Shown here in pieces: positions 1 through 64,000 of a stretch of 64,000 bases of DNA (position 1 is the stretch's first letter; every line of letters begins with the position of its first letter). This DNA comes from Aminobacter aganoensis (GTDB lineage: Bacteria; Pseudomonadota; Alphaproteobacteria; Rhizobiales; Rhizobiaceae). Location: NCBI RefSeq assembly GCF_014206975.1, contig NZ_JACHOU010000006.1, positions 124,001 through 188,000 on the forward strand. The letters are read 5' to 3'. The notes beneath the pieces were generated by a model. It did no database searches and was not told the DNA's origin. It saw only the letters and a list, made by a program, of their open reading frames with translations. Made by a program: the position numbers and the translations under genes.

Positions 1-276
1 ATGGCCGGCGACATGTGGAAGTCGATGATGGCCGAGCATCTGGCCGGCCAGACCGCAGAAGCCGGCGGCATCGGCATCGCCAAGGCGCTCATGCGCGACC
101 ATTACATCAAGGACGAGCAGGCGATGCCGGTCGGACCGGCTGGCGGCGGCCCGGATCGGGCCGCGCTCGACCAGCAGGAAAGCCAGGCGACCGCGGTCAT
201 CCAGGAAATACAACGGAAGATGGTCCAGTCGCTGGGACGCGACACAGCCTCCTCCGTCACTGACACCAAATCCTAG
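1..276 (+). CDS. Rod-binding FlgJ/CheL-type flagellar protein, C-terminal part
   Basis: The 91 visible residues carry the rod-binding signature of the FlgJ N-terminal domain, an MWKSMMAEHLA segment followed by AGGIGIAKAL. In rhizobia this family (often called CheL) lacks the muramidase half found in enterobacterial FlgJ and acts in the periplasm during flagellar rod assembly. The family is usually about 170-190 residues, so the gene almost certainly starts before the window; the ATG at base 1 is probably internal. It is followed after 10 bases by a FlgN-like gene, which fits a flagellar operon. Confidence 0.75.
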   Translation: MAGDMWKSMMAEHLAGQTAEAGGIGIAKALMRDHYIKDEQAMPVGPAGGGPDRAALDQQESQATAVIQEIQRKMVQSLGRDTASSVTDTKS

Positions 277-286
277 AGGGTAAGAT

Positions 287-706
287 ATGTCGGATCTCTC
301 CGAATACAGGCCGAACCTCCCGGCCAAGGCCGAGCCGATCGAACTCGTCCAGTCGACGCAGCCGGGCAACATCGGCGCCATCATCAGCCGCATCGAAGAG
401 GCGGTCGAGGAAGAAACCGCCTCGATCCGGACCGACATCCGGTTCGACATCAAGGCGTCGAACGCGCGCAAGAGCCGCTATCTCTACGAATTGACGCGCG
501 CCACCAAGGGTCTGGTCGAAGGTGACTTCCCGGGCGACCTCAAGGTCGGCGTCGAGCGCCTGCGCGACAAGCTCGCCGCCAACGAGCGCGCCATCCTCGC
601 CCATCTCAGCGCGGTCAGCGAAGTCGCCAACCTGCTCAAGGATGCCATCCAGCGCTCCGAGACCGACGGCACCTATTCCGCCAACGAATTCGGATGGGCG
701 CGGTGA
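287..706 (+). CDS. FlgN-like flagellar export chaperone (putative)
   Basis: A 139-residue, mostly helical, charged protein with no membrane segment. Its size, heptad-like C-terminal half (LRDKLAANERAILAHLSAV) and place directly after the rod protein fit the FlgN family, which chaperones hook-associated proteins in the cytosol. The assignment rests on position and overall character, since FlgN proteins share little sequence. A GGTAAG at 280-285 lies close to the ATG. The gene overlaps the next one by 13 bases, indicating one operon. It could be an unrelated small cytosolic protein of the flagellar cluster. Confidence 0.5.
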   Translation: MSDLSEYRPNLPAKAEPIELVQSTQPGNIGAIISRIEEAVEEETASIRTDIRFDIKASNARKSRYLYELTRATKGLVEGDFPGDLKVGVERLRDKLAANERAILAHLSAVSEVANLLKDAIQRSETDGTYSANEFGWAR

Positions 707-1245
707 TCAAGTTCATCGCGGCGGCCTTGTGGATTGTCGCCGTGACGCTCGGCGCGGTCTTCTATTCGTTCCAGGCCGCGGCCAACCTGCCCGCGGTCGA
801 CGAAAAGAAGCCGCTGCTCGGCGGTCTCGACTACGTCAAGACGGATGTGATCTCGGTGCCGCTGCTCAAGGGCGAGCGCGTCGAGGGCTATTTCCTGACG
901 CGCCTGGTCTACACGGTCGAGCCCAAGCAGGTCGCCAAGATGTCGGTGCCGATGGACGCGCTGCTCGTCGACCAGGTCTATTCCTATCTCTACGGCAATC
1001 CGCAGATCGACTTCACCCAGTACGACAAGCTCGACCTCGACGGCTTCCGCAACGGCCTGCGCGACAGCATCAACGCCCGCATCGGCGAGAAGCTGGTGCA
1101 TGAGGTGATGGTCGAGCAGATCGACTTCCTGACGCCGGACGACGTTCGCGACAATGCGGTGCGTCGCCGTTCTGCAGCCGCGACGGCGGCCGCCAAATCG
1201 GCCGAGGCCGAAGCCGCCGGCGAGGCACCGGCCCCCGCCCACTGA
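694..1245 (+). CDS. Membrane-anchored protein of the flagellar cluster (FliL-like by shape)
   Basis: The 183-residue product begins with one hydrophobic segment (about residues 4-22) followed by a periplasmic domain of about 140 residues and an Ala-rich tail. One N-terminal membrane helix with a periplasmic domain, in a flagellar operon, resembles FliL; I cannot see a decisive motif. The start overlaps the FlgN-like gene, so translation is probably coupled. The Ala/Glu-rich last 30 residues look disordered. Treat as a conserved protein of unknown function, probably linked to the motor. Confidence 0.55.
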   Translation: MGAVIKFIAAALWIVAVTLGAVFYSFQAAANLPAVDEKKPLLGGLDYVKTDVISVPLLKGERVEGYFLTRLVYTVEPKQVAKMSVPMDALLVDQVYSYLYGNPQIDFTQYDKLDLDGFRNGLRDSINARIGEKLVHEVMVEQIDFLTPDDVRDNAVRRRSAAATAAAKSAEAEAAGEAPAPAH

Positions 1246-1291
1246 GCCCGACGCGAGCCAGCCACTTGACGGGGCGTTTCTCAAATCTACG

Positions 1292-1321
1292 TTGACGTAA
1301 ACGTCAATTGGCCGCTATAGG
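1292..1321 (+). promoter_or_regulatory. Palindromic operator within a promoter for the SCP2 gene
   Basis: TTGACGT-AA-ACGTCAA at 1292-1307 is a perfect inverted repeat with 7-base arms. Its left arm contains a -35-like TTGACG, and TATAGG at 1316-1321 is a plausible -10 with an 18-base spacer. From memory, the dyad resembles operators of MerR-family regulators of the LiuR type (branched-chain and acyl-CoA catabolism). The regulator itself is not in the window. Confidence 0.5.
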
Positions 1322-1411
1322 CTTTGCAGTCCTGTGACGCGGCCGGCTTGTCCGGATTGGTCCGGGGAGGCTGGGCGCAAAGCGCCTTTCAGGAAAGATC
1401 AGGAGACAGCC

Positions 1412-1696
1412 ATGAGCATTCAGACAGTCGCAGACCAGATCAAGTCGAAGGTCGAGAGCTCCGGCTTCGACCGTTCGGTCAAGTTCGACACCGGCGCCGA
1501 CGGCGTCATCGTCATCGACGGCGCGACGCTGTCGACCACCGACGGCCCCGCCGATTGCACCATCAAGCTGTCGCTCGACGACCTGGAGTCGCTCATTGCC
1601 GGCGACCTCAACCCGACGATGGCCTTCATGACCGGCAAGATCAAGGTCGAAGGCGACATGTCCGTGGCCATGGGCCTCAGCAGCCTTCTCGGCTAA
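1412..1696 (+). CDS. SCP2 sterol-binding domain protein
   Basis: A 94-residue single-domain protein of the SCP2 family: DGVIVIDGATLSTTD, then a DDLESLIAGDLNPTMAFMTGKIKV segment (two-part motif of the lipid-binding fold). Such proteins bind acyl-CoA or other lipids in the cytosol. The ATG at 1412 is chosen because AGGAGA lies six bases upstream, although the frame is open to 1334. The gene is monocistronic, faces a GNAT gene, and has a palindromic operator about 100 bases upstream. Confidence 0.85.
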   Translation: MSIQTVADQIKSKVESSGFDRSVKFDTGADGVIVIDGATLSTTDGPADCTIKLSLDDLESLIAGDLNPTMAFMTGKIKVEGDMSVAMGLSSLLG

Positions 1697-1719
1697 GCCT
1701 CGGTCCAAGAGGCCTAATG

Positions 1720-1752
1720 GACCTTCCCGTCACCGCCAGGCACGGGAAGGTC
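1720..1752. terminator. Hairpin between convergent genes
   Basis: GACCTTCCCGT (1720-1730) pairs perfectly with ACGGGAAGGTC (1742-1752) across an 11-base loop. It lies between the ends of the SCP2 and GNAT genes. There is no clear T tract on either side, so termination is inferred from stem and position. Confidence 0.5.
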
Positions 1753-1756
1753 ACGA

Positions 1757-2323
1757 TCAGGCAGCCAGCCGCGCACGCTCGGTCTTGAGCTTGCGGCCGG
1801 CAGCCTTCAGGACGCCCTTGGTACCGTCCAGGACGCCCGAAACAAGTTCCAGCGCGAGAAAGCGTTCGCGCTCGTAGGGGCCAGGCATTGCCAACTGCGC
1901 CGTCTTGTCGGCGGTAAAGCCGAAGCGCGCATAATAGGGCGCATCGCCGACCAGCAGGATGGCGCGATGGCCGAGGCGCGCAGCCTCCGCGATGGCATGG
2001 CGCATCAGCGCCGAGCCGATGCCAGCGCTCTTCATCGCCTGGTCGACGGCAAGCGGGCCAAGCAGGAGCCCCGCCGGACCACCCTCGCCCAGACGCACGT
2101 CCCACAGCCGCACGGTGCCGACCACCGAACCCTCGGCAGTGCGCGCAATCAGCGCCAGGCCCTCGGAAGGGCGGCGCCCTCGGCGCAGCTTCTCCGACGA
2201 CTTCTTGCGCCGTTTCGGGCCCATGGCCCGGTCAAGCAGGGCTTCACGTGCCGGAATGTCGGCAAAGGTTTCAGCCACGATCACGATGTCGGGCGAGGTT
2301 TTGGCAATTTCTTCGATGTTCAT
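1757..2323 (-). CDS. GNAT family N-acetyltransferase, YhbS-like
   Basis: A 188-residue cytosolic acetyltransferase. The GNAT core is visible: LLLGPLAVDQAMKSAGIGSAL (motif A, acetyl-CoA pyrophosphate binding), then HRAILLVGDAPYYARFGF, typical of the YhbS branch. The N-terminal insert with a Lys/Arg-rich stretch (PKRRKKSS) is unusual. The gene lies 116 bases downstream of ornithine decarboxylase on the same strand and may be cotranscribed. A polyamine acceptor is a possible inference but nothing in the sequence proves it. Confidence 0.85.
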   Translation of the reverse strand: MNIEEIAKTSPDIVIVAETFADIPAREALLDRAMGPKRRKKSSEKLRRGRRPSEGLALIARTAEGSVVGTVRLWDVRLGEGGPAGLLLGPLAVDQAMKSAGIGSALMRHAIAEAARLGHRAILLVGDAPYYARFGFTADKTAQLAMPGPYERERFLALELVSGVLDGTKGVLKAAGRKLKTERARLAA

Positions 2324-2400
2324 TTCCGCGATCCTTCACGAGCGGAGATCTGTTCCACAAGCGAACCCGTCGGGCGCACCAGGTGCACGCCCGCCGGGGT

Positions 2401-2446
2401 GATCTGAACGGCTCCGGCGCCAGGCGCCGTTTCGAGCCGTCAGATC
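2401..2446 (-). other. Hairpin overlapping the ornithine decarboxylase stop codon
   Basis: Bases 2401-2414 pair with 2434-2446 apart from one bulged A, and an inner GGCGCC/GGCGCC pair closes the stem. The structure spans the stop codon at 2440-2442. No T run follows on the minus strand, so it may stabilise mRNA or partly terminate before the GNAT gene. Confidence 0.4.
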
Positions 2447-3573
2447 ACGTAGGATCGGAGAGGCTCGAAGCCGTTGAAGGCGACCGACGAGTAGGTCGTC
2501 GTGTAGGCGCCGGTGCCCTCGATCAGCACCTCGTCGCCGATGGTCAGCGACAAGGGCAGCGGGTACGGCGTCTTTTCGTACATCACGTCGGCCGAATCGC
2601 AGGTCGGGCCGGCGAGCACGCAGGGCGACTTTTCGTCGGCATCGCGCTCGGTGACGATCGGGTAGCGGATGGCTTCGTCCATCGTCTCGGCGAGACCGCC
2701 GAATTTGCCGATGTCAAGGAACACCCAGCGCACATTGTCGTTGTCGGCCTTCTTGGAGATCAGCACGACTTCCGACTTGATGACACCGGCATTGCCGACC
2801 ATGCCGCGGCCCGGCTCGATGATCGTCTCCGGGATATTGTTGCCGAAATGCTTGGACAGCGCCTCGAAGATGGCCTGGCCATAGGCCTGGGCCGCCGGCA
2901 CGTCGCGCAGGTAGCGCGTCGGGAAACCGCCCCCCATGTTGACCATGCCAAGGGTGATGCCCTCTTCGGCAAGCGACGCGAACACCTTCTTGGCGTCGGT
3001 CAGCGCACGGTCCCAGGCGGAGAGATCGACCTGCTGGGAACCGACGTGGAACGACACGCCATAGGCGTCGAGGCCGAGCACCTTGGCCTGGCGCAGCACG
3101 TCGACCGCCATGGCAGGCACGCAGCCAAACTTGCGCGACAGCGGCCATTCGGCACCTTCGCCATCAGTCAGAACGCGGCAGAACACGCGGGCACCGGGGG
3201 CGGCACGCGCGATCTTCTCGACCTCTTCGACGCTGTCGACGGCAAACAGGCGGATGCCCAGTTCGAAGGCACGCGCGATGTCGCGCTCCTTCTTGATCGT
3301 GTTGCCGAAGGAGATGCGCTCGGCCGGCGCGCCGGCATCCATGGCCATCTCGATCTCGGCGACCGACGCGGTGTCGAAGGACGAGCCCATCGAAGCAAGC
3401 AGGCGCAGGATCTCGGGCGCCGGGTTTGCCTTCACCGCGTAGTAGATCTTGGACTCCGGCATGGCCTTTTCGAAGGCGCGGAAATTGTCGCGCACGACAT
3501 CGAGGTCGACGACGAGGCAGGGGCCGGACGGACGTCGGGTGGCAAGGAAGTCGAGGATGCGCTGAGTGGCCAT
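2440..3573 (-). CDS. odc: Ornithine (lysine/ornithine) decarboxylase, PLP fold type III
   Basis: Converts ornithine to putrescine in the cytosol, the entry step to homospermidine made by the Hss encoded at 26097. The 377-residue length matches rhizobial enzymes. Visible motifs are YYAVKANP (PLP lysine), FHVGSQ, EPGRGMVGNAG (PLP phosphate) and AGPTCDSADV with the catalytic cysteine. The ATG at 3573 is chosen over longer open frame because GGAGAG precedes it and the family starts here with MATQRILDFL. A structured leader of over 350 bases lies upstream. Lysine may be an alternative substrate. Confidence 0.92.
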   Translation of the reverse strand: MATQRILDFLATRRPSGPCLVVDLDVVRDNFRAFEKAMPESKIYYAVKANPAPEILRLLASMGSSFDTASVAEIEMAMDAGAPAERISFGNTIKKERDIARAFELGIRLFAVDSVEEVEKIARAAPGARVFCRVLTDGEGAEWPLSRKFGCVPAMAVDVLRQAKVLGLDAYGVSFHVGSQQVDLSAWDRALTDAKKVFASLAEEGITLGMVNMGGGFPTRYLRDVPAAQAYGQAIFEALSKHFGNNIPETIIEPGRGMVGNAGVIKSEVVLISKKADNDNVRWVFLDIGKFGGLAETMDEAIRYPIVTERDADEKSPCVLAGPTCDSADVMYEKTPYPLPLSLTIGDEVLIEGTGAYTTTYSSVAFNGFEPLRSYVI

Positions 3574-3639
3574 AGGTCTCTCCATCGCGCGGTCCTGCCG
3601 CGCAAGATCATCAAGCTGCGGGACGGCCGTTCCCGGCCG

Positions 3640-3995
3640 CGGTATCCCGCGGTGGACAAAGACATGACCGCTATTTGATGGAACCAGCCTGTGGAGACCC
3701 TGGATCCATAAATGCGCTTCACGCGGCGGTGAACCTGAGCCAGCCCGGCTTCGGTTCGCTTTGTCTGCCTTGGCTTGGAAATGGGAAGACCCGTTCCGCA
3801 CTGCCGGCAATGAAGGTGTGCCTCTTCAGTAACCCCGGCTTTTGGACAGCCGGAAGAGAACCAGAAAGGCCCGCACCGTCGTTGCTTCAAGGTGTCCTCG
3901 ATTTCGCGGTTGGCCGCCAAACCGACTGGAGGGGTTAGCTCCAGTTACCTTACCGATTTCCTCGCCATTCGAGGGATCGGCGGACACCCACAGGC
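3640..3995 (-). ncRNA. speF leader: speF-type structured leader RNA of ornithine decarboxylase
   Basis: The roughly 550-base gap before the decarboxylase has no convincing gene but many stems in minus-strand RNA. These are ACTGGAG/CTCCAGT (3924-3944), CGGTT/AACCG (3907-3924), CCTCG/CGAGG (3960-3974), GGTGTCC/GGACACC (3890-3896 with 3982-3988), CCGGCT/AGCCGG inside CTCTTC/GAAGAG (3822-3858), and GGAACCAG/CTGGATCC (3680-3707). Rfam describes a conserved speF RNA upstream of alphaproteobacterial ornithine decarboxylase genes, and position and architecture fit. Boundaries are approximate. The mechanism (attenuation or translational control by polyamine) is inference. Confidence 0.65.
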
Positions 3996-4121
3996 ACGTG
4001 CGACTTTGGGCAAGCCGGGATATATGCACCACGACCGTCACAATCAATTAAAATCGGACGGTGGGTTGAAAAAATTCAAACGTCGAACAATGCTGGAGAT
4101 ATCGTAAACAGGCTTCGAACG

Positions 4122-5315
4122 ATGACTGGCATGCCCGACCCTTTCAACGCATTTGTCGATACGCCGCAAGTGCCTGTTTCGAATGCAGAAAATGGCCGAT
4201 TGGCCGGCCTGCGGCTGGCCGTCAAGGACATTTACGACGTTGCCGGCCTCGTCACCGGCTGCGGCAACCCCGGCAAGGCCAGCAGCGGCCTTCCGGCGAC
4301 CGATACCGCCGTGTCGGTGCAGGCGCTTCTCGATGCCGGCGCGCGATTCGCCGGCAAGACCCAGACCGACGAACTCGCCTTCTCGCTGATGGGCCAGAAC
4401 GCGCACTTCCCGCACCCGATCAATCCGGCAGCGCCCGGCCGCGTTACCGGCGGCTCTTCGTCGGGTTCGGCCGCCGCAATCGCTGGCGCGCTTGCCGACA
4501 TCGCGGTGGGCTCCGACACCGGCGGTTCGATCAGGGCGCCGGCCAGCTTCTGCGGGCTTGTCGGCCTGCGCGCGACCCATGGCCTGATCCCGCTCGACGG
4601 CGCGATGAATCTCGCCCCCAGCCTCGACGTGTTCGGCTGGTTCGCGCGCGACATCGACATCTACGAGACCGTGGCCAAGCTGCTCATCGGCAAGGATGCC
4701 CATCGCGGCGAACTGGCCCGGCCGCTGGCGCTCGACTGGCTCGACGCGCTGCCCTCCGGCCCCGCCGAGACCGCCGAATACCGGCGCATGCGCGGCGTGG
4801 CCGAAAGCGTCCTTGGCCCGGTCGCCAAGGCAGCCCCCCTCGCCTTCACCCCTGACGAGCTCTACTGGTGCTTCCGCAAGGTCCAGGCATATGAAGCCTG
4901 GCAGCAGCACGGCGCATGGATCTCGTCCGCAGACCGCGGCCTCGGCCCGGGCGTCAAGGAGCGCTTCGAATTCGGCGCCAGCATCAACGCCACAACCTAC
5001 CAGATGGAAATCGCCAGGCGCGATGCTTTCCGCGGCGCGCTCGGCGCCTTGCTGGACAACGACGGCATCCTGATCCTGCCGACGGTGCCCGGCGCGGCCC
5101 CGCTCGCCGATGGCACGCATGACGAATTGCTGGCCTACCGCGAGCGGGCACTCATGCTGCTCTGCCTGTCCGGCCTGTCGGGCTTCCCGCAGATCACCCT
5201 GCCCATCGGCGCGGTCGAAGGCGCGCCCTTCGGCCTGTCGTTGCTTGGCCCCGCCGGCAGCGACCTCGCGCTGGTAAAGCTGGGACGCAAGATCCTGGAA
5301 GCTGCCGGCAAGTAG
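4122..5315 (+). CDS. Amidase (amidase signature family)
   Basis: A 397-residue amidohydrolase with the complete Ser-cisSer-Lys triad: lysine in LAVKDIYDVAG, cis-serine in GGSSSGSAAA, and nucleophilic serine in VGSDTGGSIRAP. The family hydrolyses amide bonds of varied substrates in the cytosol; the natural substrate is not deducible. At about 400 residues it is shorter than GatA, so it is not the tRNA amidotransferase subunit. The upstream region is the divergent promoter shared with the ornithine decarboxylase leader. A second ATG at 4131 is possible. Confidence 0.88.
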   Translation: MTGMPDPFNAFVDTPQVPVSNAENGRLAGLRLAVKDIYDVAGLVTGCGNPGKASSGLPATDTAVSVQALLDAGARFAGKTQTDELAFSLMGQNAHFPHPINPAAPGRVTGGSSSGSAAAIAGALADIAVGSDTGGSIRAPASFCGLVGLRATHGLIPLDGAMNLAPSLDVFGWFARDIDIYETVAKLLIGKDAHRGELARPLALDWLDALPSGPAETAEYRRMRGVAESVLGPVAKAAPLAFTPDELYWCFRKVQAYEAWQQHGAWISSADRGLGPGVKERFEFGASINATTYQMEIARRDAFRGALGALLDNDGILILPTVPGAAPLADGTHDELLAYRERALMLLCLSGLSGFPQITLPIGAVEGAPFGLSLLGPAGSDLALVKLGRKILEAAGK

Positions 5316-5391
5316 AAACCCGCGCCGCACCGCAGACAAACTACTGCCAGCAATCACCAATGATTAGTCTTGTGCGGCTAGTTTGCCGCGC

Positions 5392-7083
5392 ATGATCCCA
5401 TACACGCGCCCGTTGCTGGTATTTGTTGTCATGGCCACGCTGGTGGCGCAGACGCTTACGCGTTTCCTCGACAGCCTGCCCGGCGGGGGTGTCTCCAACG
5501 GCGTCCAGGGCATCAATACCCTCCTCGACTTCGTGCTGGTGTCGCGGATCGGCATGGTTCCTTCTGCCGCCGTGCTCGCCCTGCTGACCATCGTGTTCAC
5601 GATACAGGCCTATCGCAGGCAACATAGCGGTCAGCAACCGACTGCACGCCCTGCCGTCCGGCAACGAACGGCCAAAACAGCAGCGCCGGTCATGCAAGCT
5701 CCCTCCGCGGAACGCATGGCCAAGGCGGTCGCAAGGACCAATCTCAAAGTGCCGGACAGGCCGCTGACCGAGGCCGACCGCCAGTTCCTGATCAAGCTTC
5801 GGGAGGACTTGTCCGCCCAGCTCGTGCATGAAAAGCAACTCATCGACGCCAAGGGCACCGAACCCCTGGTCGTCCGGCTGGTGCCGCAGATCCCGCTGCG
5901 CGACGTCGAACGCCCGAGAAGCTGGCTGGGCGGCGAACCGGCGATGGCCGAACATATCCCCTGGCCCCAGATAGACGGCCGCAACGCCAATTTCCTTGGC
6001 CAGATCTGCTGCGCTGATTTGCCTGACGATCTCTGGGACGGGCTGGGGCCGCGCGAAGGCTGGCTCGCCTTCTTCATCCACCCGACCGACTACGCCGTAC
6101 GCGTGCTGCATCTCGGCGAGATGGGACCATGGCGGCAGGGACCCGACGACCTCAGCATAGCAGGCTGGTCCACCAGCCTGCCCTATGGCAAGTCGCGGCT
6201 GATGCCGATCAACGACTGGCCACGCTGGCCCGTCGACCTGATGCCGCTGCGCTCCGGTGATCCCGACCCCAAGCTGGAAGGTCATAGCGAGGCGATCCAC
6301 GAGATCTACAGGCAGGGTTTCGACGTGGCATCGCCGGAGCATCGCCCCTTCGATCGCGACACCACCCTCGCCATGCTCGAAATCGCCGAGGCACGCCTCG
6401 CCGAATATGTGACCAAGGACCTGATCACGCCGATCCGGCAGCAGCTCGAACAGGTATCGAAAAGCCTCGCGCTTGCGGAAGCTGCCGCAGAGCAGCCCGG
6501 CAACCTCGCCGAACTGCGCGAACGCGCGGTTACCTTGCCGGCGTTGATCGACGCAAGGACGAAGGGGCAACCCATGCTCGAAGCCGCGCTGGCACAGGTG
6601 CGCTCAGTGGCCGAGCGGGTCAGGGCAACATCGGACCAGACGCAGTTGTCGCAAGACCAAATCGCCGCGATCGTGGCCGAACTGGCAAAGTACGACATCA
6701 TCTATCCGCGAACGCAGCAGGCGCCGCTGACCACCCACAACGGCGACGGCTCCCTGTGGACCTGGGACTTCGAATGCCTGCGTCTTGACCGGGCGCGGCA
6801 CGCCTACTCCAGATCGCCGGATGCCCTGCCTCCGGCGATGCGCGGCTACTTCGAGGCCATCTGGAAGGACGAGGCCGTGCACGAAATGGCAGGCATGGGC
6901 CACATTCCATTCCTCTATGTCCGCCAGTTCGACCTCGACAAGGACGTGACCCTGCTCGAACTGCCCACAAGCAACCTGATGGGCTGGATGTTCGGCGACG
7001 TCGAAACGCTGGTGCTGACGATCAGCAAAAAGGACCTAGCGGCGGGCAGGTTCGACGCTGTCAGGACCCAGGTCTCCAACTAG
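5392..7083 (+). CDS. Membrane-anchored DUF1963 (YwqG-like) protein
   Basis: A 563-residue protein with two N-terminal hydrophobic segments (about residues 5-25 and 50-72), then a long soluble part. DUF1963 features are FLGQICCADLP followed by REGWLAFFIHP, and near the C terminus MAGMGHIPF and LLELPTSNLMGWMFGD. The middle, about residues 325-430, is a predicted coiled coil rich in Glu, Gln and Ala that splits the domain. YwqG-like proteins have no established biochemical role. The ATG at 5392 is preferred; TTG at 5383 is in frame. It is flanked by the amidase and a LysR gene with no sign of an operon. Confidence 0.75.
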   Translation: MIPYTRPLLVFVVMATLVAQTLTRFLDSLPGGGVSNGVQGINTLLDFVLVSRIGMVPSAAVLALLTIVFTIQAYRRQHSGQQPTARPAVRQRTAKTAAPVMQAPSAERMAKAVARTNLKVPDRPLTEADRQFLIKLREDLSAQLVHEKQLIDAKGTEPLVVRLVPQIPLRDVERPRSWLGGEPAMAEHIPWPQIDGRNANFLGQICCADLPDDLWDGLGPREGWLAFFIHPTDYAVRVLHLGEMGPWRQGPDDLSIAGWSTSLPYGKSRLMPINDWPRWPVDLMPLRSGDPDPKLEGHSEAIHEIYRQGFDVASPEHRPFDRDTTLAMLEIAEARLAEYVTKDLITPIRQQLEQVSKSLALAEAAAEQPGNLAELRERAVTLPALIDARTKGQPMLEAALAQVRSVAERVRATSDQTQLSQDQIAAIVAELAKYDIIYPRTQQAPLTTHNGDGSLWTWDFECLRLDRARHAYSRSPDALPPAMRGYFEAIWKDEAVHEMAGMGHIPFLYVRQFDLDKDVTLLELPTSNLMGWMFGDVETLVLTISKKDLAAGRFDAVRTQVSN

Positions 7084-7196
7084 CCGGCACTTTCGGCCCT
7101 GACGCATCACGCTTTGTTTGGTTGCCCTTGACCCCTCGCCCGGTGTGAACAATCTTCGCACGAACGTAGATTTTCTTTGAACGAGACCGCAGGCAC

Positions 7197-8117
7197 ATGG
7201 ACACACTCACCCGGATGCGCGCCTTCATCGACGTCGTCGAGGCCGAAGGCTTCTCTGCGGCGGCGCGCAAGATCGGCCGCTCGAAGGCGCTGCTGTCCAA
7301 ATATGTCCGCGAACTGGAGGACGAGCTCGGCGCCCTGCTGCTCAATCGCACCACCCGCCAGTTCTCGCTGACCGAGGCCGGGCACACCTACTACCGGCGC
7401 GCGTCCGAGATCGTCCGCGAGGTCGACAGCCTGGCCGATGCCGTACGCGAATCCTCCGGCGACGTGCGCGGCCGCATCAAGCTGTCGGCGCCGCGCACCT
7501 TTGCCGACGCGCCGATCGGCCAGTCGCTGATCGACTTCGCCAAGGAACACCCCGACATCGTGCTCGAGATCCATCTCGACGACCGCTTCGTCGACCTGGT
7601 GGAAGAAGGCTTCGACCTTGCCATCCGCATCTCGCGGCTGGAGAACTCGTCGCTGATCGCGCGCCGGCTGGCACCCTTCGGCATCAGGCTGTGCGCCTCC
7701 CCTGAGCTGATCGCCAAGTACGGCATGCCGCAGCGCCCGACCGACCTCACCAGCATCCCCTGCATCATCGACACCAATGGCCGCTACCTGTCGAACTGGC
7801 CGTTCACCAGCGACACCGGCGAGGCCATGACCGTTTCGGTGAGCGGGCCGATGGAAGTCAACAGCCCGCTGGCGGCACGGGCCGCGGCAGTCGCCGGCCT
7901 CGGCTTCGCCATCCTGCCGGATTTCATCGCCGCACCCGACATCGAAGCCGGACGGCTCGTGCCGGTGCTCGACGACAACCGCCCGTCCGCCGGCGGCATC
8001 TTCGCGGTCTACCCGCACAGGCGCTATTTGCCGGCCAAGATCCGCGTCTTCGTCGATTTCCTGGTGCAGTGGTTCAAGATCAATCCGTGCGACCATCCCG
8101 CAGAATTGAAAGGCTGA
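7197..8117 (+). CDS. LysR family transcriptional regulator
   Basis: A 306-residue regulator with an N-terminal winged helix-turn-helix (FSAAARKIGRSKALLSKYVRELE, residues about 18-40) and a C-terminal substrate-binding domain of the CrgA-like subgroup (LAIRISRLENSSLIARRLAP). It binds DNA as an oligomer and responds to an unknown small effector. Most family members regulate a divergent neighbour, but here both neighbours run in the same direction, so the target is not obvious. The DUF1007/NicO pair downstream is a candidate. Confidence 0.9.
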   Translation: MDTLTRMRAFIDVVEAEGFSAAARKIGRSKALLSKYVRELEDELGALLLNRTTRQFSLTEAGHTYYRRASEIVREVDSLADAVRESSGDVRGRIKLSAPRTFADAPIGQSLIDFAKEHPDIVLEIHLDDRFVDLVEEGFDLAIRISRLENSSLIARRLAPFGIRLCASPELIAKYGMPQRPTDLTSIPCIIDTNGRYLSNWPFTSDTGEAMTVSVSGPMEVNSPLAARAAAVAGLGFAILPDFIAAPDIEAGRLVPVLDDNRPSAGGIFAVYPHRRYLPAKIRVFVDFLVQWFKINPCDHPAELKG

Positions 8118-8181
8118 CGTCCCACTTTCGCCCTGTTTCTGATAATGGTCGGCTTCATTCGAACCGCCGGACCGCAGTGCC

Positions 8182-8847
8182 ATGATTCTGAAAATGCGAA
8201 CGTCGATGATGGCCGCGGCCGGAGCAGCCCTGCTGGCAACGACGGCGCCGGCGAGCGTTCATCCGCACGTCTTCGCCGAGGCCCGGCTCGACGTCCAGCT
8301 CAACCCCGACAACACGGTGAAGTCGCTGCGCCACCTCTGGCGCTTCGACGACCTGTTCTCCAGCACCGTGCTGATGGAGTTCGACAAGAATTCCGACCTC
8401 AAGCTCGACGACAGCGAACTGGCAGAGGTCTCCAAGACGGTGTTCGAATCCATCGGCGAGTACAATTACTTCCAGGTCGTCACGCTCGACGGCAAGGACG
8501 TGGCCATGAAGCCACCGGCCGGCCTGATCGCCGATTTCGAGGACCAGCAGCTGATCATCCTGTTCGAGGCGGAGCCGAAGGAGCCGCTGAAGCTGTCGGG
8601 CAAGATCGATTTTGGCGTCTACGATCCGACTTTCTACACGGCGATCGATTTCACCGAGGACACCAACCTCAATGTCGCCTCGCTGCCGGCGATCTGCACG
8701 CGCCAGGTGATCCGCCCAGATCCCGACGAGGCGATCGCGCAGAACCAGACCAAGCTGACCGACGCCTTCTTCAACGACCCGGCGGGAACGGACATGAGCA
8801 AGATCTTCGCCACCCGGCTGGAACTGAACTGCCAGGCAAAGGGCTGA
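8182..8847 (+). CDS. DUF1007 family periplasmic protein
   Basis: A 221-residue secreted protein with a signal peptide (MILKMRTSMMAAAGAALLATTAPA, cleavage near residue 24-26) followed at once by HPHVFAEARLDV, the conserved start of DUF1007. The His-Pro-His at the mature N terminus is a plausible metal ligand. DUF1007 genes commonly precede NicO/RcnA-type transporters, as here with a 4-base gap, and the family is thought to assist nickel, cobalt or zinc handling. That role is inferred from family context. Confidence 0.85.
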   Translation: MILKMRTSMMAAAGAALLATTAPASVHPHVFAEARLDVQLNPDNTVKSLRHLWRFDDLFSSTVLMEFDKNSDLKLDDSELAEVSKTVFESIGEYNYFQVVTLDGKDVAMKPPAGLIADFEDQQLIILFEAEPKEPLKLSGKIDFGVYDPTFYTAIDFTEDTNLNVASLPAICTRQVIRPDPDEAIAQNQTKLTDAFFNDPAGTDMSKIFATRLELNCQAKG

Positions 8848-8851
8848 CGCC

Positions 8852-9949
8852 GTGAAGAAATTGACCGTCCGCGCGATCTTCGCCCTGCTGTTGATCAGCT
8901 ACGTGCTCAGCCACTTCTTCACCGGCCACGCCCATGCCCAGAGCTCGCTCGGCATCGGCACCAACGAGGCCATCGCCCCGTCGACCGGGCTGTTTGCCGG
9001 CCTGCTCAACTGGATCAACGTCCACCAGCAGCAGTTCTACCGCTCGCTGACCGGCGCGCTGAAGGCGATGCGCGACGGCGAAGGCAGCGGCATCTGGCTG
9101 CTCGTCGGCCTGTCCTTCGCCTATGGCGTCTTCCACGCCGCCGGTCCCGGCCATGGCAAGGCGGTGATCTCGTCCTACATGCTGGCCAACGAGGTGGCGC
9201 TGAAGCGCGGCATCATGCTGTCCTTCGTCTCGGCCTTCCTGCAGGGCGTGACCGCGATCGTGCTGATGACGCTGGTGTTCCTCGTGCTGCGCGGCACCTC
9301 GGTGTCGATGACCAACGCCACCTGGTTCCTGGAAACGGTGAGCTACGCGCTGATCGCCGCCTTCGGCGCCTGGCTGCTCTGGCGCAAGCTGCGCCCGATG
9401 GTCCGCGGCCTGGCCGGCGCGGCCCCGGGCCACAGCCTGTCGGCGGCGCATGCCGGCCCTGCGCATGACCATGACCATGCCGACTGCGGCCACGATCATG
9501 GACATGACGGCCACGCGCATCACGGCCACAGCCACCATGGCCATGCCCACCACCATCACTATGCAGGCGAGGTCTGCGCCACCTGCGGCCATTCGCACGC
9601 GCCCGACCCGAAGATGCTGGAAGGCAGGCATTTCGACTGGCGCACCGCATGGTCGGCAGTGGCCGCAGTCGGCATCCGCCCCTGCTCCGGCGCGCTGATC
9701 GTGCTCAGCTTCGCCTTCCTCAACGGCCTGTGGGCCGGCGGCATCCTGTCGGTATTCGCCATGGCGCTGGGAACGGCGATCACCGTTTCGGCGCTCGCCG
9801 TGCTTGCGGTCACGGCCAAGAACTGGGCCGTCGCCATTGCCGGCGACGGGCGCGCCGGCAACCGCGTTCACAATGTCATCGAGATCGGCGGCGCCGCACT
9901 CGTCATGCTGCTCGGCCTGGTGCTGCTGGCAGCCAGCCTGAGCGCCTGA
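8852..9949 (+). CDS. Nickel/cobalt transporter of the NicO (RcnA-like) family
   Basis: A 365-residue inner-membrane protein starting at GTG 8852, with an N-terminal signal or membrane segment and several further helices. The NicO signatures are FHAAGPGHGKAVISSYML and the later VGIRPCSGALIVLSFAF. Between them, about residues 190-252, lies a very His-rich loop containing over 20 His plus a CATCGHSH segment, a probable metal-binding sensor or buffer. Family members move Ni2+ or Co2+. Direction cannot be read from sequence. It forms an operon with the DUF1007 gene. Confidence 0.88.
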   Translation: MKKLTVRAIFALLLISYVLSHFFTGHAHAQSSLGIGTNEAIAPSTGLFAGLLNWINVHQQQFYRSLTGALKAMRDGEGSGIWLLVGLSFAYGVFHAAGPGHGKAVISSYMLANEVALKRGIMLSFVSAFLQGVTAIVLMTLVFLVLRGTSVSMTNATWFLETVSYALIAAFGAWLLWRKLRPMVRGLAGAAPGHSLSAAHAGPAHDHDHADCGHDHGHDGHAHHGHSHHGHAHHHHYAGEVCATCGHSHAPDPKMLEGRHFDWRTAWSAVAAVGIRPCSGALIVLSFAFLNGLWAGGILSVFAMALGTAITVSALAVLAVTAKNWAVAIAGDGRAGNRVHNVIEIGGAALVMLLGLVLLAASLSA

Positions 9950-9967
9950 CCCGGCCGGCCGGTCTGG

Positions 9968-10174
9968 TCAGAGGCCCTTCTTGCGCTGGCTGCGGCCGCG
10001 CAGCCAGAACACGCCGAAGAAGGCCAATACGAAGAACACCGCGATCACGCTCGCGGCCACCGTCGAATAGTTGCCGACGGCCAGCATGATCTTGGGCAGG
10101 AAATAGGCAAACAGGCCGAAGCCGCCCAGGAAGATGGCTGCGGCAATAGCGGAATTTCGCGTCTTGGTATCCAT
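9968..10174 (-). CDS. Small two-helix membrane protein, unknown function
   Basis: A 68-residue product with two clear hydrophobic helices (about residues 8-30 and 36-58) and a basic tail (RGRSQRKKGL), which suggests a cytosolic C terminus. Its end is 18 bases from the convergent NicO gene. The ribosome binding site is weak (GGGGCGAT). I do not recognise a family. The membrane pattern and positive-inside tail make it more likely real than chance. Confidence 0.55.
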   Translation of the reverse strand: MDTKTRNSAIAAAIFLGGFGLFAYFLPKIMLAVGNYSTVAASVIAVFFVLAFFGVFWLRGRSQRKKGL

Positions 10175-10329
10175 CGGCTATCGCCCCAGCTTCCTGATGT
10201 TGCCGGGTCCGGTCCCGGTGTGGCTTACCCCTCATAGCGCCAGCCGGCGCATCAGCCAACGCGCCAGGGACGGTTCCTTTGTCGCATGCCTGTTCCGAGC
10301 GAGCCCGCTGATTGCGGGCGCCGGTGCTC

Positions 10330-11037
10330 TCAGGCGCCGAACTCGGCTCGGAAATCCTCCAGCCGCCGTTTCTGCTGGCCCGCAGCATCGAAATTGGCCG
10401 GGTCGAGCCAGGCCTCGTAGGCCCGTCGCAATGTCGGCCATTCACTGTCGATGATCGAATACCAGGCTGTGTCGCGGTTTTCGCCTTTGGCGACCATGTG
10501 CTGGCGGAAGATGCCCTCGAACTTGAAGCCGAAGCGCTCGGCGGCACGCTTGGACGGCTCGTTGTTGTTGTTGCACTTCCATTCATAGCGGCGGTAGCCG
10601 AGGTCGAAGGCATAGAGCGCAAACAGGAACTGCGCCTCCGTAGCCGCCGGCTTGCGGGCGACGATGTCGCTCCAGTAGATGTTGCCGATCTCGATGACGC
10701 CATGGGCCGGATCGATGCGCATCAGCGTCTGGCGGCCTGCCATCCTGCCGCTCGCCTTGTCGATGACGACGAAAAACAGCGGGTCTTCGCTCGCCGCCGA
10801 TTTGTCGAGCCAGGGCTGGAAGTCTGCGCGGCTCTGCGGCTTGGTGTCGAACAGCCAGCGGAAACGGCCTTCGGCATCCTGTGCCGTCGCCATCTCGTAC
10901 AGGCGTTCGCCGTGTTTTGCCGCGTCAAGCGGCTCGAGGCGGACATAGCGCCCCTCAAGGTTGACGCGCTCGGGGCGCGGCCGCGGCTTCCAGTCCTGCA
11001 GGTTCTCGGACAAGGACGTCTCCAATTCGTTTGACAT
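10330..11037 (-). CDS. GNAT N-acetyltransferase, RimJ/RimL type
   Basis: A 235-residue acetyltransferase. It starts with the RimJ/RimL pattern LEGRYVRLEPLDAAKHGERLY and continues with HGVIEIGNIYWSDIVARKPAATEAQFL and YRRYEWKCNNNNEPSKRAAERFGFKFEG, where the NNEPSKRAAERFGF element is typical of this branch. Such enzymes acetylate protein N termini or small molecules. ATG 11037 is chosen; GTG 11064 is in frame. It is divergent from the aminotransferase gene with only about 60 bases between starts. Confidence 0.88.
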   Translation of the reverse strand: MSNELETSLSENLQDWKPRPRPERVNLEGRYVRLEPLDAAKHGERLYEMATAQDAEGRFRWLFDTKPQSRADFQPWLDKSAASEDPLFFVVIDKASGRMAGRQTLMRIDPAHGVIEIGNIYWSDIVARKPAATEAQFLFALYAFDLGYRRYEWKCNNNNEPSKRAAERFGFKFEGIFRQHMVAKGENRDTAWYSIIDSEWPTLRRAYEAWLDPANFDAAGQQKRRLEDFRAEFGA

Positions 11038-11096
11038 GGTCGCCCCAAGTCTCGCAAAAATCACCTGCCCCCAACAGAACCAGACGGACAGCCGGA

Positions 11097-12281
11097 ATGC
11101 TCCACACGATTGCCGCCTTCGACCGCCTCGGCGAGGAAAATGCCTTTGCCGTATTGGCCCGTGCCACGGCCCTGCTCCACGAGGGGCGCGATATCGTCAA
11201 CCTGGGCATCGGACAGCCCGACTTCCGCACGCCGGAACATATCGTCGAAGCGGCCATCAAGGCGCTGCGCGACGGCCACCACGGCTACACCCCCGCCAAC
11301 GGGCTGCTGGCGACACGCGAGGCGGTGGTACGGCGAACGCTGGCCACCACCGGCGTCGAGGTTTCCCCGGAAAGCGTCATGATCATGCCCGGCGGCAAGC
11401 CGACGATGTTCGCCGCGATCCTGATGTTCGGCGAACCGGGGGCAGAGATCCTCTACCCCGACCCGGGCTTTCCCATCTACCGCTCGATGATCGAGTTCAC
11501 CGGCGCGACCCCGGTTCCGGTGCCGATGCGCGAGGCCAACGGCTTTGCCTTCTCGGCCGAGGAGACGCTGTCGCTGATCACCCCGAAGACGCGGCTGCTG
11601 ATCCTCAACTCGCCGGCCAACCCGACGGGCGGGGTGACCCCGCGCACCGAGATCGCCAAGCTAGTCAAGGGACTGGAAGCCCATCCCCACGTCGCGATCA
11701 TGTCCGACGAGATCTACGACGTCATGACCTATGACGGCGAAAGCCACAGCTCGCTGCTCGCCTTCCCCGAGATCCGCGACCGGCTGATCATCCTCAACGG
11801 CTGGTCCAAGACCTGGGCGATGACCGGCTGGCGCATGGGCTGGTCGATCTGGCCGAACGGACCGCAGAGCGGCAATCTATACGACAAGGTACGCAAGCTG
11901 GCGGTCAACTGCTGGTCATGCGTCAACGCGCCGAGCCAGTATGCCGGCATCGCTGCGATCGACGGCCCGCAGGACGACGTCGACAGGATGATGCGCGCCT
12001 TCGACAGCCGCCGCCGCATCGTCGTCGAGGGGCTGAACGCCATCGACGGCATTTCCTGCATCTCACCCAAGGGCGCCTTCTACGCCTTCCCCAACATCGA
12101 AAAGACCGGCTGGAAGGCCAAGAAACTGGCATCTGCACTGCTCGAGGACGCCGGCGTGGCCCTGATCGGCGGCCCCGACTTCGGCATCCTGGGCGAAGGT
12201 TACATCAGGCTGTCCTACGCCAACTCGGAAGAGAACATCCTGCGCGCACTGGAGCGGATCGAGGCGTTCCTGGCGAAATAG
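11097..12281 (+). CDS. PLP-dependent aminotransferase, class I/II
   Basis: A 394-residue fold-type I aminotransferase. Key features are NLGIGQPDFRTPEH near the N terminus, SPANPTGGV, MSDEIYD (Asp contacting the PLP ring), the PLP lysine in GWSKTWAMTGWRMGW, and IRLSYANSEENI with the carboxylate-binding Arg. The substrate is not deducible; members act on aspartate, aromatic or branched substrates. ATG 11097 is preferred because the protein aligns with family starts there (MLHTIAAFDRL), although the frame is open to 11031. Confidence 0.9.
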   Translation: MLHTIAAFDRLGEENAFAVLARATALLHEGRDIVNLGIGQPDFRTPEHIVEAAIKALRDGHHGYTPANGLLATREAVVRRTLATTGVEVSPESVMIMPGGKPTMFAAILMFGEPGAEILYPDPGFPIYRSMIEFTGATPVPVPMREANGFAFSAEETLSLITPKTRLLILNSPANPTGGVTPRTEIAKLVKGLEAHPHVAIMSDEIYDVMTYDGESHSSLLAFPEIRDRLIILNGWSKTWAMTGWRMGWSIWPNGPQSGNLYDKVRKLAVNCWSCVNAPSQYAGIAAIDGPQDDVDRMMRAFDSRRRIVVEGLNAIDGISCISPKGAFYAFPNIEKTGWKAKKLASALLEDAGVALIGGPDFGILGEGYIRLSYANSEENILRALERIEAFLAK

Positions 12282-12290
12282 GGCCGAGGC

Positions 12291-13046
12291 TCACCCGCGC
12301 CCGACATAGGGCATCTTGGTCGCCATCACGGTCATGAACAGCACGTTGGCGTCGAGCGGCAGGCCGGCCATGTAGACCACCGCCTCGGCGACGCGCTCGA
12401 CGTCCATCACCGCTTCCGCGGCGATCGAGCCGTCGGCCTGCTGCACGCCGACAGTCATCGGCACGGCCATTTCGGTCAGCGCGTTGCCGATGTCGATCTG
12501 GCCGCAGGCGATGTCGAAGGGGCGCCCGTCGAGCGCCAGCGTCTTGGTCAGGCCGGTGATGGCGTGCTTGGTCGCGGTGTAGGGCACCGAACCGGGGCGC
12601 GGCGCATGGGCCGACACCGACCCGTTGTTGATGATGCGGCCGCCCATCGGCTCCTGCCTGCGCATCGCCGCAAACGCCGCGCGCGAGCACAGGAACGAGC
12701 CGGTCAGGTTGACCGCCACGACATCGTTCCAGGCCTCGACGGGAATCTCGTCGATGGTGGAGGCCTTGTAGCCCATGCCGGCATTGTTGAAGAGCAGGTC
12801 GACCCGCCCGAACGCCTCGGTGATGGTCTCGAACATGTCATCGACCTGATCGGGCCTGGTGACGTCGCAGACCGCGGCCAGGGCGCTGGCGTCGGTCTTG
12901 CCTGCGTCCGCTATCGCCGCATCGAGCGGCGCCTTGCTGCGGCCGCAGAAGACGGTGTTCCAGCCGTCCCTCAGCAGCGCGGTCGCCACCGCCTTGCCGA
13001 TGCCCTTGCCGGCACCGGTGACCACTGCGACCCTGTTGCTTGCCAT
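12291..13046 (-). CDS. SDR family oxidoreductase
   Basis: A 251-residue classical short-chain dehydrogenase. The cofactor motif is VVTGAGKGIGKA (TGxxxGxG), followed by CDVTRP, NNAGMG, a catalytic serine in NNGSVSAHAP, and the YTATK active-site Tyr/Lys. Arg in CGRSK after the second strand suggests NADP(H) preference. It is probably a cytosolic alcohol or ketone oxidoreductase with unknown substrate. It converges with the aminotransferase, only 9 bases apart. Confidence 0.9.
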   Translation of the reverse strand: MASNRVAVVTGAGKGIGKAVATALLRDGWNTVFCGRSKAPLDAAIADAGKTDASALAAVCDVTRPDQVDDMFETITEAFGRVDLLFNNAGMGYKASTIDEIPVEAWNDVVAVNLTGSFLCSRAAFAAMRRQEPMGGRIINNGSVSAHAPRPGSVPYTATKHAITGLTKTLALDGRPFDIACGQIDIGNALTEMAVPMTVGVQQADGSIAAEAVMDVERVAEAVVYMAGLPLDANVLFMTVMATKMPYVGRG

Positions 13047-13179
13047 GATGAAGCTCCTCCATGCGCATGACCAATCGCCGGCGGACGATCATTTAGCGTC
13101 GACAATCTAGAGCGCCGACCCAGGCAAAACCAGATCGGGCGTCTCGATTGTAGCGATGGCGCAAAGGATGCGGGCACAG

Positions 13180-13206
13180 AAAAAGGGCGGTCATTGGCGA
13201 CCGCCC
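13180..13206 (-). terminator. Rho-independent terminator
   Basis: GGGCGGTC (13185-13192) and GACCGCCC (13199-13206) form a perfect 8-base stem with a 6-base loop. On the minus strand it is followed by five T (13184-13180). It is the second of two hairpins after the TerB-like gene. A short T run also exists on the plus strand. The remaining bases between 13047 and 13339 show no gene. Confidence 0.8.
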
Positions 13207-13294
13207 AGTTTTTCATCGAACCGTGCTTGGGAGGAGGAGAGCCGATCCGAGTAAGAAAAGGATGCGCCTGCTCGGTTAACAAATCCTTAACGTG

Positions 13295-13313
13295 AAAAAC
13301 GGCCTTTTAGCCG
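13295..13313 (-). terminator. Short terminator hairpin after the TerB-like gene
   Basis: CGGC (13300-13303) pairs with GCCG (13310-13313) over a 6-base loop, followed on the minus strand by TTTTT at 13299-13295. The stem is short, so the stronger hairpin at 13185-13206 may act as back-up. Confidence 0.5.
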
Positions 13314-13339
13314 CTTTTCCCGGGCCTCCCGCCCGGCAC

Positions 13340-14089
13340 CTACCAGCGTGGGTTGACCTGCGGATTGGCCGTTGCCTCGACCGGCACCTTGACGCTCGAC
13401 ACCGTCGCCTCGACATGGTCGACCAATGCGTCCGGCAGCTTCAGCCGGCCGGCGAGCAGGTCGAGATAGCCGCGTTCGGCGCGCGTGTCGGGATCGATGG
13501 CAAGGCGCGAGGCCGTGTAGAGCTCGACCTTCTGGGCGTCGGTCTGGGCTGCGGCGACGATCGAATCGAGATCCAGCGGCGCATCGAGCTCGGCCATCAG
13601 GAACTGCTCCGCCTCGGAACCGATGCCGGACAGGCTGAGCTTGTCGCCGATCTTCTTGCGCTCGTCGTCGTCGATATGGCCGTCGGCCTTGGCGGCGGCG
13701 ATCATGGCGCGGATCAGGGTCAGCGCGAATTCAGTCTCGCCCTGGGGCGCCTGCGAGGGATGGAAGGAATTGTCGGCCGGCGGCGGCAAAAGCTGCGGCT
13801 CGGCTTTGGGGGCGGCGGCGGTCTGCTCGGGGGCATTGCCGGCCTTGTAGTTCTGGTAGGCCTTGTAGGCGAGGCCGCCGATGGCCGCGAGACCGCCGAC
13901 CTTCAGCGCCGTACCCGTGACCTGGCGGCCGGCACCGGTCCCGAGCAGCACCGCGACCAGCGCACCGGCAGCAAGCGGATTGTCCTTGGCCAGCTGCGTC
14001 GCCTGTCCGGCCTTGTCGCGCACGGTGGAGCCGGTGCCAGGGATCTTGGAGCCGAGGAGATCGTCGAGCAGCTTCTTGGGGTCGAACAT
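13340..14089 (-). CDS. DUF533 / TerB-like protein
   Basis: A 249-residue protein. The start at 14089 follows a GGAGGC Shine-Dalgarno. The N-terminal third has MFDPKKLLDDLLG and a hydrophobic Gly/Ala-rich segment (about residues 35-75), then a Pro/Ala-rich linker, then a helical TerB-like domain (IRAMIAAAKADGHIDDDERKKI) with an acidic DGHIDDDE stretch of the type that could bind divalent metal. DUF533 proteins are membrane-associated and of unknown role. It is monocistronic with its own terminators. Confidence 0.85.
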   Translation of the reverse strand: MFDPKKLLDDLLGSKIPGTGSTVRDKAGQATQLAKDNPLAAGALVAVLLGTGAGRQVTGTALKVGGLAAIGGLAYKAYQNYKAGNAPEQTAAAPKAEPQLLPPPADNSFHPSQAPQGETEFALTLIRAMIAAAKADGHIDDDERKKIGDKLSLSGIGSEAEQFLMAELDAPLDLDSIVAAAQTDAQKVELYTASRLAIDPDTRAERGYLDLLAGRLKLPDALVDHVEATVSSVKVPVEATANPQVNPRW

Positions 14090-14191
14090 GGATGCCTCCG
14101 GTTGGAAATGTCGGTCGCCGAGAGGTAGGCGGACGATCGCGACATTACAATGACGCCGGCCAATTTGGCGATGCAATCCGGATACAGCCGT

Positions 14192-15133
14192 TCAACTGCC
14201 GATGTGAGGGGCGTCGCCGCGTTGTTCTGCCAGTTCTACTTGGCGGTGACGCTCGGCATAGCGGGCGCGATCCGCCTCGCTGCGGCTGTCGTGGCAATGC
14301 GGGCAGGAAACGCCCGACAGGAATTTCGGCGACTGCAATTCCTCGGGCATGAGCGGATGCCGGCAGGCACGGCAGAGCTCGGCCTCGCCGACGGCAAGGC
14401 CGTGCGCCACAGACACGCGCTCGTCGAAGACGAAGCACTCGCCCTGCCACAGGCTGTCCTCGGCCGGCACCTCCTCGAGATATCTGAGGATGCCGCCCTT
14501 GAGGTGGAACACCTCGTCGATGCCGAGCGACTTCACATAGGCCGTCGCCTTTTCGCAACGGATGCCGCCAGTGCAGAACATCGCCACCTTGCGGCCTTCG
14601 AGCTCGCTGCGATGGTTCTCGACCCAACCCGGGAACTCGCGGAAACTCTTGGTCTGCGGGTCGACCGCGCCGGAGAACGTGCCGATCGAAACCTCGTAGT
14701 CGTTGCGCGTGTCGACGACGATCGTGCCGGGGTCGGAAATGAGGGCGTTCCAGTCCTGCGGCTCGACATAGGCGCCGACGCTGGCGAGCGGGTCGATGCC
14801 CTCGACGCCCATGGTGACGATCTCGCTCTTCAGCCGCACCTTCATGCGGTGGAACGGCATTTCGCTCGCCGTGCTGTACTTGACTTCGAGACCGGCGAGT
14901 TCCGGCATCGCTTCGAGATGGGCGACCAGCTCGGCAATCGCCTCCTCGGTCCCGGCGACCGTGCCGTTGATGCCCTCGCGGGCCAGCAGCAGCGTGCCCT
15001 TGATGCCTTTGCCGCAGCAGAAGGCGGCAAGCGGGGCGCGCAGATCCTCGAAGCGCTCCAGCCGGCAGAAGCGGTAGAGGGCGGCGACGCGGTACTCGAA
15101 ATGAGGCGTGGAAAGATTCATGGCGTGAGCCAC
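14192..15133 (-). CDS. trhO: tRNA uridine-34 hydroxylase TrhO (rhodanese-like, YceA family)
   Basis: A 313-residue cytosolic enzyme that makes 5-hydroxyuridine at the tRNA wobble position. It has an N-terminal acylphosphatase-like region with [16 protein letters not shown], a rhodanese domain with [13 protein letters not shown], and the active-site loop [12 protein letters not shown] holding the essential cysteine. The C-terminal tail has paired cysteines (CRACRHP and CPHCHD), probably a zinc site. GTG 15133 is chosen because GAGGCG lies at a usable distance; ATG 15121 is the alternative start. Confidence 0.9.
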
Positions 15134-15305
15134 TAGCGCTTCGCCTCATTTTTTTCAACGTGCAGCTGAAAGTGGAGCGATTACAGGCGGTTCCTGATTC
15201 GGGTCGGACGCGCACAGGAAAAAGGCGGGCGAAACCTCGGGCTGTCTTTTCCACGCCTGCCGAATTCCGGCGACAATGGTAGCGACGAAACGGAGAGTGT
15301 CGCGC

Positions 15306-16175
15306 ATGTTCAGCAAGCAGACGGCCGATGAAATCGAGAAGGCGGCAAGCGAATTCGGGCTGGAGCCGGCCGCGCTGCTCGCCATTGCCGAGATCGAGAG
15401 CGCCGGCCAGGTCTTCGCCAGGGTCGACGGCCGCAACGAACCGCTGATCCGCTTCGAAGGGCACTATTTCGACCGCCGGCTTTCCGACGACAGGCAGGCA
15501 AGGGCACGCGCGGCGGGCCTGGCCTCGCCGACGGCCGGCGCCGTTGCCAACCCGCGCGGCCAGGCGGCGCGCTGGCAGATGCTCGAACAGGCGGCCGGCA
15601 TCGACCACCAGGCCGCCCATGAATCGACATCGTGGGGCCTCGGGCAGGTGATGGGGGCCCACTGGCTGTGGCTCGGCTTCGACAATGTCGACGGGCTCGT
15701 CGCCGAGGCCCGCTCCGGGGCTGCCGGCCAGGCACGGCTGATGGCGCGCTACATCGACAAGGCCGGGCTCAAGGACGCGCTCAACGGCCATGACTGGGAA
15801 GCCGTCGGGCACGGCTACAACGGCCCTGGCTTCCGCAAGAACAACTACCATACCAAGCTGGCCGAAGCCTATCGCAGGCAGATCGACGGGCCGGCACCCG
15901 GCGACCTGACGATGCAGGTCGGCTCGCGCGGCGAACTGGTCACCGAATTGCAGGAAACGCTCGTCGCGCTGGGCTACCCCGTCGACACCGACGGCATCTA
16001 TGGCCCGGGAACCGCGTCTGCGGTCAGGACGTTCCAGGCCGAGCACGGCCTTGCCGCCGACGGCATCGCCGGCGAACGCACGCAAGGCGCGATACGCACG
16101 GCCTTGCAGCCTGCGACCGGCGGGCTGTGGCCGGCGCTCAGATCCTGGCTGGCCGGGATTTTCGGTCGATCTTAG
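15306..16175 (+). CDS. N-acetylmuramidase with C-terminal peptidoglycan-binding domain
   Basis: A 289-residue protein. The N-terminal 190 residues match the N-acetylmuramidase (DUF3380) family, with the likely catalytic Glu in AIAEIESAGQVF, then RFEGHYFDRRL and ESTSWGLGQVMG. Residues about 205-265 form a PG_binding_1 domain (LQETLVALGYPVDTDGIYGPGT). There is no signal peptide, as in phage endolysins, so it may be a domesticated phage or gene-transfer-agent lysin, but no phage genes are adjacent. ATG 15306 is chosen for its upstream GGAGAG. Confidence 0.85.
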   Translation: MFSKQTADEIEKAASEFGLEPAALLAIAEIESAGQVFARVDGRNEPLIRFEGHYFDRRLSDDRQARARAAGLASPTAGAVANPRGQAARWQMLEQAAGIDHQAAHESTSWGLGQVMGAHWLWLGFDNVDGLVAEARSGAAGQARLMARYIDKAGLKDALNGHDWEAVGHGYNGPGFRKNNYHTKLAEAYRRQIDGPAPGDLTMQVGSRGELVTELQETLVALGYPVDTDGIYGPGTASAVRTFQAEHGLAADGIAGERTQGAIRTALQPATGGLWPALRSWLAGIFGRS

Positions 16176-16310
16176 AAGGCTGGACCTGTATGACACGCAG
16201 AGCAGCCCAGACCTCCTGACGACACCCGGGCACCATGTCGCTGCAGGCTTCGTGGACTTGATCCGCCGGGTCTGTTAAATCGGTTGAAAATTGAGAACGG
16301 AGCGAGTGCC

Positions 16311-16952
16311 ATGACCAGCAAAACCCAGAAACTGCTTGCGCTGCTGGATGGCCAGCCGGTCATTCCGGTGCTGAAGATCGAGCGTGCCGCCGATGCCGTG
16401 CCGCTGGCCCGCGCCCTGGCCCGCGGCGGCCTCCGGGCGATCGAGATCACCTTGCGGACCGACGAAGCGCTGGAATGCATCCGCCGCGTCGCCGCCGAGG
16501 TCGAGGACTGCATCGTCGGCGCCGGCACGATCCTCAACGCCCGCCATTTCGACGAGGCCGTTGCCGCCGGTTCGAAATTCATCGTCAGCCCCGGCCTGAC
16601 CCGCGAACTGGCCGCCCATGCCGCCAAAAGCGACGTGCCGCTGTTGCCCGGCACCATCACCCCGGGCGAGATCATGGGCGCGCTCGAGGCCGGCCTCGAC
16701 TTCCTGAAATTCTTCCCCGCCGAGCAGGCCGGCGGCGCGCCGTTCCTCAAGGCCCTCGCCTCGCCGATCGCCGACGTCAAGTTCTGCCCCACCGGCGGCA
16801 TCTCGGCCAAGAACGCCAGGGACTATCTCAGCCTGCCGAACGTCGTCTGCGTCGGCGGCTCGTGGGTTGCCCCGGACGAGATGGTCAAGGCCGGCGACTG
16901 GGCCGGGATCGAGGCGCTGGCGGCGGAGGCCAACAAGCTGCGCAAGAGCTGA
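16311..16952 (+). CDS. eda: KDPG / 4-hydroxy-2-oxoglutarate aldolase
   Basis: A 213-residue class I aldolase that cleaves 2-keto-3-deoxy-6-phosphogluconate to pyruvate and glyceraldehyde-3-phosphate, the last step of the Entner-Doudoroff pathway. Visible are IPVLKIERAADAVPLA, the catalytic Glu in AIEITLRTDEAL, GAGTILN, the Schiff-base lysine in FLKFFPAEQAGG, and PTGGIS for phosphate binding. GGAGCG precedes the ATG at 16311. No edd or zwf is adjacent. It ends 18 bases before a strong terminator. Confidence 0.93.
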   Translation: MTSKTQKLLALLDGQPVIPVLKIERAADAVPLARALARGGLRAIEITLRTDEALECIRRVAAEVEDCIVGAGTILNARHFDEAVAAGSKFIVSPGLTRELAAHAAKSDVPLLPGTITPGEIMGALEAGLDFLKFFPAEQAGGAPFLKALASPIADVKFCPTGGISAKNARDYLSLPNVVCVGGSWVAPDEMVKAGDWAGIEALAAEANKLRKS

Positions 16953-16970
16953 CGCGCGGTCGCTGCAAAC

Positions 16971-17006
16971 AAAAAAGCCGCGCTGGTTACCAGCGCGGCT
17001 TTTTTT
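16971..17006. terminator. Strong bidirectional rho-independent terminator
   Basis: GCCGCGCTGG (16977-16986), a 3-base loop, then CCAGCGCGGC (16990-16999), flanked by six A on the left and seven T on the right. It serves eda on the plus strand and the DUF882 gene on the minus strand. Confidence 0.92.
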
Positions 17007-17024
17007 GTTTGTCTCGTCGTCCGG

Positions 17025-18836
17025 TCAGTTGTTCTCGAAGCGAGCGACCGACAGGAACTTCACGGCGCTGCCGGAGAAGCGGTTGGCATCCGCCGACTGG
17101 CTGCCCTGCTGGAAGCCGGCCGTATAGACCTCCTTCGGCGCGGTGCGGACCATGTTGTAGGCAAAGCCCGGAGCCTTGGTGTTGGTCGTGACCGTCGTCA
17201 CCTGCTCGCCGCTGCGCAGGGCCCAGCGTGCGGCATCGGGCGCTGCTGCGACCACGACGGCCTTGGGATCGGGCTTGGCTTCCTCGGCAACGGGACGCCC
17301 CGACTTGCGGGTGGTCTTGACGCTGCCGCCGATCGCCGCGGCCGGGTCCTGGCCCGCCGAAAGCGAGGCAATGGCATTCTTCGGCGTCGCAGCCTTGGGC
17401 GCGGCGGTGGCCACGACCTCGGGCTGGTCGAACACCGAGCGCTGCTCCGGCACCGGCGCGAGAGCTGCAACCTCGAACTCGTCGTCGGCAGCTTCCTCGG
17501 CTGGAATGTCGTCGGCCGCTGCGAGCGCCGCTTCCACCGTCATGTCCTGCGGACGGGCCGAAGGCAGCGGCGCGCCGCTTGCCACAGCCGGCATGTCGTC
17601 GGTGGAGGCGAGCGCCATCAGGACGTTCTGGTTCTCGGGCGCGAGCTCGGCCGGCGGATTGTAGCTGGGACGCCTGGTCGGCAGCGGCACATTGGCCGCG
17701 ATCTGCTGTTCGACCGCGGTCGGCTGCTCGCCTTCGGCCAGCGGCGCGGATGCGGCGCCGAACGGCACGTTTTCTGCGGTCGCCATGCCGACTTCGGCCT
17801 GCGGCCGCGGCGCGATGCCGGGCAGCGGCACGCTGCGGGCGGGAAGTGCCGCGAGAATGGTCTCCGGCGCGTCCTCGGCAGGAGCCTCGTCGGCCATCTG
17901 CGGCAGTTCTGCCCGCTGAGCGTTTTCCGGCGCCACGATCTGGATGCCGGGCAGCGTCTTGGCAGCGGGAGCTTCGGCAACGGCCCTGGCGGTCGCCTTC
18001 GGCTTCGGCGCGACGGCGGCCACGGCGATTTCGCCGGTATCCTCTTCCTCGTCGGCACCGCCGCCACCAAACAGCGCGGCAAACAGGCCGCCGCTGCGCT
18101 TGGACGGCGACGACGAAGCGCTGGCAAGGACCATCTCGCCGCTCTTCTTGCGCGACTGATAGGAGGCCAGTGCCTGCTCGAAGCCGGGCAGCGGCTTGCC
18201 GTCGCTCGGCACGTGCAGCGTCTTGCCGGATGGGAACACAGCGACGAGTTCCTTGCGGCTCATGCGCGGCCAATGGCGCACATTGCCGACATCCATGTGG
18301 ATGAAGGGCGAACCGGAGCGCGGATAGTAGCCGACGCCACCGGCCTGCACGCGCAGGCCCGAGTCACGCAGCTTCTTCAGCGGCACGCCGGGAATGAAGA
18401 AATCCATCGCCTTGCCGAGCATGTGCTGGCTTTTTTCGGCAACGCCGCTCGAACGGCTGCGCAGCAGCGAATTGGTCGCCGGCGAACGATAGGCCGACAC
18501 GACATGGATGTAGTCGCGGCCGCCGGCGGAACGATAGGCCTCCCAGACCACGTCGAACAGTCGCGGGTCCATCTTGGTCGGCTCGTTGCGGCGCCAGTCG
18601 CGCAGGAACTGATTGAGCTTCTTGAGCCCGGCAGCGTCGTATCTGCCGTTGCGCTTGAACGTGATCTCAGCCCGCTCACCCGTATGGGTGTAATAAAGCT
18701 TGAGGGTCCGCGTTTCGGCGGAGGCTGTCGCTTGAGAAGCTGTCAGGAAACCAAACGTTAGCATCGCGGCCGTAAGCCACTTTTGCCAATTATTCGATTT
18801 CGAGCGACGCCCTTCGGTGTTCTCGATCCTGTTCAA
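17025..18836 (-). CDS. Secreted DUF882 (YcbK-like, peptidase M15 fold) protein with long Ala/Pro-rich tail
   Basis: A 603-residue protein with a signal peptide ending near TASA (about residue 40). The DUF882 domain at about residues 45-215 has the zinc-site pattern of M15-type peptidases: HMLGKAMDFF (His and Asp) and FIHMDVGNVRHWPR (His). YcbK-type proteins are linked to peptidoglycan cleavage in the periplasm. The remaining nearly 400 residues are Ala/Pro/Glu-rich and low complexity, much longer than in the basic family, perhaps a wall-spanning region. The start is a TTG at 18836, chosen because it gives a good signal peptide; no better start is visible. Confidence 0.82.
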   Translation of the reverse strand: MNRIENTEGRRSKSNNWQKWLTAAMLTFGFLTASQATASAETRTLKLYYTHTGERAEITFKRNGRYDAAGLKKLNQFLRDWRRNEPTKMDPRLFDVVWEAYRSAGGRDYIHVVSAYRSPATNSLLRSRSSGVAEKSQHMLGKAMDFFIPGVPLKKLRDSGLRVQAGGVGYYPRSGSPFIHMDVGNVRHWPRMSRKELVAVFPSGKTLHVPSDGKPLPGFEQALASYQSRKKSGEMVLASASSSPSKRSGGLFAALFGGGGADEEEDTGEIAVAAVAPKPKATARAVAEAPAAKTLPGIQIVAPENAQRAELPQMADEAPAEDAPETILAALPARSVPLPGIAPRPQAEVGMATAENVPFGAASAPLAEGEQPTAVEQQIAANVPLPTRRPSYNPPAELAPENQNVLMALASTDDMPAVASGAPLPSARPQDMTVEAALAAADDIPAEEAADDEFEVAALAPVPEQRSVFDQPEVVATAAPKAATPKNAIASLSAGQDPAAAIGGSVKTTRKSGRPVAEEAKPDPKAVVVAAAPDAARWALRSGEQVTTVTTNTKAPGFAYNMVRTAPKEVYTAGFQQGSQSADANRFSGSAVKFLSVARFENN

Positions 18837-19118
18837 ATCAAAAGGCCCTGTTAGGCTGCCATCTGTCCCCGGATTTGAAGCCCGGACACTGTTACGGATT
18901 CGTGTCCGAATATCGATCCTAATGGTTAATCACTGCTTATTGAAGGCAAAATGCGGTAACACCATGGCGATATCCCAGCAAAAGGGAATCTCAGAATTTC
19001 ATGGTAAACCGCTGGTTTATACGACAAAAATGTCGCTGAACAAATCCGCGCGCGGCCACAATTGGCTGCGTCCCGCAAGCGACACGCAAGCTTTAATTCC
19101 AGATCGGCGAGGAAAACA
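18837..19118. other. Intergenic region, no gene seen
   Basis: About 280 bases of lower GC content between the start of the DUF882 gene and the end of the sigma-54 regulator, both on the minus strand. It should hold the DUF882 promoter. I see no convincing ORF, hairpin terminator or repeat. Confidence 0.5.
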
Positions 19119-20624
<1,506 letters not shown>

Positions 20625-20766
20625 GAATGTCCGGTATATGCCCGTAGCTGCTGATTGGATGTGGATCATCCTGGCACAGGGTTCTAAATAAGGTTTCAAA
20701 AAAGCCGGTGAACGAATCCCTTAGGATTTGAATCGACTGGCCCAGGGACGTGAAAAGGAAGACGCA

Positions 20767-22602
20767 ATGCGTTGGAATTCCGGGCAAGAGATGTCAGCCA
20801 CCGCTTCCGCCAGGGGCGCGGCGGGGTTTGGCGAGTTGCCCGAATGGGATCTCGCCGACCTGTATGCCGGCATGGACGCGCCCGAGCTCGCACGCGATCT
20901 CGACAAGGCGTCAGTCGATGCGGTGGCTTTCGAGGCGCGCTGGAAAGGCACCCTGGCCATCGAGGCCGAACGGGGCGCGGCCGGCAAGCTCGGCCAGGCC
21001 ATGCAGACCTACGAGGCGCTGGAGGAACTGGTCGGGCGCGTCGTCTCCTATGCCGGGCTCGTCTATGCCGGCGACACCTCCGACCCCAAGCGCGCGAAAC
21101 TTTACGGCGACGTCCAGGAAAAGATGACCGATGCCAGCGCGCATTTGCTGTTCTTCGCGCTCGAACTCAACCTCGTCGACGACGCGCTGATCCTCAAGGC
21201 GCTCGATGCCGATCCTGAATTCGGCCACTACCGGCCCTGGGTGCTCGACCTCAGGAAGGACAAGCCCTACCAGCTCGAGGATCGCGTCGAGCAGCTGTTC
21301 CACGAAAAGTCGATCACCGGGCGCGGCGCCTGGAACCGCCTCTTCGACGAGACGATGACCGACCTGCGTTTCGACATCGGCGGCGAGGAACTGACGCTGG
21401 AACCGGCGCTGAACAAGCTGCAGGACCCCGATGGCGAGGTGCGCAAGGCAGCCTCCGATGCGCTGGCCGCGACGTTCCGCAAGAACCTGCGCGTCTTCAC
21501 GCTGATCACCAACACCCTGTCCAAGGACAAGGAGATTTCCGACCGCTGGCGCGGCTTCGAGGACATCGCCGATTCCCGCCACCTCGCCAACCGGGTCGAG
21601 CGCGAGGTCGTCGACGCGTTGGCCGCCGCCGTGCGCGAGGCCTATCCGCGCCTGTCGCATCGCTATTACGCGATGAAGGCCAAGTGGCTCGGCACCGATG
21701 TGATGAACCACTGGGACCGCAACGCCCCGCTGCCCGAGACGCCGCAGGCGGTCATCGGCTGGGACGAGGCCAAGGACACGGTGCTGACCGCCTATCAGCG
21801 TTTCTCGCCGGAAATGGCCGAGATCGCCCGCTCGTTCTTCGACCGCCGCTGGATCGATGCGCCGGTGCGACCCGGCAAGGCGCCCGGCGCCTTCGCCCAT
21901 CCGACAGTGCCGTCGGCGCATCCCTACGTGCTGCTCAACTACATGGGCAAGCCGCGCGACGTCATGACCCTTGCCCACGAGCTCGGCCACGGCGTGCACC
22001 AGGTGCTAGCCGGCGGCCAGGGCGCGCTGATGGCCTCGACGCCGCTGACGCTGGCCGAAACGGCAAGCGTGTTCGGCGAGATGCTGACCTTCCGCTCGCT
22101 GCTCGAACGCACCACCGACAATCGCGAGCGCAAGGCGATGCTGGCCCAGAAGGTCGAGGACATGATCAACACGGTCGTGCGCCAGATCGCCTTCTACGAG
22201 TTCGAGCGCAAGGTGCATTCCGAGCGCAAGAACGGCGAGCTGACCTCCGACCAGCTCGGCCAGTTCTGGCTCGAGGTGCAGGCCGAGAGCCTGGGGCCCG
22301 CGATCAAGTTGCGCGACGGCTACGAGGTGTTCTGGTCCTACATCCCGCACTTCATCCATTCGCCGTTCTACGTCTATGCCTACGCCTTCGGCGACTGCCT
22401 GGTGAACTCGCTCTACGCGGTCTACCAGAATGCCGAGCGCGGTTTTCAGGACAAATATTTCGAGATGCTGCGCGCCGGCGGCACCAAGCATCATTCCGAA
22501 CTCCTGAAGCCGTTCGGGCTCGATGCCACCGATCCCGCCTTCTGGCAGAAGGGGCTTGCCGTGATCAGCAACCTCATCGACGAACTGGAAGCGCCGGACT
22601 GA
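20767..22602 (+). CDS. pepF: Oligoendopeptidase F family M3 metallopeptidase
   Basis: A 611-residue cytosolic zinc peptidase degrading oligopeptides. The zinc-binding helix HELGHGVHQ (HExxH) is followed by TLAETASVFGEML, whose Glu is the third ligand. The C terminus holds the M3 substrate-binding segment around HSPFYVYAYAFGDCL. ATG 20767 is chosen because AGGAAG precedes it; the frame is open from 20728. It is followed after 30 bases by pabB on the same strand, so cotranscription is possible. Confidence 0.92.
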   Translation: MRWNSGQEMSATASARGAAGFGELPEWDLADLYAGMDAPELARDLDKASVDAVAFEARWKGTLAIEAERGAAGKLGQAMQTYEALEELVGRVVSYAGLVYAGDTSDPKRAKLYGDVQEKMTDASAHLLFFALELNLVDDALILKALDADPEFGHYRPWVLDLRKDKPYQLEDRVEQLFHEKSITGRGAWNRLFDETMTDLRFDIGGEELTLEPALNKLQDPDGEVRKAASDALAATFRKNLRVFTLITNTLSKDKEISDRWRGFEDIADSRHLANRVEREVVDALAAAVREAYPRLSHRYYAMKAKWLGTDVMNHWDRNAPLPETPQAVIGWDEAKDTVLTAYQRFSPEMAEIARSFFDRRWIDAPVRPGKAPGAFAHPTVPSAHPYVLLNYMGKPRDVMTLAHELGHGVHQVLAGGQGALMASTPLTLAETASVFGEMLTFRSLLERTTDNRERKAMLAQKVEDMINTVVRQIAFYEFERKVHSERKNGELTSDQLGQFWLEVQAESLGPAIKLRDGYEVFWSYIPHFIHSPFYVYAYAFGDCLVNSLYAVYQNAERGFQDKYFEMLRAGGTKHHSELLKPFGLDATDPAFWQKGLAVISNLIDELEAPD

Positions 22603-22632
22603 GCCCGGTTCTATCGCAAGCACGCTGACATC

Positions 22633-23787
22633 ATGACTGGTCCCACATCTCCATTCGTCCTGTTCCGGGACGACCCCGCTGGCCGCGAGGTGCTGTTCGA
22701 AGCGCCCCGCGAGATCATCCTTGCGCATGACGCGGCGGATTTCTTCCCGGCCTTGCAGGCAGCCCAGACGGCGCATGAGCAAGGCAAGTGGCTTGCCGGC
22801 TACTTCTCCTACGAGGCCGGCTACCTGCTGGAGCCGAAGCTGCGGCCGCTGTTGCCCGAGGGGCGGCGCACGCCGCTGGTCTGCCTCGGCGTGTTCGACC
22901 AGCCGTCGGACCGGGATCGCGCGCCGTCGCGCGAGCCTGCGACCAACGGGCCGATCTTCGATGCGCGGGCGACGTGGTCGGAGGCCGACTATGGGCGCCG
23001 GTTCAGCAAGCTGCACCAGCACCTGCGCCAGGGCGACTGCTACCAGGCCAACCTGACCTTTCCCGTGCATGCGCAATGGTCCGGCACGCCGCTCGATGCC
23101 TTCGACGCGCTGATTGCCCGGCAGCCGGTGAAATACGGCTCGCTGGTCTCGCTCGGCGGGCCCGTCGTGCTGTCGCGCTCGCCCGAACTGTTCTTCGACA
23201 TCGACAGCGAGGGCTGGATCGAGACCCACCCGATGAAGGGCACCGCCCCGCGCGGCAAGACGCCCGAGGAAGACGCCACCCTCAGGGAGTTCCTGCGCAA
23301 CGACGAGAAGAACCAGGCGGAAAACCGCATGATCGTCGACCTGCTGCGCAACGACATCTCGCTGATCAGCGAAGTCGGCTCGCTCGACGTGCCCGAACTG
23401 TTCCGCATCGAGAGCTATCCGACGGTGCACCAGATGGTCAGCACCGTCAGGGCGAAGCTCCTGCCCGGCCTCAGCATCGAGCAGGTGTTTGCCGCCCTCT
23501 TCCCCTGCGGCTCGATCACCGGCGCGCCCAAGATCCGGGCGATGGAGATCCTGCACGATCTCGAAGGCACGCCGCGCGACGTCTATTGCGGCGCCATCGG
23601 CTGGATCGCGCCGGGCGGCACCATGCGCTTCAACGTGGCGATCCGCACCATCACGCTCTTTCCCGACGGCGAGGCCGTCTACAATGTCGGCGGGGGCGTG
23701 GTGTTCGATTCGACCGCCGAAGCGGAGTATGCCGAATGTCTTCTGAAAGCACGGTTCGCGACGGGCTCGGTTCCGGCTTCGAACTGA
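22633..23787 (+). CDS. pabB: Aminodeoxychorismate synthase component I
   Basis: A 384-residue chorismate-utilising enzyme that aminates chorismate with ammonia from a glutamine amidotransferase subunit, for folate synthesis. The PabB hallmark lysine is in HPMKGTAPRGKTPEED, and the C terminus has FPCGSITGAPKIRAMEI and YCGAIGWIAPGG. There is no fused amidotransferase domain, and no pabA is in the window. It overlaps pabC by 52 bases, so the two are translationally linked. Confidence 0.93.
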   Translation: MTGPTSPFVLFRDDPAGREVLFEAPREIILAHDAADFFPALQAAQTAHEQGKWLAGYFSYEAGYLLEPKLRPLLPEGRRTPLVCLGVFDQPSDRDRAPSREPATNGPIFDARATWSEADYGRRFSKLHQHLRQGDCYQANLTFPVHAQWSGTPLDAFDALIARQPVKYGSLVSLGGPVVLSRSPELFFDIDSEGWIETHPMKGTAPRGKTPEEDATLREFLRNDEKNQAENRMIVDLLRNDISLISEVGSLDVPELFRIESYPTVHQMVSTVRAKLLPGLSIEQVFAALFPCGSITGAPKIRAMEILHDLEGTPRDVYCGAIGWIAPGGTMRFNVAIRTITLFPDGEAVYNVGGGVVFDSTAEAEYAECLLKARFATGSVPASN

Positions 23788-24413
23788 TCGAGACGATGCG
23801 CTGGGAGCCGCAAGGCGGCTTCCTGCGCGGCGGCCGGCACCTTGCCCGGCTCAAGGCTTCGGCCGAGACGCTCGGCTTCGGCTTCGACGGGACGACGATC
23901 GAACAGGCCTTGACCGGGGCCACAGGCGGTGACACGCCGCTCAGGATCCGGCTCGTGCTTGGGTTCAACGGCAAGGCCGAAGTTACGAGCCACCCCTTCG
24001 TTCCGCTGGCGCCCGACGCAGTATGGACGGTGCGTATCGCGTCCACGCGCCTCGCCTCGACCGACCCGCTGCTTCGCCACAAGACCACGCGCCGCGAGGC
24101 CTACGATGCGGCCCGCGCCGAATTCCCGCGCGATGATGCCGACGAGGTGCTCCTGCTCAACGAGGCAGGCGAAGTCTGCGAAGGCACCATCACCAATCTC
24201 TTCATCGACATGGGCGACGGCGGCCCGCTCAGGACGCCACCCCTCGCCTGCGGCCTGCTGGCAGGCGTGCTGCGCGGCGAGATGATCGACAGGGGCGAGG
24301 CCGTGGAAGCCAAGGTGACCGTCCACGATCTCGCAGCCGCGCCGAGGATATTCGTCGGCAACTCCCTGCGCGGGCTGATTGGAGCTCGGGTCCCCGAGGC
24401 TCGCTTGGCTTGA
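23736..24413 (+). CDS. pabC: Class IV aminotransferase, 4-amino-4-deoxychorismate lyase
   Basis: A 225-residue fold-type IV PLP enzyme that releases pyruvate from aminodeoxychorismate to give 4-aminobenzoate. The PLP lysine is in LLRHKTTRREAYDAAR, and EAGEVCEGTITNLFI and CGLLAGVLRGEM are conserved class IV motifs. The start lies inside the pabB coding region, an overlap of 52 bases. Rhizobial genomes commonly pair these genes. Specificity is inferred from that pairing. Confidence 0.88.
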   Translation: MSSESTVRDGLGSGFELIETMRWEPQGGFLRGGRHLARLKASAETLGFGFDGTTIEQALTGATGGDTPLRIRLVLGFNGKAEVTSHPFVPLAPDAVWTVRIASTRLASTDPLLRHKTTRREAYDAARAEFPRDDADEVLLLNEAGEVCEGTITNLFIDMGDGGPLRTPPLACGLLAGVLRGEMIDRGEAVEAKVTVHDLAAAPRIFVGNSLRGLIGARVPEARLA

Positions 24414-24439
24414 CGCACTCATCGACCAGCGCATACATT
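24410..24439 (+). promoter_or_regulatory. Promoter of the toxin-antitoxin operon (putative)
   Basis: TTGACG at 24410-24415 overlaps the pabC stop codon, and TACATT near 24434-24439 could be the -10 at 18 bases. Imperfect ACA/TGT-type dyads follow (24434-24452) just before the antitoxin, a usual place for autoregulation. Confidence 0.4.
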
Positions 24440-24467
24440 GTGCTCATGTGTGTTCGCGGAGATGACA

Positions 24468-24761
24468 ATGACGAACAGCAACACATTTTCCGTGCGGCTT
24501 CCTCCTGAAACCAGGCAGGAGTTGGAGGACTACGCCAAGTCCACGCAGCGTTCGAGCGCCTTCATCGTCAAGGAAGCCGTCGAGGCCCATCTGGCCGAGC
24601 GCCGTGCTTATCTGGCTGCGATCCGGGAAGCGGTCGACGAGGCCGACGAAAGCGGTGAGTTCATTTCATGGGAAGCGACGTCGAAATGGCTTCGCTCATG
24701 GGGAACTGCGGATGAACTGCCGCCTCCCGAACCGGATGTCTTCACCAACAACGCCAAATGA
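24468..24761 (+). CDS. Ribbon-helix-helix antitoxin (CopG/ParD-like)
   Basis: A 97-residue protein. Residues 4-48 form a ribbon-helix-helix DNA-binding fold (TFSVRLPPETRQELEDYAK, then SSAFIVKEAVEAHL). The acidic C-terminal half (EADESGEFISWEATSKWLRSW) is typical of ParD-type antitoxins that wrap the toxin. ATG 24468 has GGAG six bases upstream. It overlaps the toxin by 4 bases. RHH antitoxins usually repress their own operon. Confidence 0.85.
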   Translation: MTNSNTFSVRLPPETRQELEDYAKSTQRSSAFIVKEAVEAHLAERRAYLAAIREAVDEADESGEFISWEATSKWLRSWGTADELPPPEPDVFTNNAK

Positions 24762-25045
24762 AAATCCGGCTGACGAAAGCCGCGATCAGGGATTTGCGCG
24801 AGGCGCAAACGCATATTGCCGCAGACAGCGAGGAAGCGGCACGTCAACTTGTGCTGCGGCTGGACAGGGCCATCACCCTGCCCGGGGAGAAACCGACCAT
24901 CGGCCGGCCCACGTCCGAAAAGGCCATACGCGAATGGTCCGTTCCCGGCCTGCCGTTTCTCATCCCCTATCGGATTGCAGATGATGCGGTCGAGATAATC
25001 CGCCTGTTCCATACCAGCCGAATGCGTCCACCACATTGGCTATGA
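24758..25045 (+). CDS. RelE/ParE family toxin
   Basis: A 95-residue toxin-fold protein: KIRLTKAAIRDLREAQTHIAADSEEAARQL is the N-terminal helical hairpin of the RelE/ParE superfamily, and the C-terminal strand has LPFLIPYRIADDAVEIIRLFHTSR. Type II toxins of this group act on gyrase (ParE) or mRNA at the ribosome (RelE); sequence alone does not settle which. Its stop overlaps the next start by an ATGA, so the operon runs into the DUF3445 gene. Confidence 0.85.
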   Translation: MKIRLTKAAIRDLREAQTHIAADSEEAARQLVLRLDRAITLPGEKPTIGRPTSEKAIREWSVPGLPFLIPYRIADDAVEIIRLFHTSRMRPPHWL

Positions 25046-25959
25046 CTCCCACCCACACGCCCTATGACGGCAGCTCGAAGCCTTTCGCCATCGGCCTGAA
25101 GCAGGCCGACCCCCGCGACTGGATCGAGCTCGACGGCCATCTCGATGCCTATCTCGCGGAGAAGGACCGGCTCTATGCCGAACTGCCCGACAAGGTTTTC
25201 GTCGCCGAGCCGGACACGCGCCCCGCCCAGCGGGAAGTGCTCGACCTTCTGGTGGCGCACCTGACCGAACGCTTTCCCGAGACCTACAGTCTGGAGAACG
25301 GCCGCTGCACCATTGCCGGCACGGGCCGCACGGTCGACGTCGAAAACCCCGGCGACAACCCGCTGATCGCCGCCTCGAAGCTGGTGCAGGAAGACCTGAT
25401 CCTGATGCGGCAGGGCGGGAATGGCTGGCGGCTGGCCGCCGGTTCGCTGTGCTTTCCCTCGTCCTGGAAGCTGACCGAAAAGTTCGGCCTGCCGATGCAC
25501 GACATCCACGGCCCCGTGCCCGGCTTCGGCCCCGGCACCCGCATGGCGGAGCTGATCGCGCGCATGTTCGACAAGCTTGCCGTGCTTGTGGAACGTTTCA
25601 ACTGGTCGATCCAGGCGGATGGCTCGCTCTATCACCCGCTTTCCGACCGCCAGCGCCTCGCCCGCTCGGCCGAGACGGCGACGACGTTTCCCGGCGCCGA
25701 CGTCGCCGCTCACGCCTTCATCCGCGTCGAGCGGCAGACCTTGCGCAAGCTGCCCGTCTCCGGCGACGTGCTGTTCACGATCCGCATCCATCTCGATCCG
25801 CTGGCGGTGCTCGCCCGCCACAAGGACCGGGCCAGACTGGCCGCGTCCTTCGCCGAACAGCTGATGAGCCTCGACCGCGACCAGCTCGATTACAAGGGCC
25901 TCGCCGCCGACCGCGACAGGCTCGTCGGCTTCCTCGGCGACGTCGCGAAAGCCGGCTAA
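25042..25959 (+). CDS. DUF3445 haem-dependent oxidative N-demethylase family protein
   Basis: A 305-residue cytosolic protein of the DUF3445 family, whose characterised member is a haem-dependent oxidative N-demethylase acting on dimethylamine. Seen here are KLVQEDLILMRQ, AGSLCFPSSWKL and MHDIHGPVPGF, conserved elements of the family, and HAFIRVERQTLRKLP. ATG 25042 overlaps the toxin stop (ATGA), indicating translational coupling. The substrate here is unknown. No reductase or amine-oxidation partner is adjacent. Confidence 0.85.
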   Translation: MTPTHTPYDGSSKPFAIGLKQADPRDWIELDGHLDAYLAEKDRLYAELPDKVFVAEPDTRPAQREVLDLLVAHLTERFPETYSLENGRCTIAGTGRTVDVENPGDNPLIAASKLVQEDLILMRQGGNGWRLAAGSLCFPSSWKLTEKFGLPMHDIHGPVPGFGPGTRMAELIARMFDKLAVLVERFNWSIQADGSLYHPLSDRQRLARSAETATTFPGADVAAHAFIRVERQTLRKLPVSGDVLFTIRIHLDPLAVLARHKDRARLAASFAEQLMSLDRDQLDYKGLAADRDRLVGFLGDVAKAG

Positions 25960-26042
25960 TAGCGGCATAACGTCCAGCATCCACAGCATCTGGGGCTGAG
26001 GATTCGCTTTATTGTGACAAGCATGTATGGTTTAGCCGTTGA

Positions 26043-26070
26043 AGCCGGGTCAATTGGGGCCCGGCTCTTT
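26043..26070 (+). terminator. Terminator-like hairpin just upstream of hss (possible attenuator)
   Basis: AGCCGGG (26043-26049) pairs perfectly with CCCGGCT (26060-26066), followed by CTTTT. It ends only about 27 bases before the hss start and before its AAGGAG. It may end DUF3445 transcription or act as a polyamine-responsive attenuator of hss. Confidence 0.5.
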
Positions 26071-26096
26071 TAGTGTGAGAAGGAGTGCCATAAAAA

Positions 26097-27542
26097 ATGG
26101 CGAATGAAAAATGGCCCGTTTACGGTGAGATTACTGGACCTGTAGTGATGATCGGCTTCGGCTCGATCGGCCGCGGAACGCTCCCCCTCATTGAACGCCA
26201 TTTCAAGTTCGACAAGTCGCGCATGGTGATCATCGATCCCAGCGACGAAAACCGGAAGATCGCGGATGAGCGCGGCATCAAATTCATCCAGGAGGCGGTA
26301 TCCAAGGACAATTACAAGGACCTGCTGACGCCACTCCTGACCAACGGCGGCGGCCAGGGCTTCTGCGTCAACCTGTCGGTCGACACCGGCTCGGTCGACC
26401 TCATGCATCTCTGCCGCAAGCTTGGCGTACTCTATGTCGACACCGTGATCGAGCCCTGGCTCGGCTTTTACTTCGACAACAACGCCGGCAATGACGAGCG
26501 CACCAACTATGCGCTGCGCGAGACGCTCCTGGCCGAACGGCGCAAGCATCCCGGCGGCACCACCGCCGTCTCCACCTGCGGCGCCAACCCGGGCATGGTC
26601 TCGTGGTTCGTCAAGCAGGCGCTGGTCAACCTCTCCAAGGACCTCGGCATCGAATTCGAAGAGCCGGCGCAGCATGACCGCGAAGGCTGGGCTGCGCTGA
26701 TGAAGAAGGCCGGCGTCAAGGGCATCCACATCGCCGAGCGCGACACCCAGCGCACCAAGAACCCCAAGCCGATGAACGTGTTCTGGAACACCTGGTCGGT
26801 CGAGGGCTTCATCTCGGAAGGCCTGCAGCCGTCCGAGCTCGGCTGGGGCACGCACGAGAAGTGGAAGCCCAAGAACGCCAAGAAGTTCAAGCACGGCAAC
26901 AAGGGCGCGATCTATCTCGAGCAGCCCGGCGCCAACACCCGCGTCCGCACCTGGTGCCCGACGCCGGGCGCGCAGTACGGCTTCCTCGTCACCCACAACG
27001 AGGCGATCTCGATCTCCGACTTCTTCACCGTGCGCTCGAAGAAGGGCAAGGTGACCTACCGGCCGACCTGCCACTACGCCTACCATCCCTGCAACGACGC
27101 GGTTCTGTCGATGCACGAGATGTTCGGCGCCGCCGGCAAGCCGCAGCCGGTTCACCACGTTCTCGACGAGGACGAACTGGTCGACGGCATCGACGAACTC
27201 GGCGTGCTGCTCTACGGCCACGACAAGAACGCCTACTGGTTCGGCTCGCAGCTGTCGCTGGAACAGGCCCGCAAGCTCGCGCCTTACCAGAACGCAACCG
27301 GGCTTCAGGTCTCGTCGGCGGTGCTCGCCGGCATGGTCTGGGCATTCGAGAACCCGGAGGCAGGCATCGTCGAGGCCGATGAAACCGACTACAGGCGCTG
27401 CCTGGAAGTGCAGCTTCCGTATCTCGGACCGGTCAACGGCTACTACACCGACTGGACGCCGCTCGAAGGCCGCCCCGGCCTGTTCGAGGAGGATCTCGAC
27501 AAGGACGATCCCTGGCAGTTCCGCAACGTGCTGGTTCGCTAA
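26097..27542 (+). CDS. hss: Homospermidine synthase
   Basis: A 481-residue NAD-dependent enzyme that joins two putrescine units (or spermidine plus putrescine) into sym-homospermidine, the major polyamine of many rhizobia. The Rossmann motif MIGFGSIGRGTLPL is at residues 15-30. TCGANPGMVSWFVKQAL and DTVIEPWLGFYFDN are characteristic of bacterial Hss. An AAGGAG lies about 10 bases before ATG 26097. It links functionally to the ornithine decarboxylase at 2440-3573, though the two are 22 kb apart. Confidence 0.95.
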   Translation: MANEKWPVYGEITGPVVMIGFGSIGRGTLPLIERHFKFDKSRMVIIDPSDENRKIADERGIKFIQEAVSKDNYKDLLTPLLTNGGGQGFCVNLSVDTGSVDLMHLCRKLGVLYVDTVIEPWLGFYFDNNAGNDERTNYALRETLLAERRKHPGGTTAVSTCGANPGMVSWFVKQALVNLSKDLGIEFEEPAQHDREGWAALMKKAGVKGIHIAERDTQRTKNPKPMNVFWNTWSVEGFISEGLQPSELGWGTHEKWKPKNAKKFKHGNKGAIYLEQPGANTRVRTWCPTPGAQYGFLVTHNEAISISDFFTVRSKKGKVTYRPTCHYAYHPCNDAVLSMHEMFGAAGKPQPVHHVLDEDELVDGIDELGVLLYGHDKNAYWFGSQLSLEQARKLAPYQNATGLQVSSAVLAGMVWAFENPEAGIVEADETDYRRCLEVQLPYLGPVNGYYTDWTPLEGRPGLFEEDLDKDDPWQFRNVLVR

Positions 27543-27552
27543 GGCACAACCG

Positions 27553-27590
27553 AACGCCATTCCTGGAACGGAATGGCGTTCTATTTCCTT
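27553..27590 (+). terminator. Rho-independent terminator of hss
   Basis: AACGCCATTCC (27553-27563) and GGAATGGCGTT (27570-27580) form an 11-base stem with a 6-base loop, followed by CTATTTCCTT. Confidence 0.85.
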
Positions 27591-27601
27591 ATAGAAACAC
27601 G

Positions 27602-27636
27602 ATCCCGAAAATGCCGATGGCTTTTCGGGATTTTGT
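27602..27636 (+). terminator. Second tandem terminator hairpin
   Basis: ATCCCGAAAA (27602-27611) pairs with TTTTCGGGAT (27622-27631) over a 10-base loop, followed by TTTGTT. It sits 21 bases after the first hss terminator. Confidence 0.75.
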
Positions 27637-27702
27637 TCTGAGCCTTGCCTTCATCTCCAAATCGGGCGATTGAAGACAGGCGGACTGAGGAGAGGATTCT
27701 TG

Positions 27703-28086
27703 ATGACGACTTCGCGCAAAATTGCTTCGGCCGGAGTACTCGCCCTGCTTGCGGCCGCCATCGCCGGCTGTTCGACCAGCGGCGGATCTTCGGGTGGCGG
27801 CTCGCGGCCCGCGCCGACGGGCGTCGAAGGTGCCTGGCTTGACGCCAAGGGCACCGGACTGTCGACCTTCCAGGCTGGCGCATTCCAGACGGTCGCCACC
27901 GACACCGGCCAGAAGCTGTCCGACGGCACCTACATTCTGACCGGCGCCAACTCGGTGCAGATCAACGGCACGTCGCTGATCCGCCAGTCGCCGATCAGCT
28001 TCAATTGCCTGCTGATCTCGGCCAACCAGCTCAACTGCACCAGCGGCACCAACCAGCAGTTCACCCTGACCAGGCGCTCGGCCTGA
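27703..28086 (+). CDS. Outer-membrane lipoprotein, Omp10-like
   Basis: A 127-residue lipoprotein. The signal peptide ends in a lipobox AIAGC with Cys23 as the lipidated residue. The mature part has a Gly/Ser-rich linker and then a domain starting GVEGAWLDAKG and ending LNCTSGTNQQFTLTRR, which from memory closely matches the Brucella outer-membrane lipoprotein Omp10 (shared GSW/GAW, EKL/QKL, QLNCTS and LTRR elements). Omp10 is a surface antigen linked to envelope integrity. AGGAGAGG precedes ATG 27703. The gene stands alone. Confidence 0.82.
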   Translation: MTTSRKIASAGVLALLAAAIAGCSTSGGSSGGGSRPAPTGVEGAWLDAKGTGLSTFQAGAFQTVATDTGQKLSDGTYILTGANSVQINGTSLIRQSPISFNCLLISANQLNCTSGTNQQFTLTRRSA

Positions 28087-28094
28087 TCCTGGCT

Positions 28095-28118
28095 TTGCGC
28101 CCGCCCAGGCGGGCGCAA
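28095..28118 (+). terminator. GC-rich hairpin after the lipoprotein gene
   Basis: TTGCGCCCGCC (28095-28105) and GGCGGGCGCAA (28108-28118) form a perfect 11-base match with only two bases between, so a few pairs must open to form the loop. No T tract follows. Confidence 0.5.
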
Positions 28119-28241
28119 CACTTGCGCTGACGCTCCAGCTCGACGGCAGAGCGCTGCTGCCACGCATTGGCCGGCTCTCTCGATTGGCAAGTAGATCGCG
28201 CCGCCATTCGGCTTCAGAATCTCCCTTGCATCCGAAAAATC

Positions 28242-28279
28242 GGAATGTGAACATGGCCCCAAGGAATGTGTAACATTCC
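28242..28279 (+). promoter_or_regulatory. Inverted repeat with an extra half-site upstream of the nucleotidase gene
   Basis: GGAATGT-GTA-ACATTCC at 28263-28279 is a perfect dyad, and another GGAATGTG copy lies at 28242-28249, 21 bases (two helical turns) away on the same face. This looks like a regulator site for the gene starting at 28332. It could also act as a short RNA hairpin. Confidence 0.4.
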
Positions 28280-28331
28280 GGTCAAGCGAAGACGCTAAAC
28301 GTCTCGCGGGGGTCATTCGGGAGATTTCAAC

Positions 28332-30239
28332 ATGAAGAGATTGGCTGCCATTGCGGCTTTGTCGGCTTCGGCGTTCGGTTATTCCGCCGCGCCGTCATTC
28401 GCCGACTACACGTTGACCATTCTGCACATCAATGACTGGCACAGCCGCATTGAGAGCAACAACAAGTTTGAATCGACCTGCTCGGCCGAGGAAGAGGGCA
28501 AGGGCGAGTGCATCGGCGGCGCCGCGCGCCTGGTCACGGCGATTGCCGACCAGCGCAAGAAGCTCGAAGGCCAGAACGTGCTGCTGCTCAACGGCGGCGA
28601 CAATTTCCAGGGTTCGCTGTTCTACACCACCTACAAAGGTGCGGCCGAAGCCGAATTCCTGAACCAGATGAAATTCGATGCCATGACCGTGGGCAACCAC
28701 GAGTTCGACGACGGCGAAGAGGCGCTGGTGCCGTTCCTGGAGAAGATCCAGTTCCAGGTCCTGTCGGCCAACGTCCATCCCAATGCCCAGTCGAAGGTCG
28801 GCGACCGCATCAAGCCGTCGCTCGTGCTCGAGGTCGGCGGCCAGAAGATCGGCATCGTCGGTGCCGTCACCAACGACACGCCCGAGGTCGCCTCCCCCGG
28901 CCCCAACATCGCCATCGAGGACGACGTCAAGAACATCACCGCCGAGGTCGAAAAGCTGAAGGCGGAGGGCGTCAACAAGATCATCGCACTGACCCATGTC
29001 GGCTATCCGCGCGACAAGGAAATGATTGCCAAGATTCCCGGCGTCGACGTCGTCGTCGGCGGCCACTCGCACTCGCTTTTGTCGAACACCGACGCCAAGG
29101 CCGAAGGGCCCTACCCGACGATGATCGACAACCCCGAGGGCTACAAGGTGCCGGTCACCCAGGCCGCGTCCTATTCCAAGTATCTCGGCGAGTTCACCGT
29201 CACCTTCGACGACAACGGCATCGTCAAGGAAGCCAAGGGCGACCCGATCTATCTCGACAATTCGATCAAGCCCGACGAGGCCGTGCTCGCCCGCATCAAG
29301 GAGCTCGGCGCCCCCATCGAGGAACTCAAGAACAAGGAGGTCGCCGAGACTACCGCGCTCATCGACGGCAGCCGCGAAACCTGCCGCGCCCGCGAATGCG
29401 AGATGGGCAACCTGATCTCCGATGCCATCCTCGACCGAGTCAAGGACCAGGGCGTCACCATCGTCTTCCAGAACGGCGGCGGCATCCGCGCCTCGATCGA
29501 CCAGGGCGTCGTCACCATGGGCGAAGTGCTGACCGTACTGCCGTTCCAGAACACGCTGGCCACCTTCCAGCTCTCCGGCAAGGACATCGTCGCCTCGCTC
29601 GAGGCCGGCGTCAGCGAGATCGAGGAAGGCAAGGGCAAGTTCCCGCAGGTCGCCGGCCTGAAATACTCCTTCGACAAGTCGGTCGCCGCCAATGCCGGCC
29701 GCATCAAGTCGGTCGAGGTGATGGACGGCGGCGCCTGGAAGCCGATCGACGAGGCCAAGGTCTACACGGTCGCCACCAACAACTACGTCCGCCAGGGCGG
29801 CGACGGCTACAAGCTGTTCGCCGACAATGGCGCCAATGCCTATGACTACGGTCCGAGCCTCGAACAGGTGGTCGCCGACTACCTCGCCAAGAACCGGCCC
29901 TATACGCCCAAGCTCGACGGCCGCATCACCGAGATTGCAGCGGCGGCCGCCGCTGCACCCGCAGAACCGGTAAAGCCGGCCGAGCCTGCCCCGGCCGCAA
30001 CCGAACCGGCCAAGCCCGCCGACACCGCGGCAGCACCCGCAGCGGCGGAACCGGCGGCCGGTGCCGCCGCCACCGGCGGCAAGACGCACACCATCGCCGC
30101 CGGCGACACCTACTGGGATCTCGCCAAGACCTATCTCGGCGACCCCACCAAGTGGCAGACGATCGCCGACGCCAATCCCGACGCCAAGGCCAAGGATCTG
30201 CACATCGGCGGAACGCTTTCGATCCCGTCGACGAACTGA
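28332..30239 (+). CDS. Periplasmic 5'-nucleotidase/metallophosphatase with C-terminal LysM
   Basis: A 635-residue secreted enzyme with a signal peptide ending near SFA (residue about 24). The metallophosphatase domain has HINDWHSRIE, NGGDNFQG, VGNHEFDDG and GGHSHSLL; the 5'-nucleotidase C-terminal domain has FQNGGGIRASID and NYVRQGGDGYKLF. An Ala/Pro/Glu linker (about residues 535-580) leads to a LysM domain (HTIAAGDTYWDLAKTYLGD). Hydrolysis of nucleotides in the periplasm to scavenge phosphate or nucleosides is expected. LysM would tether the enzyme to peptidoglycan, an addition absent from UshA. GGGAGA precedes the ATG. Confidence 0.92.
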   Translation: MKRLAAIAALSASAFGYSAAPSFADYTLTILHINDWHSRIESNNKFESTCSAEEEGKGECIGGAARLVTAIADQRKKLEGQNVLLLNGGDNFQGSLFYTTYKGAAEAEFLNQMKFDAMTVGNHEFDDGEEALVPFLEKIQFQVLSANVHPNAQSKVGDRIKPSLVLEVGGQKIGIVGAVTNDTPEVASPGPNIAIEDDVKNITAEVEKLKAEGVNKIIALTHVGYPRDKEMIAKIPGVDVVVGGHSHSLLSNTDAKAEGPYPTMIDNPEGYKVPVTQAASYSKYLGEFTVTFDDNGIVKEAKGDPIYLDNSIKPDEAVLARIKELGAPIEELKNKEVAETTALIDGSRETCRARECEMGNLISDAILDRVKDQGVTIVFQNGGGIRASIDQGVVTMGEVLTVLPFQNTLATFQLSGKDIVASLEAGVSEIEEGKGKFPQVAGLKYSFDKSVAANAGRIKSVEVMDGGAWKPIDEAKVYTVATNNYVRQGGDGYKLFADNGANAYDYGPSLEQVVADYLAKNRPYTPKLDGRITEIAAAAAAAPAEPVKPAEPAPAATEPAKPADTAAAPAAAEPAAGAAATGGKTHTIAAGDTYWDLAKTYLGDPTKWQTIADANPDAKAKDLHIGGTLSIPSTN

Positions 30240-30254
30240 TAGGGCTCTTCTGCC

Positions 30255-30293
30255 ACAAACCCGCCCGGCATGCCGGGCGGGTTTGTGCTTTTG
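30255..30293 (+). terminator. Rho-independent terminator after the nucleotidase gene
   Basis: Bases 30255-30286 form a perfect 32-base palindrome centred on GCATGC, with arms of up to 14 paired bases and a minimal loop, followed by GCTTTTGG. Confidence 0.8.
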
Positions 30294-30300
30294 GAGATTG

Positions 30301-30406
30301 GCGAACAGGGAATAGTGAGTAGCGAATAGTCGGGCAGTACCCTTGGGCGCACGAGCCTGTTGGCTCAACCGCCCCCTCTAGCCCCTGCTCACCATTCCCT
30401 GTTCGC
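30301..30406. repeat. Long-armed imperfect inverted repeat (dispersed-repeat candidate)
   Basis: Bases 30301-30319 (GCGAACAGGGAATAGTGAG) match the reverse complement of 30388-30406 at 18 of 19 positions, with 68 bases between. The left arm continues into a near copy of itself, AGCGAATAGT. The wording resembles intergenic repeats common in Mesorhizobium and Sinorhizobium genomes. It separates the nucleotidase and ferrochelatase genes. Confidence 0.65.
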
Positions 30407-30485
30407 TCCTGTGCCGGGTGCGGCCAGACGCGACATTGATCGGCTGCCCCATTCAACTAGGTATCCCGCATAACGGAGACACCGA

Positions 30486-31550
30486 ATGAACCTGACCACG
30501 ACCATCGACGAAAAATCGGCCAAGGCGCTCGGCCCGTTTCCCAATGGCCATCCGGCGGTGCGCAAGGGCAAGGTCGGCGTTCTCCTGGTCAATCTCGGCA
30601 CCCCCGACGGCACCGACACCAAGTCGATGTGGCGCTATCTCCGCGAATTCCTCTCCGATCCGCGCGTCATCGAGATGCCGAAGCTTTTGTGGTACCCGAT
30701 CCTCTACGGCATCGTGCTCAACACGCGCCCGAAGAAATCGGGCGAGAACTACAAGAAGATCTGGAACACCGAACGCGACGAATCTCCGCTGCGCACCTAC
30801 ACCCGCGCCCAGGCGGAAAAGCTCTCCGAGGCCTTGCGCGACCTTCCCGACGTGATCGTCGACTGGGGCATGCGCTATGGCAATCCTTCGACGGAAAGCG
30901 CGGTCAACAAGATGATCGCCCAGGGCTGCGACCGCATCGTCATGTTCCCGCTCTATCCGCAGTTCTCGGCGACGACGACGGCGACCGCCAGCGACCAGCT
31001 GTTCCGCGCGCTGATGAAAATCCGCGCCATGCCGTCGGTCCGCACGGTGCCGGCCTATTATGACGAGCCCGTCTATGTCGAGGCGCTGGCGCGCTCGATC
31101 GAACAGCACCTGGCTTCGCTCGATTTCGAGCCGGAGGTCATCCTCGCCTCCTATCACGGCATTCCAAAACCCTATTTCGAGCGCGGCGATCCCTATCACT
31201 GCCATTGCGTGAAGACGACGCGGCTGCTGCGCGAGCGGCTCGGCATGGACGACAAGAAGCTGATGACCACCTTCCAGTCGCGCTTCGGCGCCCAGGAATG
31301 GCTGCAACCCTACACCGACAAGACGGTCGAACGGCTGGCCAAGGAGGGCGTGAAGTCGATCGCCATCGTCAACCCCGGCTTCTCCGCCGACTGCATCGAG
31401 ACGCTGGAGGAGATCGCCGGCGAGAACGCCGAGATCTTCCACCATGCCGGCGGCAAGAACTTCTCCCACATCCCCTGCCTCAACGACAGCGCCGAAGGCA
31501 TGGCGGTGATCGAGGCAATCGCCCGGCGCGAACTGTCGGGCTGGGTCTGA
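30486..31550 (+). CDS. hemH: Ferrochelatase
   Basis: A 354-residue enzyme that inserts Fe2+ into protoporphyrin IX, the last step of haem synthesis, at the inner face of the cytoplasmic membrane. Visible are VLLVNLGTPDG near the N terminus, the catalytic His in LASYHGIPKPYFERGDPYHC, and VNPGFSADCIETLEEI with the conserved acidic residues near the C terminus. GGAG lies before ATG 30486. It is followed by an FAD oxidoreductase gene after about 60 bases, perhaps cotranscribed. Confidence 0.95.
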   Translation: MNLTTTIDEKSAKALGPFPNGHPAVRKGKVGVLLVNLGTPDGTDTKSMWRYLREFLSDPRVIEMPKLLWYPILYGIVLNTRPKKSGENYKKIWNTERDESPLRTYTRAQAEKLSEALRDLPDVIVDWGMRYGNPSTESAVNKMIAQGCDRIVMFPLYPQFSATTTATASDQLFRALMKIRAMPSVRTVPAYYDEPVYVEALARSIEQHLASLDFEPEVILASYHGIPKPYFERGDPYHCHCVKTTRLLRERLGMDDKKLMTTFQSRFGAQEWLQPYTDKTVERLAKEGVKSIAIVNPGFSADCIETLEEIAGENAEIFHHAGGKNFSHIPCLNDSAEGMAVIEAIARRELSGWV

Positions 31551-31613
31551 CCGCCTAGGCGGAACCTCCACTGGCGCGCGGCGTTGAACGCGGGCCAGGG
31601 AGACCCGCCAATC

Positions 31614-32828
31614 GTGACCCGCAAGCTCGACCTCAGGACCGGACGGCCCGTCTGGTATGCCTACCGCGCGCCGACGGTTCCGACCGGCAGGCTGACGCGC
31701 GACATCAAGGCAGACGTCGCCATCGTTGGCATGGGCATCAGCGGGGCCATGGTGGCGGAAGCGCTGACGGATGCCGGCATGTCCGTCGCCTGCATCGACC
31801 GCCGCGGCCCGCTCCTGGGCTCGACCTCGGCAACCACCGCACTGGTCCAGTACGAGATCGACAAGCCGCTGTCCAAGCTGGTGCCCGGCATCGGCAAGGA
31901 CCGCGCCGAGCGCGCCTGGCGGCGCTCCCGGCTTGCGGTGACGAACCTCATGGCCCGCATCGACGAACTCGGCATACGCTGCAACGTCGAGACCCGGCAA
32001 TCGCTCTACCTGGCCGGCGACGTGCTCGATGCCAGCGGATTGCGCGCCGAGGTCGAGGCGCGGCGGCTTGCCGGCATCCATGCCACCTATCTCCCCAAGG
32101 CAGAACTGCGCGAACGGTTCGGCATCGCCCGCGACAGTGCGATCCTGAGCCACGGCAACCTGGCGCTCGATCCGCGCAAGCTGACGGCCGGGCTGCTGTT
32201 GACGGCAGGCCAACGCAAGGCCCGCTTCTATGCACCGGCCGAGGCCACCGGCATCGCCTCGAGCCGCGACGAGGTGACGGTCGCGACACGCGGCGGCCCG
32301 ACCATCACCGTCAGCCATGCGGTACTCGCCACCGGCTACGAGCTCGTCCCCGGCTTTCCTCAGGTGCCCGACCATCAGGTGATCTCGACCTGGGCCATCG
32401 CCACGCAGCCGCAGAAGCGCATGCTCTGGCCGGACGCCGCCCTGATCTGGGAAGCCTCCGATCCGTATCTCTATCTACGCGCGACAACCGACGGCCGGGT
32501 GATCTGCGGCGGCGAGGACGAGGACTTCACCGACGAAGCGCGCCGCGATGCGCTGATCGCCGAGAAATCGGATCGCATCGCCGCCAAGCTGAAGCGGCTC
32601 CTGCCCCGGCTCGACACCGCGCCGGAATTCGCCTGGACCGGTTCGTTCGGCACCACCGCGACAGGCCTTCCCTATATCGGCACGCTTCCCCGCCTGCCGC
32701 GCGTGCACGCGGTGATGGGATATGGCGGCAATGGCATCACTTATTCGCGCATCGCCGCCGAGATCGTCCGTGCCGCCCTGTGCGGAAACCGGGACAGCGA
32801 CGCCGATCTGTTCGGCTTCCCGCGCTGA
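31614..32828 (+). CDS. FAD-dependent oxidoreductase (DAO family)
   Basis: A 404-residue flavoprotein. The dinucleotide-binding motif VAIVGMGISGAMVAEALTDAG lies near residue 30, and the C terminus has GLPYIGTLPRLPRVHAVMGYGGNGITYS, characteristic of D-amino-acid-oxidase-like enzymes. There is no Rieske domain. The substrate is unknown. The GTG at 31614 is preferred because AGGGAG lies about 12 bases upstream, while the longer frame would begin with TTG 31584. Confidence 0.87.
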   Translation: MTRKLDLRTGRPVWYAYRAPTVPTGRLTRDIKADVAIVGMGISGAMVAEALTDAGMSVACIDRRGPLLGSTSATTALVQYEIDKPLSKLVPGIGKDRAERAWRRSRLAVTNLMARIDELGIRCNVETRQSLYLAGDVLDASGLRAEVEARRLAGIHATYLPKAELRERFGIARDSAILSHGNLALDPRKLTAGLLLTAGQRKARFYAPAEATGIASSRDEVTVATRGGPTITVSHAVLATGYELVPGFPQVPDHQVISTWAIATQPQKRMLWPDAALIWEASDPYLYLRATTDGRVICGGEDEDFTDEARRDALIAEKSDRIAAKLKRLLPRLDTAPEFAWTGSFGTTATGLPYIGTLPRLPRVHAVMGYGGNGITYSRIAAEIVRAALCGNRDSDADLFGFPR

Positions 32829-32940
32829 GCCGGGAGCATTTCACCGCTCCCTTGTTGTAACGCTGCCGAAACGCCCTTAAGTCTTTCGCGCATGCGGCGC
32901 GACCTGTGAATCGCGCACTCAACTTGCGGGGGTGTTTCGA

Positions 32941-33891
32941 ATGGACTTCAGCGGTTTCGATCTGGTCATCCCGGTCCTTGTCGTACTGGTGCTTTTGCTG
33001 CTGTTTGCCGGCATCAAGACCATCCCGCAGGGCTACAACTACACGGTCGAACGCTTTGGCCGCTACACCAAGACCCTGACGCCCGGCCTCAACCTGATCA
33101 TCCCCTTCATCGACCGCGTCGGCGCCAAGATGAACATGATGGAGCAGGTGCTCGACGTGCCGACCCAGGAAGTCATCACCCGCGACAACGCCATCGTGGC
33201 GGTCGACGGCGTCGCCTTCTACCAGGTGCTGAGCGCGCCCCAGGCCGCCTACCAGGTCGCCGGCCTGCAGAACGCCATCCTCAACCTGACGATGACCAAC
33301 ATCCGCACGGTAATGGGCTCGATGGACCTCGACGAGCTGCTGTCCAACCGTGACGCCATCAACGAGCGTCTGCTGCGCGTCGTCGACGAAGCCGCCCACC
33401 CCTGGGGCATCAAGGTCACCCGCGTCGAGATCAAGGACATCAACCCGCCGGCCAACCTGGTGGAATCGATGGCCCGCCAGATGATGGCCGAGCGCAACAA
33501 GCGCGCCCAGATCCTCGAGGCCGAGGGTTTGAAGGCGGCACAGGTGCTGGAGGCCGAAGGCCGCCGCGAGGCCGCCTTCCGCGATGCCGAGGCGCGCGAA
33601 CGCGCCGCCGAGGCGGAAGCCCGCGCTACCCAGGTGGTGTCGGAAGCCATCGCCAAGGGCGACGTCCAGGCGATCAACTACTTCGTCGCCCAGAAATACA
33701 CCGAAGCGCTGGCCAAGATCGGCTCGGCGTCGAACAGCAAGGTCGTGCTGATGCCGATGGAGGCGTCGTCGCTGATCGGCACGCTCGGCGGCATCGGCGA
33801 GATCGCCAAGGAGGTGTTCCGCGCCGAAGGCACTGCCGGGGCGCAGCGCCAGGCCTCGCGGACGCCGAGAATTCCCCCGGAGCAGAACTGA
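32941..33891 (+). CDS. SPFH/stomatin-like membrane protease regulator (QmcA type)
   Basis: A 316-residue protein with one N-terminal membrane helix (residues about 6-26), then a band-7 domain ([23 protein letters not shown]) and a long Ala/Glu-rich coiled coil (about residues 180-240). The family forms large ring or cage oligomers on membranes and influences FtsH and lipid domains. The pairing with a downstream NfeD gene 31 bases away is the standard arrangement for this family. ATG 32941 is chosen; GTG 32932 is in frame. Confidence 0.92.
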
Positions 33892-33922
33892 ACCTGGCAC
33901 GACGTGAAGTGAGGACCCGCAC

Positions 33923-34387
33923 ATGATCGCAAGCGTCGTTGCCGAACTCGGTCCCTGGAACTGGATGCTGCTCGGCTTCATCCTGCTCTGCCTGGAGATC
34001 TTCGCGCCCGGAGTGTTCCTGCTGTGGATCGGCATTGCCGCGCTGATCGTCGGCTCGGCCTCGCTGCTGCTCTGGGACGCCGCGTTCTGGAGCTGGCAGG
34101 TGCAGGTGCTGGTCTTCCTCGTGCTGGCGCTCGCCTCGGCCTATGTCGGCAAGAAGATCGTCCGCGACCGCGAGGACCCCTCCGACCAGCCGCTGCTCAA
34201 CCGGCGCGGCGCCCAGATGATCGGCCGCACCGCGACGCTGACCGAGCCGATCAAGGAAGGACGCGGCCGCATCAAGCTCGGCGACACGACTTGGCGCGTG
34301 TCGGGGCCCGACCTGCCCGTGGGCACGCAGGTGCGCGTCACCGCTGCCGCCGACACCGACCTGGAGCTGGTGGTGGAGGCTGTCTGA
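33923..34387 (+). CDS. NfeD family membrane protein
   Basis: A 154-residue short-type NfeD protein with two or three N-terminal membrane helices (about residues 8-70) and a soluble OB-fold domain at the C terminus (LLNRRGAQMIGRTATLTEPI ... GDTTWRVSGPDLPVGTQVRV). NfeD proteins partner with the SPFH protein encoded just upstream. There is no ClpP-like protease domain, which only the long NfeD forms carry. Confidence 0.92.
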   Translation: MIASVVAELGPWNWMLLGFILLCLEIFAPGVFLLWIGIAALIVGSASLLLWDAAFWSWQVQVLVFLVLALASAYVGKKIVRDREDPSDQPLLNRRGAQMIGRTATLTEPIKEGRGRIKLGDTTWRVSGPDLPVGTQVRVTAAADTDLELVVEAV

Positions 34388-34448
34388 AGCCTGATTGAGA
34401 CGCAGGCAGCAAGTGCTTGCCCTGGCCGCAGATCGCAGGCCCCGCAGA

Positions 34449-34606
34449 AGCCCTCATGGTGAGCCTGTCGAACCACGAGGGCGTCAGCGCAACCCCATGC
34501 GCCAGCTCGGACTACCCAAAAACCCCGCTGTAAATCGGATTGTCGAACGACAGGCACGCGCCATAGCCTGGCGCCCTCGTGGTTCGACAGGCTCACCATG
34601 AGGGCT
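34449..34606. repeat. Perfect 35-base inverted repeat pair (dispersed palindromic element)
   Basis: Bases 34449-34483 and 34572-34606 are exact reverse complements over 35 bases, with 88 bases between. Each arm is itself a partial palindrome (CCCTCATGGT ... ACCACGAGGG). The core TGAGCCTGTCGAACCA is widely repeated in alphaproteobacterial genomes. It fills most of the 280-base gap between the convergent nfeD and isomerase genes, where it may also end transcription. No gene is seen in the gap. Confidence 0.85.
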
Positions 34607-34667
34607 ACTGGGGGCGTTTCGGCAAGTCGTTGGAAGACGAAGACAGTCGACTCCAGAACCAAAGGTC

Positions 34668-35666
34668 CTAAGCCGCGCCGATCCTCAGAAGATCGTGGAA
34701 ATGGACGATGCCGACAGGCCTGTCGCCTTCGACCACCGGTATGGCGCTGATATTGTGCTCGTTGAGCATCGCCGTCGCTGTGCCCGCCAGCATCTCGGGC
34801 GGCACTGTCTTGGGCTGCCGGGTCATGATGTCCTCGACATTGGTCTCGGCGAGGTTGCGGTCGAGATTGCGAGCCAGGTCGCCATCGGTGACGATGCCGG
34901 CCAGCCTGCCCTGCGCGTCGACGACGACGACGCAGCCGAAGCGCTTCTTCGACAGCGTCTTCACCGCCTCGGGCATCTTGGTACCGATCGCGACGATCGG
35001 CATTTCGTCGCCCTTGTGCATCAGGTCGCCGACCGGCATCAGGCTCGCGCCGAGCTGGCCGCCGGGATGGAAGGTGCGGAAATGGTCGGCGGTGAAGCCG
35101 CGTGCCTCGAGCAGGGCCACCGCCAGCGCATCGCCGATGACGAGTTGCAGCAGCGTCGAGGTCGTGGGCGCAAGGCCGTGCGGACAGGCCTCCGGCGCAC
35201 GCGGCAGCGACAGGACGACGTCGGCCTGGCGCGCCAGCGCCGAAGAATCGCCTGCGGTAAGCGCGATCAGCGGGATCGAAAAGCGCCTCGAATAGGCGAC
35301 GATGCCCTTGAGCTCGGCGGTCTCGCCCGACCAGGACAGCGCGACGATGGCGTCGTCCTTGGTGATCATGCCGAGGTCGCCATGGATGGCTTCCGAGGGG
35401 TGCACGAAATAGGCCGGCGTTCCGGTCGAGGCGAAGGTCGCCGCCAGCTTGGAGCCGATATGTCCGCTCTTGCCGACGCCGGTGATGATCGCCCGGCCGC
35501 TGAGCTGGCCCAGGATCGAGACAGCCTTGGCGAAGGGGTCCGCCAAGGGGCCATCGAGCGCGGCGGCAAGCGCGGCGATGCCGACCTGCTCGGTAGCGAC
35601 GGTGCGGAGCGCCGAGGCGATCGACGCCTGCGGGTCCGGCTCTTTTTTCAGCGATCCAGCGTGCAT
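34668..35666 (-). CDS. kdsD: Arabinose-5-phosphate isomerase (KpsF/GutQ family)
   Basis: A 332-residue enzyme converting ribulose-5-phosphate to arabinose-5-phosphate for KDO and lipopolysaccharide. An SIS domain (residues about 35-180) has ITGVGKSGHIGSKLAATFASTGTPAYFVHPSEA, then ALSWSGET and LLQLVIGDALAVALLEARGF. Two CBS repeats follow (about 210-330), with FGCVVVVDAQGRLAGIVTDGDLAR. This is the normal family length. The gene is monocistronic and divergent from the barrel protein gene. Confidence 0.9.
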   Translation of the reverse strand: MHAGSLKKEPDPQASIASALRTVATEQVGIAALAAALDGPLADPFAKAVSILGQLSGRAIITGVGKSGHIGSKLAATFASTGTPAYFVHPSEAIHGDLGMITKDDAIVALSWSGETAELKGIVAYSRRFSIPLIALTAGDSSALARQADVVLSLPRAPEACPHGLAPTTSTLLQLVIGDALAVALLEARGFTADHFRTFHPGGQLGASLMPVGDLMHKGDEMPIVAIGTKMPEAVKTLSKKRFGCVVVVDAQGRLAGIVTDGDLARNLDRNLAETNVEDIMTRQPKTVPPEMLAGTATAMLNEHNISAIPVVEGDRPVGIVHFHDLLRIGAA

Positions 35667-35766
35667 GGCGCATGCGTTAGCGCGTCGTACCGCCTCTGTC
35701 CATGATTATCCGCCCGGCACGGCCGGCCCTGGCGGCGGCTGGAAACGCTCCGTTAACCATGGCGAT

Positions 35767-35780
35767 TTACCAGTTGGTAA
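35767..35780 (+). promoter_or_regulatory. Operator-like palindrome upstream of the outer-membrane barrel gene
   Basis: TTACCA-GT-TGGTAA is a near-perfect dyad with 6-base arms and a 2-base centre, 36 bases before the chosen start at 35816. It is the size of TetR-type operators. The regulator is not identified. Confidence 0.35.
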
Positions 35781-35815
35781 GTGCGGCCCCTTGCGCCGGC
35801 GAAGCAGTGGTGAAG

Positions 35816-37507
35816 ATGGCGCAGGTCAGGCCAGGGCAAAACAGGCGAATGAGCGGTGCGGGATTGCGCTTCTTGCTGGCAACGGCAAGCGCAGCAACCC
35901 TGCTTTGCGCCCTGCCGGTGCATGCCCAGGAAGCCGGCCTGCGCGGCGCGGTCAACGAGGCCGACACGACCGCACAGTTGTTGCGCCGGCGACCGGCACA
36001 GCAGCCTGCCCCCGAAATCCAGGACCAGGCGGCCACCTACCAGCCCATCAGCCCTGGCGCCGTGCCGGAGCAAACCGACCCGGCCGGCACGGACGACCTG
36101 TTTAGCGAACCACCCAACGCCTATGCGGCCGATGCCGCCAACCCGTCCAGCCGTCCGACGACGACCGCAATCCAGCGCTCCAGGGAAGCACGCGAAAGAC
36201 GCGCCGCCCCCGCTAGGGCAGCCGCAACGACAGCTGCCACGCCGGAGCAGGATGAAGAATTGACCACCGGCACGGTGCGGCAGGGAACCGTCGATTCGCT
36301 GATCGCGGAAGAAAACGGCCCGGAATCGGAGCGTCAGCGAGCGATCGAGGGCCGCAGGCCGGTGCCGGACGAAAACCCGTTCGAGCCGACAGGCATCCGC
36401 TTCGGCACCTTCCTGCTCAAGCCGAGCCTCGAACAGGGCGTCACCGCCACCTCCAACGCCGATTCGAGTTCGGACGGCAAGTCGGCGGTGCTGTCGGAAA
36501 CCACGCTGCGCCTGAATGCGGCCTCAGACTGGGACAGCCACTCGGCCACCATCGACGCCTACGGCAATGTCCGCAAGTCCGTCTCGGGCCAGGAGGTCGA
36601 GGATGTCGAGGCCGGCATCGACGGCCGGCTGCAGCTCGACTTCGCCGACGATATCCGCGCCATCGCCACCCTCGGCTACGACATCCGCCCGGAATCGGCG
36701 AGTTCGCCGGTGGTGATCGTCGGCACCGCGTCGCGCCCCGTGCGCCACACCCTCGACGGCAGCATCGGTGTCGAGAAGGACGTCGGCAAGCTGCGCTTTG
36801 CCGTGACCGGCGAAGCCGCCAAAGAGAGTTTCAGCGACGCCGACCTGTCGGGCGGCGGCACGCTTTCGCAGGAAGACAGGAACTCGACGCTCTATACCGG
36901 CCGTTTCCGTGCCGGATATGAGATTTCCCCGGCGCTGACACCCTTCGGCGAGATCGAATACGGCCGCCGCGTCTACGATCTCAGGTTCGACACGGCCGGT
37001 TTCGAACGCTCGTCCAACCGGATCGGCGCCCGCGCCGGCGTCGAGCTCGACATGGGCGAGAAGTTCGGCGGCGAGATTTCCGCAGGCTGGCTTTCGGAAG
37101 ACTTCGACGACGACCGGCTGGAGACGATTTCGGCGGCGACGATCGCCGCGGATCTGCGCTGGTCGCCGATGCGCGGCACCATCGTTACGCTCAACGGGAC
37201 GACGCAGGTCGAAGGTTCGACAACGCCGGGCGAAAGCGGCTCGGTGCTCTACACCGGCCGCCTCGGCGTCGGGCGTCAGATTCGCGCCAATCTCACCGGC
37301 TTTGCCGCGGCCGGCGTCGGCTGGCGCGACTATGCTGGCAGGGACGACCATGAACTCAGGCTCAGCGCCGAAGCCGGCCTGACCTGGTGGCTCAACCGCT
37401 ATGCCGGCCTCACCGGCAGGCTGCGCCACGAAACCTTCGACAGCACCCTGGCCGGCCGCGACAGCAAGACCAACAGCGTCTTTGTCGGGTTGAGGGTGCA
37501 GCGCTAG
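35816..37507 (+). CDS. Outer-membrane beta-barrel protein
   Basis: A 563-residue secreted protein from the chosen start. A signal peptide ends at VHA before QEAGLRGAV. A Pro/Ala/Thr-rich region of about 150 residues follows, then about 370 residues of alternating strands, with repeated patterns such as LRLNAASDW, YDIRPES, GRFRAGYEISPALTPFGEIEYG, ending in FVGLRVQR. This fits a porin-like barrel, of the OMP_b-brl type sometimes near polysaccharide export genes, but no such genes are adjacent. Starts at 35849 (MSGAGLRF) or even 35702 are possible. The end overlaps the convergent bluB by 4 bases. Confidence 0.75.
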   Translation: MAQVRPGQNRRMSGAGLRFLLATASAATLLCALPVHAQEAGLRGAVNEADTTAQLLRRRPAQQPAPEIQDQAATYQPISPGAVPEQTDPAGTDDLFSEPPNAYAADAANPSSRPTTTAIQRSREARERRAAPARAAATTAATPEQDEELTTGTVRQGTVDSLIAEENGPESERQRAIEGRRPVPDENPFEPTGIRFGTFLLKPSLEQGVTATSNADSSSDGKSAVLSETTLRLNAASDWDSHSATIDAYGNVRKSVSGQEVEDVEAGIDGRLQLDFADDIRAIATLGYDIRPESASSPVVIVGTASRPVRHTLDGSIGVEKDVGKLRFAVTGEAAKESFSDADLSGGGTLSQEDRNSTLYTGRFRAGYEISPALTPFGEIEYGRRVYDLRFDTAGFERSSNRIGARAGVELDMGEKFGGEISAGWLSEDFDDDRLETISAATIAADLRWSPMRGTIVTLNGTTQVEGSTTPGESGSVLYTGRLGVGRQIRANLTGFAAAGVGWRDYAGRDDHELRLSAEAGLTWWLNRYAGLTGRLRHETFDSTLAGRDSKTNSVFVGLRVQR

Positions 37508-38238
37508 GCGCCAACCGGAGTACCGGCCAGCCTGGCTGCGGCGTCTTTCAGCTCCGTTTCGCCGTCGCCGCAATACTCCTCGCTCATGATCAGGTCGGCA
37601 AGCGGCAGCCGGCTGCCCCAGCCATGGCGTTCGAGATCGGGTCTTGCGGCGAATTCCGACACCCGACCGACGCAGAGATAGGCGACCGGCACGACATGTT
37701 CGGGAATGGCGAGCATCCGCTTCAGCGCCTCTCGGTCGATGATGCTGACCCAGCCGACGCCGACGCCTTCGGCCCGCGCCGCCAGCCAGAAATTCTGGAC
37801 TGCGCAAACGGTGCTGTAGAGGTCCATCTCGGGATTGTGCCATCGCCCCAGCGGCGAGTTCCGCGACCGGCTGCGGTCGCAGGTGACGACGAGGTTGAGC
37901 GGGCTCTCGCAGATGCCCTCGAGCTTGAGCTTGCGGTACAGCGCCTGCCGCTCCTCGGCGATATGCGGCAGTTCCTGCTGGCGGGCGGCCAGGAACAGGT
38001 CGCGCACCTGTTGCCTGCGCCGTTGATCGCGGATGACGATGAAGTTCCACGGTTGCATGAAACCCACCGACGGCGCGTGATGGGCCGCCATCAGCAGGCG
38101 CGCCAGCATGTCGTCGTCGAGCGGGTCGGGCAAAAAGTGGCTGCGCACGTCGCGCCGCGTGAAGATGGCGCGGTAGACGGCCTCCTGGGCAGCAAGGTCG
38201 AAACAGCCTGAATGGGCATGGGCATGGTCGGCCGGCAT
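37504..38238 (-). CDS. bluB: 5,6-dimethylbenzimidazole synthase
   Basis: A 244-residue flavin-destroying enzyme that converts reduced FMN to the lower ligand of vitamin B12. It is a nitroreductase-fold protein with FTRRDVRSHFLPDPLDDDML, HHAPSVGFMQPWNFIVIRD, RSRNSPLGRWHNPEMDLYS and VGVGWVSII, all typical of BluB. ATG 38238 has AGGGGA upstream. A cobalamin riboswitch begins about 60 bases upstream on the same strand, as expected for a B12 synthesis gene. No other cob genes are in the immediate operon. Confidence 0.95.
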   Translation of the reverse strand: MPADHAHAHSGCFDLAAQEAVYRAIFTRRDVRSHFLPDPLDDDMLARLLMAAHHAPSVGFMQPWNFIVIRDQRRRQQVRDLFLAARQQELPHIAEERQALYRKLKLEGICESPLNLVVTCDRSRSRNSPLGRWHNPEMDLYSTVCAVQNFWLAARAEGVGVGWVSIIDREALKRMLAIPEHVVPVAYLCVGRVSEFAARPDLERHGWGSRLPLADLIMSEEYCGDGETELKDAAARLAGTPVGA

Positions 38239-38295
38239 CGCGTGTCCCCTGGCGAGCAAATCGGTTTCCCCCGCCTGACCATGCGGTGGACGATT

Positions 38296-38460
38296 TCTGC
38301 CGGGCCGGTCTTCTGGCTCGAGTTCAACCCGCCTCCGGCGCCTTCCCGTTCTACGAACAGTGGCTATTGCCGATGCGGTCCCTCTTACAGCGTTGGGCAC
38401 GCCACGGATTTGCACCGTGTTCCCGATTCTCCCGCATCGCTGCGGGCACCTGGCAGGAGA
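38296..38460 (-). promoter_or_regulatory. Cobalamin riboswitch controlling bluB
   Basis: On the minus strand the B12 box CGAGCCAGAAGACC reads from 38320 to 38307. Upstream of it are the other conserved elements: GGTGCC near 38450, GTGCAAATCCGTGGC near 38415-38401, and GCCACTG at 38365-38359, followed by GGGAAGGC near 38340. Their order matches adenosylcobalamin riboswitches. Excess B12 would repress bluB. Ends are approximate. Confidence 0.92.
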
Positions 38461-38537
38461 TGTCTATACGGCTGCGATGCCGATGGCCATCGCTCCGCGC
38501 GTCCAAAGCTGGCGCGCGGGCGACATTTCGACAGGGA

Positions 38538-39425
38538 TCAGCGGCCGGGCTTCATCTCGCCGAGCAAGCCTTCGATGACGCCGGCCATGCGCTCGTTGAT
38601 GTCGGCGCGCGACAGCGCAAAGGCGACGTTGGCCTCGACGAAGCCTTCCGGCGAACCGCAGTCGAATGTGCGGCCGCGATAGTGATAGCCGTAGAAGGAC
38701 TGCTGCTTCTCCAGCTTCAGCATCGCATCGGTGAGCTGGATCTCGTCGCCGGCGCCGCGCTCCTGCTTGGCCAGGATGTCAAAGATCTCCGGCTGCAGGA
38801 TGTAGCGGCCGTTGATGAACAGGTTCGACGGCGCAGTTCCCTGCTTCGGCTTTTCCACCATGCCTTCGATCTCGAAGCCGGTGTGGACCGCCTTGCCCTT
38901 GCCGACGATGCCGTATTTGTGCGCCTCGGCCGGATCGCATTCCTGCACCGCGATGATGTTGTTGCCTGTCTCGGCATAAAGCTCGACCATCTCGCGCATG
39001 CAGCTCTTTTCCGACTGCATGATCATGTCGGGCAGAAGCAGCGCGAAGGGCTCGTCACCGACCAGCTCACGCGCGCACCACACCGCATGGCCAAGGCCGA
39101 GCGGGACCTGCTGGCGGGTGAACGAGGTTTGGCCGGGCGCCGGCTGCAGGCGCTGCAGACGCTCGAGCTGTTCGCTTTTGCCGCGCTGGGCCAGCGTATC
39201 GTAGAGTTCGAACTGCACGTCGAAATGATCTTCGATGACGGCCTTGTTGCGGCCGGTGACGAAGATGAAGTGTTCGATACCCGCCTCGCGTGCTTCGTCG
39301 ACCACGTATTGAATCACCGGACGATCGACGACCGTCAGCATTTCCTTGGGGATCGACTTGGTGGCAGGCAGAAAACGCGTGCCGAGGCCCGCGACCGGGA
39401 AAACTGCCTTGCGAACTCTTTTCAT
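38538..39425 (-). CDS. galU: UTP--glucose-1-phosphate uridylyltransferase
   Basis: A 295-residue nucleotidyltransferase making UDP-glucose for exopolysaccharide, LPS and cyclic glucan. The signature is [23 protein letters not shown] at the N terminus; [20 protein letters not shown] and [25 protein letters not shown] follow. The start at 39425 ([10 protein letters not shown]) is the family norm; an in-frame ATG at 39437 is equally plausible. It is divergent from the transglycosylase gene. Confidence 0.94.
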
Positions 39426-39677
39426 TGCTTGGTTCATCCGATGGAGGATTACGAGTATCGGGCAGGCACACTGCCATAGCGGAATTGATGAATACTGAAT
39501 GCGTTCACATATTCGCCGGCAGCCGGCAAGAGGATCGATCACGCGATCTTGATTGTCGAAACCAGTCGGGAAACAATCGCCAGAACCGCTTTTCGTTCCC
39601 CAAGGGGGCTATGGTAAACTGATTGATAACCGGCATCGGCGATGAATCGTATTTCTGATCTCTCCAAGGAGGAAAGA

Positions 39678-40904
39678 ATGCCCCTTCGCAAGACCGCCAG
39701 AGGCCTCGCAAGCGCCGCTGCAATCGCCGGCCTTTCGCTGGCATTCATGCTGCCGGCCGGCCCGGCGGCGGCCGAAGCCGGCTTCCAGCGCTGGGTGGCG
39801 AGCTTCCGCTCGGTCGCCGCAGACAACGGGATTTCCGGCTCGACCTACGACCGCGCCTTTCGCGGTGTGACCTCGGCCGACCCCGAAGTGCTGGAAAAGG
39901 CCCGTTTCCAGCCCGAATTCACCGCCCCCGTCTGGGACTATTTCGACAATCGCGTCCATGACCAGTCGATCACGGTCGGCCGCGAGATGGCCCGCAAGTG
40001 GAAGCCGTGGCTCGACCGCATCGAGGCCAAGTTTGGCGTCGACCGCTACATCCTGCTTGCCATCTGGTCGATGGAATCGAACTACGGCGAGATTCTCAAG
40101 AACGACAAGGTGATGCGCAATGTCGTGCGCTCGCTGTCGACGCTCGCCTATGGCGACAAGCGGCGCGCGAAGTTCGCCCGGACACAGCTGATAGCGGCGC
40201 TCAAGATCCTGCAGCGCGGCGACATCGACGAGAGCCACCTCGTCGGCTCCTGGGCCGGCGCCATGGGCCACACCCAGTTCATCCCGACCAGCTACCAGGC
40301 CTATGCCGTCGACGCCGACGGCAACGGCAAGCGCGACATCTGGAATTCGGTGCCCGACGCGCTCGCAACCGCCGCCAACCTGTTGAAGAAGAACGGCTGG
40401 CAGGGCGGCAAGACCTGGGGCTACGAGGTCGTGCTGCCCGAGGGCCGCAAGTTCCCGTCCGGCTCGATGACGCTCGACAAATGGGCAGCGCTCGGCGTCG
40501 AACGCGCCAATGGCAAGGCCTTCAAGCGCGGCTCCGACGTGGCGACGCTCAAGGTGCCGGACGGCCGCGGCGGCCCGGCCTTCCTGATGACCAAGAACTT
40601 TTCGGTCATCAAGCGCTACAACAACGCCGACAAATATGCGCTCGCCGTTGGTCTTCTTGCCGACGAAATCGCCGGCTATGGCGGTCTGGTGCAGGACTGG
40701 AAGCGCCCCTTCACAAAGCTCAGCTTCGAGGAGAAGCAGGAGCTGCAGAAGCGGCTGTCGGCGCATGGCTATTACGACGGCAAGGCGGACGGCAAGATCG
40801 GCGAGGGTTCGCGCTCGGCGATCAAGACTTTCCAGGCACAGCTGGGCTTGACGCAGGACGGCCATCCGAGCATGGAAGTGCTCAACAGGCTGAGGCGGAA
40901 TTAG
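39678..40904 (+). CDS. Lytic murein transglycosylase (MltB-like) with peptidoglycan-binding domain
   Basis: A 408-residue secreted enzyme cleaving peptidoglycan glycan chains to 1,6-anhydro products. A signal peptide ends near AAAEAG (about residue 32). The SLT_2 domain has the catalytic Glu in LAIWSMESNYGEI, then SWAGAMGHTQFIPTSYQAYAVD. A PG_binding_1 domain ends the protein (LQKRLSAHGYYDGKADGKIGEGS). An ideal AAGGAGGAA precedes ATG 39678. The DUF459 gene follows after 16 bases, forming an operon. Confidence 0.92.
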   Translation: MPLRKTARGLASAAAIAGLSLAFMLPAGPAAAEAGFQRWVASFRSVAADNGISGSTYDRAFRGVTSADPEVLEKARFQPEFTAPVWDYFDNRVHDQSITVGREMARKWKPWLDRIEAKFGVDRYILLAIWSMESNYGEILKNDKVMRNVVRSLSTLAYGDKRRAKFARTQLIAALKILQRGDIDESHLVGSWAGAMGHTQFIPTSYQAYAVDADGNGKRDIWNSVPDALATAANLLKKNGWQGGKTWGYEVVLPEGRKFPSGSMTLDKWAALGVERANGKAFKRGSDVATLKVPDGRGGPAFLMTKNFSVIKRYNNADKYALAVGLLADEIAGYGGLVQDWKRPFTKLSFEEKQELQKRLSAHGYYDGKADGKIGEGSRSAIKTFQAQLGLTQDGHPSMEVLNRLRRN

Positions 40905-40920
40905 CAATCGGAGGTTGCTG

Positions 40921-42159
40921 TTGGCATCGTCGCGTTCGGGAAAAGTCGCTCTGCGCCTGACGATGCCGCTGGTCGCGGCGGCGATCACGTTGACCGCGAT
41001 TGCCAGCACCGCGCCCTCCCCGGCCATTGCCCAGGAGGGCATATTGCGGCGCTGGTCGCTGCGTGACCTGTTCATGCCGCGCCGCGAGCGCGTCGACCCC
41101 TATATCCTCGAACAGCCGCAGGATCAGCCGCGCAAGAAGATCCGCAAGACGCCGCGCAAGCCGAAGGCGACCGCCGGCAACGTCAGCCGCCCGGCCGAGC
41201 CCGTCGTGCCGGTGATCGAGAAAGCGGCCGACGCACGCGTCGTGCTGGTCATCGGCGACTTCCTCGGCGGCGGCCTTGCGGAGGGGCTGGGCACCGTCTT
41301 TGCAGAGAATGCCAAGATCCGAGTCGTCGACAGGACCAACGGTTCGTCGGGCTTCGTGCGCGAGGATCACTACAACTGGCCCGAGCAGGCCAAGGCACTG
41401 ATCGAGCAGGAAAAGCCGGCAGCCATCATCGTCATGATGGGCTCCAACGACCGCCAGCAGATGCGGGTCGCCGACAACCGCGAACCGCCGATGAGCCCGG
41501 CGTGGACCAAGGAATACGCCGCCCGCACAGAAAAGCTCGCCAAGGCCATCGCCGAGACCAAGGTGCCGTTCCTGTGGGTCGGCATGCCGGCGTTCAAATC
41601 GTCGAAGATGAGCACCGACATGCTTGCCTTCAACGACATCTACCGTGCCGCGACCGAGGCAGCCGGCAGCGAATTCGTCGACGTCTGGGACGGTTTCGTC
41701 GACGAGAACGGCGCTTTCGTCACGTCAGGCCCCGACATCAACGGCCAGCCGGTGCGGTTGCGTTCCGACGACGGCATCAACGTCACCCGCGCCGGCAAGC
41801 GCAAGCTCGCCTTCTTCGCCGAAAAACCGCTCAACAAGCTGCTCGGCATCACCCCGCAGGGAATGGAGGCCGTCGTTCCCGCCAGCCTGCCGCAGGCGAC
41901 TCCGGGCGAACTCAACGTGCCGGTCAACATCGACCGCACCGTGCCGGTCTCGCTTTCCGATCCCGAACTCGATGGCGGCACCGAATTGATGGGGGCGCAG
42001 GCGGCACCCAAGGGCGACCCGCGCTCGCCCGGCGAAAAACTCGCCGTGCAAGGCATAGCACCTGCCGCCCCGCCCGGGCGCGCCGATGATTTTTCCTGGC
42101 CGCCCAAGCCGCTTCCGGCAGCGCAAGGCACCGAAACGACGACCGCGATCAGGCGGTAG
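40921..42159 (+). CDS. DUF459 SGNH/GDSL-type hydrolase
   Basis: A 412-residue secreted protein with a signal peptide (VALRLTMPLVAAAITLTAIASTAPSPAIA). The DUF459 domain (about residues 95-310) shows the SGNH pattern: VLVIGDFLGGGLAEGL at block I (Asp-Phe-Leu in place of the usual GDS, so the serine nucleophile is not obvious here), MMGSNDRQQ at block III, and a late DGINVTRAGKRKLAFF. Neighbouring transglycosylase and galU suggest an envelope role, perhaps deacylation of cell-wall or surface glycans. TTG 40921 is chosen since CGGAGG lies six bases before it. The C-terminal 80 residues are Pro-rich. Confidence 0.82.
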   Translation: MASSRSGKVALRLTMPLVAAAITLTAIASTAPSPAIAQEGILRRWSLRDLFMPRRERVDPYILEQPQDQPRKKIRKTPRKPKATAGNVSRPAEPVVPVIEKAADARVVLVIGDFLGGGLAEGLGTVFAENAKIRVVDRTNGSSGFVREDHYNWPEQAKALIEQEKPAAIIVMMGSNDRQQMRVADNREPPMSPAWTKEYAARTEKLAKAIAETKVPFLWVGMPAFKSSKMSTDMLAFNDIYRAATEAAGSEFVDVWDGFVDENGAFVTSGPDINGQPVRLRSDDGINVTRAGKRKLAFFAEKPLNKLLGITPQGMEAVVPASLPQATPGELNVPVNIDRTVPVSLSDPELDGGTELMGAQAAPKGDPRSPGEKLAVQGIAPAAPPGRADDFSWPPKPLPAAQGTETTTAIRR

Positions 42160-42175
42160 GACGCAAGACCCGCCG

Positions 42176-42338
42176 TGCGTCCTTCGAGACCCGCCCGCAA
42201 AGGGTATTGATCCATCCACCAGGCAAAGCAAGGGCTCGCACCTCAGATGAGGACCGTAGCGTTACGATCCTCATCTGAGGTGCGAGCCCTCGTTGTCATT
42301 GCAGCTCTTGGGTCTGCGGGCGAGCCCCGAAGGACGCA
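42176..42338. repeat. Nested composite palindrome (intergenic mosaic or MITE-like element)
   Basis: An inner perfect 23-base inverted repeat (42231-42253 with 42268-42290) surrounds a loop that itself has CGTA/TACG pairing. An outer pair, 42176-42199 with 42315-42338, matches at about 21 of 24 bases. The whole 163 bases can fold into one long cruciform between the convergent DUF459 and gltD genes. The CCTCAGATGAGGA core resembles repeats I recall in Mesorhizobium chromosomes. Confidence 0.8.
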
Positions 42339-42349
42339 CCCGCATCGAT

Positions 42350-43804
42350 TCAGCGCGGCAGGACGCTCGCACCCATCAGCGCCAGGTCGATCGACTGCGC
42401 CGCCTGGCGTCCCTCGCGGATCGCCCAGACGACCAGCGACTGGCCGCGGCGGACGTCGCCGGCAGCGTAGAGCTTGTCGACGTTGGTCCTGTAGTCCTGC
42501 TCGTTGGCCGCGACATTGGTCGAACGGCGGCTGTCGGAGGCGATGTCGAGCTTACCTTCGAGCTCCTTGACCAGGCCGCCGGAAATCGGGCCAGCAAAGC
42601 CGATGGCGATGAAGGCGAGATCGGCGCGGATCACGAATTCGGTGCCCGGGATCGGCTTGCGCTTCTCGTCGACCTCGCAGCACTTCACGCCGGTCAGCTG
42701 GCCTTCCTCGCCGATGAACTCCAGCGTTGCCACCTGGAACTCGCGCTGCGCGCCTTCGGCCTGCGACGACGAGGTCCGCATCTTGGTCGCCCAATAGGGC
42801 CACACGGCGAGCTTGTTTTCCTTCTCCGGCGGCTGTGGCCGGATGTCGAGCTGGGTCACGCGCACCGCGCCCTGGCGGAATGCCGTGCCGACGCAGTCGG
42901 AGGCGGTGTCGCCGCCGCCGACGACGACGACATGCTGGCCGCCGGCAACGATCGGCTCGGACGGCCAGGCGACCGACTGGATGTCCTCGCCGCCGACGCG
43001 CTTGTTCTGCTGGACGAGGTAGGGCATCGCGTCATGCACGCCCTTGAGGTCGTCGCCGGGGATGCCCGCTGGACGCGGCGTTTCCGAGCCGCCGCAATAG
43101 AGCACGGCGTCGAACTCGCCGAGCAGTTCCGCGACCTTCTTGTCGAGGCCGACATTGACGCCGCAATGGAAGGTCACGCCCTCGCCCGCCATCTGCTCGA
43201 CGCGACGGTCGATATAGTGCTTCTCCATCTTGAAGTCCGGGATGCCGAAGCGCAGCAGGCCGCCGGGGCGGCTCTCGCGCTCGTAAACATGGACGTCATG
43301 CCCGGCACGGCCGAGCTGCTGGGCCGCTGCCATGCCGGCGGGGCCCGAGCCGATGACGGCGACGCGCTTGCCGGTTTTCTTCTCCGGCGGATAAGGCCTG
43401 ATGTAGCCGGTCTCGTAGGCCTTGTCGGCGATCGCCTGTTCGACCGTCTTGATGGCGACCGGAATGTCCTCGATGTTCAGCGTGCAGGCTTCCTCGCAAG
43501 GCGCGGGACAGATGCGGCCGGTGAATTCGGGGAAGTTGTTGGTTGAATGAAGGTTGCGGATCGCGTTGTCCCAGTCGCCATTGTAGACCAGATCGTTCCA
43601 GTCGGGGATCTGGTTGTGGACCGGACAGCCGGTCGGCCCATGGCAGAACGGGATGCCGCAATCCATGCAGCGCGCAGCCTGCTTTTCCACTTCCTTGTCC
43701 GACATCGGCAGCGTGAATTCGCGGAAATGCCGGATGCGGTCGGAAGCCGGCTGGTACTTGTGCACCTGCCGGTCGATTTCGAGAAAACCTGTAACCTTAC
43801 CCAT
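42350..43804 (-). CDS. gltD: Glutamate synthase small subunit
   Basis: A 484-residue iron-sulfur flavoprotein that feeds electrons from NADPH to GltB. The N-terminal Cys clusters (ARCMDCGIPFCHGPTGCPV and CPAPCEEACTL) bind 4Fe-4S centres. VAVIGSGPAGMAAAQQLGRAGH is the FAD-binding site, and VVVVGGGDTASDCVGTAFR the NADPH-binding site. It lies 115 bases after gltB in the same operon, and ends by a palindromic element. Confidence 0.95.
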   Translation of the reverse strand: MGKVTGFLEIDRQVHKYQPASDRIRHFREFTLPMSDKEVEKQAARCMDCGIPFCHGPTGCPVHNQIPDWNDLVYNGDWDNAIRNLHSTNNFPEFTGRICPAPCEEACTLNIEDIPVAIKTVEQAIADKAYETGYIRPYPPEKKTGKRVAVIGSGPAGMAAAQQLGRAGHDVHVYERESRPGGLLRFGIPDFKMEKHYIDRRVEQMAGEGVTFHCGVNVGLDKKVAELLGEFDAVLYCGGSETPRPAGIPGDDLKGVHDAMPYLVQQNKRVGGEDIQSVAWPSEPIVAGGQHVVVVGGGDTASDCVGTAFRQGAVRVTQLDIRPQPPEKENKLAVWPYWATKMRTSSSQAEGAQREFQVATLEFIGEEGQLTGVKCCEVDEKRKPIPGTEFVIRADLAFIAIGFAGPISGGLVKELEGKLDIASDSRRSTNVAANEQDYRTNVDKLYAAGDVRRGQSLVVWAIREGRQAAQSIDLALMGASVLPR

Positions 43805-43919
43805 CGTCGCTCTCGTCAGTCATGCCCAGCACCTCGGCGCGGGCGTAAAATTCCACCACTTCAAATGAAGCATGCGATGGCGGGCGCCCTCTCGGGCGCC
43901 GCCGGCAGGACGGTCGCGG

Positions 43920-48653
<4,734 letters not shown>

Positions 48654-49153
48654 CTCTCTCCATTCCGGCCCGATCCGGGCAGTTCGCTTTGGGACGGCAA
48701 CGTGCCGGTCCGCTCACCTTCAGATATGCTTTCGATATGCTTGCGGCGCAGTGCCGTTTAGCCGGCACCGAACCGCCAGTCGGGCAGGCAGGGCCCGGAT
48801 TCGCTCCGGACGGCCTCTGACCCCAGCTCGCGGCGGCAGACGGACGTGGCGTCATCATACGCCAAATCCGTTCCGCTTTGGGCAGATAAATAAGACAGCA
48901 CTGCTGTCCTAAATTTCGTATGACAGAATTCTTGAATACGCACAAGACCGATTCACGAATTTTCCGCATCCGGAAAGACAGAAAATTTCGCCGAACTCAT
49001 GCCTGGCGTAACTTTTGAACAACTGGTCAAAAGCGCCCTGCCCGCTGTCTCAATCGATTTCCAGGCCCCGGACTTGCCGAAAACGCCAAAACCCGCTCTA
49101 GCTCGGGCATCCCTGCCACGCAGTCTCCGACAGCCATATCACGGACGGATAAC
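48654..49153. other. Intergenic region upstream of gltB and the aldolase gene
   Basis: About 500 bases shared by divergent gltB and threonine aldolase. I see no convincing gene. It should contain the gltBD promoter and leader and the aldolase promoter. The one distinct site is the dyad at 48891-48911. Confidence 0.5.
48891..48911. promoter_or_regulatory. Dyad GACAGCA-C-TGCTGTC, candidate operator
   Basis: GACAGCA (48894-48900) and TGCTGTC (48902-48908) form a perfect 7-base dyad, extended by TA/TA at the outer ends with one mismatch. It lies 238 bases upstream of gltB. The regulator is unknown; Lrp or LysR-type control of gltBD is common in proteobacteria. Confidence 0.35.
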
Positions 49154-50206
49154 ATGTTTTTCGCATCAGACAATTGGGCCGGCGCGCACCCCAGGATCGC
49201 CGAACGGCTGCACGCCAGTGCGGCAGGCTTCAGCCGGGCCTATGGCGACGGCGATCTCGACCAGGCTGTCTACGCGCGTTTCAGCGAGATATTCGAACGC
49301 GAGGTGGCGGTGTTCTTCGTCGCCACCGGCACCGCGGCGAACTCGCTGGCACTGGCTGCCTACAACCGCCCCGGCGGCATTTCCTTCGGCCATCGCGAAG
49401 CACACATCATCGAGGACGAATGCGGCGCGCCCGAATATTTCACCGGCGGCTCCAGGCTTCATGCCATCGACGGAACGCTGGGCCGCATGGACGTCCGCAA
49501 CCTCGAACGCGCGGTCGCCCGTTTCGCGCCCGAATTCGTCCATGCCGGTCGGCCGATGGCGATCTCGATGACGCAGTCGACCGAGGTCGGCACCGTCTAC
49601 GGACTCGACGAGATCAAGGCCATTTCGGCCATCGCCAGGCAATATTCGCTGCCGCTGCACATGGATGGCGCGCGCTTCGCCAATGCGCTGGTCTCGCTCG
49701 ACACAACGCCGGCCGAGATGACCTGGAAGCGGGGCGTCGACATCGTCTCCTTCGGCGGCACCAAGAACGGCTGCTGGTGCGCCGAGGCGATCGTGCTGTT
49801 CGATCTCGACCGCGCCAAGGAAATGGCTTTCCTGCGCAAGCGCTCGGCCCAGCTGTTCTCCAAGTCGCGCTTCATCTCGGCCCAGTTCGACGCCTATTTC
49901 GACGGCGGCCTGTGGCTGGACACCGCCCACCACGCCAATGCGATGGCGACACGCCTGGCCGCGGCCATCTCGGGCTCGTCTGTCGCCCGCCTTGCCTGGC
50001 AGCCCCAGGCCAACGAGGTGTTCGCGGTCATCAGGACGGAAGTCGCCAACGCGGCTCTTGCCGCGGGTGCCGCCTTCTACGACTGGCACGCGCCGGCCGG
50101 TTTCGACGGACAGCTCGGCGAGGACGAAACGCTCTACCGCTTCGTCACCAGCTTCGCCACGTCGCCCGAAGAGGTCGACCGTTTTGGCGAGCTGCTGCGG
50201 AGGTAA
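49154..50206 (+). CDS. ltaE: Low-specificity L-threonine aldolase family protein
   Basis: A 350-residue fold-type I PLP enzyme splitting threonine or allo-threonine to glycine and acetaldehyde. It starts with FFASDNWAGAHPRIAERL (the usual SDN motif), then TGTAANSLAL, EDECGAPEYFTGG, LPLHMDGARFANAL (Asp contacting PLP), and the PLP lysine in VSFGGTKNGCWCAEAIVLF. Other beta-hydroxy amino acids are possible substrates. The gene stands alone before a strong hairpin. Confidence 0.9.
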   Translation: MFFASDNWAGAHPRIAERLHASAAGFSRAYGDGDLDQAVYARFSEIFEREVAVFFVATGTAANSLALAAYNRPGGISFGHREAHIIEDECGAPEYFTGGSRLHAIDGTLGRMDVRNLERAVARFAPEFVHAGRPMAISMTQSTEVGTVYGLDEIKAISAIARQYSLPLHMDGARFANALVSLDTTPAEMTWKRGVDIVSFGGTKNGCWCAEAIVLFDLDRAKEMAFLRKRSAQLFSKSRFISAQFDAYFDGGLWLDTAHHANAMATRLAAAISGSSVARLAWQPQANEVFAVIRTEVANAALAAGAAFYDWHAPAGFDGQLGEDETLYRFVTSFATSPEEVDRFGELLRR

Positions 50207-50207
50207 C

Positions 50208-50249
50208 GTAAAGTCGAACGGCTCGCCAGGGCGAGCCGTTCGACTTTAC
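50208..50249. terminator. Long perfect hairpin between convergent genes
   Basis: GTAAAGTCGAACGGCTCGC (50208-50226) and its exact complement (50231-50249) form a 19-base stem with a CAGG loop. It can act for both the aldolase and the hydrolase mRNAs. A weak TTTAC tract falls in the stem end. Confidence 0.75.
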
Positions 50250-50271
50250 AGCCGTGGTGACCGGGCCTTGG

Positions 50272-51357
50272 TCAAAGAGCCCTCAGGAACGAAAGCAGCG
50301 CGTCCGAGACAAGCACCGGCCGCTCTTGCGAGGGCCAATGGCCGCAGCCCTCCAGGTAGATCGGCTGCCTAAGCTGCGGCACGAGCGCGGGCATCGCCGC
50401 GATGATGTCGCGCATGCCCGGGATCTGCAGCCCGACGTCGCGTTCGCCGACGAGATAGAGCGCCGGCACCGCAACCTTGAGTCCCGAAAACGCGTGCTGC
50501 ATTTCCCAGTTGCGGTCGAGATTGCGATAGAGGTTCAACCCGCCCCGGAACCCGCTGGCCTGGAAATCGCCGACATAGGCGTCGAGGTCGGCCTCGCTCA
50601 GCCATGACGGCAGGGCATCGGGCGTCGGCAGCGGCGCCAGCAGACCCCTGTCACGGCTCACCATGGCGAAGGGATTGGGCGTTCCGTCGCCTTCGCGCCT
50701 CGCCCCCGCATCACCCGACGCAGCAAACAGGATCTTGCGCAGCGTCAGGCCGACGTCGCGTTCGAACTCGGCTTCGGCCAGGTCGGGCTGTTGAAAATAG
50801 AGCGTGTAGAAGAGGGCATCGTCGGTTTGCGGGAAGATACGCGTCGGCGGCACGGGAGGTTGTCCCATCATCGGCACGCCGAATGCCGCCACCGCATGGA
50901 ACCGGTCCGGGCGCAGGAGGGCCGCTTGCCAGGCCAATGTCGCTCCCCAGTCGTTGCCGACGATAACCGCCTTCTCTTCGCCAAGCGCGTCGAGCAGGCC
51001 GACCATGTCCGCGACCAAATGCAGGATCGAATACTGGCCGACATCGGCAGGCCCTTCGGTGCCGCCGAACCCGCGGAGATCGGGGGCGACGACACGATAG
51101 TTCGCCGCTGCAAGCGCGGCGATCTGGTGGCGCCAGGAATAGGCGGTTTCGGGGAAGCCATGGCAAAGCAGCACCAACGGCCCCTGGCCCTGCTCGGCGA
51201 TTCGCATGCGGAGGCGATTCACCTCGACAAAGCGATACGGCAGTTGCGGCATGGCAGTCTCCTTCATGGGTGCTGGTGATCCGGCCAGGGAGCGCGGTGT
51301 GAACAAGGTCACAGCTGCCAGCGCAACGGCATGACGGGCGAAGGTTCGCCTGTTCAT
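50272..51357 (-). CDS. Exported epoxide-hydrolase-like alpha/beta hydrolase with Tat-type signal
   Basis: A 361-residue protein. The N terminus NRRTFARHAVALAAVTLF is a twin-arginine signal with a short hydrophobic core. The hydrolase domain has the HGFPETAYSWRHQ oxyanion motif, the Asp nucleophile in GNDWGATLAW, and the base His in GCGHWPSQERP, matching the epoxide hydrolase/dehalogenase group. The substrate is unknown. ATG 51357 gives the Tat signal at the N terminus; ATG 51384 is also in frame. It is divergent from an Rrf2 regulator that probably controls it. Confidence 0.83.
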   Translation of the reverse strand: MNRRTFARHAVALAAVTLFTPRSLAGSPAPMKETAMPQLPYRFVEVNRLRMRIAEQGQGPLVLLCHGFPETAYSWRHQIAALAAANYRVVAPDLRGFGGTEGPADVGQYSILHLVADMVGLLDALGEEKAVIVGNDWGATLAWQAALLRPDRFHAVAAFGVPMMGQPPVPPTRIFPQTDDALFYTLYFQQPDLAEAEFERDVGLTLRKILFAASGDAGARREGDGTPNPFAMVSRDRGLLAPLPTPDALPSWLSEADLDAYVGDFQASGFRGGLNLYRNLDRNWEMQHAFSGLKVAVPALYLVGERDVGLQIPGMRDIIAAMPALVPQLRQPIYLEGCGHWPSQERPVLVSDALLSFLRAL

Positions 51358-51375
51358 GTCCTTGGCTTGCAGAAG

Positions 51376-51420
51376 GTAACTCATGAAGTTACATTATATC
51401 AGGGAAGCAGAGAATGTAAC
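51376..51420. promoter_or_regulatory. Operator-like repeats between the hydrolase and Rrf2 genes
   Basis: GTTACATT (51388-51395) is inverted as AATGTAAC (51413-51420), and GTAAC/GTTAC (51376-51392) forms a second dyad sharing one arm. Three related half-sites in 45 bases between divergent genes suggest autoregulation by the Rrf2 protein. Confidence 0.5.
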
Positions 51421-51465
51421 CCATACTGTTATGATTTTTCGTGAGCGTTCGGTCCGGATCCGCCA

Positions 51466-51879
51466 ATGACACAAGACAGCCGCCTGTCCCGCATGCTGCA
51501 CATGCTGATCCACATCGACCTGCACGACGGCAGGGCCACGTCGGAAACCATCGCGCAGATGCTCGGCACCAACCCCGTCGTGGTGCGGCGGATGATGGCC
51601 GGCCTGCGGGAACAGGGCTACGTCGAAGCCGTCAGGGGTCCGCATGGTGGCTGGAAGCTGGCGCGCGATCTCGCGGACATCACCGTCCTCGACGTCCACA
51701 ACGCGCTGGGCAGCCCCTCTCTTTTTGCGGTGGGCCTGGCGGTGGATCACCCCGACTGCCCGGTCGAACGGTCGGTCAATGCCACGCTCGGCGAGATTTT
51801 CGACGATGCCGAGACAAGGGTGACGTCGCGATACGGCAACATCACGCTCGCCGACCTGATCCCCGACATAAAGCGCTGA
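51466..51879 (+). CDS. Rrf2 family transcriptional regulator
   Basis: A 137-residue winged-helix regulator. The DNA-binding part is MLIHIDLHDGRATSETIAQMLGTNPVVVRRMM followed by the wing RGPHGGWKLARD. Only one cysteine is present (HPDCPVER), so it cannot hold the three-Cys iron-sulfur cluster of IscR or NsrR. It more likely senses a reactive species or small molecule. The divergent hydrolase and the shared operator make that gene its probable target. Confidence 0.9.
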   Translation: MTQDSRLSRMLHMLIHIDLHDGRATSETIAQMLGTNPVVVRRMMAGLREQGYVEAVRGPHGGWKLARDLADITVLDVHNALGSPSLFAVGLAVDHPDCPVERSVNATLGEIFDDAETRVTSRYGNITLADLIPDIKR

Positions 51880-51928
51880 AAGCCGGAAACTGGCGCCCTC
51901 AGGGGCAGACGGTGTCTCGCCGCGCATG

Positions 51929-51962
51929 AAAAAGGCGGCACCCGGGGGCGCCGCCTTTTCTC
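51929..51962. terminator. Bidirectional rho-independent terminator
   Basis: GGCGGC (51934-51939) and GCCGCC (51950-51955) form the stem, flanked by AAAAA on the left and TTTTT on the right. It separates the rrf2 and hsp20 mRNAs, which converge here. Confidence 0.88.
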
Positions 51963-51978
51963 CTTGGGAGGAGCTGTC

Positions 51979-52446
51979 TTAGTTGACGGTATTGGCCTCG
52001 ATCTGCTTCGCCTTGGCCGGCGCAGCGGAGATCTCGATCTTGCGAGGCTTGTGCTCTTCGGGAATGTTGCGCTTGAGATCGATGTGCAACAGGCCGTTCT
52101 TGAGCGTCGCGCCGACGACCTCGACATGGTCGGCGAGCTGGAAGCGTCGCTCGAAGGCGCGCGAGGCGATGCCGCGATAAAGCAGCTCCGAACCTTCGCC
52201 GGTGCCTTCATTGCCGCGCTCGCCCTTGACCGTCAGCACATTGCGATGGGCCTCGATCGAAATCTCGGTTTCCGAGAAGCCGGCAACCGCCATGCTGATG
52301 CGGTAGGCGTCCTCGCCGGTGCGCTCGATGTTGTAGGGCGGATAGCTCGTGCCGACTTCGGGCTGGCCGAGGCCGTCGAGCATGTTGAAGAGCCGGTCAA
52401 AGCCGACCGTCGAGCGGTGGAGCGAGGAAAAATCAACGTGACGCAT
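51979..52446 (-). CDS. Small heat-shock protein Hsp20 (IbpA-like)
   Basis: A 155-residue ATP-independent holdase. The alpha-crystallin domain spans about residues 35-130: YPPYNIERTGEDAYRISMAVAGF, ISIEAHRNVLTVKG, then the FERRFQLADHVEV and LKNGLLHIDLKRNIPEE segments typical of class A rhizobial sHsps. The ATG at 52446 is chosen from the family start MRHVDFSSL, with GGAG upstream. The leader looks like a ROSE-type thermosensor behind an RpoH promoter. Confidence 0.93.
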   Translation of the reverse strand: MRHVDFSSLHRSTVGFDRLFNMLDGLGQPEVGTSYPPYNIERTGEDAYRISMAVAGFSETEISIEAHRNVLTVKGERGNEGTGEGSELLYRGIASRAFERRFQLADHVEVVGATLKNGLLHIDLKRNIPEEHKPRKIEISAAPAKAKQIEANTVN

Positions 52447-52545
52447 GGGTGTTCTCCAGTGAGCAACAAGGTTTTGCGCATGACCTGTGCCGAAGCCCGT
52501 TCTGGCGCCCCGGCGGTGATCAGCGGCCCCGATATTGGGCGCCGC
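52447..52545 (-). ncRNA. ROSE-like RNA thermometer in the hsp20 leader (candidate)
   Basis: The roughly 100-base leader ends with TTGCTCACTGGAG, an anti-Shine-Dalgarno TTGCT facing the GGAG of hsp20. A U(U/C)GCU element opposite the SD is the hallmark of ROSE thermometers upstream of rhizobial small heat-shock genes. Further GC-rich complementarity is present upstream. At high temperature the stem would open and free the ribosome site. Structure is inferred by eye. Confidence 0.5.
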
Positions 52546-52551
52546 AGAAGA

Positions 52552-52581
52552 CATTTGGGTGCCTGCCGAAGCCATTTCAAG
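52552..52581 (-). promoter_or_regulatory. RpoH (heat-shock sigma) promoter of hsp20
   Basis: On the minus strand CTTGAAA (52581-52575), a 15-base spacer and CCCAAATG (52559-52552) match the heat-shock consensus CTTGAAA ... CCCCATNT closely. Transcription would start near 52545, giving a leader of about 100 bases. Confidence 0.65.
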
Positions 52582-52758
52582 ACATTGTCCCAACGGCTTT
52601 TCGCAATGATCTTCGATGAACCGAAGATGAACCGGGCCTTCGGCATCCGTTCAGGTCGCCCCGACTAGAGTGCATCCAAGTTCAAGAACAGGCGGCACCA
52701 CAGAATGCCGCCGACGAGGCCGAGCCGGGTTGTAACGTCCCTTCCTCCCGGAGCGACA

Positions 52759-52817
52759 GAGGCCGGAGGCATCCCGCAAGCTGCCTCCGGCCTCATTCGA
52801 TTCCGCCGCGGCGGAAT
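52759..52817. repeat. Two adjacent strong palindromes in the hsp20/hydrolase gap
   Basis: A 13-base perfect stem (52759-52771 with 52782-52794) has a 10-base loop. Directly after it, ATTCCGCCGCGGCGGAAT at 52800-52817 is an 18-base perfect palindrome. Neither has a T tract that would make it a simple terminator. The rest of the gap, 52594-52894, shows no gene. Confidence 0.6.
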
Positions 52818-52894
52818 TCCTTTGATTTTCCCGGCCCGCCTTTCTATCACCCTCCTATCGCCTGATCCTGCGGCAGCGAGTTCCGAAGCGCCTG

Positions 52895-53857
52895 ATGACG
52901 GACCTGTTCCACGAAATCCCCGGCAATCCGGTTCCCGAAAGGGCCACCTCCGGCGACTTTGTCGCCCATGACGGCAAGCGCCTGCGCTATGCGCTGTTTC
53001 CTGCGACATCCCATCCCTTCAAGGGCACGGTGATCCTGCTCAACGGCCGCAACGAATGCATCGAGAAGTACTTCGAGACCATTCGCGACCTGACCGTGCG
53101 CGGCCACGCCGTGGCCACCTTCGACTGGCGCGGCCAGGGCGGGTCCGAGCGGCTGTTGCGCGACGGCCATCGCGGCTACGTCAGGAGCTTCGACCATTAT
53201 GTCCGCGACCTCGAGGCGTTCTTCGAGCAGATCGTGCTGCCCGACTGCCGCGGTCCCTTCTTCCTGCTCGCCCATTCGAGCGGGGCGCTGATCGCGCTGC
53301 TGGCCGCGCCTTCGATGAGCAACCGGGTCCAGCGCATGGTGCTGGTGGCGCCGTTCCTCTCGGTCATCGGCGTACCGCTGTCGATGACATCGATCCGACG
53401 CCTGGGTACCCTCGCCTGCTGGCTGGGGCTCGGCCGGCTCTACGCCGCATGGGGGCCGCGCCCGCGCGAAGGCACGCCCTTCGCCGTCAACAAGCTGACC
53501 AGCGACGAGCGCCGCTATCGCCGCAACATCCTGCTCTACGAGACCTATCCAGAACTGTCGGTCGGGGGGCCGACCATTGCCTGGCTGCGCGCCGCGGCAC
53601 AGGCGTCCCAGACCGTGCGCGATCCGCAATTCATGGCAGCGCTCAAGGTGCCTATGCTGATCGTCAACGCCGGTGCCGACGAGGTGGTGTCGTCGCGCGA
53701 CGTCGAGCAGTTCGCCAGCCAGTGCCGCGTGGCTTCGCTGCTGACCATCGATGGCGCCCGCCACGAAATTCTGCAGGAAGCGGATATCTACCGCGAGCAA
53801 CTGCTCGCCGCCTTCTCCGCCTTCGTGCCGGGAACGCCGGCAACGGCCGACGCGTAA
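52895..53857 (+). CDS. Alpha/beta hydrolase, lysophospholipase-like
   Basis: A 320-residue cytosolic hydrolase. GTVILLNGRNECIEKYFETIRDL is the monoglyceride lipase/lysophospholipase signature, FDWRGQGGSER follows, and the nucleophile is in LLAHSSGALIALL (GxSxG-like, AHSSG). The acid and base are probably Asp in VNAGADEVVSS and His in IDGARHEIL. It could hydrolyse lysophospholipids or acylglycerols. It converges with hisN, only 4 bases apart. Confidence 0.88.
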   Translation: MTDLFHEIPGNPVPERATSGDFVAHDGKRLRYALFPATSHPFKGTVILLNGRNECIEKYFETIRDLTVRGHAVATFDWRGQGGSERLLRDGHRGYVRSFDHYVRDLEAFFEQIVLPDCRGPFFLLAHSSGALIALLAAPSMSNRVQRMVLVAPFLSVIGVPLSMTSIRRLGTLACWLGLGRLYAAWGPRPREGTPFAVNKLTSDERRYRRNILLYETYPELSVGGPTIAWLRAAAQASQTVRDPQFMAALKVPMLIVNAGADEVVSSRDVEQFASQCRVASLLTIDGARHEILQEADIYREQLLAAFSAFVPGTPATADA

Positions 53858-53861
53858 GGAG

Positions 53862-54635
53862 CTATCCCGCGAGAGCGGCCATCGCAGCCCTGTGCAGCTC
53901 CGGCGTCGCCGCCGCGATGACGTCGCCGCCATTCTCCGCCGGGCCGCCGTCGAACGTGGTGACGATGCCGCCGGCCTGCTCGATGATCGGAATCAGCGCG
54001 ACGATGTCGTAGGGCTTGAGGCCGGGATCGACGACGATGTCGACCTGCCCCGCCGCCACCATGGCGAAGGCGTAGCAGTCGGTGCCGTAGCGGGCGAGCT
54101 GCACCTTGCTCTCCAGATCGTCGTAGCGCTTGCGCATCTCGCCCTTGAACAAGGCCGGCGTCGTGGTGAACATCGTCGCGTCCGCCAGGCTGGTCGTCTT
54201 GCGCACCGAAAGCGTGCGCGGTCCGCCCGGCCCCTCGTAATGCGAGCCATCGCCGTCGGCGTAGAACAGCTCGCCGGTGAAGGGCTGCGACATCAGCCCG
54301 GCCACCGCGTCGCCATCGACGGTCAGCCCGACCAGCGTGCCCCAGACCGGCAGGCCGGAGATGAAGGCGCGCGTGCCGTCGATCGGATCGATCACCCAGA
54401 CATGGCTGTTGGAGGTGTTTTCGCTGCCATGCTCCTCGCCGAGGATGCCATGATCGGGGAATTCGGCGTTGATCAGCGCGCGGATGGCGCGCTCGGCCTC
54501 CTGGTCGGCCTCGGTGACGGGGTCGAACCCGCCGGCGAGCTTGTTGGCCACCGCCCCCTGGCGGCGGAAGCGCGGCAGTGTTTCGGCTGCGGCAGCCCGT
54601 GCGATCCGTCGCATGAATTCGGCGTCGACCATCAT
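53862..54635 (-). CDS. hisN: Histidinol-phosphatase, inositol monophosphatase type
   Basis: A 257-residue Mg2+-dependent phosphatase of the IMPase fold, which in many Rhizobiales performs the histidinol-phosphate dephosphorylation of histidine synthesis. The metal site is in ILGEEHGSE (Glu) and VWVIDPIDGTRAFISG (DPIDGT), with GLKPYDIVALIPIIEQAGG at the C terminus. Inositol-1-phosphatase activity is an alternative. An AbcR-like sRNA lies just beyond its 5' end. Confidence 0.85.
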   Translation of the reverse strand: MMVDAEFMRRIARAAAAETLPRFRRQGAVANKLAGGFDPVTEADQEAERAIRALINAEFPDHGILGEEHGSENTSNSHVWVIDPIDGTRAFISGLPVWGTLVGLTVDGDAVAGLMSQPFTGELFYADGDGSHYEGPGGPRTLSVRKTTSLADATMFTTTPALFKGEMRKRYDDLESKVQLARYGTDCYAFAMVAAGQVDIVVDPGLKPYDIVALIPIIEQAGGIVTTFDGGPAENGGDVIAAATPELHRAAMAALAG

Positions 54636-54726
54636 TCACCCCATTCCTGACTGTTGCGTGGATGACACGCCGCGGCCCTCGTCGGCAATAACCACATCAA
54701 CCTGATTTAAAGAATCCCAAGGCGAC

Positions 54727-54754
54727 TTGACTTTTGTGCAGCGCACAATAATCT
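54727..54754 (+). promoter_or_regulatory. Promoter of the AbcR-like sRNA
   Basis: TTGACT at 54727-54732 and TAATCT at 54749-54754 are separated by 16 bases, a good housekeeping-sigma promoter. It sits upstream of the sRNA and fires away from hisN. Confidence 0.6.
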
Positions 54755-54759
54755 CGACT

Positions 54760-54839
54760 TCGGACAGGGTTTCCTGTCCATGCCCTCCTTGGGCGTTTCC
54801 TCCCTAGACTTCGACCGCTCTCCGGAGCGGTCTTTTTTT
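54760..54839 (+). ncRNA. abcR: AbcR/alpha-r15-like trans-acting small RNA
   Basis: An orphan plus-strand transcription unit of about 80 bases with promoter and terminator but no gene. It folds as three stems: GGACAGG/CCTGTCC (54762-54779), GCCC/GGGC (54782-54794) and a terminal GACCGCTC/GAGCGGTC stem (54813-54832) followed by seven T. Between stems two and three lies an open TTTCCTCCCTAGACTTC stretch, a likely anti-Shine-Dalgarno seed. This layout and the CTCCC motif match the AbcR (alpha-r15) family, Hfq-dependent repressors of ABC transporter mRNAs in rhizobia and Brucella. Identity is from memory. Confidence 0.68.
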
Positions 54840-54859
54840 AACCTGCTCGGCCTGCAGCG

Positions 54860-55750
54860 CTACTCCGCGGCCAGCGGCAGGTCGAGGAAATGATGATCCG
54901 GAACCGCCATCAGATCGGCGGAAAACCGCGCCAGATCGTCTGCCAGCGCATAAAATCCCGCCGATTTCTTAAACGTGCGCTCATCCATGTAGAGGCCGCG
55001 ATTGATCTCGATCTGCAGCGCATGAAGCTTGCGCGCCGGCCGGCCATAGTGCTCGGTGATGAAGCCCCCGGCATAGGGTTTATTGTGCGCCACGGTATAA
55101 CCCATCGCCGCCAGCAGCCCGATGGCGCGTTCGGAAAGCTCCGACGCGGCCGATGTGCCGAAACGGTCGCCGACGATGAAGTCCGGCCGCATGCCGCTGT
55201 CGCCGATGCGGACCGAGGCCGGCATCGAATGGCAGTCGACCAGCACCGCATAACCGAAGCGCGCATGGGTGCGCGTGACCAGCCGCTTCAGCGTCTCGTG
55301 GTAGGGTTTGTAGACGCATTCGATGCGGCCGACCGCCTCCGACAGCGGCAACCGGCCCGGATAGATGTCGAGCCCCTCGCCCACCAGCTTCGGCACGGTG
55401 CCGAGCCCGCCGGCGACACGGGCCGAGCGGACATTGGTGAAGGGCGGCACCGGCTCCGCGAACATCCTGGGGTCGAGTTCCCACGGCTCGCGGTTGACGT
55501 CGAGATAGGCGCGCGGAAAATGCGCCGTCAGCATCGGCGCGCCGAGGGCTACGGCAGCGCCGAACAGCTCGTCGACGTAGCAATCCTCGGAGCGGCGGAT
55601 GGAGGTCGAATCGAGCCGCGTCATGGCCAGGAAGCGTTCGGGATAGCACCGCCCGCTATGCGGCGAATTGAACACGAACGGCACGCGCTGCTCTGCGCTC
55701 GTCCGGACCTCGAACGGCGGCAGCACCGAGAAATCTTCGGCTGGCGTCAT
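54860..55750 (-). CDS. N-formylglutamate amidohydrolase family protein
   Basis: A 296-residue metalloenzyme of the HutG/N-formylglutamate deformylase family. Conserved features are FVFNSPHSGRCYPERF, HFPRAYLDVNREPWELDP, VLVDCHSMP (His ligand) and LHALQIEINRGLYMDE. In the histidine degradation pathway such enzymes yield glutamate and formate, but no hut genes are adjacent, so another N-acyl substrate is possible. ATG 55750 is preferred; GTG 55777 is in frame. It is divergent from cpdR, a common rhizobial arrangement. Confidence 0.87.
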   Translation of the reverse strand: MTPAEDFSVLPPFEVRTSAEQRVPFVFNSPHSGRCYPERFLAMTRLDSTSIRRSEDCYVDELFGAAVALGAPMLTAHFPRAYLDVNREPWELDPRMFAEPVPPFTNVRSARVAGGLGTVPKLVGEGLDIYPGRLPLSEAVGRIECVYKPYHETLKRLVTRTHARFGYAVLVDCHSMPASVRIGDSGMRPDFIVGDRFGTSAASELSERAIGLLAAMGYTVAHNKPYAGGFITEHYGRPARKLHALQIEINRGLYMDERTFKKSAGFYALADDLARFSADLMAVPDHHFLDLPLAAE

Positions 55751-55979
55751 CTTTGCTGACGGACCTGCGACATGCACTCACTCATCGCTCGAAGGTGCCA
55801 CCTGCGGCCGCTGGTGTCCAGCATTTCGAAATGTGGAAAAGCCGCCCCGATCGTGCCTTTGCGTCACCATGCCGGTTCGGCATTCACTTGATGTTTACCG
55901 TCCCGAACTCATATACAAGATGGTTAACGGAGCCCCTGCTGGGGGGCGGCTTCGACCGCTAATTTCGGACGGGAAACTG

Positions 55980-56342
55980 ATGGCACGCATTCTTCTGGCA
56001 GAAGACGACGACGATATGCGCCGCTTCCTGGTCAAGGCGCTGGAACGCGCCGGTTACCAGGTGAGCGACTTCGACAATGGCGCGAGCGCTTACGAGCGGC
56101 TGCGCGAGGAACCCTTTTCGCTGCTCCTGACCGACATCGTCATGCCGGAGATGGACGGCATCGAGCTGGCGCGCCGCGCCACCGAGATCGATCCCGATCT
56201 CAAGGTGATGTTCATCACCGGCTTTGCCGCGGTGGCGCTCAACCCTGATTCGAAGGCACCGCGCGACGCCAAGGTGCTGTCGAAACCCTTCCATCTGCGC
56301 GATCTCGTCAACGAGGTCGAGAAGATGCTGCACGCCGCCTGA
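55980..56342 (+). CDS. cpdR: Single-domain response regulator CpdR
   Basis: A 120-residue receiver-only protein. MARILLAEDDDDMRRFLVKAL, phospho-acceptor Asp in LLLTDIVMPEMDG and Lys in VLSKPFHLRDL are those of CpdR. In Caulobacter and Sinorhizobium, unphosphorylated CpdR directs ClpXP degradation of cell-cycle proteins and affects CtrA. No DNA-binding domain is present. ATG 55980 is the family start. A short GGTTAAC element lies upstream. Confidence 0.93.
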   Translation: MARILLAEDDDDMRRFLVKALERAGYQVSDFDNGASAYERLREEPFSLLLTDIVMPEMDGIELARRATEIDPDLKVMFITGFAAVALNPDSKAPRDAKVLSKPFHLRDLVNEVEKMLHAA

Positions 56343-56448
56343 GGCGTTTCCCTTGCGTCGCCAGGGGAATTGATGATCCGGCGCATTTTTCCGCCAAACA
56401 CGCTATTGACGCGCCGGATCAAAAATGGTGTATCCGCCCCCATCGGAT

Positions 56449-56523
56449 GGGCGTGTAGCTCAGCGGGAGAGCACTGCATTGACATTGCAGGGGTCACAGG
56501 TTCAATCCCTGTCACGCCCACCA
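56449..56523 (+). tRNA. tRNA-Val (anticodon GAC)
   Basis: The acceptor stem GGGCGTG (56449-56455) pairs with CACGCCC (56513-56519). The anticodon loop TTGACAT between CTGCA and TGCAG gives GAC, decoding valine GUC and GUU. The T arm GGTTCAATCC is present and CCA (56521-56523) is encoded. A 6-base stem AGCGCC/GGCGCT at 56596-56611 lies just downstream. Confidence 0.97.
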
Positions 56524-56635
56524 TCCAAACTCCTTGATATCGTGAGATAAAGCGGCACAGGCTAACGCCGATGTCCGCATGGCCGCGATCCGGCAAGCGC
56601 CGGCTGGCGCTCGCCTGTTGCCCGACGCTTCAGTC

Positions 56636-58120
56636 CTATGCCGCCCGATAGTCCGGCGCGCTTGCCAGGTAGCCTGCATAGGCGTCGGCGTTTGGCGGGG
56701 TAAAGTTTTCTGCCAGTGCGTTGCGTCGCCGCTTCCTGGCGCCGATGTCGGCCAGAAGTTCGTCGAAATGCTTGAAATGATAGGGCGCGACGCAGAGGCC
56801 GCCATAGACGCCGGCAGCGGGGCGTTCGTTGCGCTTCCAGTGCAGCATCACGTCGATGTTGTCGTTCATTTCCTGGCGCGTCGGCTGGCGCCCCAGCATG
56901 CCGTCGGCGTAGCGCACCAGCCAGTTGCCGGCGAGCTCGGCGCTCAGCACCGTGCAGAATGACGAGTTGAAGCCGACGAAACCCATGTCGGGCAGATCGG
57001 GATTGGCGATGACCCGGTAGAGCCTGTACTGCCCGTCGGGCTCGACCAGCTTGCGCCGGTACTCTTCCGGCAGGAACGGCACGCCGGATTTCCAGCCCAC
57101 CGCAAGGAGCGCCATGTCGGCCGCCACGCGCTCGCCGCCCGACAGAATCACCGTACCCGGCTCGTAGCTCGCGATCGTGCCCTGGATCGCCTTGATTCGC
57201 CCGTCCGCCACCATGTCGAAGAAGCCCGGCGTGACGATCGGGACCGAGCAGTTGATCGTCGATTCGATCGGCTTGGTCGGCCTGAGCCCGGTCTTCTTCA
57301 ATTTGAGCTGCAGCGAGAGCAGGCTTTCGAGCGCCCGCCAGTTGGCCCAGACGAACGGCTTGGCGACGCTGTGCGCGAGCCGCGCCAGCAGCGGCTGGTC
57401 CCAGTTCGGGAACATCACCTCCTGGGCACGGACATAAAGGATGCGCTTGAAGTTGATCAGGCCGCCGATGAAATACGGGATGCGCCAGACCGGCTCGAGA
57501 TAGACGATGGTGACGCCGCTGGCCCCGGAATGGACCGCATTGACGGCGATGTCGGTGGCGGACTTCGAAAAGCCGAGCACGACGACGCGCTTGCCCTTCA
57601 CGGTGGCGGAATCGGTGTATTCCGAGGAGTGGAGCACCTGGCCGCCGGCTGCGGTGAAATCATCCTGGCCCGGATGCACGAGTTCGCGTTTTTCGCTGAA
57701 ATTGCCGGTGCAGACCGCGACGAAGTCGAAATCCTCGCTCGCCACGTTTCCGCCTGCGGCAAGCTCGACGCTCCAGCCCCTGGCTCCTTGCCGCCGCTGC
57801 ATCGAAACCACCTTGGTGCCGTAGCGGATGAGCGGCACCAGCCCGTTCCGCTCGGCATAGGTCCTGAGATAGGCGTGGACCTGCGTGCCCTTGGGCCATT
57901 CCGGATAGTCGTCCGGCATCGGCATCGAGGTGTAGCGATAGAGATCCTTGGGGCTTTGCGTCTGAACCTCGGGATAGGAGCGCGACGGCTCCCAGACCCC
58001 GCCCAGGTCGCCGCCGCGCTCGACGATGTGGACCTCGTGGCCACGTTGCCTGAAGGCATGCGCAGCCGCGAGCCCGCTCACGCCCGCGCCGACGACGCAG
58101 ACTTTCTTCTTCTCGACCAT
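56636..58120 (-). CDS. Flavin-containing monooxygenase-like oxidoreductase
   Basis: A 494-residue FAD/NAD(P)H enzyme. The FAD site is VCVVGAGVSGLAAAHAFRQRGH at the N terminus, followed by ERGGDLGGVWEPSRSYPEVQTQS. An FMO-like fingerprint is partly kept (GGQVLHSSEY), and the second nucleotide site is VVVLGFSKSATDIA. It probably hydroxylates or performs Baeyer-Villiger oxidation on an unknown substrate. AAGGAAAAG precedes ATG 58120. It is 92 bases downstream of a cupin gene in the same direction. Confidence 0.86.
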   Translation of the reverse strand: MVEKKKVCVVGAGVSGLAAAHAFRQRGHEVHIVERGGDLGGVWEPSRSYPEVQTQSPKDLYRYTSMPMPDDYPEWPKGTQVHAYLRTYAERNGLVPLIRYGTKVVSMQRRQGARGWSVELAAGGNVASEDFDFVAVCTGNFSEKRELVHPGQDDFTAAGGQVLHSSEYTDSATVKGKRVVVLGFSKSATDIAVNAVHSGASGVTIVYLEPVWRIPYFIGGLINFKRILYVRAQEVMFPNWDQPLLARLAHSVAKPFVWANWRALESLLSLQLKLKKTGLRPTKPIESTINCSVPIVTPGFFDMVADGRIKAIQGTIASYEPGTVILSGGERVAADMALLAVGWKSGVPFLPEEYRRKLVEPDGQYRLYRVIANPDLPDMGFVGFNSSFCTVLSAELAGNWLVRYADGMLGRQPTRQEMNDNIDVMLHWKRNERPAAGVYGGLCVAPYHFKHFDELLADIGARKRRRNALAENFTPPNADAYAGYLASAPDYRAA

Positions 58121-58212
58121 TTGCTTTTCCTTGTCGTCAGGACGCGGGCTCGCCCGCGCACGCGACAGATGTCGCGTACGCCTGAACGAGCGGCGGCGTG
58201 TGATCCGGTGGC

Positions 58213-58665
58213 TTAGTCGTTGGCTTCCGGCGGCAGGAAGTTGACCTCGTGCTGGGCCGAGACCTTCACCACCTCGGCCGGGTCGGCGAGGTTGTCGAGC
58301 TTGTTGAACAGCTCTTCCAGCATGCCCGCCGGCGACACCCAGAACAGGGCCTTGGTCGGCTTGTCGGACTTGTTGAAATAGCCGTGCGGGATGCCGCGCG
58401 GCATGCGCACAAGGTCGCCTGCCTTGGCCTTGACCCATTCGCCGTCGAGCTTCAGGTCAAGTTCGCCTTCCTGCACCAGGATGAACTCTTCCTGGGTCGG
58501 GTGAATGTGCACGGGCACGAACTGGCCCGGCTCGCTGTTGGTCTCGAAGGCGAAGGTGGAATCGCACACCGCCTTGGGAAAATAGACCTGTCCAAGGATG
58601 TTCCAGGTCTTGCCGGCATAGCCGTCGCCCTTGCGCGTGATGCCCTTGGCGAGTTCCTTGCTCAT
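58213..58665 (-). CDS. Cupin domain protein
   Basis: A 150-residue single-cupin protein. The metal-binding motif is VPVHIHPTQEEFILVQEGELDL (His, His, Glu) and the second His is in PRGIPHGYFN. It may be a small dioxygenase, isomerase or binding protein. It is the first gene before the monooxygenase and diverges from an AraC regulator gene, so the three probably act together. Confidence 0.87.
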   Translation of the reverse strand: MSKELAKGITRKGDGYAGKTWNILGQVYFPKAVCDSTFAFETNSEPGQFVPVHIHPTQEEFILVQEGELDLKLDGEWVKAKAGDLVRMPRGIPHGYFNKSDKPTKALFWVSPAGMLEELFNKLDNLADPAEVVKVSAQHEVNFLPPEAND

Positions 58666-58860
58666 TTCATGTTCCCTCTGTTCGAAGGACCTGCCCAGGG
58701 CGGCCCTTTCATTTGTTCCACCCCAAAGAGTGCTGCAGAGATCGCAGAGACACTAGCCGGAATGCGCGGCGACTATCCACAAAACGCAAAAATGCGGCAG
58801 CGCGGATGCATTGCCCTTCATTTTCATTGGCAGCCGCAAGATCGGTGCTAGTCTGGCCGC
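58666..58860. promoter_or_regulatory. Divergent promoter region of the cupin/FMO and AraC genes
   Basis: About 195 bases between the starts of the cupin gene (58665, minus) and the AraC gene (58861, plus). I see no gene or clear dyad. It should hold both promoters and the AraC binding sites. Confidence 0.4.
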
Positions 58861-59883
58861 ATGCTGATGGAAGAGGCGTCCGTTCGAAGGGTCCCGCTTT
58901 CCGATCATGTCTTGTTTCAGTCGAACGATCTCGACTGCGCCAGGGAGCGGGTCGCCCAGAAGTTCTGCAATCACCGACTGGACATCATCGGTGATCGAAA
59001 ACCGTTTCGCGTCACGCACAATCATGCCCCCGGCGAGATGATCTCGCTGAACTACATCAGCTACGGCGCCGACGTGCTGATCGACCCGGGCGAACTTGGC
59101 GACTTCTATCTGATCCAGATGCCGGTTTCGGGCACGGCGACCGTCCGCAACGGCAGCCAAGAATTCCTCACCGACCGCAGCATCGCCTCCGTGCTCAACG
59201 CCGACCTGGCGACGAGGATGAAGTGGTGGCAGGGCTGCGCCCAACTGCTCATCCAGGTGCGCAAGGCGCCGCTGCATGCCTTCGCCATGCGCCTGCTCGA
59301 CCGCGACATACCGGGAGCGCTGATCTTCGATCCGCTCGTCGATTTTTCGCGGCCCGAGATGCAGGCATGGCGCCGCCTGGCCAACTCGCTGTTCCACGCC
59401 GCGGAGATGAGGCCAGCCTCGGCCGGTTCAGGCATCCAGAACGTGCTCTACGAACAGCATCTGCTGGAACTGTTCCTGCGCAGCCAGCCCAGCAACATGA
59501 GCCTGTTCTTCGACGACCAGAGGCAGGGAGCCGCCCCCCGCCATCTCAAGCGCGCCGAGGAGTTCATCCGCGCCCATGCCGCCCTGCCGATCGGGCTGCA
59601 CGAGATCGCCGGGGCCGCCGGCGTGGCGCCCCGGACGCTGCAACTCGCCTACAGGAACGCCTTCGGCATCTCGCCGCTGCGCGCGCTGACGCGCGAGCGC
59701 ATGCGCCGCGCCCGCTTCGACCTGGTGGCAACCGAAGCCACCGTCACCGATGTCGCGCTGAAATGGGGCTTCACCCATTTCGGCCGCTTCGCCGCCGAAT
59801 ACCGCCATGAGTTCGGAGAGCTTCCGCGTGAGACGCGGCAGGCCCGGCACGGCCTGGGCCGTGCCGGGCATGAACTGGCCTGA
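58861..59883 (+). CDS. AraC family transcriptional regulator
   Basis: A 340-residue regulator with an N-terminal effector-binding domain of the AraC_binding_2 type (MISLNYISYGADVLIDPGEL, YLIQMPVSGTATV) and a C-terminal AraC/XylS double helix-turn-helix, residues about 230-330 (LHEIAGAAGVAPRTLQLAYRNAFGISPLRAL ... VTDVALKWGFTHFGRFAAEYRHEFGELPRE). It probably activates the divergent cupin/monooxygenase genes in response to their substrate. Confidence 0.9.
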   Translation: MLMEEASVRRVPLSDHVLFQSNDLDCARERVAQKFCNHRLDIIGDRKPFRVTHNHAPGEMISLNYISYGADVLIDPGELGDFYLIQMPVSGTATVRNGSQEFLTDRSIASVLNADLATRMKWWQGCAQLLIQVRKAPLHAFAMRLLDRDIPGALIFDPLVDFSRPEMQAWRRLANSLFHAAEMRPASAGSGIQNVLYEQHLLELFLRSQPSNMSLFFDDQRQGAAPRHLKRAEEFIRAHAALPIGLHEIAGAAGVAPRTLQLAYRNAFGISPLRALTRERMRRARFDLVATEATVTDVALKWGFTHFGRFAAEYRHEFGELPRETRQARHGLGRAGHELA

Positions 59884-59895
59884 ACGCCCGTCCCG

Positions 59896-60705
59896 CTAGG
59901 TTTTGGCCGATTCGGCGGGAGCTACCGCGCGCAGCGTCTGCTTGCGGCCGGTAGGCTCGTAGGCGAACGCCTCGACGACGCGGCCACCGAGCAGGTGCTC
60001 GGCAACGATGCGATCGATGGCCGCCTCCGTGACGCCGCCGTAATAAGTGCCTTCGGGATAGACCTGGATGACAGGGGCCAGGTTGCACGGGCCGAGGCAG
60101 GTCGACTTGCAGCTCATGGTGCCGTCGCCGGTCGTGCGCAGCTTCTGGCGGTCCTGATGGTTGCGCAGATGGCCCCAGATGAGATCGGCGCCGGCGGCGT
60201 TGCACGGCCCGCCCTGGCAGACCAGCACGCGGCGCTTCTGCGCCGGGACCAGCGAACCTTCCGGCACCAGCCTTTCGGCGGGCGGAACGGGAGCGGCAGC
60301 CTGCGCGCCTTCGACGAGCCCGGCCATGAGGGCGGCGAGAAGCGGACTGTCGGCAAGGCCCTGGGCGATCCTGACCTGGGGCCACGCCACACCGTCCTCG
60401 GCCTGCCAACGGCGTAGCGACTTGGTGAGCCAGGCGGTGAAGCTCGGCTCGATGGGCAGCATCAGCGGCAAAATGAGCACATCGGAGGCGCCGGCCGCGC
60501 GCAATGAACCAAGCGCCTCGCGCAGCGACGGCGTGCCTTGCTCGGTGAAGCCAAAACTGGCACCGGCGACGCCCGGCAGCGCGGCTACCAGATCGGCAAG
60601 CTGTTGCATCTGCCTGTAGGGCGCGGCGGCAAAAGCCGATTTGGCGACCAGCAGCATGTGCCTTTGCGGCGCAGCATTGTTTTCGGTTGTGTTCGACACC
60701 TGCAA
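59896..60705 (-). CDS. CbiX-like domain fused to a thioredoxin-type 2Fe-2S ferredoxin
   Basis: A 269-residue fusion. The N-terminal half (about residues 18-115) is CbiX/cobaltochelatase-like, with HMLLVAKSAFAAAPYRQM and DVLILPLMLPIEPSFTAW. The C-terminal half has VLVCQGGPCNAAGA and MSCKSTCLGPCNLAPVIQVYP, the Cys pattern of thioredoxin-fold 2Fe-2S ferredoxins. A cobalamin riboswitch precedes it. It likely inserts cobalt or handles a corrinoid with redox help. The canonical CbiX ligand His residues are not clearly retained, so chelatase activity is uncertain. Confidence 0.82.
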   Translation of the reverse strand: MQVSNTTENNAAPQRHMLLVAKSAFAAAPYRQMQQLADLVAALPGVAGASFGFTEQGTPSLREALGSLRAAGASDVLILPLMLPIEPSFTAWLTKSLRRWQAEDGVAWPQVRIAQGLADSPLLAALMAGLVEGAQAAAPVPPAERLVPEGSLVPAQKRRVLVCQGGPCNAAGADLIWGHLRNHQDRQKLRTTGDGTMSCKSTCLGPCNLAPVIQVYPEGTYYGGVTEAAIDRIVAEHLLGGRVVEAFAYEPTGRKQTLRAVAPAESAKT

Positions 60706-60817
60706 TCCCTGACCAGCCGTGGCGGGATTGCGGCAACGCAGGCAGAAGCCGGCGCCGGGATGGCAACCGTTTCAACCGCGCTCCAGTGGTACACCCCGCC
60801 CACGGAACCTCACTTGG

Positions 60818-61045
60818 TCAGGCAGGTCTCCTGGCTCGCGGGTCGTTGCTTCATCGCCCGTCTTCCCGGCATCCATGCCAGTGACGTGGTGGGCAATGTG
60901 GCTATTCACCATTGGGGCATAAACTTTCCGAAAGCGGACACCGCTTTCCGAAAAACATGTCCCGACCGCTCACAGTTGCGGGGCAGCTTCGGCTTTGACC
61001 GAATTCCCTCTTAGCTCCCGCCCGGAGGCGGGAGAACCATAACCG
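60818..61045 (-). promoter_or_regulatory. Cobalamin riboswitch controlling the CbiX-ferredoxin gene
   Basis: On the minus strand the B12 box CGAGCCAGGAGACCTGCC reads from 60838 to 60821. Upstream are CCCCGCAACTGTGAG (60984-60970), GCCACATTG (60903-60895) and GGGAAGACGGG (near 60868), in the order of adenosylcobalamin riboswitches. A CTCCCGCC stem near 61013-61032 begins the element. It is followed by the CbiX gene after about 110 bases. Confidence 0.92.
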
Positions 61046-61083
61046 TGCGGCAAGCTATAGGCGCGCGCCGCCAAGTCAAGCGG

Positions 61084-64000
61084 CTATTCGGCAGCCTCGG
61101 CGAAGGCCGCCGGCACGTAGTTGAGGATCGGCGCGAGCCAGCGCTCGGCCTCCTGGAGCGACATGCCCTTGCGCCTGGCATAGTCCTCGACCTGGTCGCG
61201 CTCGACCTTGGCGACGCCGAAATAGTAGCTCTCGGGGTGCGCGAGATAGAGGCCCGACACCGACGAGCCCGGCCACATCGCCATGCTTTCGGTCAGCGCC
61301 ACGCCGGCGTTGCTTTCGGCATCGAGCAGCCTGAACAGCGTCGTCTTCTCGGTGTGGTCCGGCTGCGCCGGGTAGCCCGGCGCCGGGCGGATGCCGTGAT
61401 AGGCCTCGCCGATCAGCTCGTCGCCCGACAGGTTTTCGTCTGTGGCATAGCCCCAGAACTCCTTGCGCACGCGCTCGTGCATGCGCTCGGCAAAGGCCTC
61501 GGCGAAGCGGTCGGCCAGCGCCTTGACCAGGATCGAGGAGTAGTCGTCGTTGGCGCGTTCGAAGCGCTCGGCAATCGCCACTTCCTCGATGCCCGCGGTC
61601 ACCACGAAGCCGCCGACATAGTCGGCCTTGCCGCTGTCGAGAGGCGCGACGAAGTCGGACAGCGCGACATTCGGCCTGCCGTCGCGCTTGGTCAGCTGCT
61701 GGCGCAGGGTGAAGAAGCTCGCAAGTTCCTGCTTGCGGCTGTCATCCGTGAACAGCCTGATGTCGTCGCCGACGACATTGGCCGGCCAGAAGCCGATCAC
61801 CGCCCTTGGCGCGAACCACTTCTCGTCGATGATCTTCTTCAACATCGCCTGGGCGTCTTCGAACAGCTGGCGCGCCGCCGGGCCCTGATGCTCGTCTTCG
61901 AGGATCTTCGGGTAGCGGCCCTTGAGCTCCCAGGTCTGGAAGAAAGGCGTCCAGTCGATGTAGCGGGCGAGCTCGGCGAGATCCCAGCTCTCGAACACCT
62001 TGGTTCCGAGGAAGCTCGGCTTCGGCGGCGCGTAGCCGGTCCAGTCGACCTTGTGCGCATTGGCGCGGGCCTTTGCCAGCGGCAGCCGCTGCTTGTCGGC
62101 CTCCGAGCGGGCATGGGCGTCGGCGACCTTCTTGTACTCCGCCTGCACGGTTTCGACGTAGCCGCCCCTGGCCTCCGGCGAAAGCAGGTTGGAGACCACC
62201 CCGACCGCGCGGCTGGCATCGGTGACATAGACTGCCTGGCCGCGCTCGTAGCGCGGATGGATCTTCACCGCCGTGTGGACGCGGCTGGTGGTGGCGCCGC
62301 CGATCAGCAGCGGAATGTCGAAGCCCTCGCGCTCCATCTCGGCGGCGACATGCGCCATCTCGTCGAGCGACGGCGTGATCAGGCCGGACAGGCCGATGAT
62401 GTCGACCTTCTCGTCCTTCGCGACCTGCAGGATCTTGGTTGCCGGCACCATGACGCCGAGATCAATGATCTCGTAGTTGTTGCAGGCAAGGACCACGCCG
62501 ACGATGTTCTTGCCGATGTCATGGACGTCGCCCTTGACCGTCGCCATCAAGATCTTGCCGGCGCTCCGGCGCTCGCCGGTGTCGATGCCCTTGGCGGCGT
62601 TGGCGGCCTTTTCTGCCTCCATGTGCGGCAGCAGCCCGGCCACCGCCTGCTTCATGACGCGGGCCGACTTCACCACCTGGGGCAGGAACATCTTGCCGGC
62701 GCCGAACAGGTCGCCGACGACGTTCATGCCGGCCATCAGCGGTCCTTCGATGACATGCAGCGGACGCTCCGCCTTCAGCCTGGCCTCTTCGGTGTCGGCG
62801 TCGATGAACTCGGTGATGCCGTTGACCAGCGCGTGGCTGATGCGCTGCTCGACCGCCCAGTCGCGCCAGGCGAGGTCGCGCTCCTTGGCTTCCTTGCCAG
62901 CCGTGCCCTTGTAGCGCTCGGCCAGTTCGAGAAGGCGTTCCGTCGCCGTGCCGCCGGCCTTGGGCAGCCGGTTGAGAACGACGTCCTCGCAGGCTTCGCG
63001 CAGTTCCGGATCGATCGATTCATAGACCGCCAACTGGCCGGCATTGACGATGCCCATGTCCATGCCTGCCTGGATGCAGTGGTACAGGAACACGGCATGC
63101 ATCGCCTCGCGCACGGGTTCGTTGCCGCGGAACGAGAAAGACAGGTTGGACACGCCGCCCGACACGTGGACGTGCGGCAGGGTGCGAGTGATCTCCCGCG
63201 TCGCCTCGATGAAGTCGACGCCGTAATTGTCGTGCTCCTCGATGCCGGTGGCCACCGCGAAGATGTTGGGATCGAAGATGATGTCCTCGGGCGCGAATCC
63301 GGCCTGCTCGGTCAGCAGCTTGTAGGCGCGGGTGCAGATCTCGACCTTGCGCGCCTTGGTGTCGGCCTGGCCCTGCTCGTCGAAGGCCATGACGACCACG
63401 GCGGCACCATAGGCGCGGCACAGGCGTGCGTGATGCAGGAAGGCTTCCTCGCCTTCCTTCATCGAAATGGAATTGACAATCGCCTTGCCCTGCACGCACT
63501 TCAGCCCGGCCTCGATGACGTCCCACTTGGAGCTGTCGATCATGACCGGCACGCGCGCGATGTCGGGTTCGGCGGCGATCAGGTTGAGATACTCGACCAT
63601 CGCCTTCTTCGAATCGATCAGGCCCTCGTCCATGTTGATGTCGATGATCTGGGCGCCGTTGGCGACCTGGTCGCGCGCGACTTCGAGCGCCGCCGCATAG
63701 TCGCCCGCCGTGATCAGCTTGCGGAACTTGGCCGAGCCGGTGACGTTGGTGCGCTCGCCGACATTGACGAACGGAATCTCGTCGGTGAGCGTGAACGGCT
63801 CGAGGCCCGACAGCCGCATCTGCGGCTTCAGTTCCGGCAATTGGCGCGGCGGATGCTTGGCCACCGCTTCGGCGATGGCCCGGATGTGCTCCGGCGTCGA
63901 GCCGCAGCAACCGCCGGCGACGTTGATCAGGCCTTCCCTGGCGAACTCCTCGACCTGGGCGGCCATGAATTCCGGGCTCTCGTCATACTGGCCGAAGGCG
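61084..64000 (-). CDS. metH: Cobalamin-dependent methionine synthase, C-terminal part
   Basis: The 972 visible residues continue past the window's right edge at their N terminus. In order: the end of the homocysteine domain with zinc ligands ([14 protein letters not shown]), a pterin-binding domain ([20 protein letters not shown]), the cobalamin-binding region with [20 protein letters not shown] (DxHxxG lower ligand), and the activation domain with AdoMet motif [15 protein letters not shown]. It remethylates homocysteine. It lies just upstream of the CbiX gene in the same direction, with the riboswitch between. Confidence 0.96.

Follow-up and report, generated by a model that had tools for sequence, protein, structure and literature searches.

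A predicted sRNA gene beside hisN

The window, by which we mean the whole 64,000-nucleotide stretch of Aminobacter aganoensis DNA analysed here, contains a predicted MmgR (alpha-r8) sRNA gene of 77 nt on the plus strand (54763–54839; the 5′ end is inferred from stem 1 and the 3′ end from the T run). Its divergent neighbour is hisN, encoding histidinol-phosphatase on the minus strand (53862–54635, starting at 54635; TIGR02067, 320.5 bits, cut-off 275.15), and on its other side lies the 3′ end, at 54860, of a minus-strand gene of the N-formylglutamate amidohydrolase (FGase) family (54860–55777; PF05013, 251.4 bits), the usual neighbour of alpha-r8. The FGase-family gene scored 112.4 bits against the TIGR02017 HutG model, below the cut-off of 278.75. 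An earlier note on this DNA had placed an sRNA gene of about 80 bases between hisN and the amidohydrolase gene, in a stretch without any other gene. These claims were borne out: the covariance match had an E-value of 9.7e-12 for the window, the list of open reading frames of at least 60 aa was empty across 54706–54859 on both strands, and the predicted transcript length, from the inferred ends, is 77 nt.

A core promoter precedes the gene (54726–54754, + strand), with a −35 element, CTTGAC, at 54726–54731 and a weak −10 element, placed by eye at about 54748–54754, that is a poor match to TATAAT. It corresponds to the housekeeping-type promoter that the note had recognized; a strict sigma-70 scan of the E. 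coli type missed it. The minimum free energy (MFE) fold of the RNA contains two stem-loops, GACAGG-GTTT-CCTGTC (54763–54778, + strand) and ATGCCC-TCCTT-GGGCGT (54780–54796, + strand), and the stem of an intrinsic terminator, in which eight base pairs (54813–54832) are followed by TTTTTTT (54813–54839, + strand; fold and terminator scan). The three stems and the run of seven T had likewise been read correctly. The MFE is −35 kcal/mol, whereas shuffled sequences averaged −19.49 (z = −5.40), and none of 200 shuffles folded as well. Between stem 2 and the terminator lies UUUCCUCCCU (54796–54805, + strand), the alpha-r8 10-mer and anti-Shine–Dalgarno (anti-SD) seed. In the MFE fold, only the first U of this element is paired, as part of stem 2. 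The CCTCCC seed singled out earlier is part of this element, which in DNA reads TTTCCTCCCT and is the sole such 10-mer in the window on either strand (0.05 expected). Terminator-like sites in 53800–56000 were not above chance (1 found versus 1.5 expected); the whole gene is far beyond chance, though the terminator-like pattern alone is not.

Elsewhere in the window, ARAGORN identified a selenocysteine tRNA (anticodon tca; 13408–13495, + strand), which suggests that the genome encodes a selenoprotein. A speF leader (RF00518, 103.3 bits) directly adjoins an ar45 sRNA match (RF02347, 160.9 bits) at 3705–4011 on the minus strand, and two cobalamin riboswitches were found, also on the minus strand (38286–38468 and 60804–61057; 119.7 and 95.9 bits).

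The sRNA belongs to the MmgR rather than the AbcR family

An Rfam scan of the whole window matched RF00519 (suhB/MmgR, alpha-r8) at 54775–54847 with 67.4 bits, well over the gathering score of 41, and the match spanned the full model (positions 1–77 of 77). Among 150 scored of 387 first-look candidates in the same genome, the window locus was the one RF00519 match. The features characteristic of alpha-r8 are present as well: the single-stranded 10-nt UUUCCUCCCU follows a weak hairpin, a Rho-independent terminator ends the gene, and the typical placement beside an FGase gene is provided by the PF05013 gene at 54860–55777. In most species, according to an excerpt of PMC12559287, one alpha-r8 copy lies beside the FGase gene, and the 10-mer is the core of the family.

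The earlier note had assigned the gene to AbcR (alpha-r15), a family of sRNAs repressing ABC transporter mRNAs, and had named beforehand a covariance search for alpha-r15 as the test that could refute this. The CCUCCC anti-SD seed, the three stems and the strong terminator do fit AbcR, as does the longest mRNA match that we noticed by eye, 10 contiguous pairs with the presumed ribosome-binding site of a gene for an oligopeptide ABC transporter ATPase. In a permissive covariance scan of 54600–54950, which listed nine families, ar15 gave no match up to an E-value of 10, and by the named test the assignment fails. The excerpt of PMC8844928 describes AbcR with two 8-nt anti-SD motifs, CUCCUCCC and UUCCCCUC. 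Neither occurs within 54763–54839, and both (as aSD1 and aSD2, respectively) are present in the single ar15 match of this genome (contig C5, 174521–174636; 49.1 bits, gathering score 40). The 77 nt between the inferred ends also fall short of the approximately 114–121 nt of AbcR/alpha-r15, and the hisN/FGase setting is that of alpha-r8. Because RF00519 matches, ar15 is absent and the AbcR motifs occur only in the C5 copy, the original observation was right and the family name wrong; we attach practically no credence to the AbcR reading. The suggestion that a partner AbcR copy might be found from the position near cpdR and tRNA-Val falls with it, as the window RNA is neither AbcR nor its partner and the ar15 match of the genome lies on C5. 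The proximity of cpdR is real, but it belongs to the alpha-r8 locus, given that hisN, the FGase gene and cpdR are all present within about 1.5 kb in 30 of 30 family loci.

The remaining families in the permissive scan of 54600–54950 were all sub-threshold: SorY (28.3 bits, gathering score 111), anti-hemB (22.5 bits, gathering score 49.5), Betaproteobacteria toxic sRNA (21.4 bits, gathering score 50) and five weaker ones. We take these matches to reflect chance or a common terminator shape.

On sequence grounds, the gene is thus very probably MmgR (alpha-r8), an sRNA with the general mode of an anti-SD regulator transcribed under a conserved dyad. This corrects the family assignment and adds one clear MmgR gene to the genome; the biology of the family was largely established already.

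Locus, sequence and structure are conserved in related genomes

Among 151 genomes drawn from the same family, including that of A. aganoensis, RF00519 was detected at E ≤ 0.001 in 123 and over the cut-off in 112. Of 14 control genomes, two had matches at an E-value of 0.001: Caulobacter, a known host of the family, and Thermus, an unexpected one. One match was over the cut-off; the Thermus match means that weak RF00519 matches can be false. We aligned 30 loci, comprising our own and 29 of the best-scoring others, so that conservation in this set is overstated by the way it was chosen. In the alignment, hisN and the FGase gene were present at all 30 loci, and both the core GGGCGTTTCCTCCCTAGACTT and the 10-mer UUUCCUCCCU were invariant (30/30 each). 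Among 119 named loci listed with the exact core, the FGase gene was found in 73 and hisN in 64 within the fetched stretch. The FGase and HisN proteins were 92–95% identical to those of a genome of the same genus (L016), 82–84% identical to those of a family member outside the genus (L021) and approximately 82–85% identical to those at named Mesorhizobium loci.

The three-stem structure was retained across the alignment: 91.3% of cells were paired, as against 86.6% for shuffles and no more than 54.5% after the partners had been slid. Forty cells were changed on both sides, versus 12.6 in shuffles. Relatedness can inflate both of these differences, and the number of pairs with both-side changes (7) was not above that in shuffles, which had a mean of 5.5 and attained 7 in 104 of 500 cases. 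In stem 1, 78.3% of cells were paired across the 30 sequences and five of six pairs had both-side changes; in the terminator stem, two of eight pairs did. Stem 2 yields no covariation evidence because five of its six pairs never vary. When the loci were folded singly, separate stems 1 and 2 formed in 29 of 30, with one (L007) folding differently, and at least 90% of the 10-mer was unpaired in 25 of the 30. In other family members, alpha-r8 copies were observed in tandem, with a spacing of about 200 nt (G046:C1:771568–772061, G029:C1448:185006–185306 and G075:C1:712528–712819).

A PhaR-type dyad links the mmgR and phasin gene promoters

A perfect dyad, TTGTGCAGCGCACAA, occupies the spacer between the −35 and −10 elements (54734–54748) and is a putative operator of the PhaR/AniA type. 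The published PhaR palindrome, WNWDDNYGCRNYGCRNHHWNW (excerpt of PMC12542648), is matched at 54731–54751 with one mismatch, at the outermost W. Across the whole window, the published degenerate motif gave five matches with at most one mismatch versus 6.16 expected, which is not significant; what argues for an operator is the strict dyad, together with its conservation. Across the 30 aligned loci, the TTGA of the −35 element is invariant and the ATA after the dyad is at least 90% conserved. A dyad matching at 10 or more of 13 positions was present before mmgR in 27 of these 30 best-scoring loci (reversed control, 0 of 30; shuffles, 0.8%), at a nearly fixed position 59–63 nt before the core; it was missing in the other three (L023–L025). 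In the named set, where the core lay too near an end to be usable in 3 of the 119 loci, the dyad accompanied 48 of 129 cores in the remaining 116 loci among the matches listed (reversed control, 0; shuffles, 0.9%), and distances were more varied.

The strict dyad, TTGTGCANNGCACAA, occurs perfectly at only three places in the 5.76-Mb genome: in the mmgR promoter, in the promoter of a phasin gene, where it again lies between promoter elements (TTGACA, dyad, TATCT), and before an unannotated ORF. With up to two mismatches, 44 and 40 sites were found on the two strands, compared with 15 and 7 for the reversed pattern; among them, one precedes another phasin gene (C13) and one lies approximately 120 nt ahead of the PF07879 domain encoded by phaR. 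When the dyad was counted on the strand of the phasin match, all ten same-genus genomes searched had it intact (13/13) ahead of their best-scoring phasin gene, 90 nt upstream of the phasin domain. The second phasin type is without a dyad, with at most 8 of 13 positions matching in nine of nine fetched same-genus loci.

The unannotated ORF behind the third perfect dyad (L033, 1066–1482, − strand; contig C1 of the same genome) encodes at most 138 aa, has no Pfam or NCBIfam match and looks phasin-like by eye only; it could be a new granule protein. A one-mismatch PhaR-type dyad was also seen on contig C2 (L035, C2:84417), just before an ORF that by eye resembles a glucan-exporter ABC protein.

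In Sinorhizobium meliloti, the mmgR site is CAATTGTGCACCGCAGCATTA, which the dyad found here resembles, His6-PhaR shifts the mmgR promoter in electrophoretic mobility shift assays (EMSA), and these shifts are abolished when the palindromes are changed or excluded (excerpt of PMC12542648). Control of S. meliloti mmgR is described as relying on the dyad between −35 and −10, and the same review ties both NtrC and AniA control to it (excerpt of PMC8401924). That double control would also suit a reading in which the dyad serves a different regulator, such as NtrC or another dyad-binding protein, and not PhaR. We regard this as highly improbable, given that the best-scoring phasin gene is preceded by the dyad in ten of ten same-genus genomes, that a two-mismatch copy lies approximately 120 nt upstream of the phaR PF07879 domain, and that PhaR itself binds the S. 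meliloti site. A PhaR-type operator, common to mmgR and the phasin gene and closely placed in both, leads to the prediction that PhaR binds both promoters and that polyhydroxybutyrate (PHB) status moves the two in concert.

A possible PHB-responsive circuit

The genome carries hfq, phaR, phaC and three Pfam phasins (the phasin search model, PF09361, also matched in Methanosarcina among the 14 control genomes). With these components, mmgR would be transcribed from its housekeeping promoter, with the −35/−10 spacer as the operator for the PHB-sensing repressor PhaR/AniA. PHB-free PhaR on the dyad would keep RNA polymerase off mmgR, a step that the sequence here and the S. meliloti EMSA support; when PHB granules form, PhaR would be drawn away and mmgR presumably released, together with the phasin gene that has the same promoter layout. 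By analogy with other family members, MmgR with Hfq would then pair through its exposed UUUCCUCCCU with purine-rich ribosome-binding sites and lower translation, so braking the build-up of granules and perhaps further functions in metabolism or uptake; the expected effect on phasins and PHB is extrapolated from S. meliloti. There, MmgR is a 77-nt, Hfq-dependent RNA that is repressed by AniA (PhaR) and activated by NtrC, and deletion of the mmgR core raises PHB and phasin protein with phasin mRNA unchanged (excerpt of PMC8401924). Another review words the phasin effect oppositely, stating that MmgR 'preserves' phasin synthesis (excerpt of PMC7143759). Hfq association is reported for the alpha-r8 members described in excerpts of PMC12559287 and PMC8401924.

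For direct targets, we searched the genome for TCTAGGGAGGAAA with up to two mismatches. The 40 sites found did not exceed the 37 of the reversed control, which is itself SD-like and hence weak, and we make no sponge or target claim. Of the 40 sites, we examined the 30 for which loci were available: one is the sRNA's own antisense, and at 18 of the other 29 an ORF of 80 aa or more starts just downstream; several of these ORFs are probably spurious. Two sites have a single mismatch: one (L197) is without such an ORF and the other (L198) is at the oligopeptide ABC transporter ATPase gene (PF00005, PF08352) whose 10 contiguous pairs are described above. A 98% identical counterpart of this gene was found in only one of nine other same-genus genomes searched, and accordingly it is not a conserved target. 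RNAduplex gave −15.4, −14.8 and −14.9 kcal/mol for the three phasin upstream stretches, values that come without a background control. For the best-scoring phasin gene (L045), RNAduplex showed no convincing pairing site in the leader; the best duplex fell upstream of the promoter, a position that speaks against direct pairing at this gene. For another phasin gene (L047), the duplex covers the presumed ribosome-binding site and start.

These results bear on what MmgR chiefly does. An alternative that keeps the same identity and mode as the best explanation holds that the RNA is MmgR by descent and that it mainly controls central metabolism and the uptake of nutrients, not PHB, in the manner of Caulobacter SisA, which uses the same 10-mer on a 5′UTR and represses a large regulon (excerpt of PMC12559287). 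The near-complementary ribosome-binding site at the ABC ATPase gene would fit such a role, and some near-complementary genes start, judged by eye from their first residues, like secreted binding proteins. However, fragments of 60–61 residues from five candidate ORFs had no Pfam match, complementary sites showed no excess (40 versus 37 for the SD-like reversed pattern), the ATPase gene has its close counterpart in one of nine same-genus genomes, and the PhaR-type operator ties MmgR to PHB. We consider a chief role in uptake possible but doubtful, and lean towards PHB control as the main role of MmgR here. MmgR may resemble AbcR in part of its action, with transporter mRNAs among those it regulates as an anti-SD sRNA, although it is not an AbcR member.

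A broader, speculative form of the proposal, which we think unlikely as a whole, is a circuit conserved in this branch of the Rhizobiaceae and made up of the PhaR operator in the mmgR promoter and the similar promoter layout of the best-scoring phasin gene. PHB formation would release a granule protein along with the sRNA limiting it, which would make the circuit an incoherent feed-forward brake; the sRNA would also pair with mRNAs of transporters and metabolism and so couple the state of the granules to nutrient uptake. Excerpts of PMC12559287 and PMC7143759 give no direct mRNA target as known for S. meliloti MmgR, and another species, one whose operator is perfect, could be useful in this respect.

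Comparison with known systems

AbcR1 and AbcR2 (alpha-r15, RF02345) resemble the window RNA as trans-acting sRNAs of the anti-SD type; they differ in belonging to another covariance family, in their length of 114–121 nt and in the motifs CUCCUCCC and UUCCCCUC (excerpt of PMC8844928), which the window RNA is missing. SisA–D of Caulobacter crescentus are alpha-r8 members that share the 10-mer anti-SD core and the terminator; the SisA 10-mer is a pairing seed that pairs with a 5′UTR, and sisA adjoins an FGase gene, as here. Unlike the single match here, there are four copies in C. crescentus, with unrelated promoters and a sponge, CrfA (all from the excerpt of PMC12559287). No CrfA-type sponge was found in this genome by the complementary-site search, which gave no excess over its weak control.

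S. meliloti MmgR (SmelC689, alpha-r8, RF00519) is described in excerpted sources with the same 77 nt, three stem-loops, 10-mer, terminator and dyad between −35 and −10, and as a sole copy, in line with the one match here among the 150 of 387 candidates scored. Its site CAATTGTGCACCGCAGCATTA (excerpt of PMC12542648) differs from the perfect dyad TTGTGCAGCGCACAA found here. By its family listing, the Mesorhizobium huakuii 7653R candidate MH_s24 (RF00519; excerpt of PMC5596092) is likewise a suhB-type sRNA candidate in a rhizobial genome.
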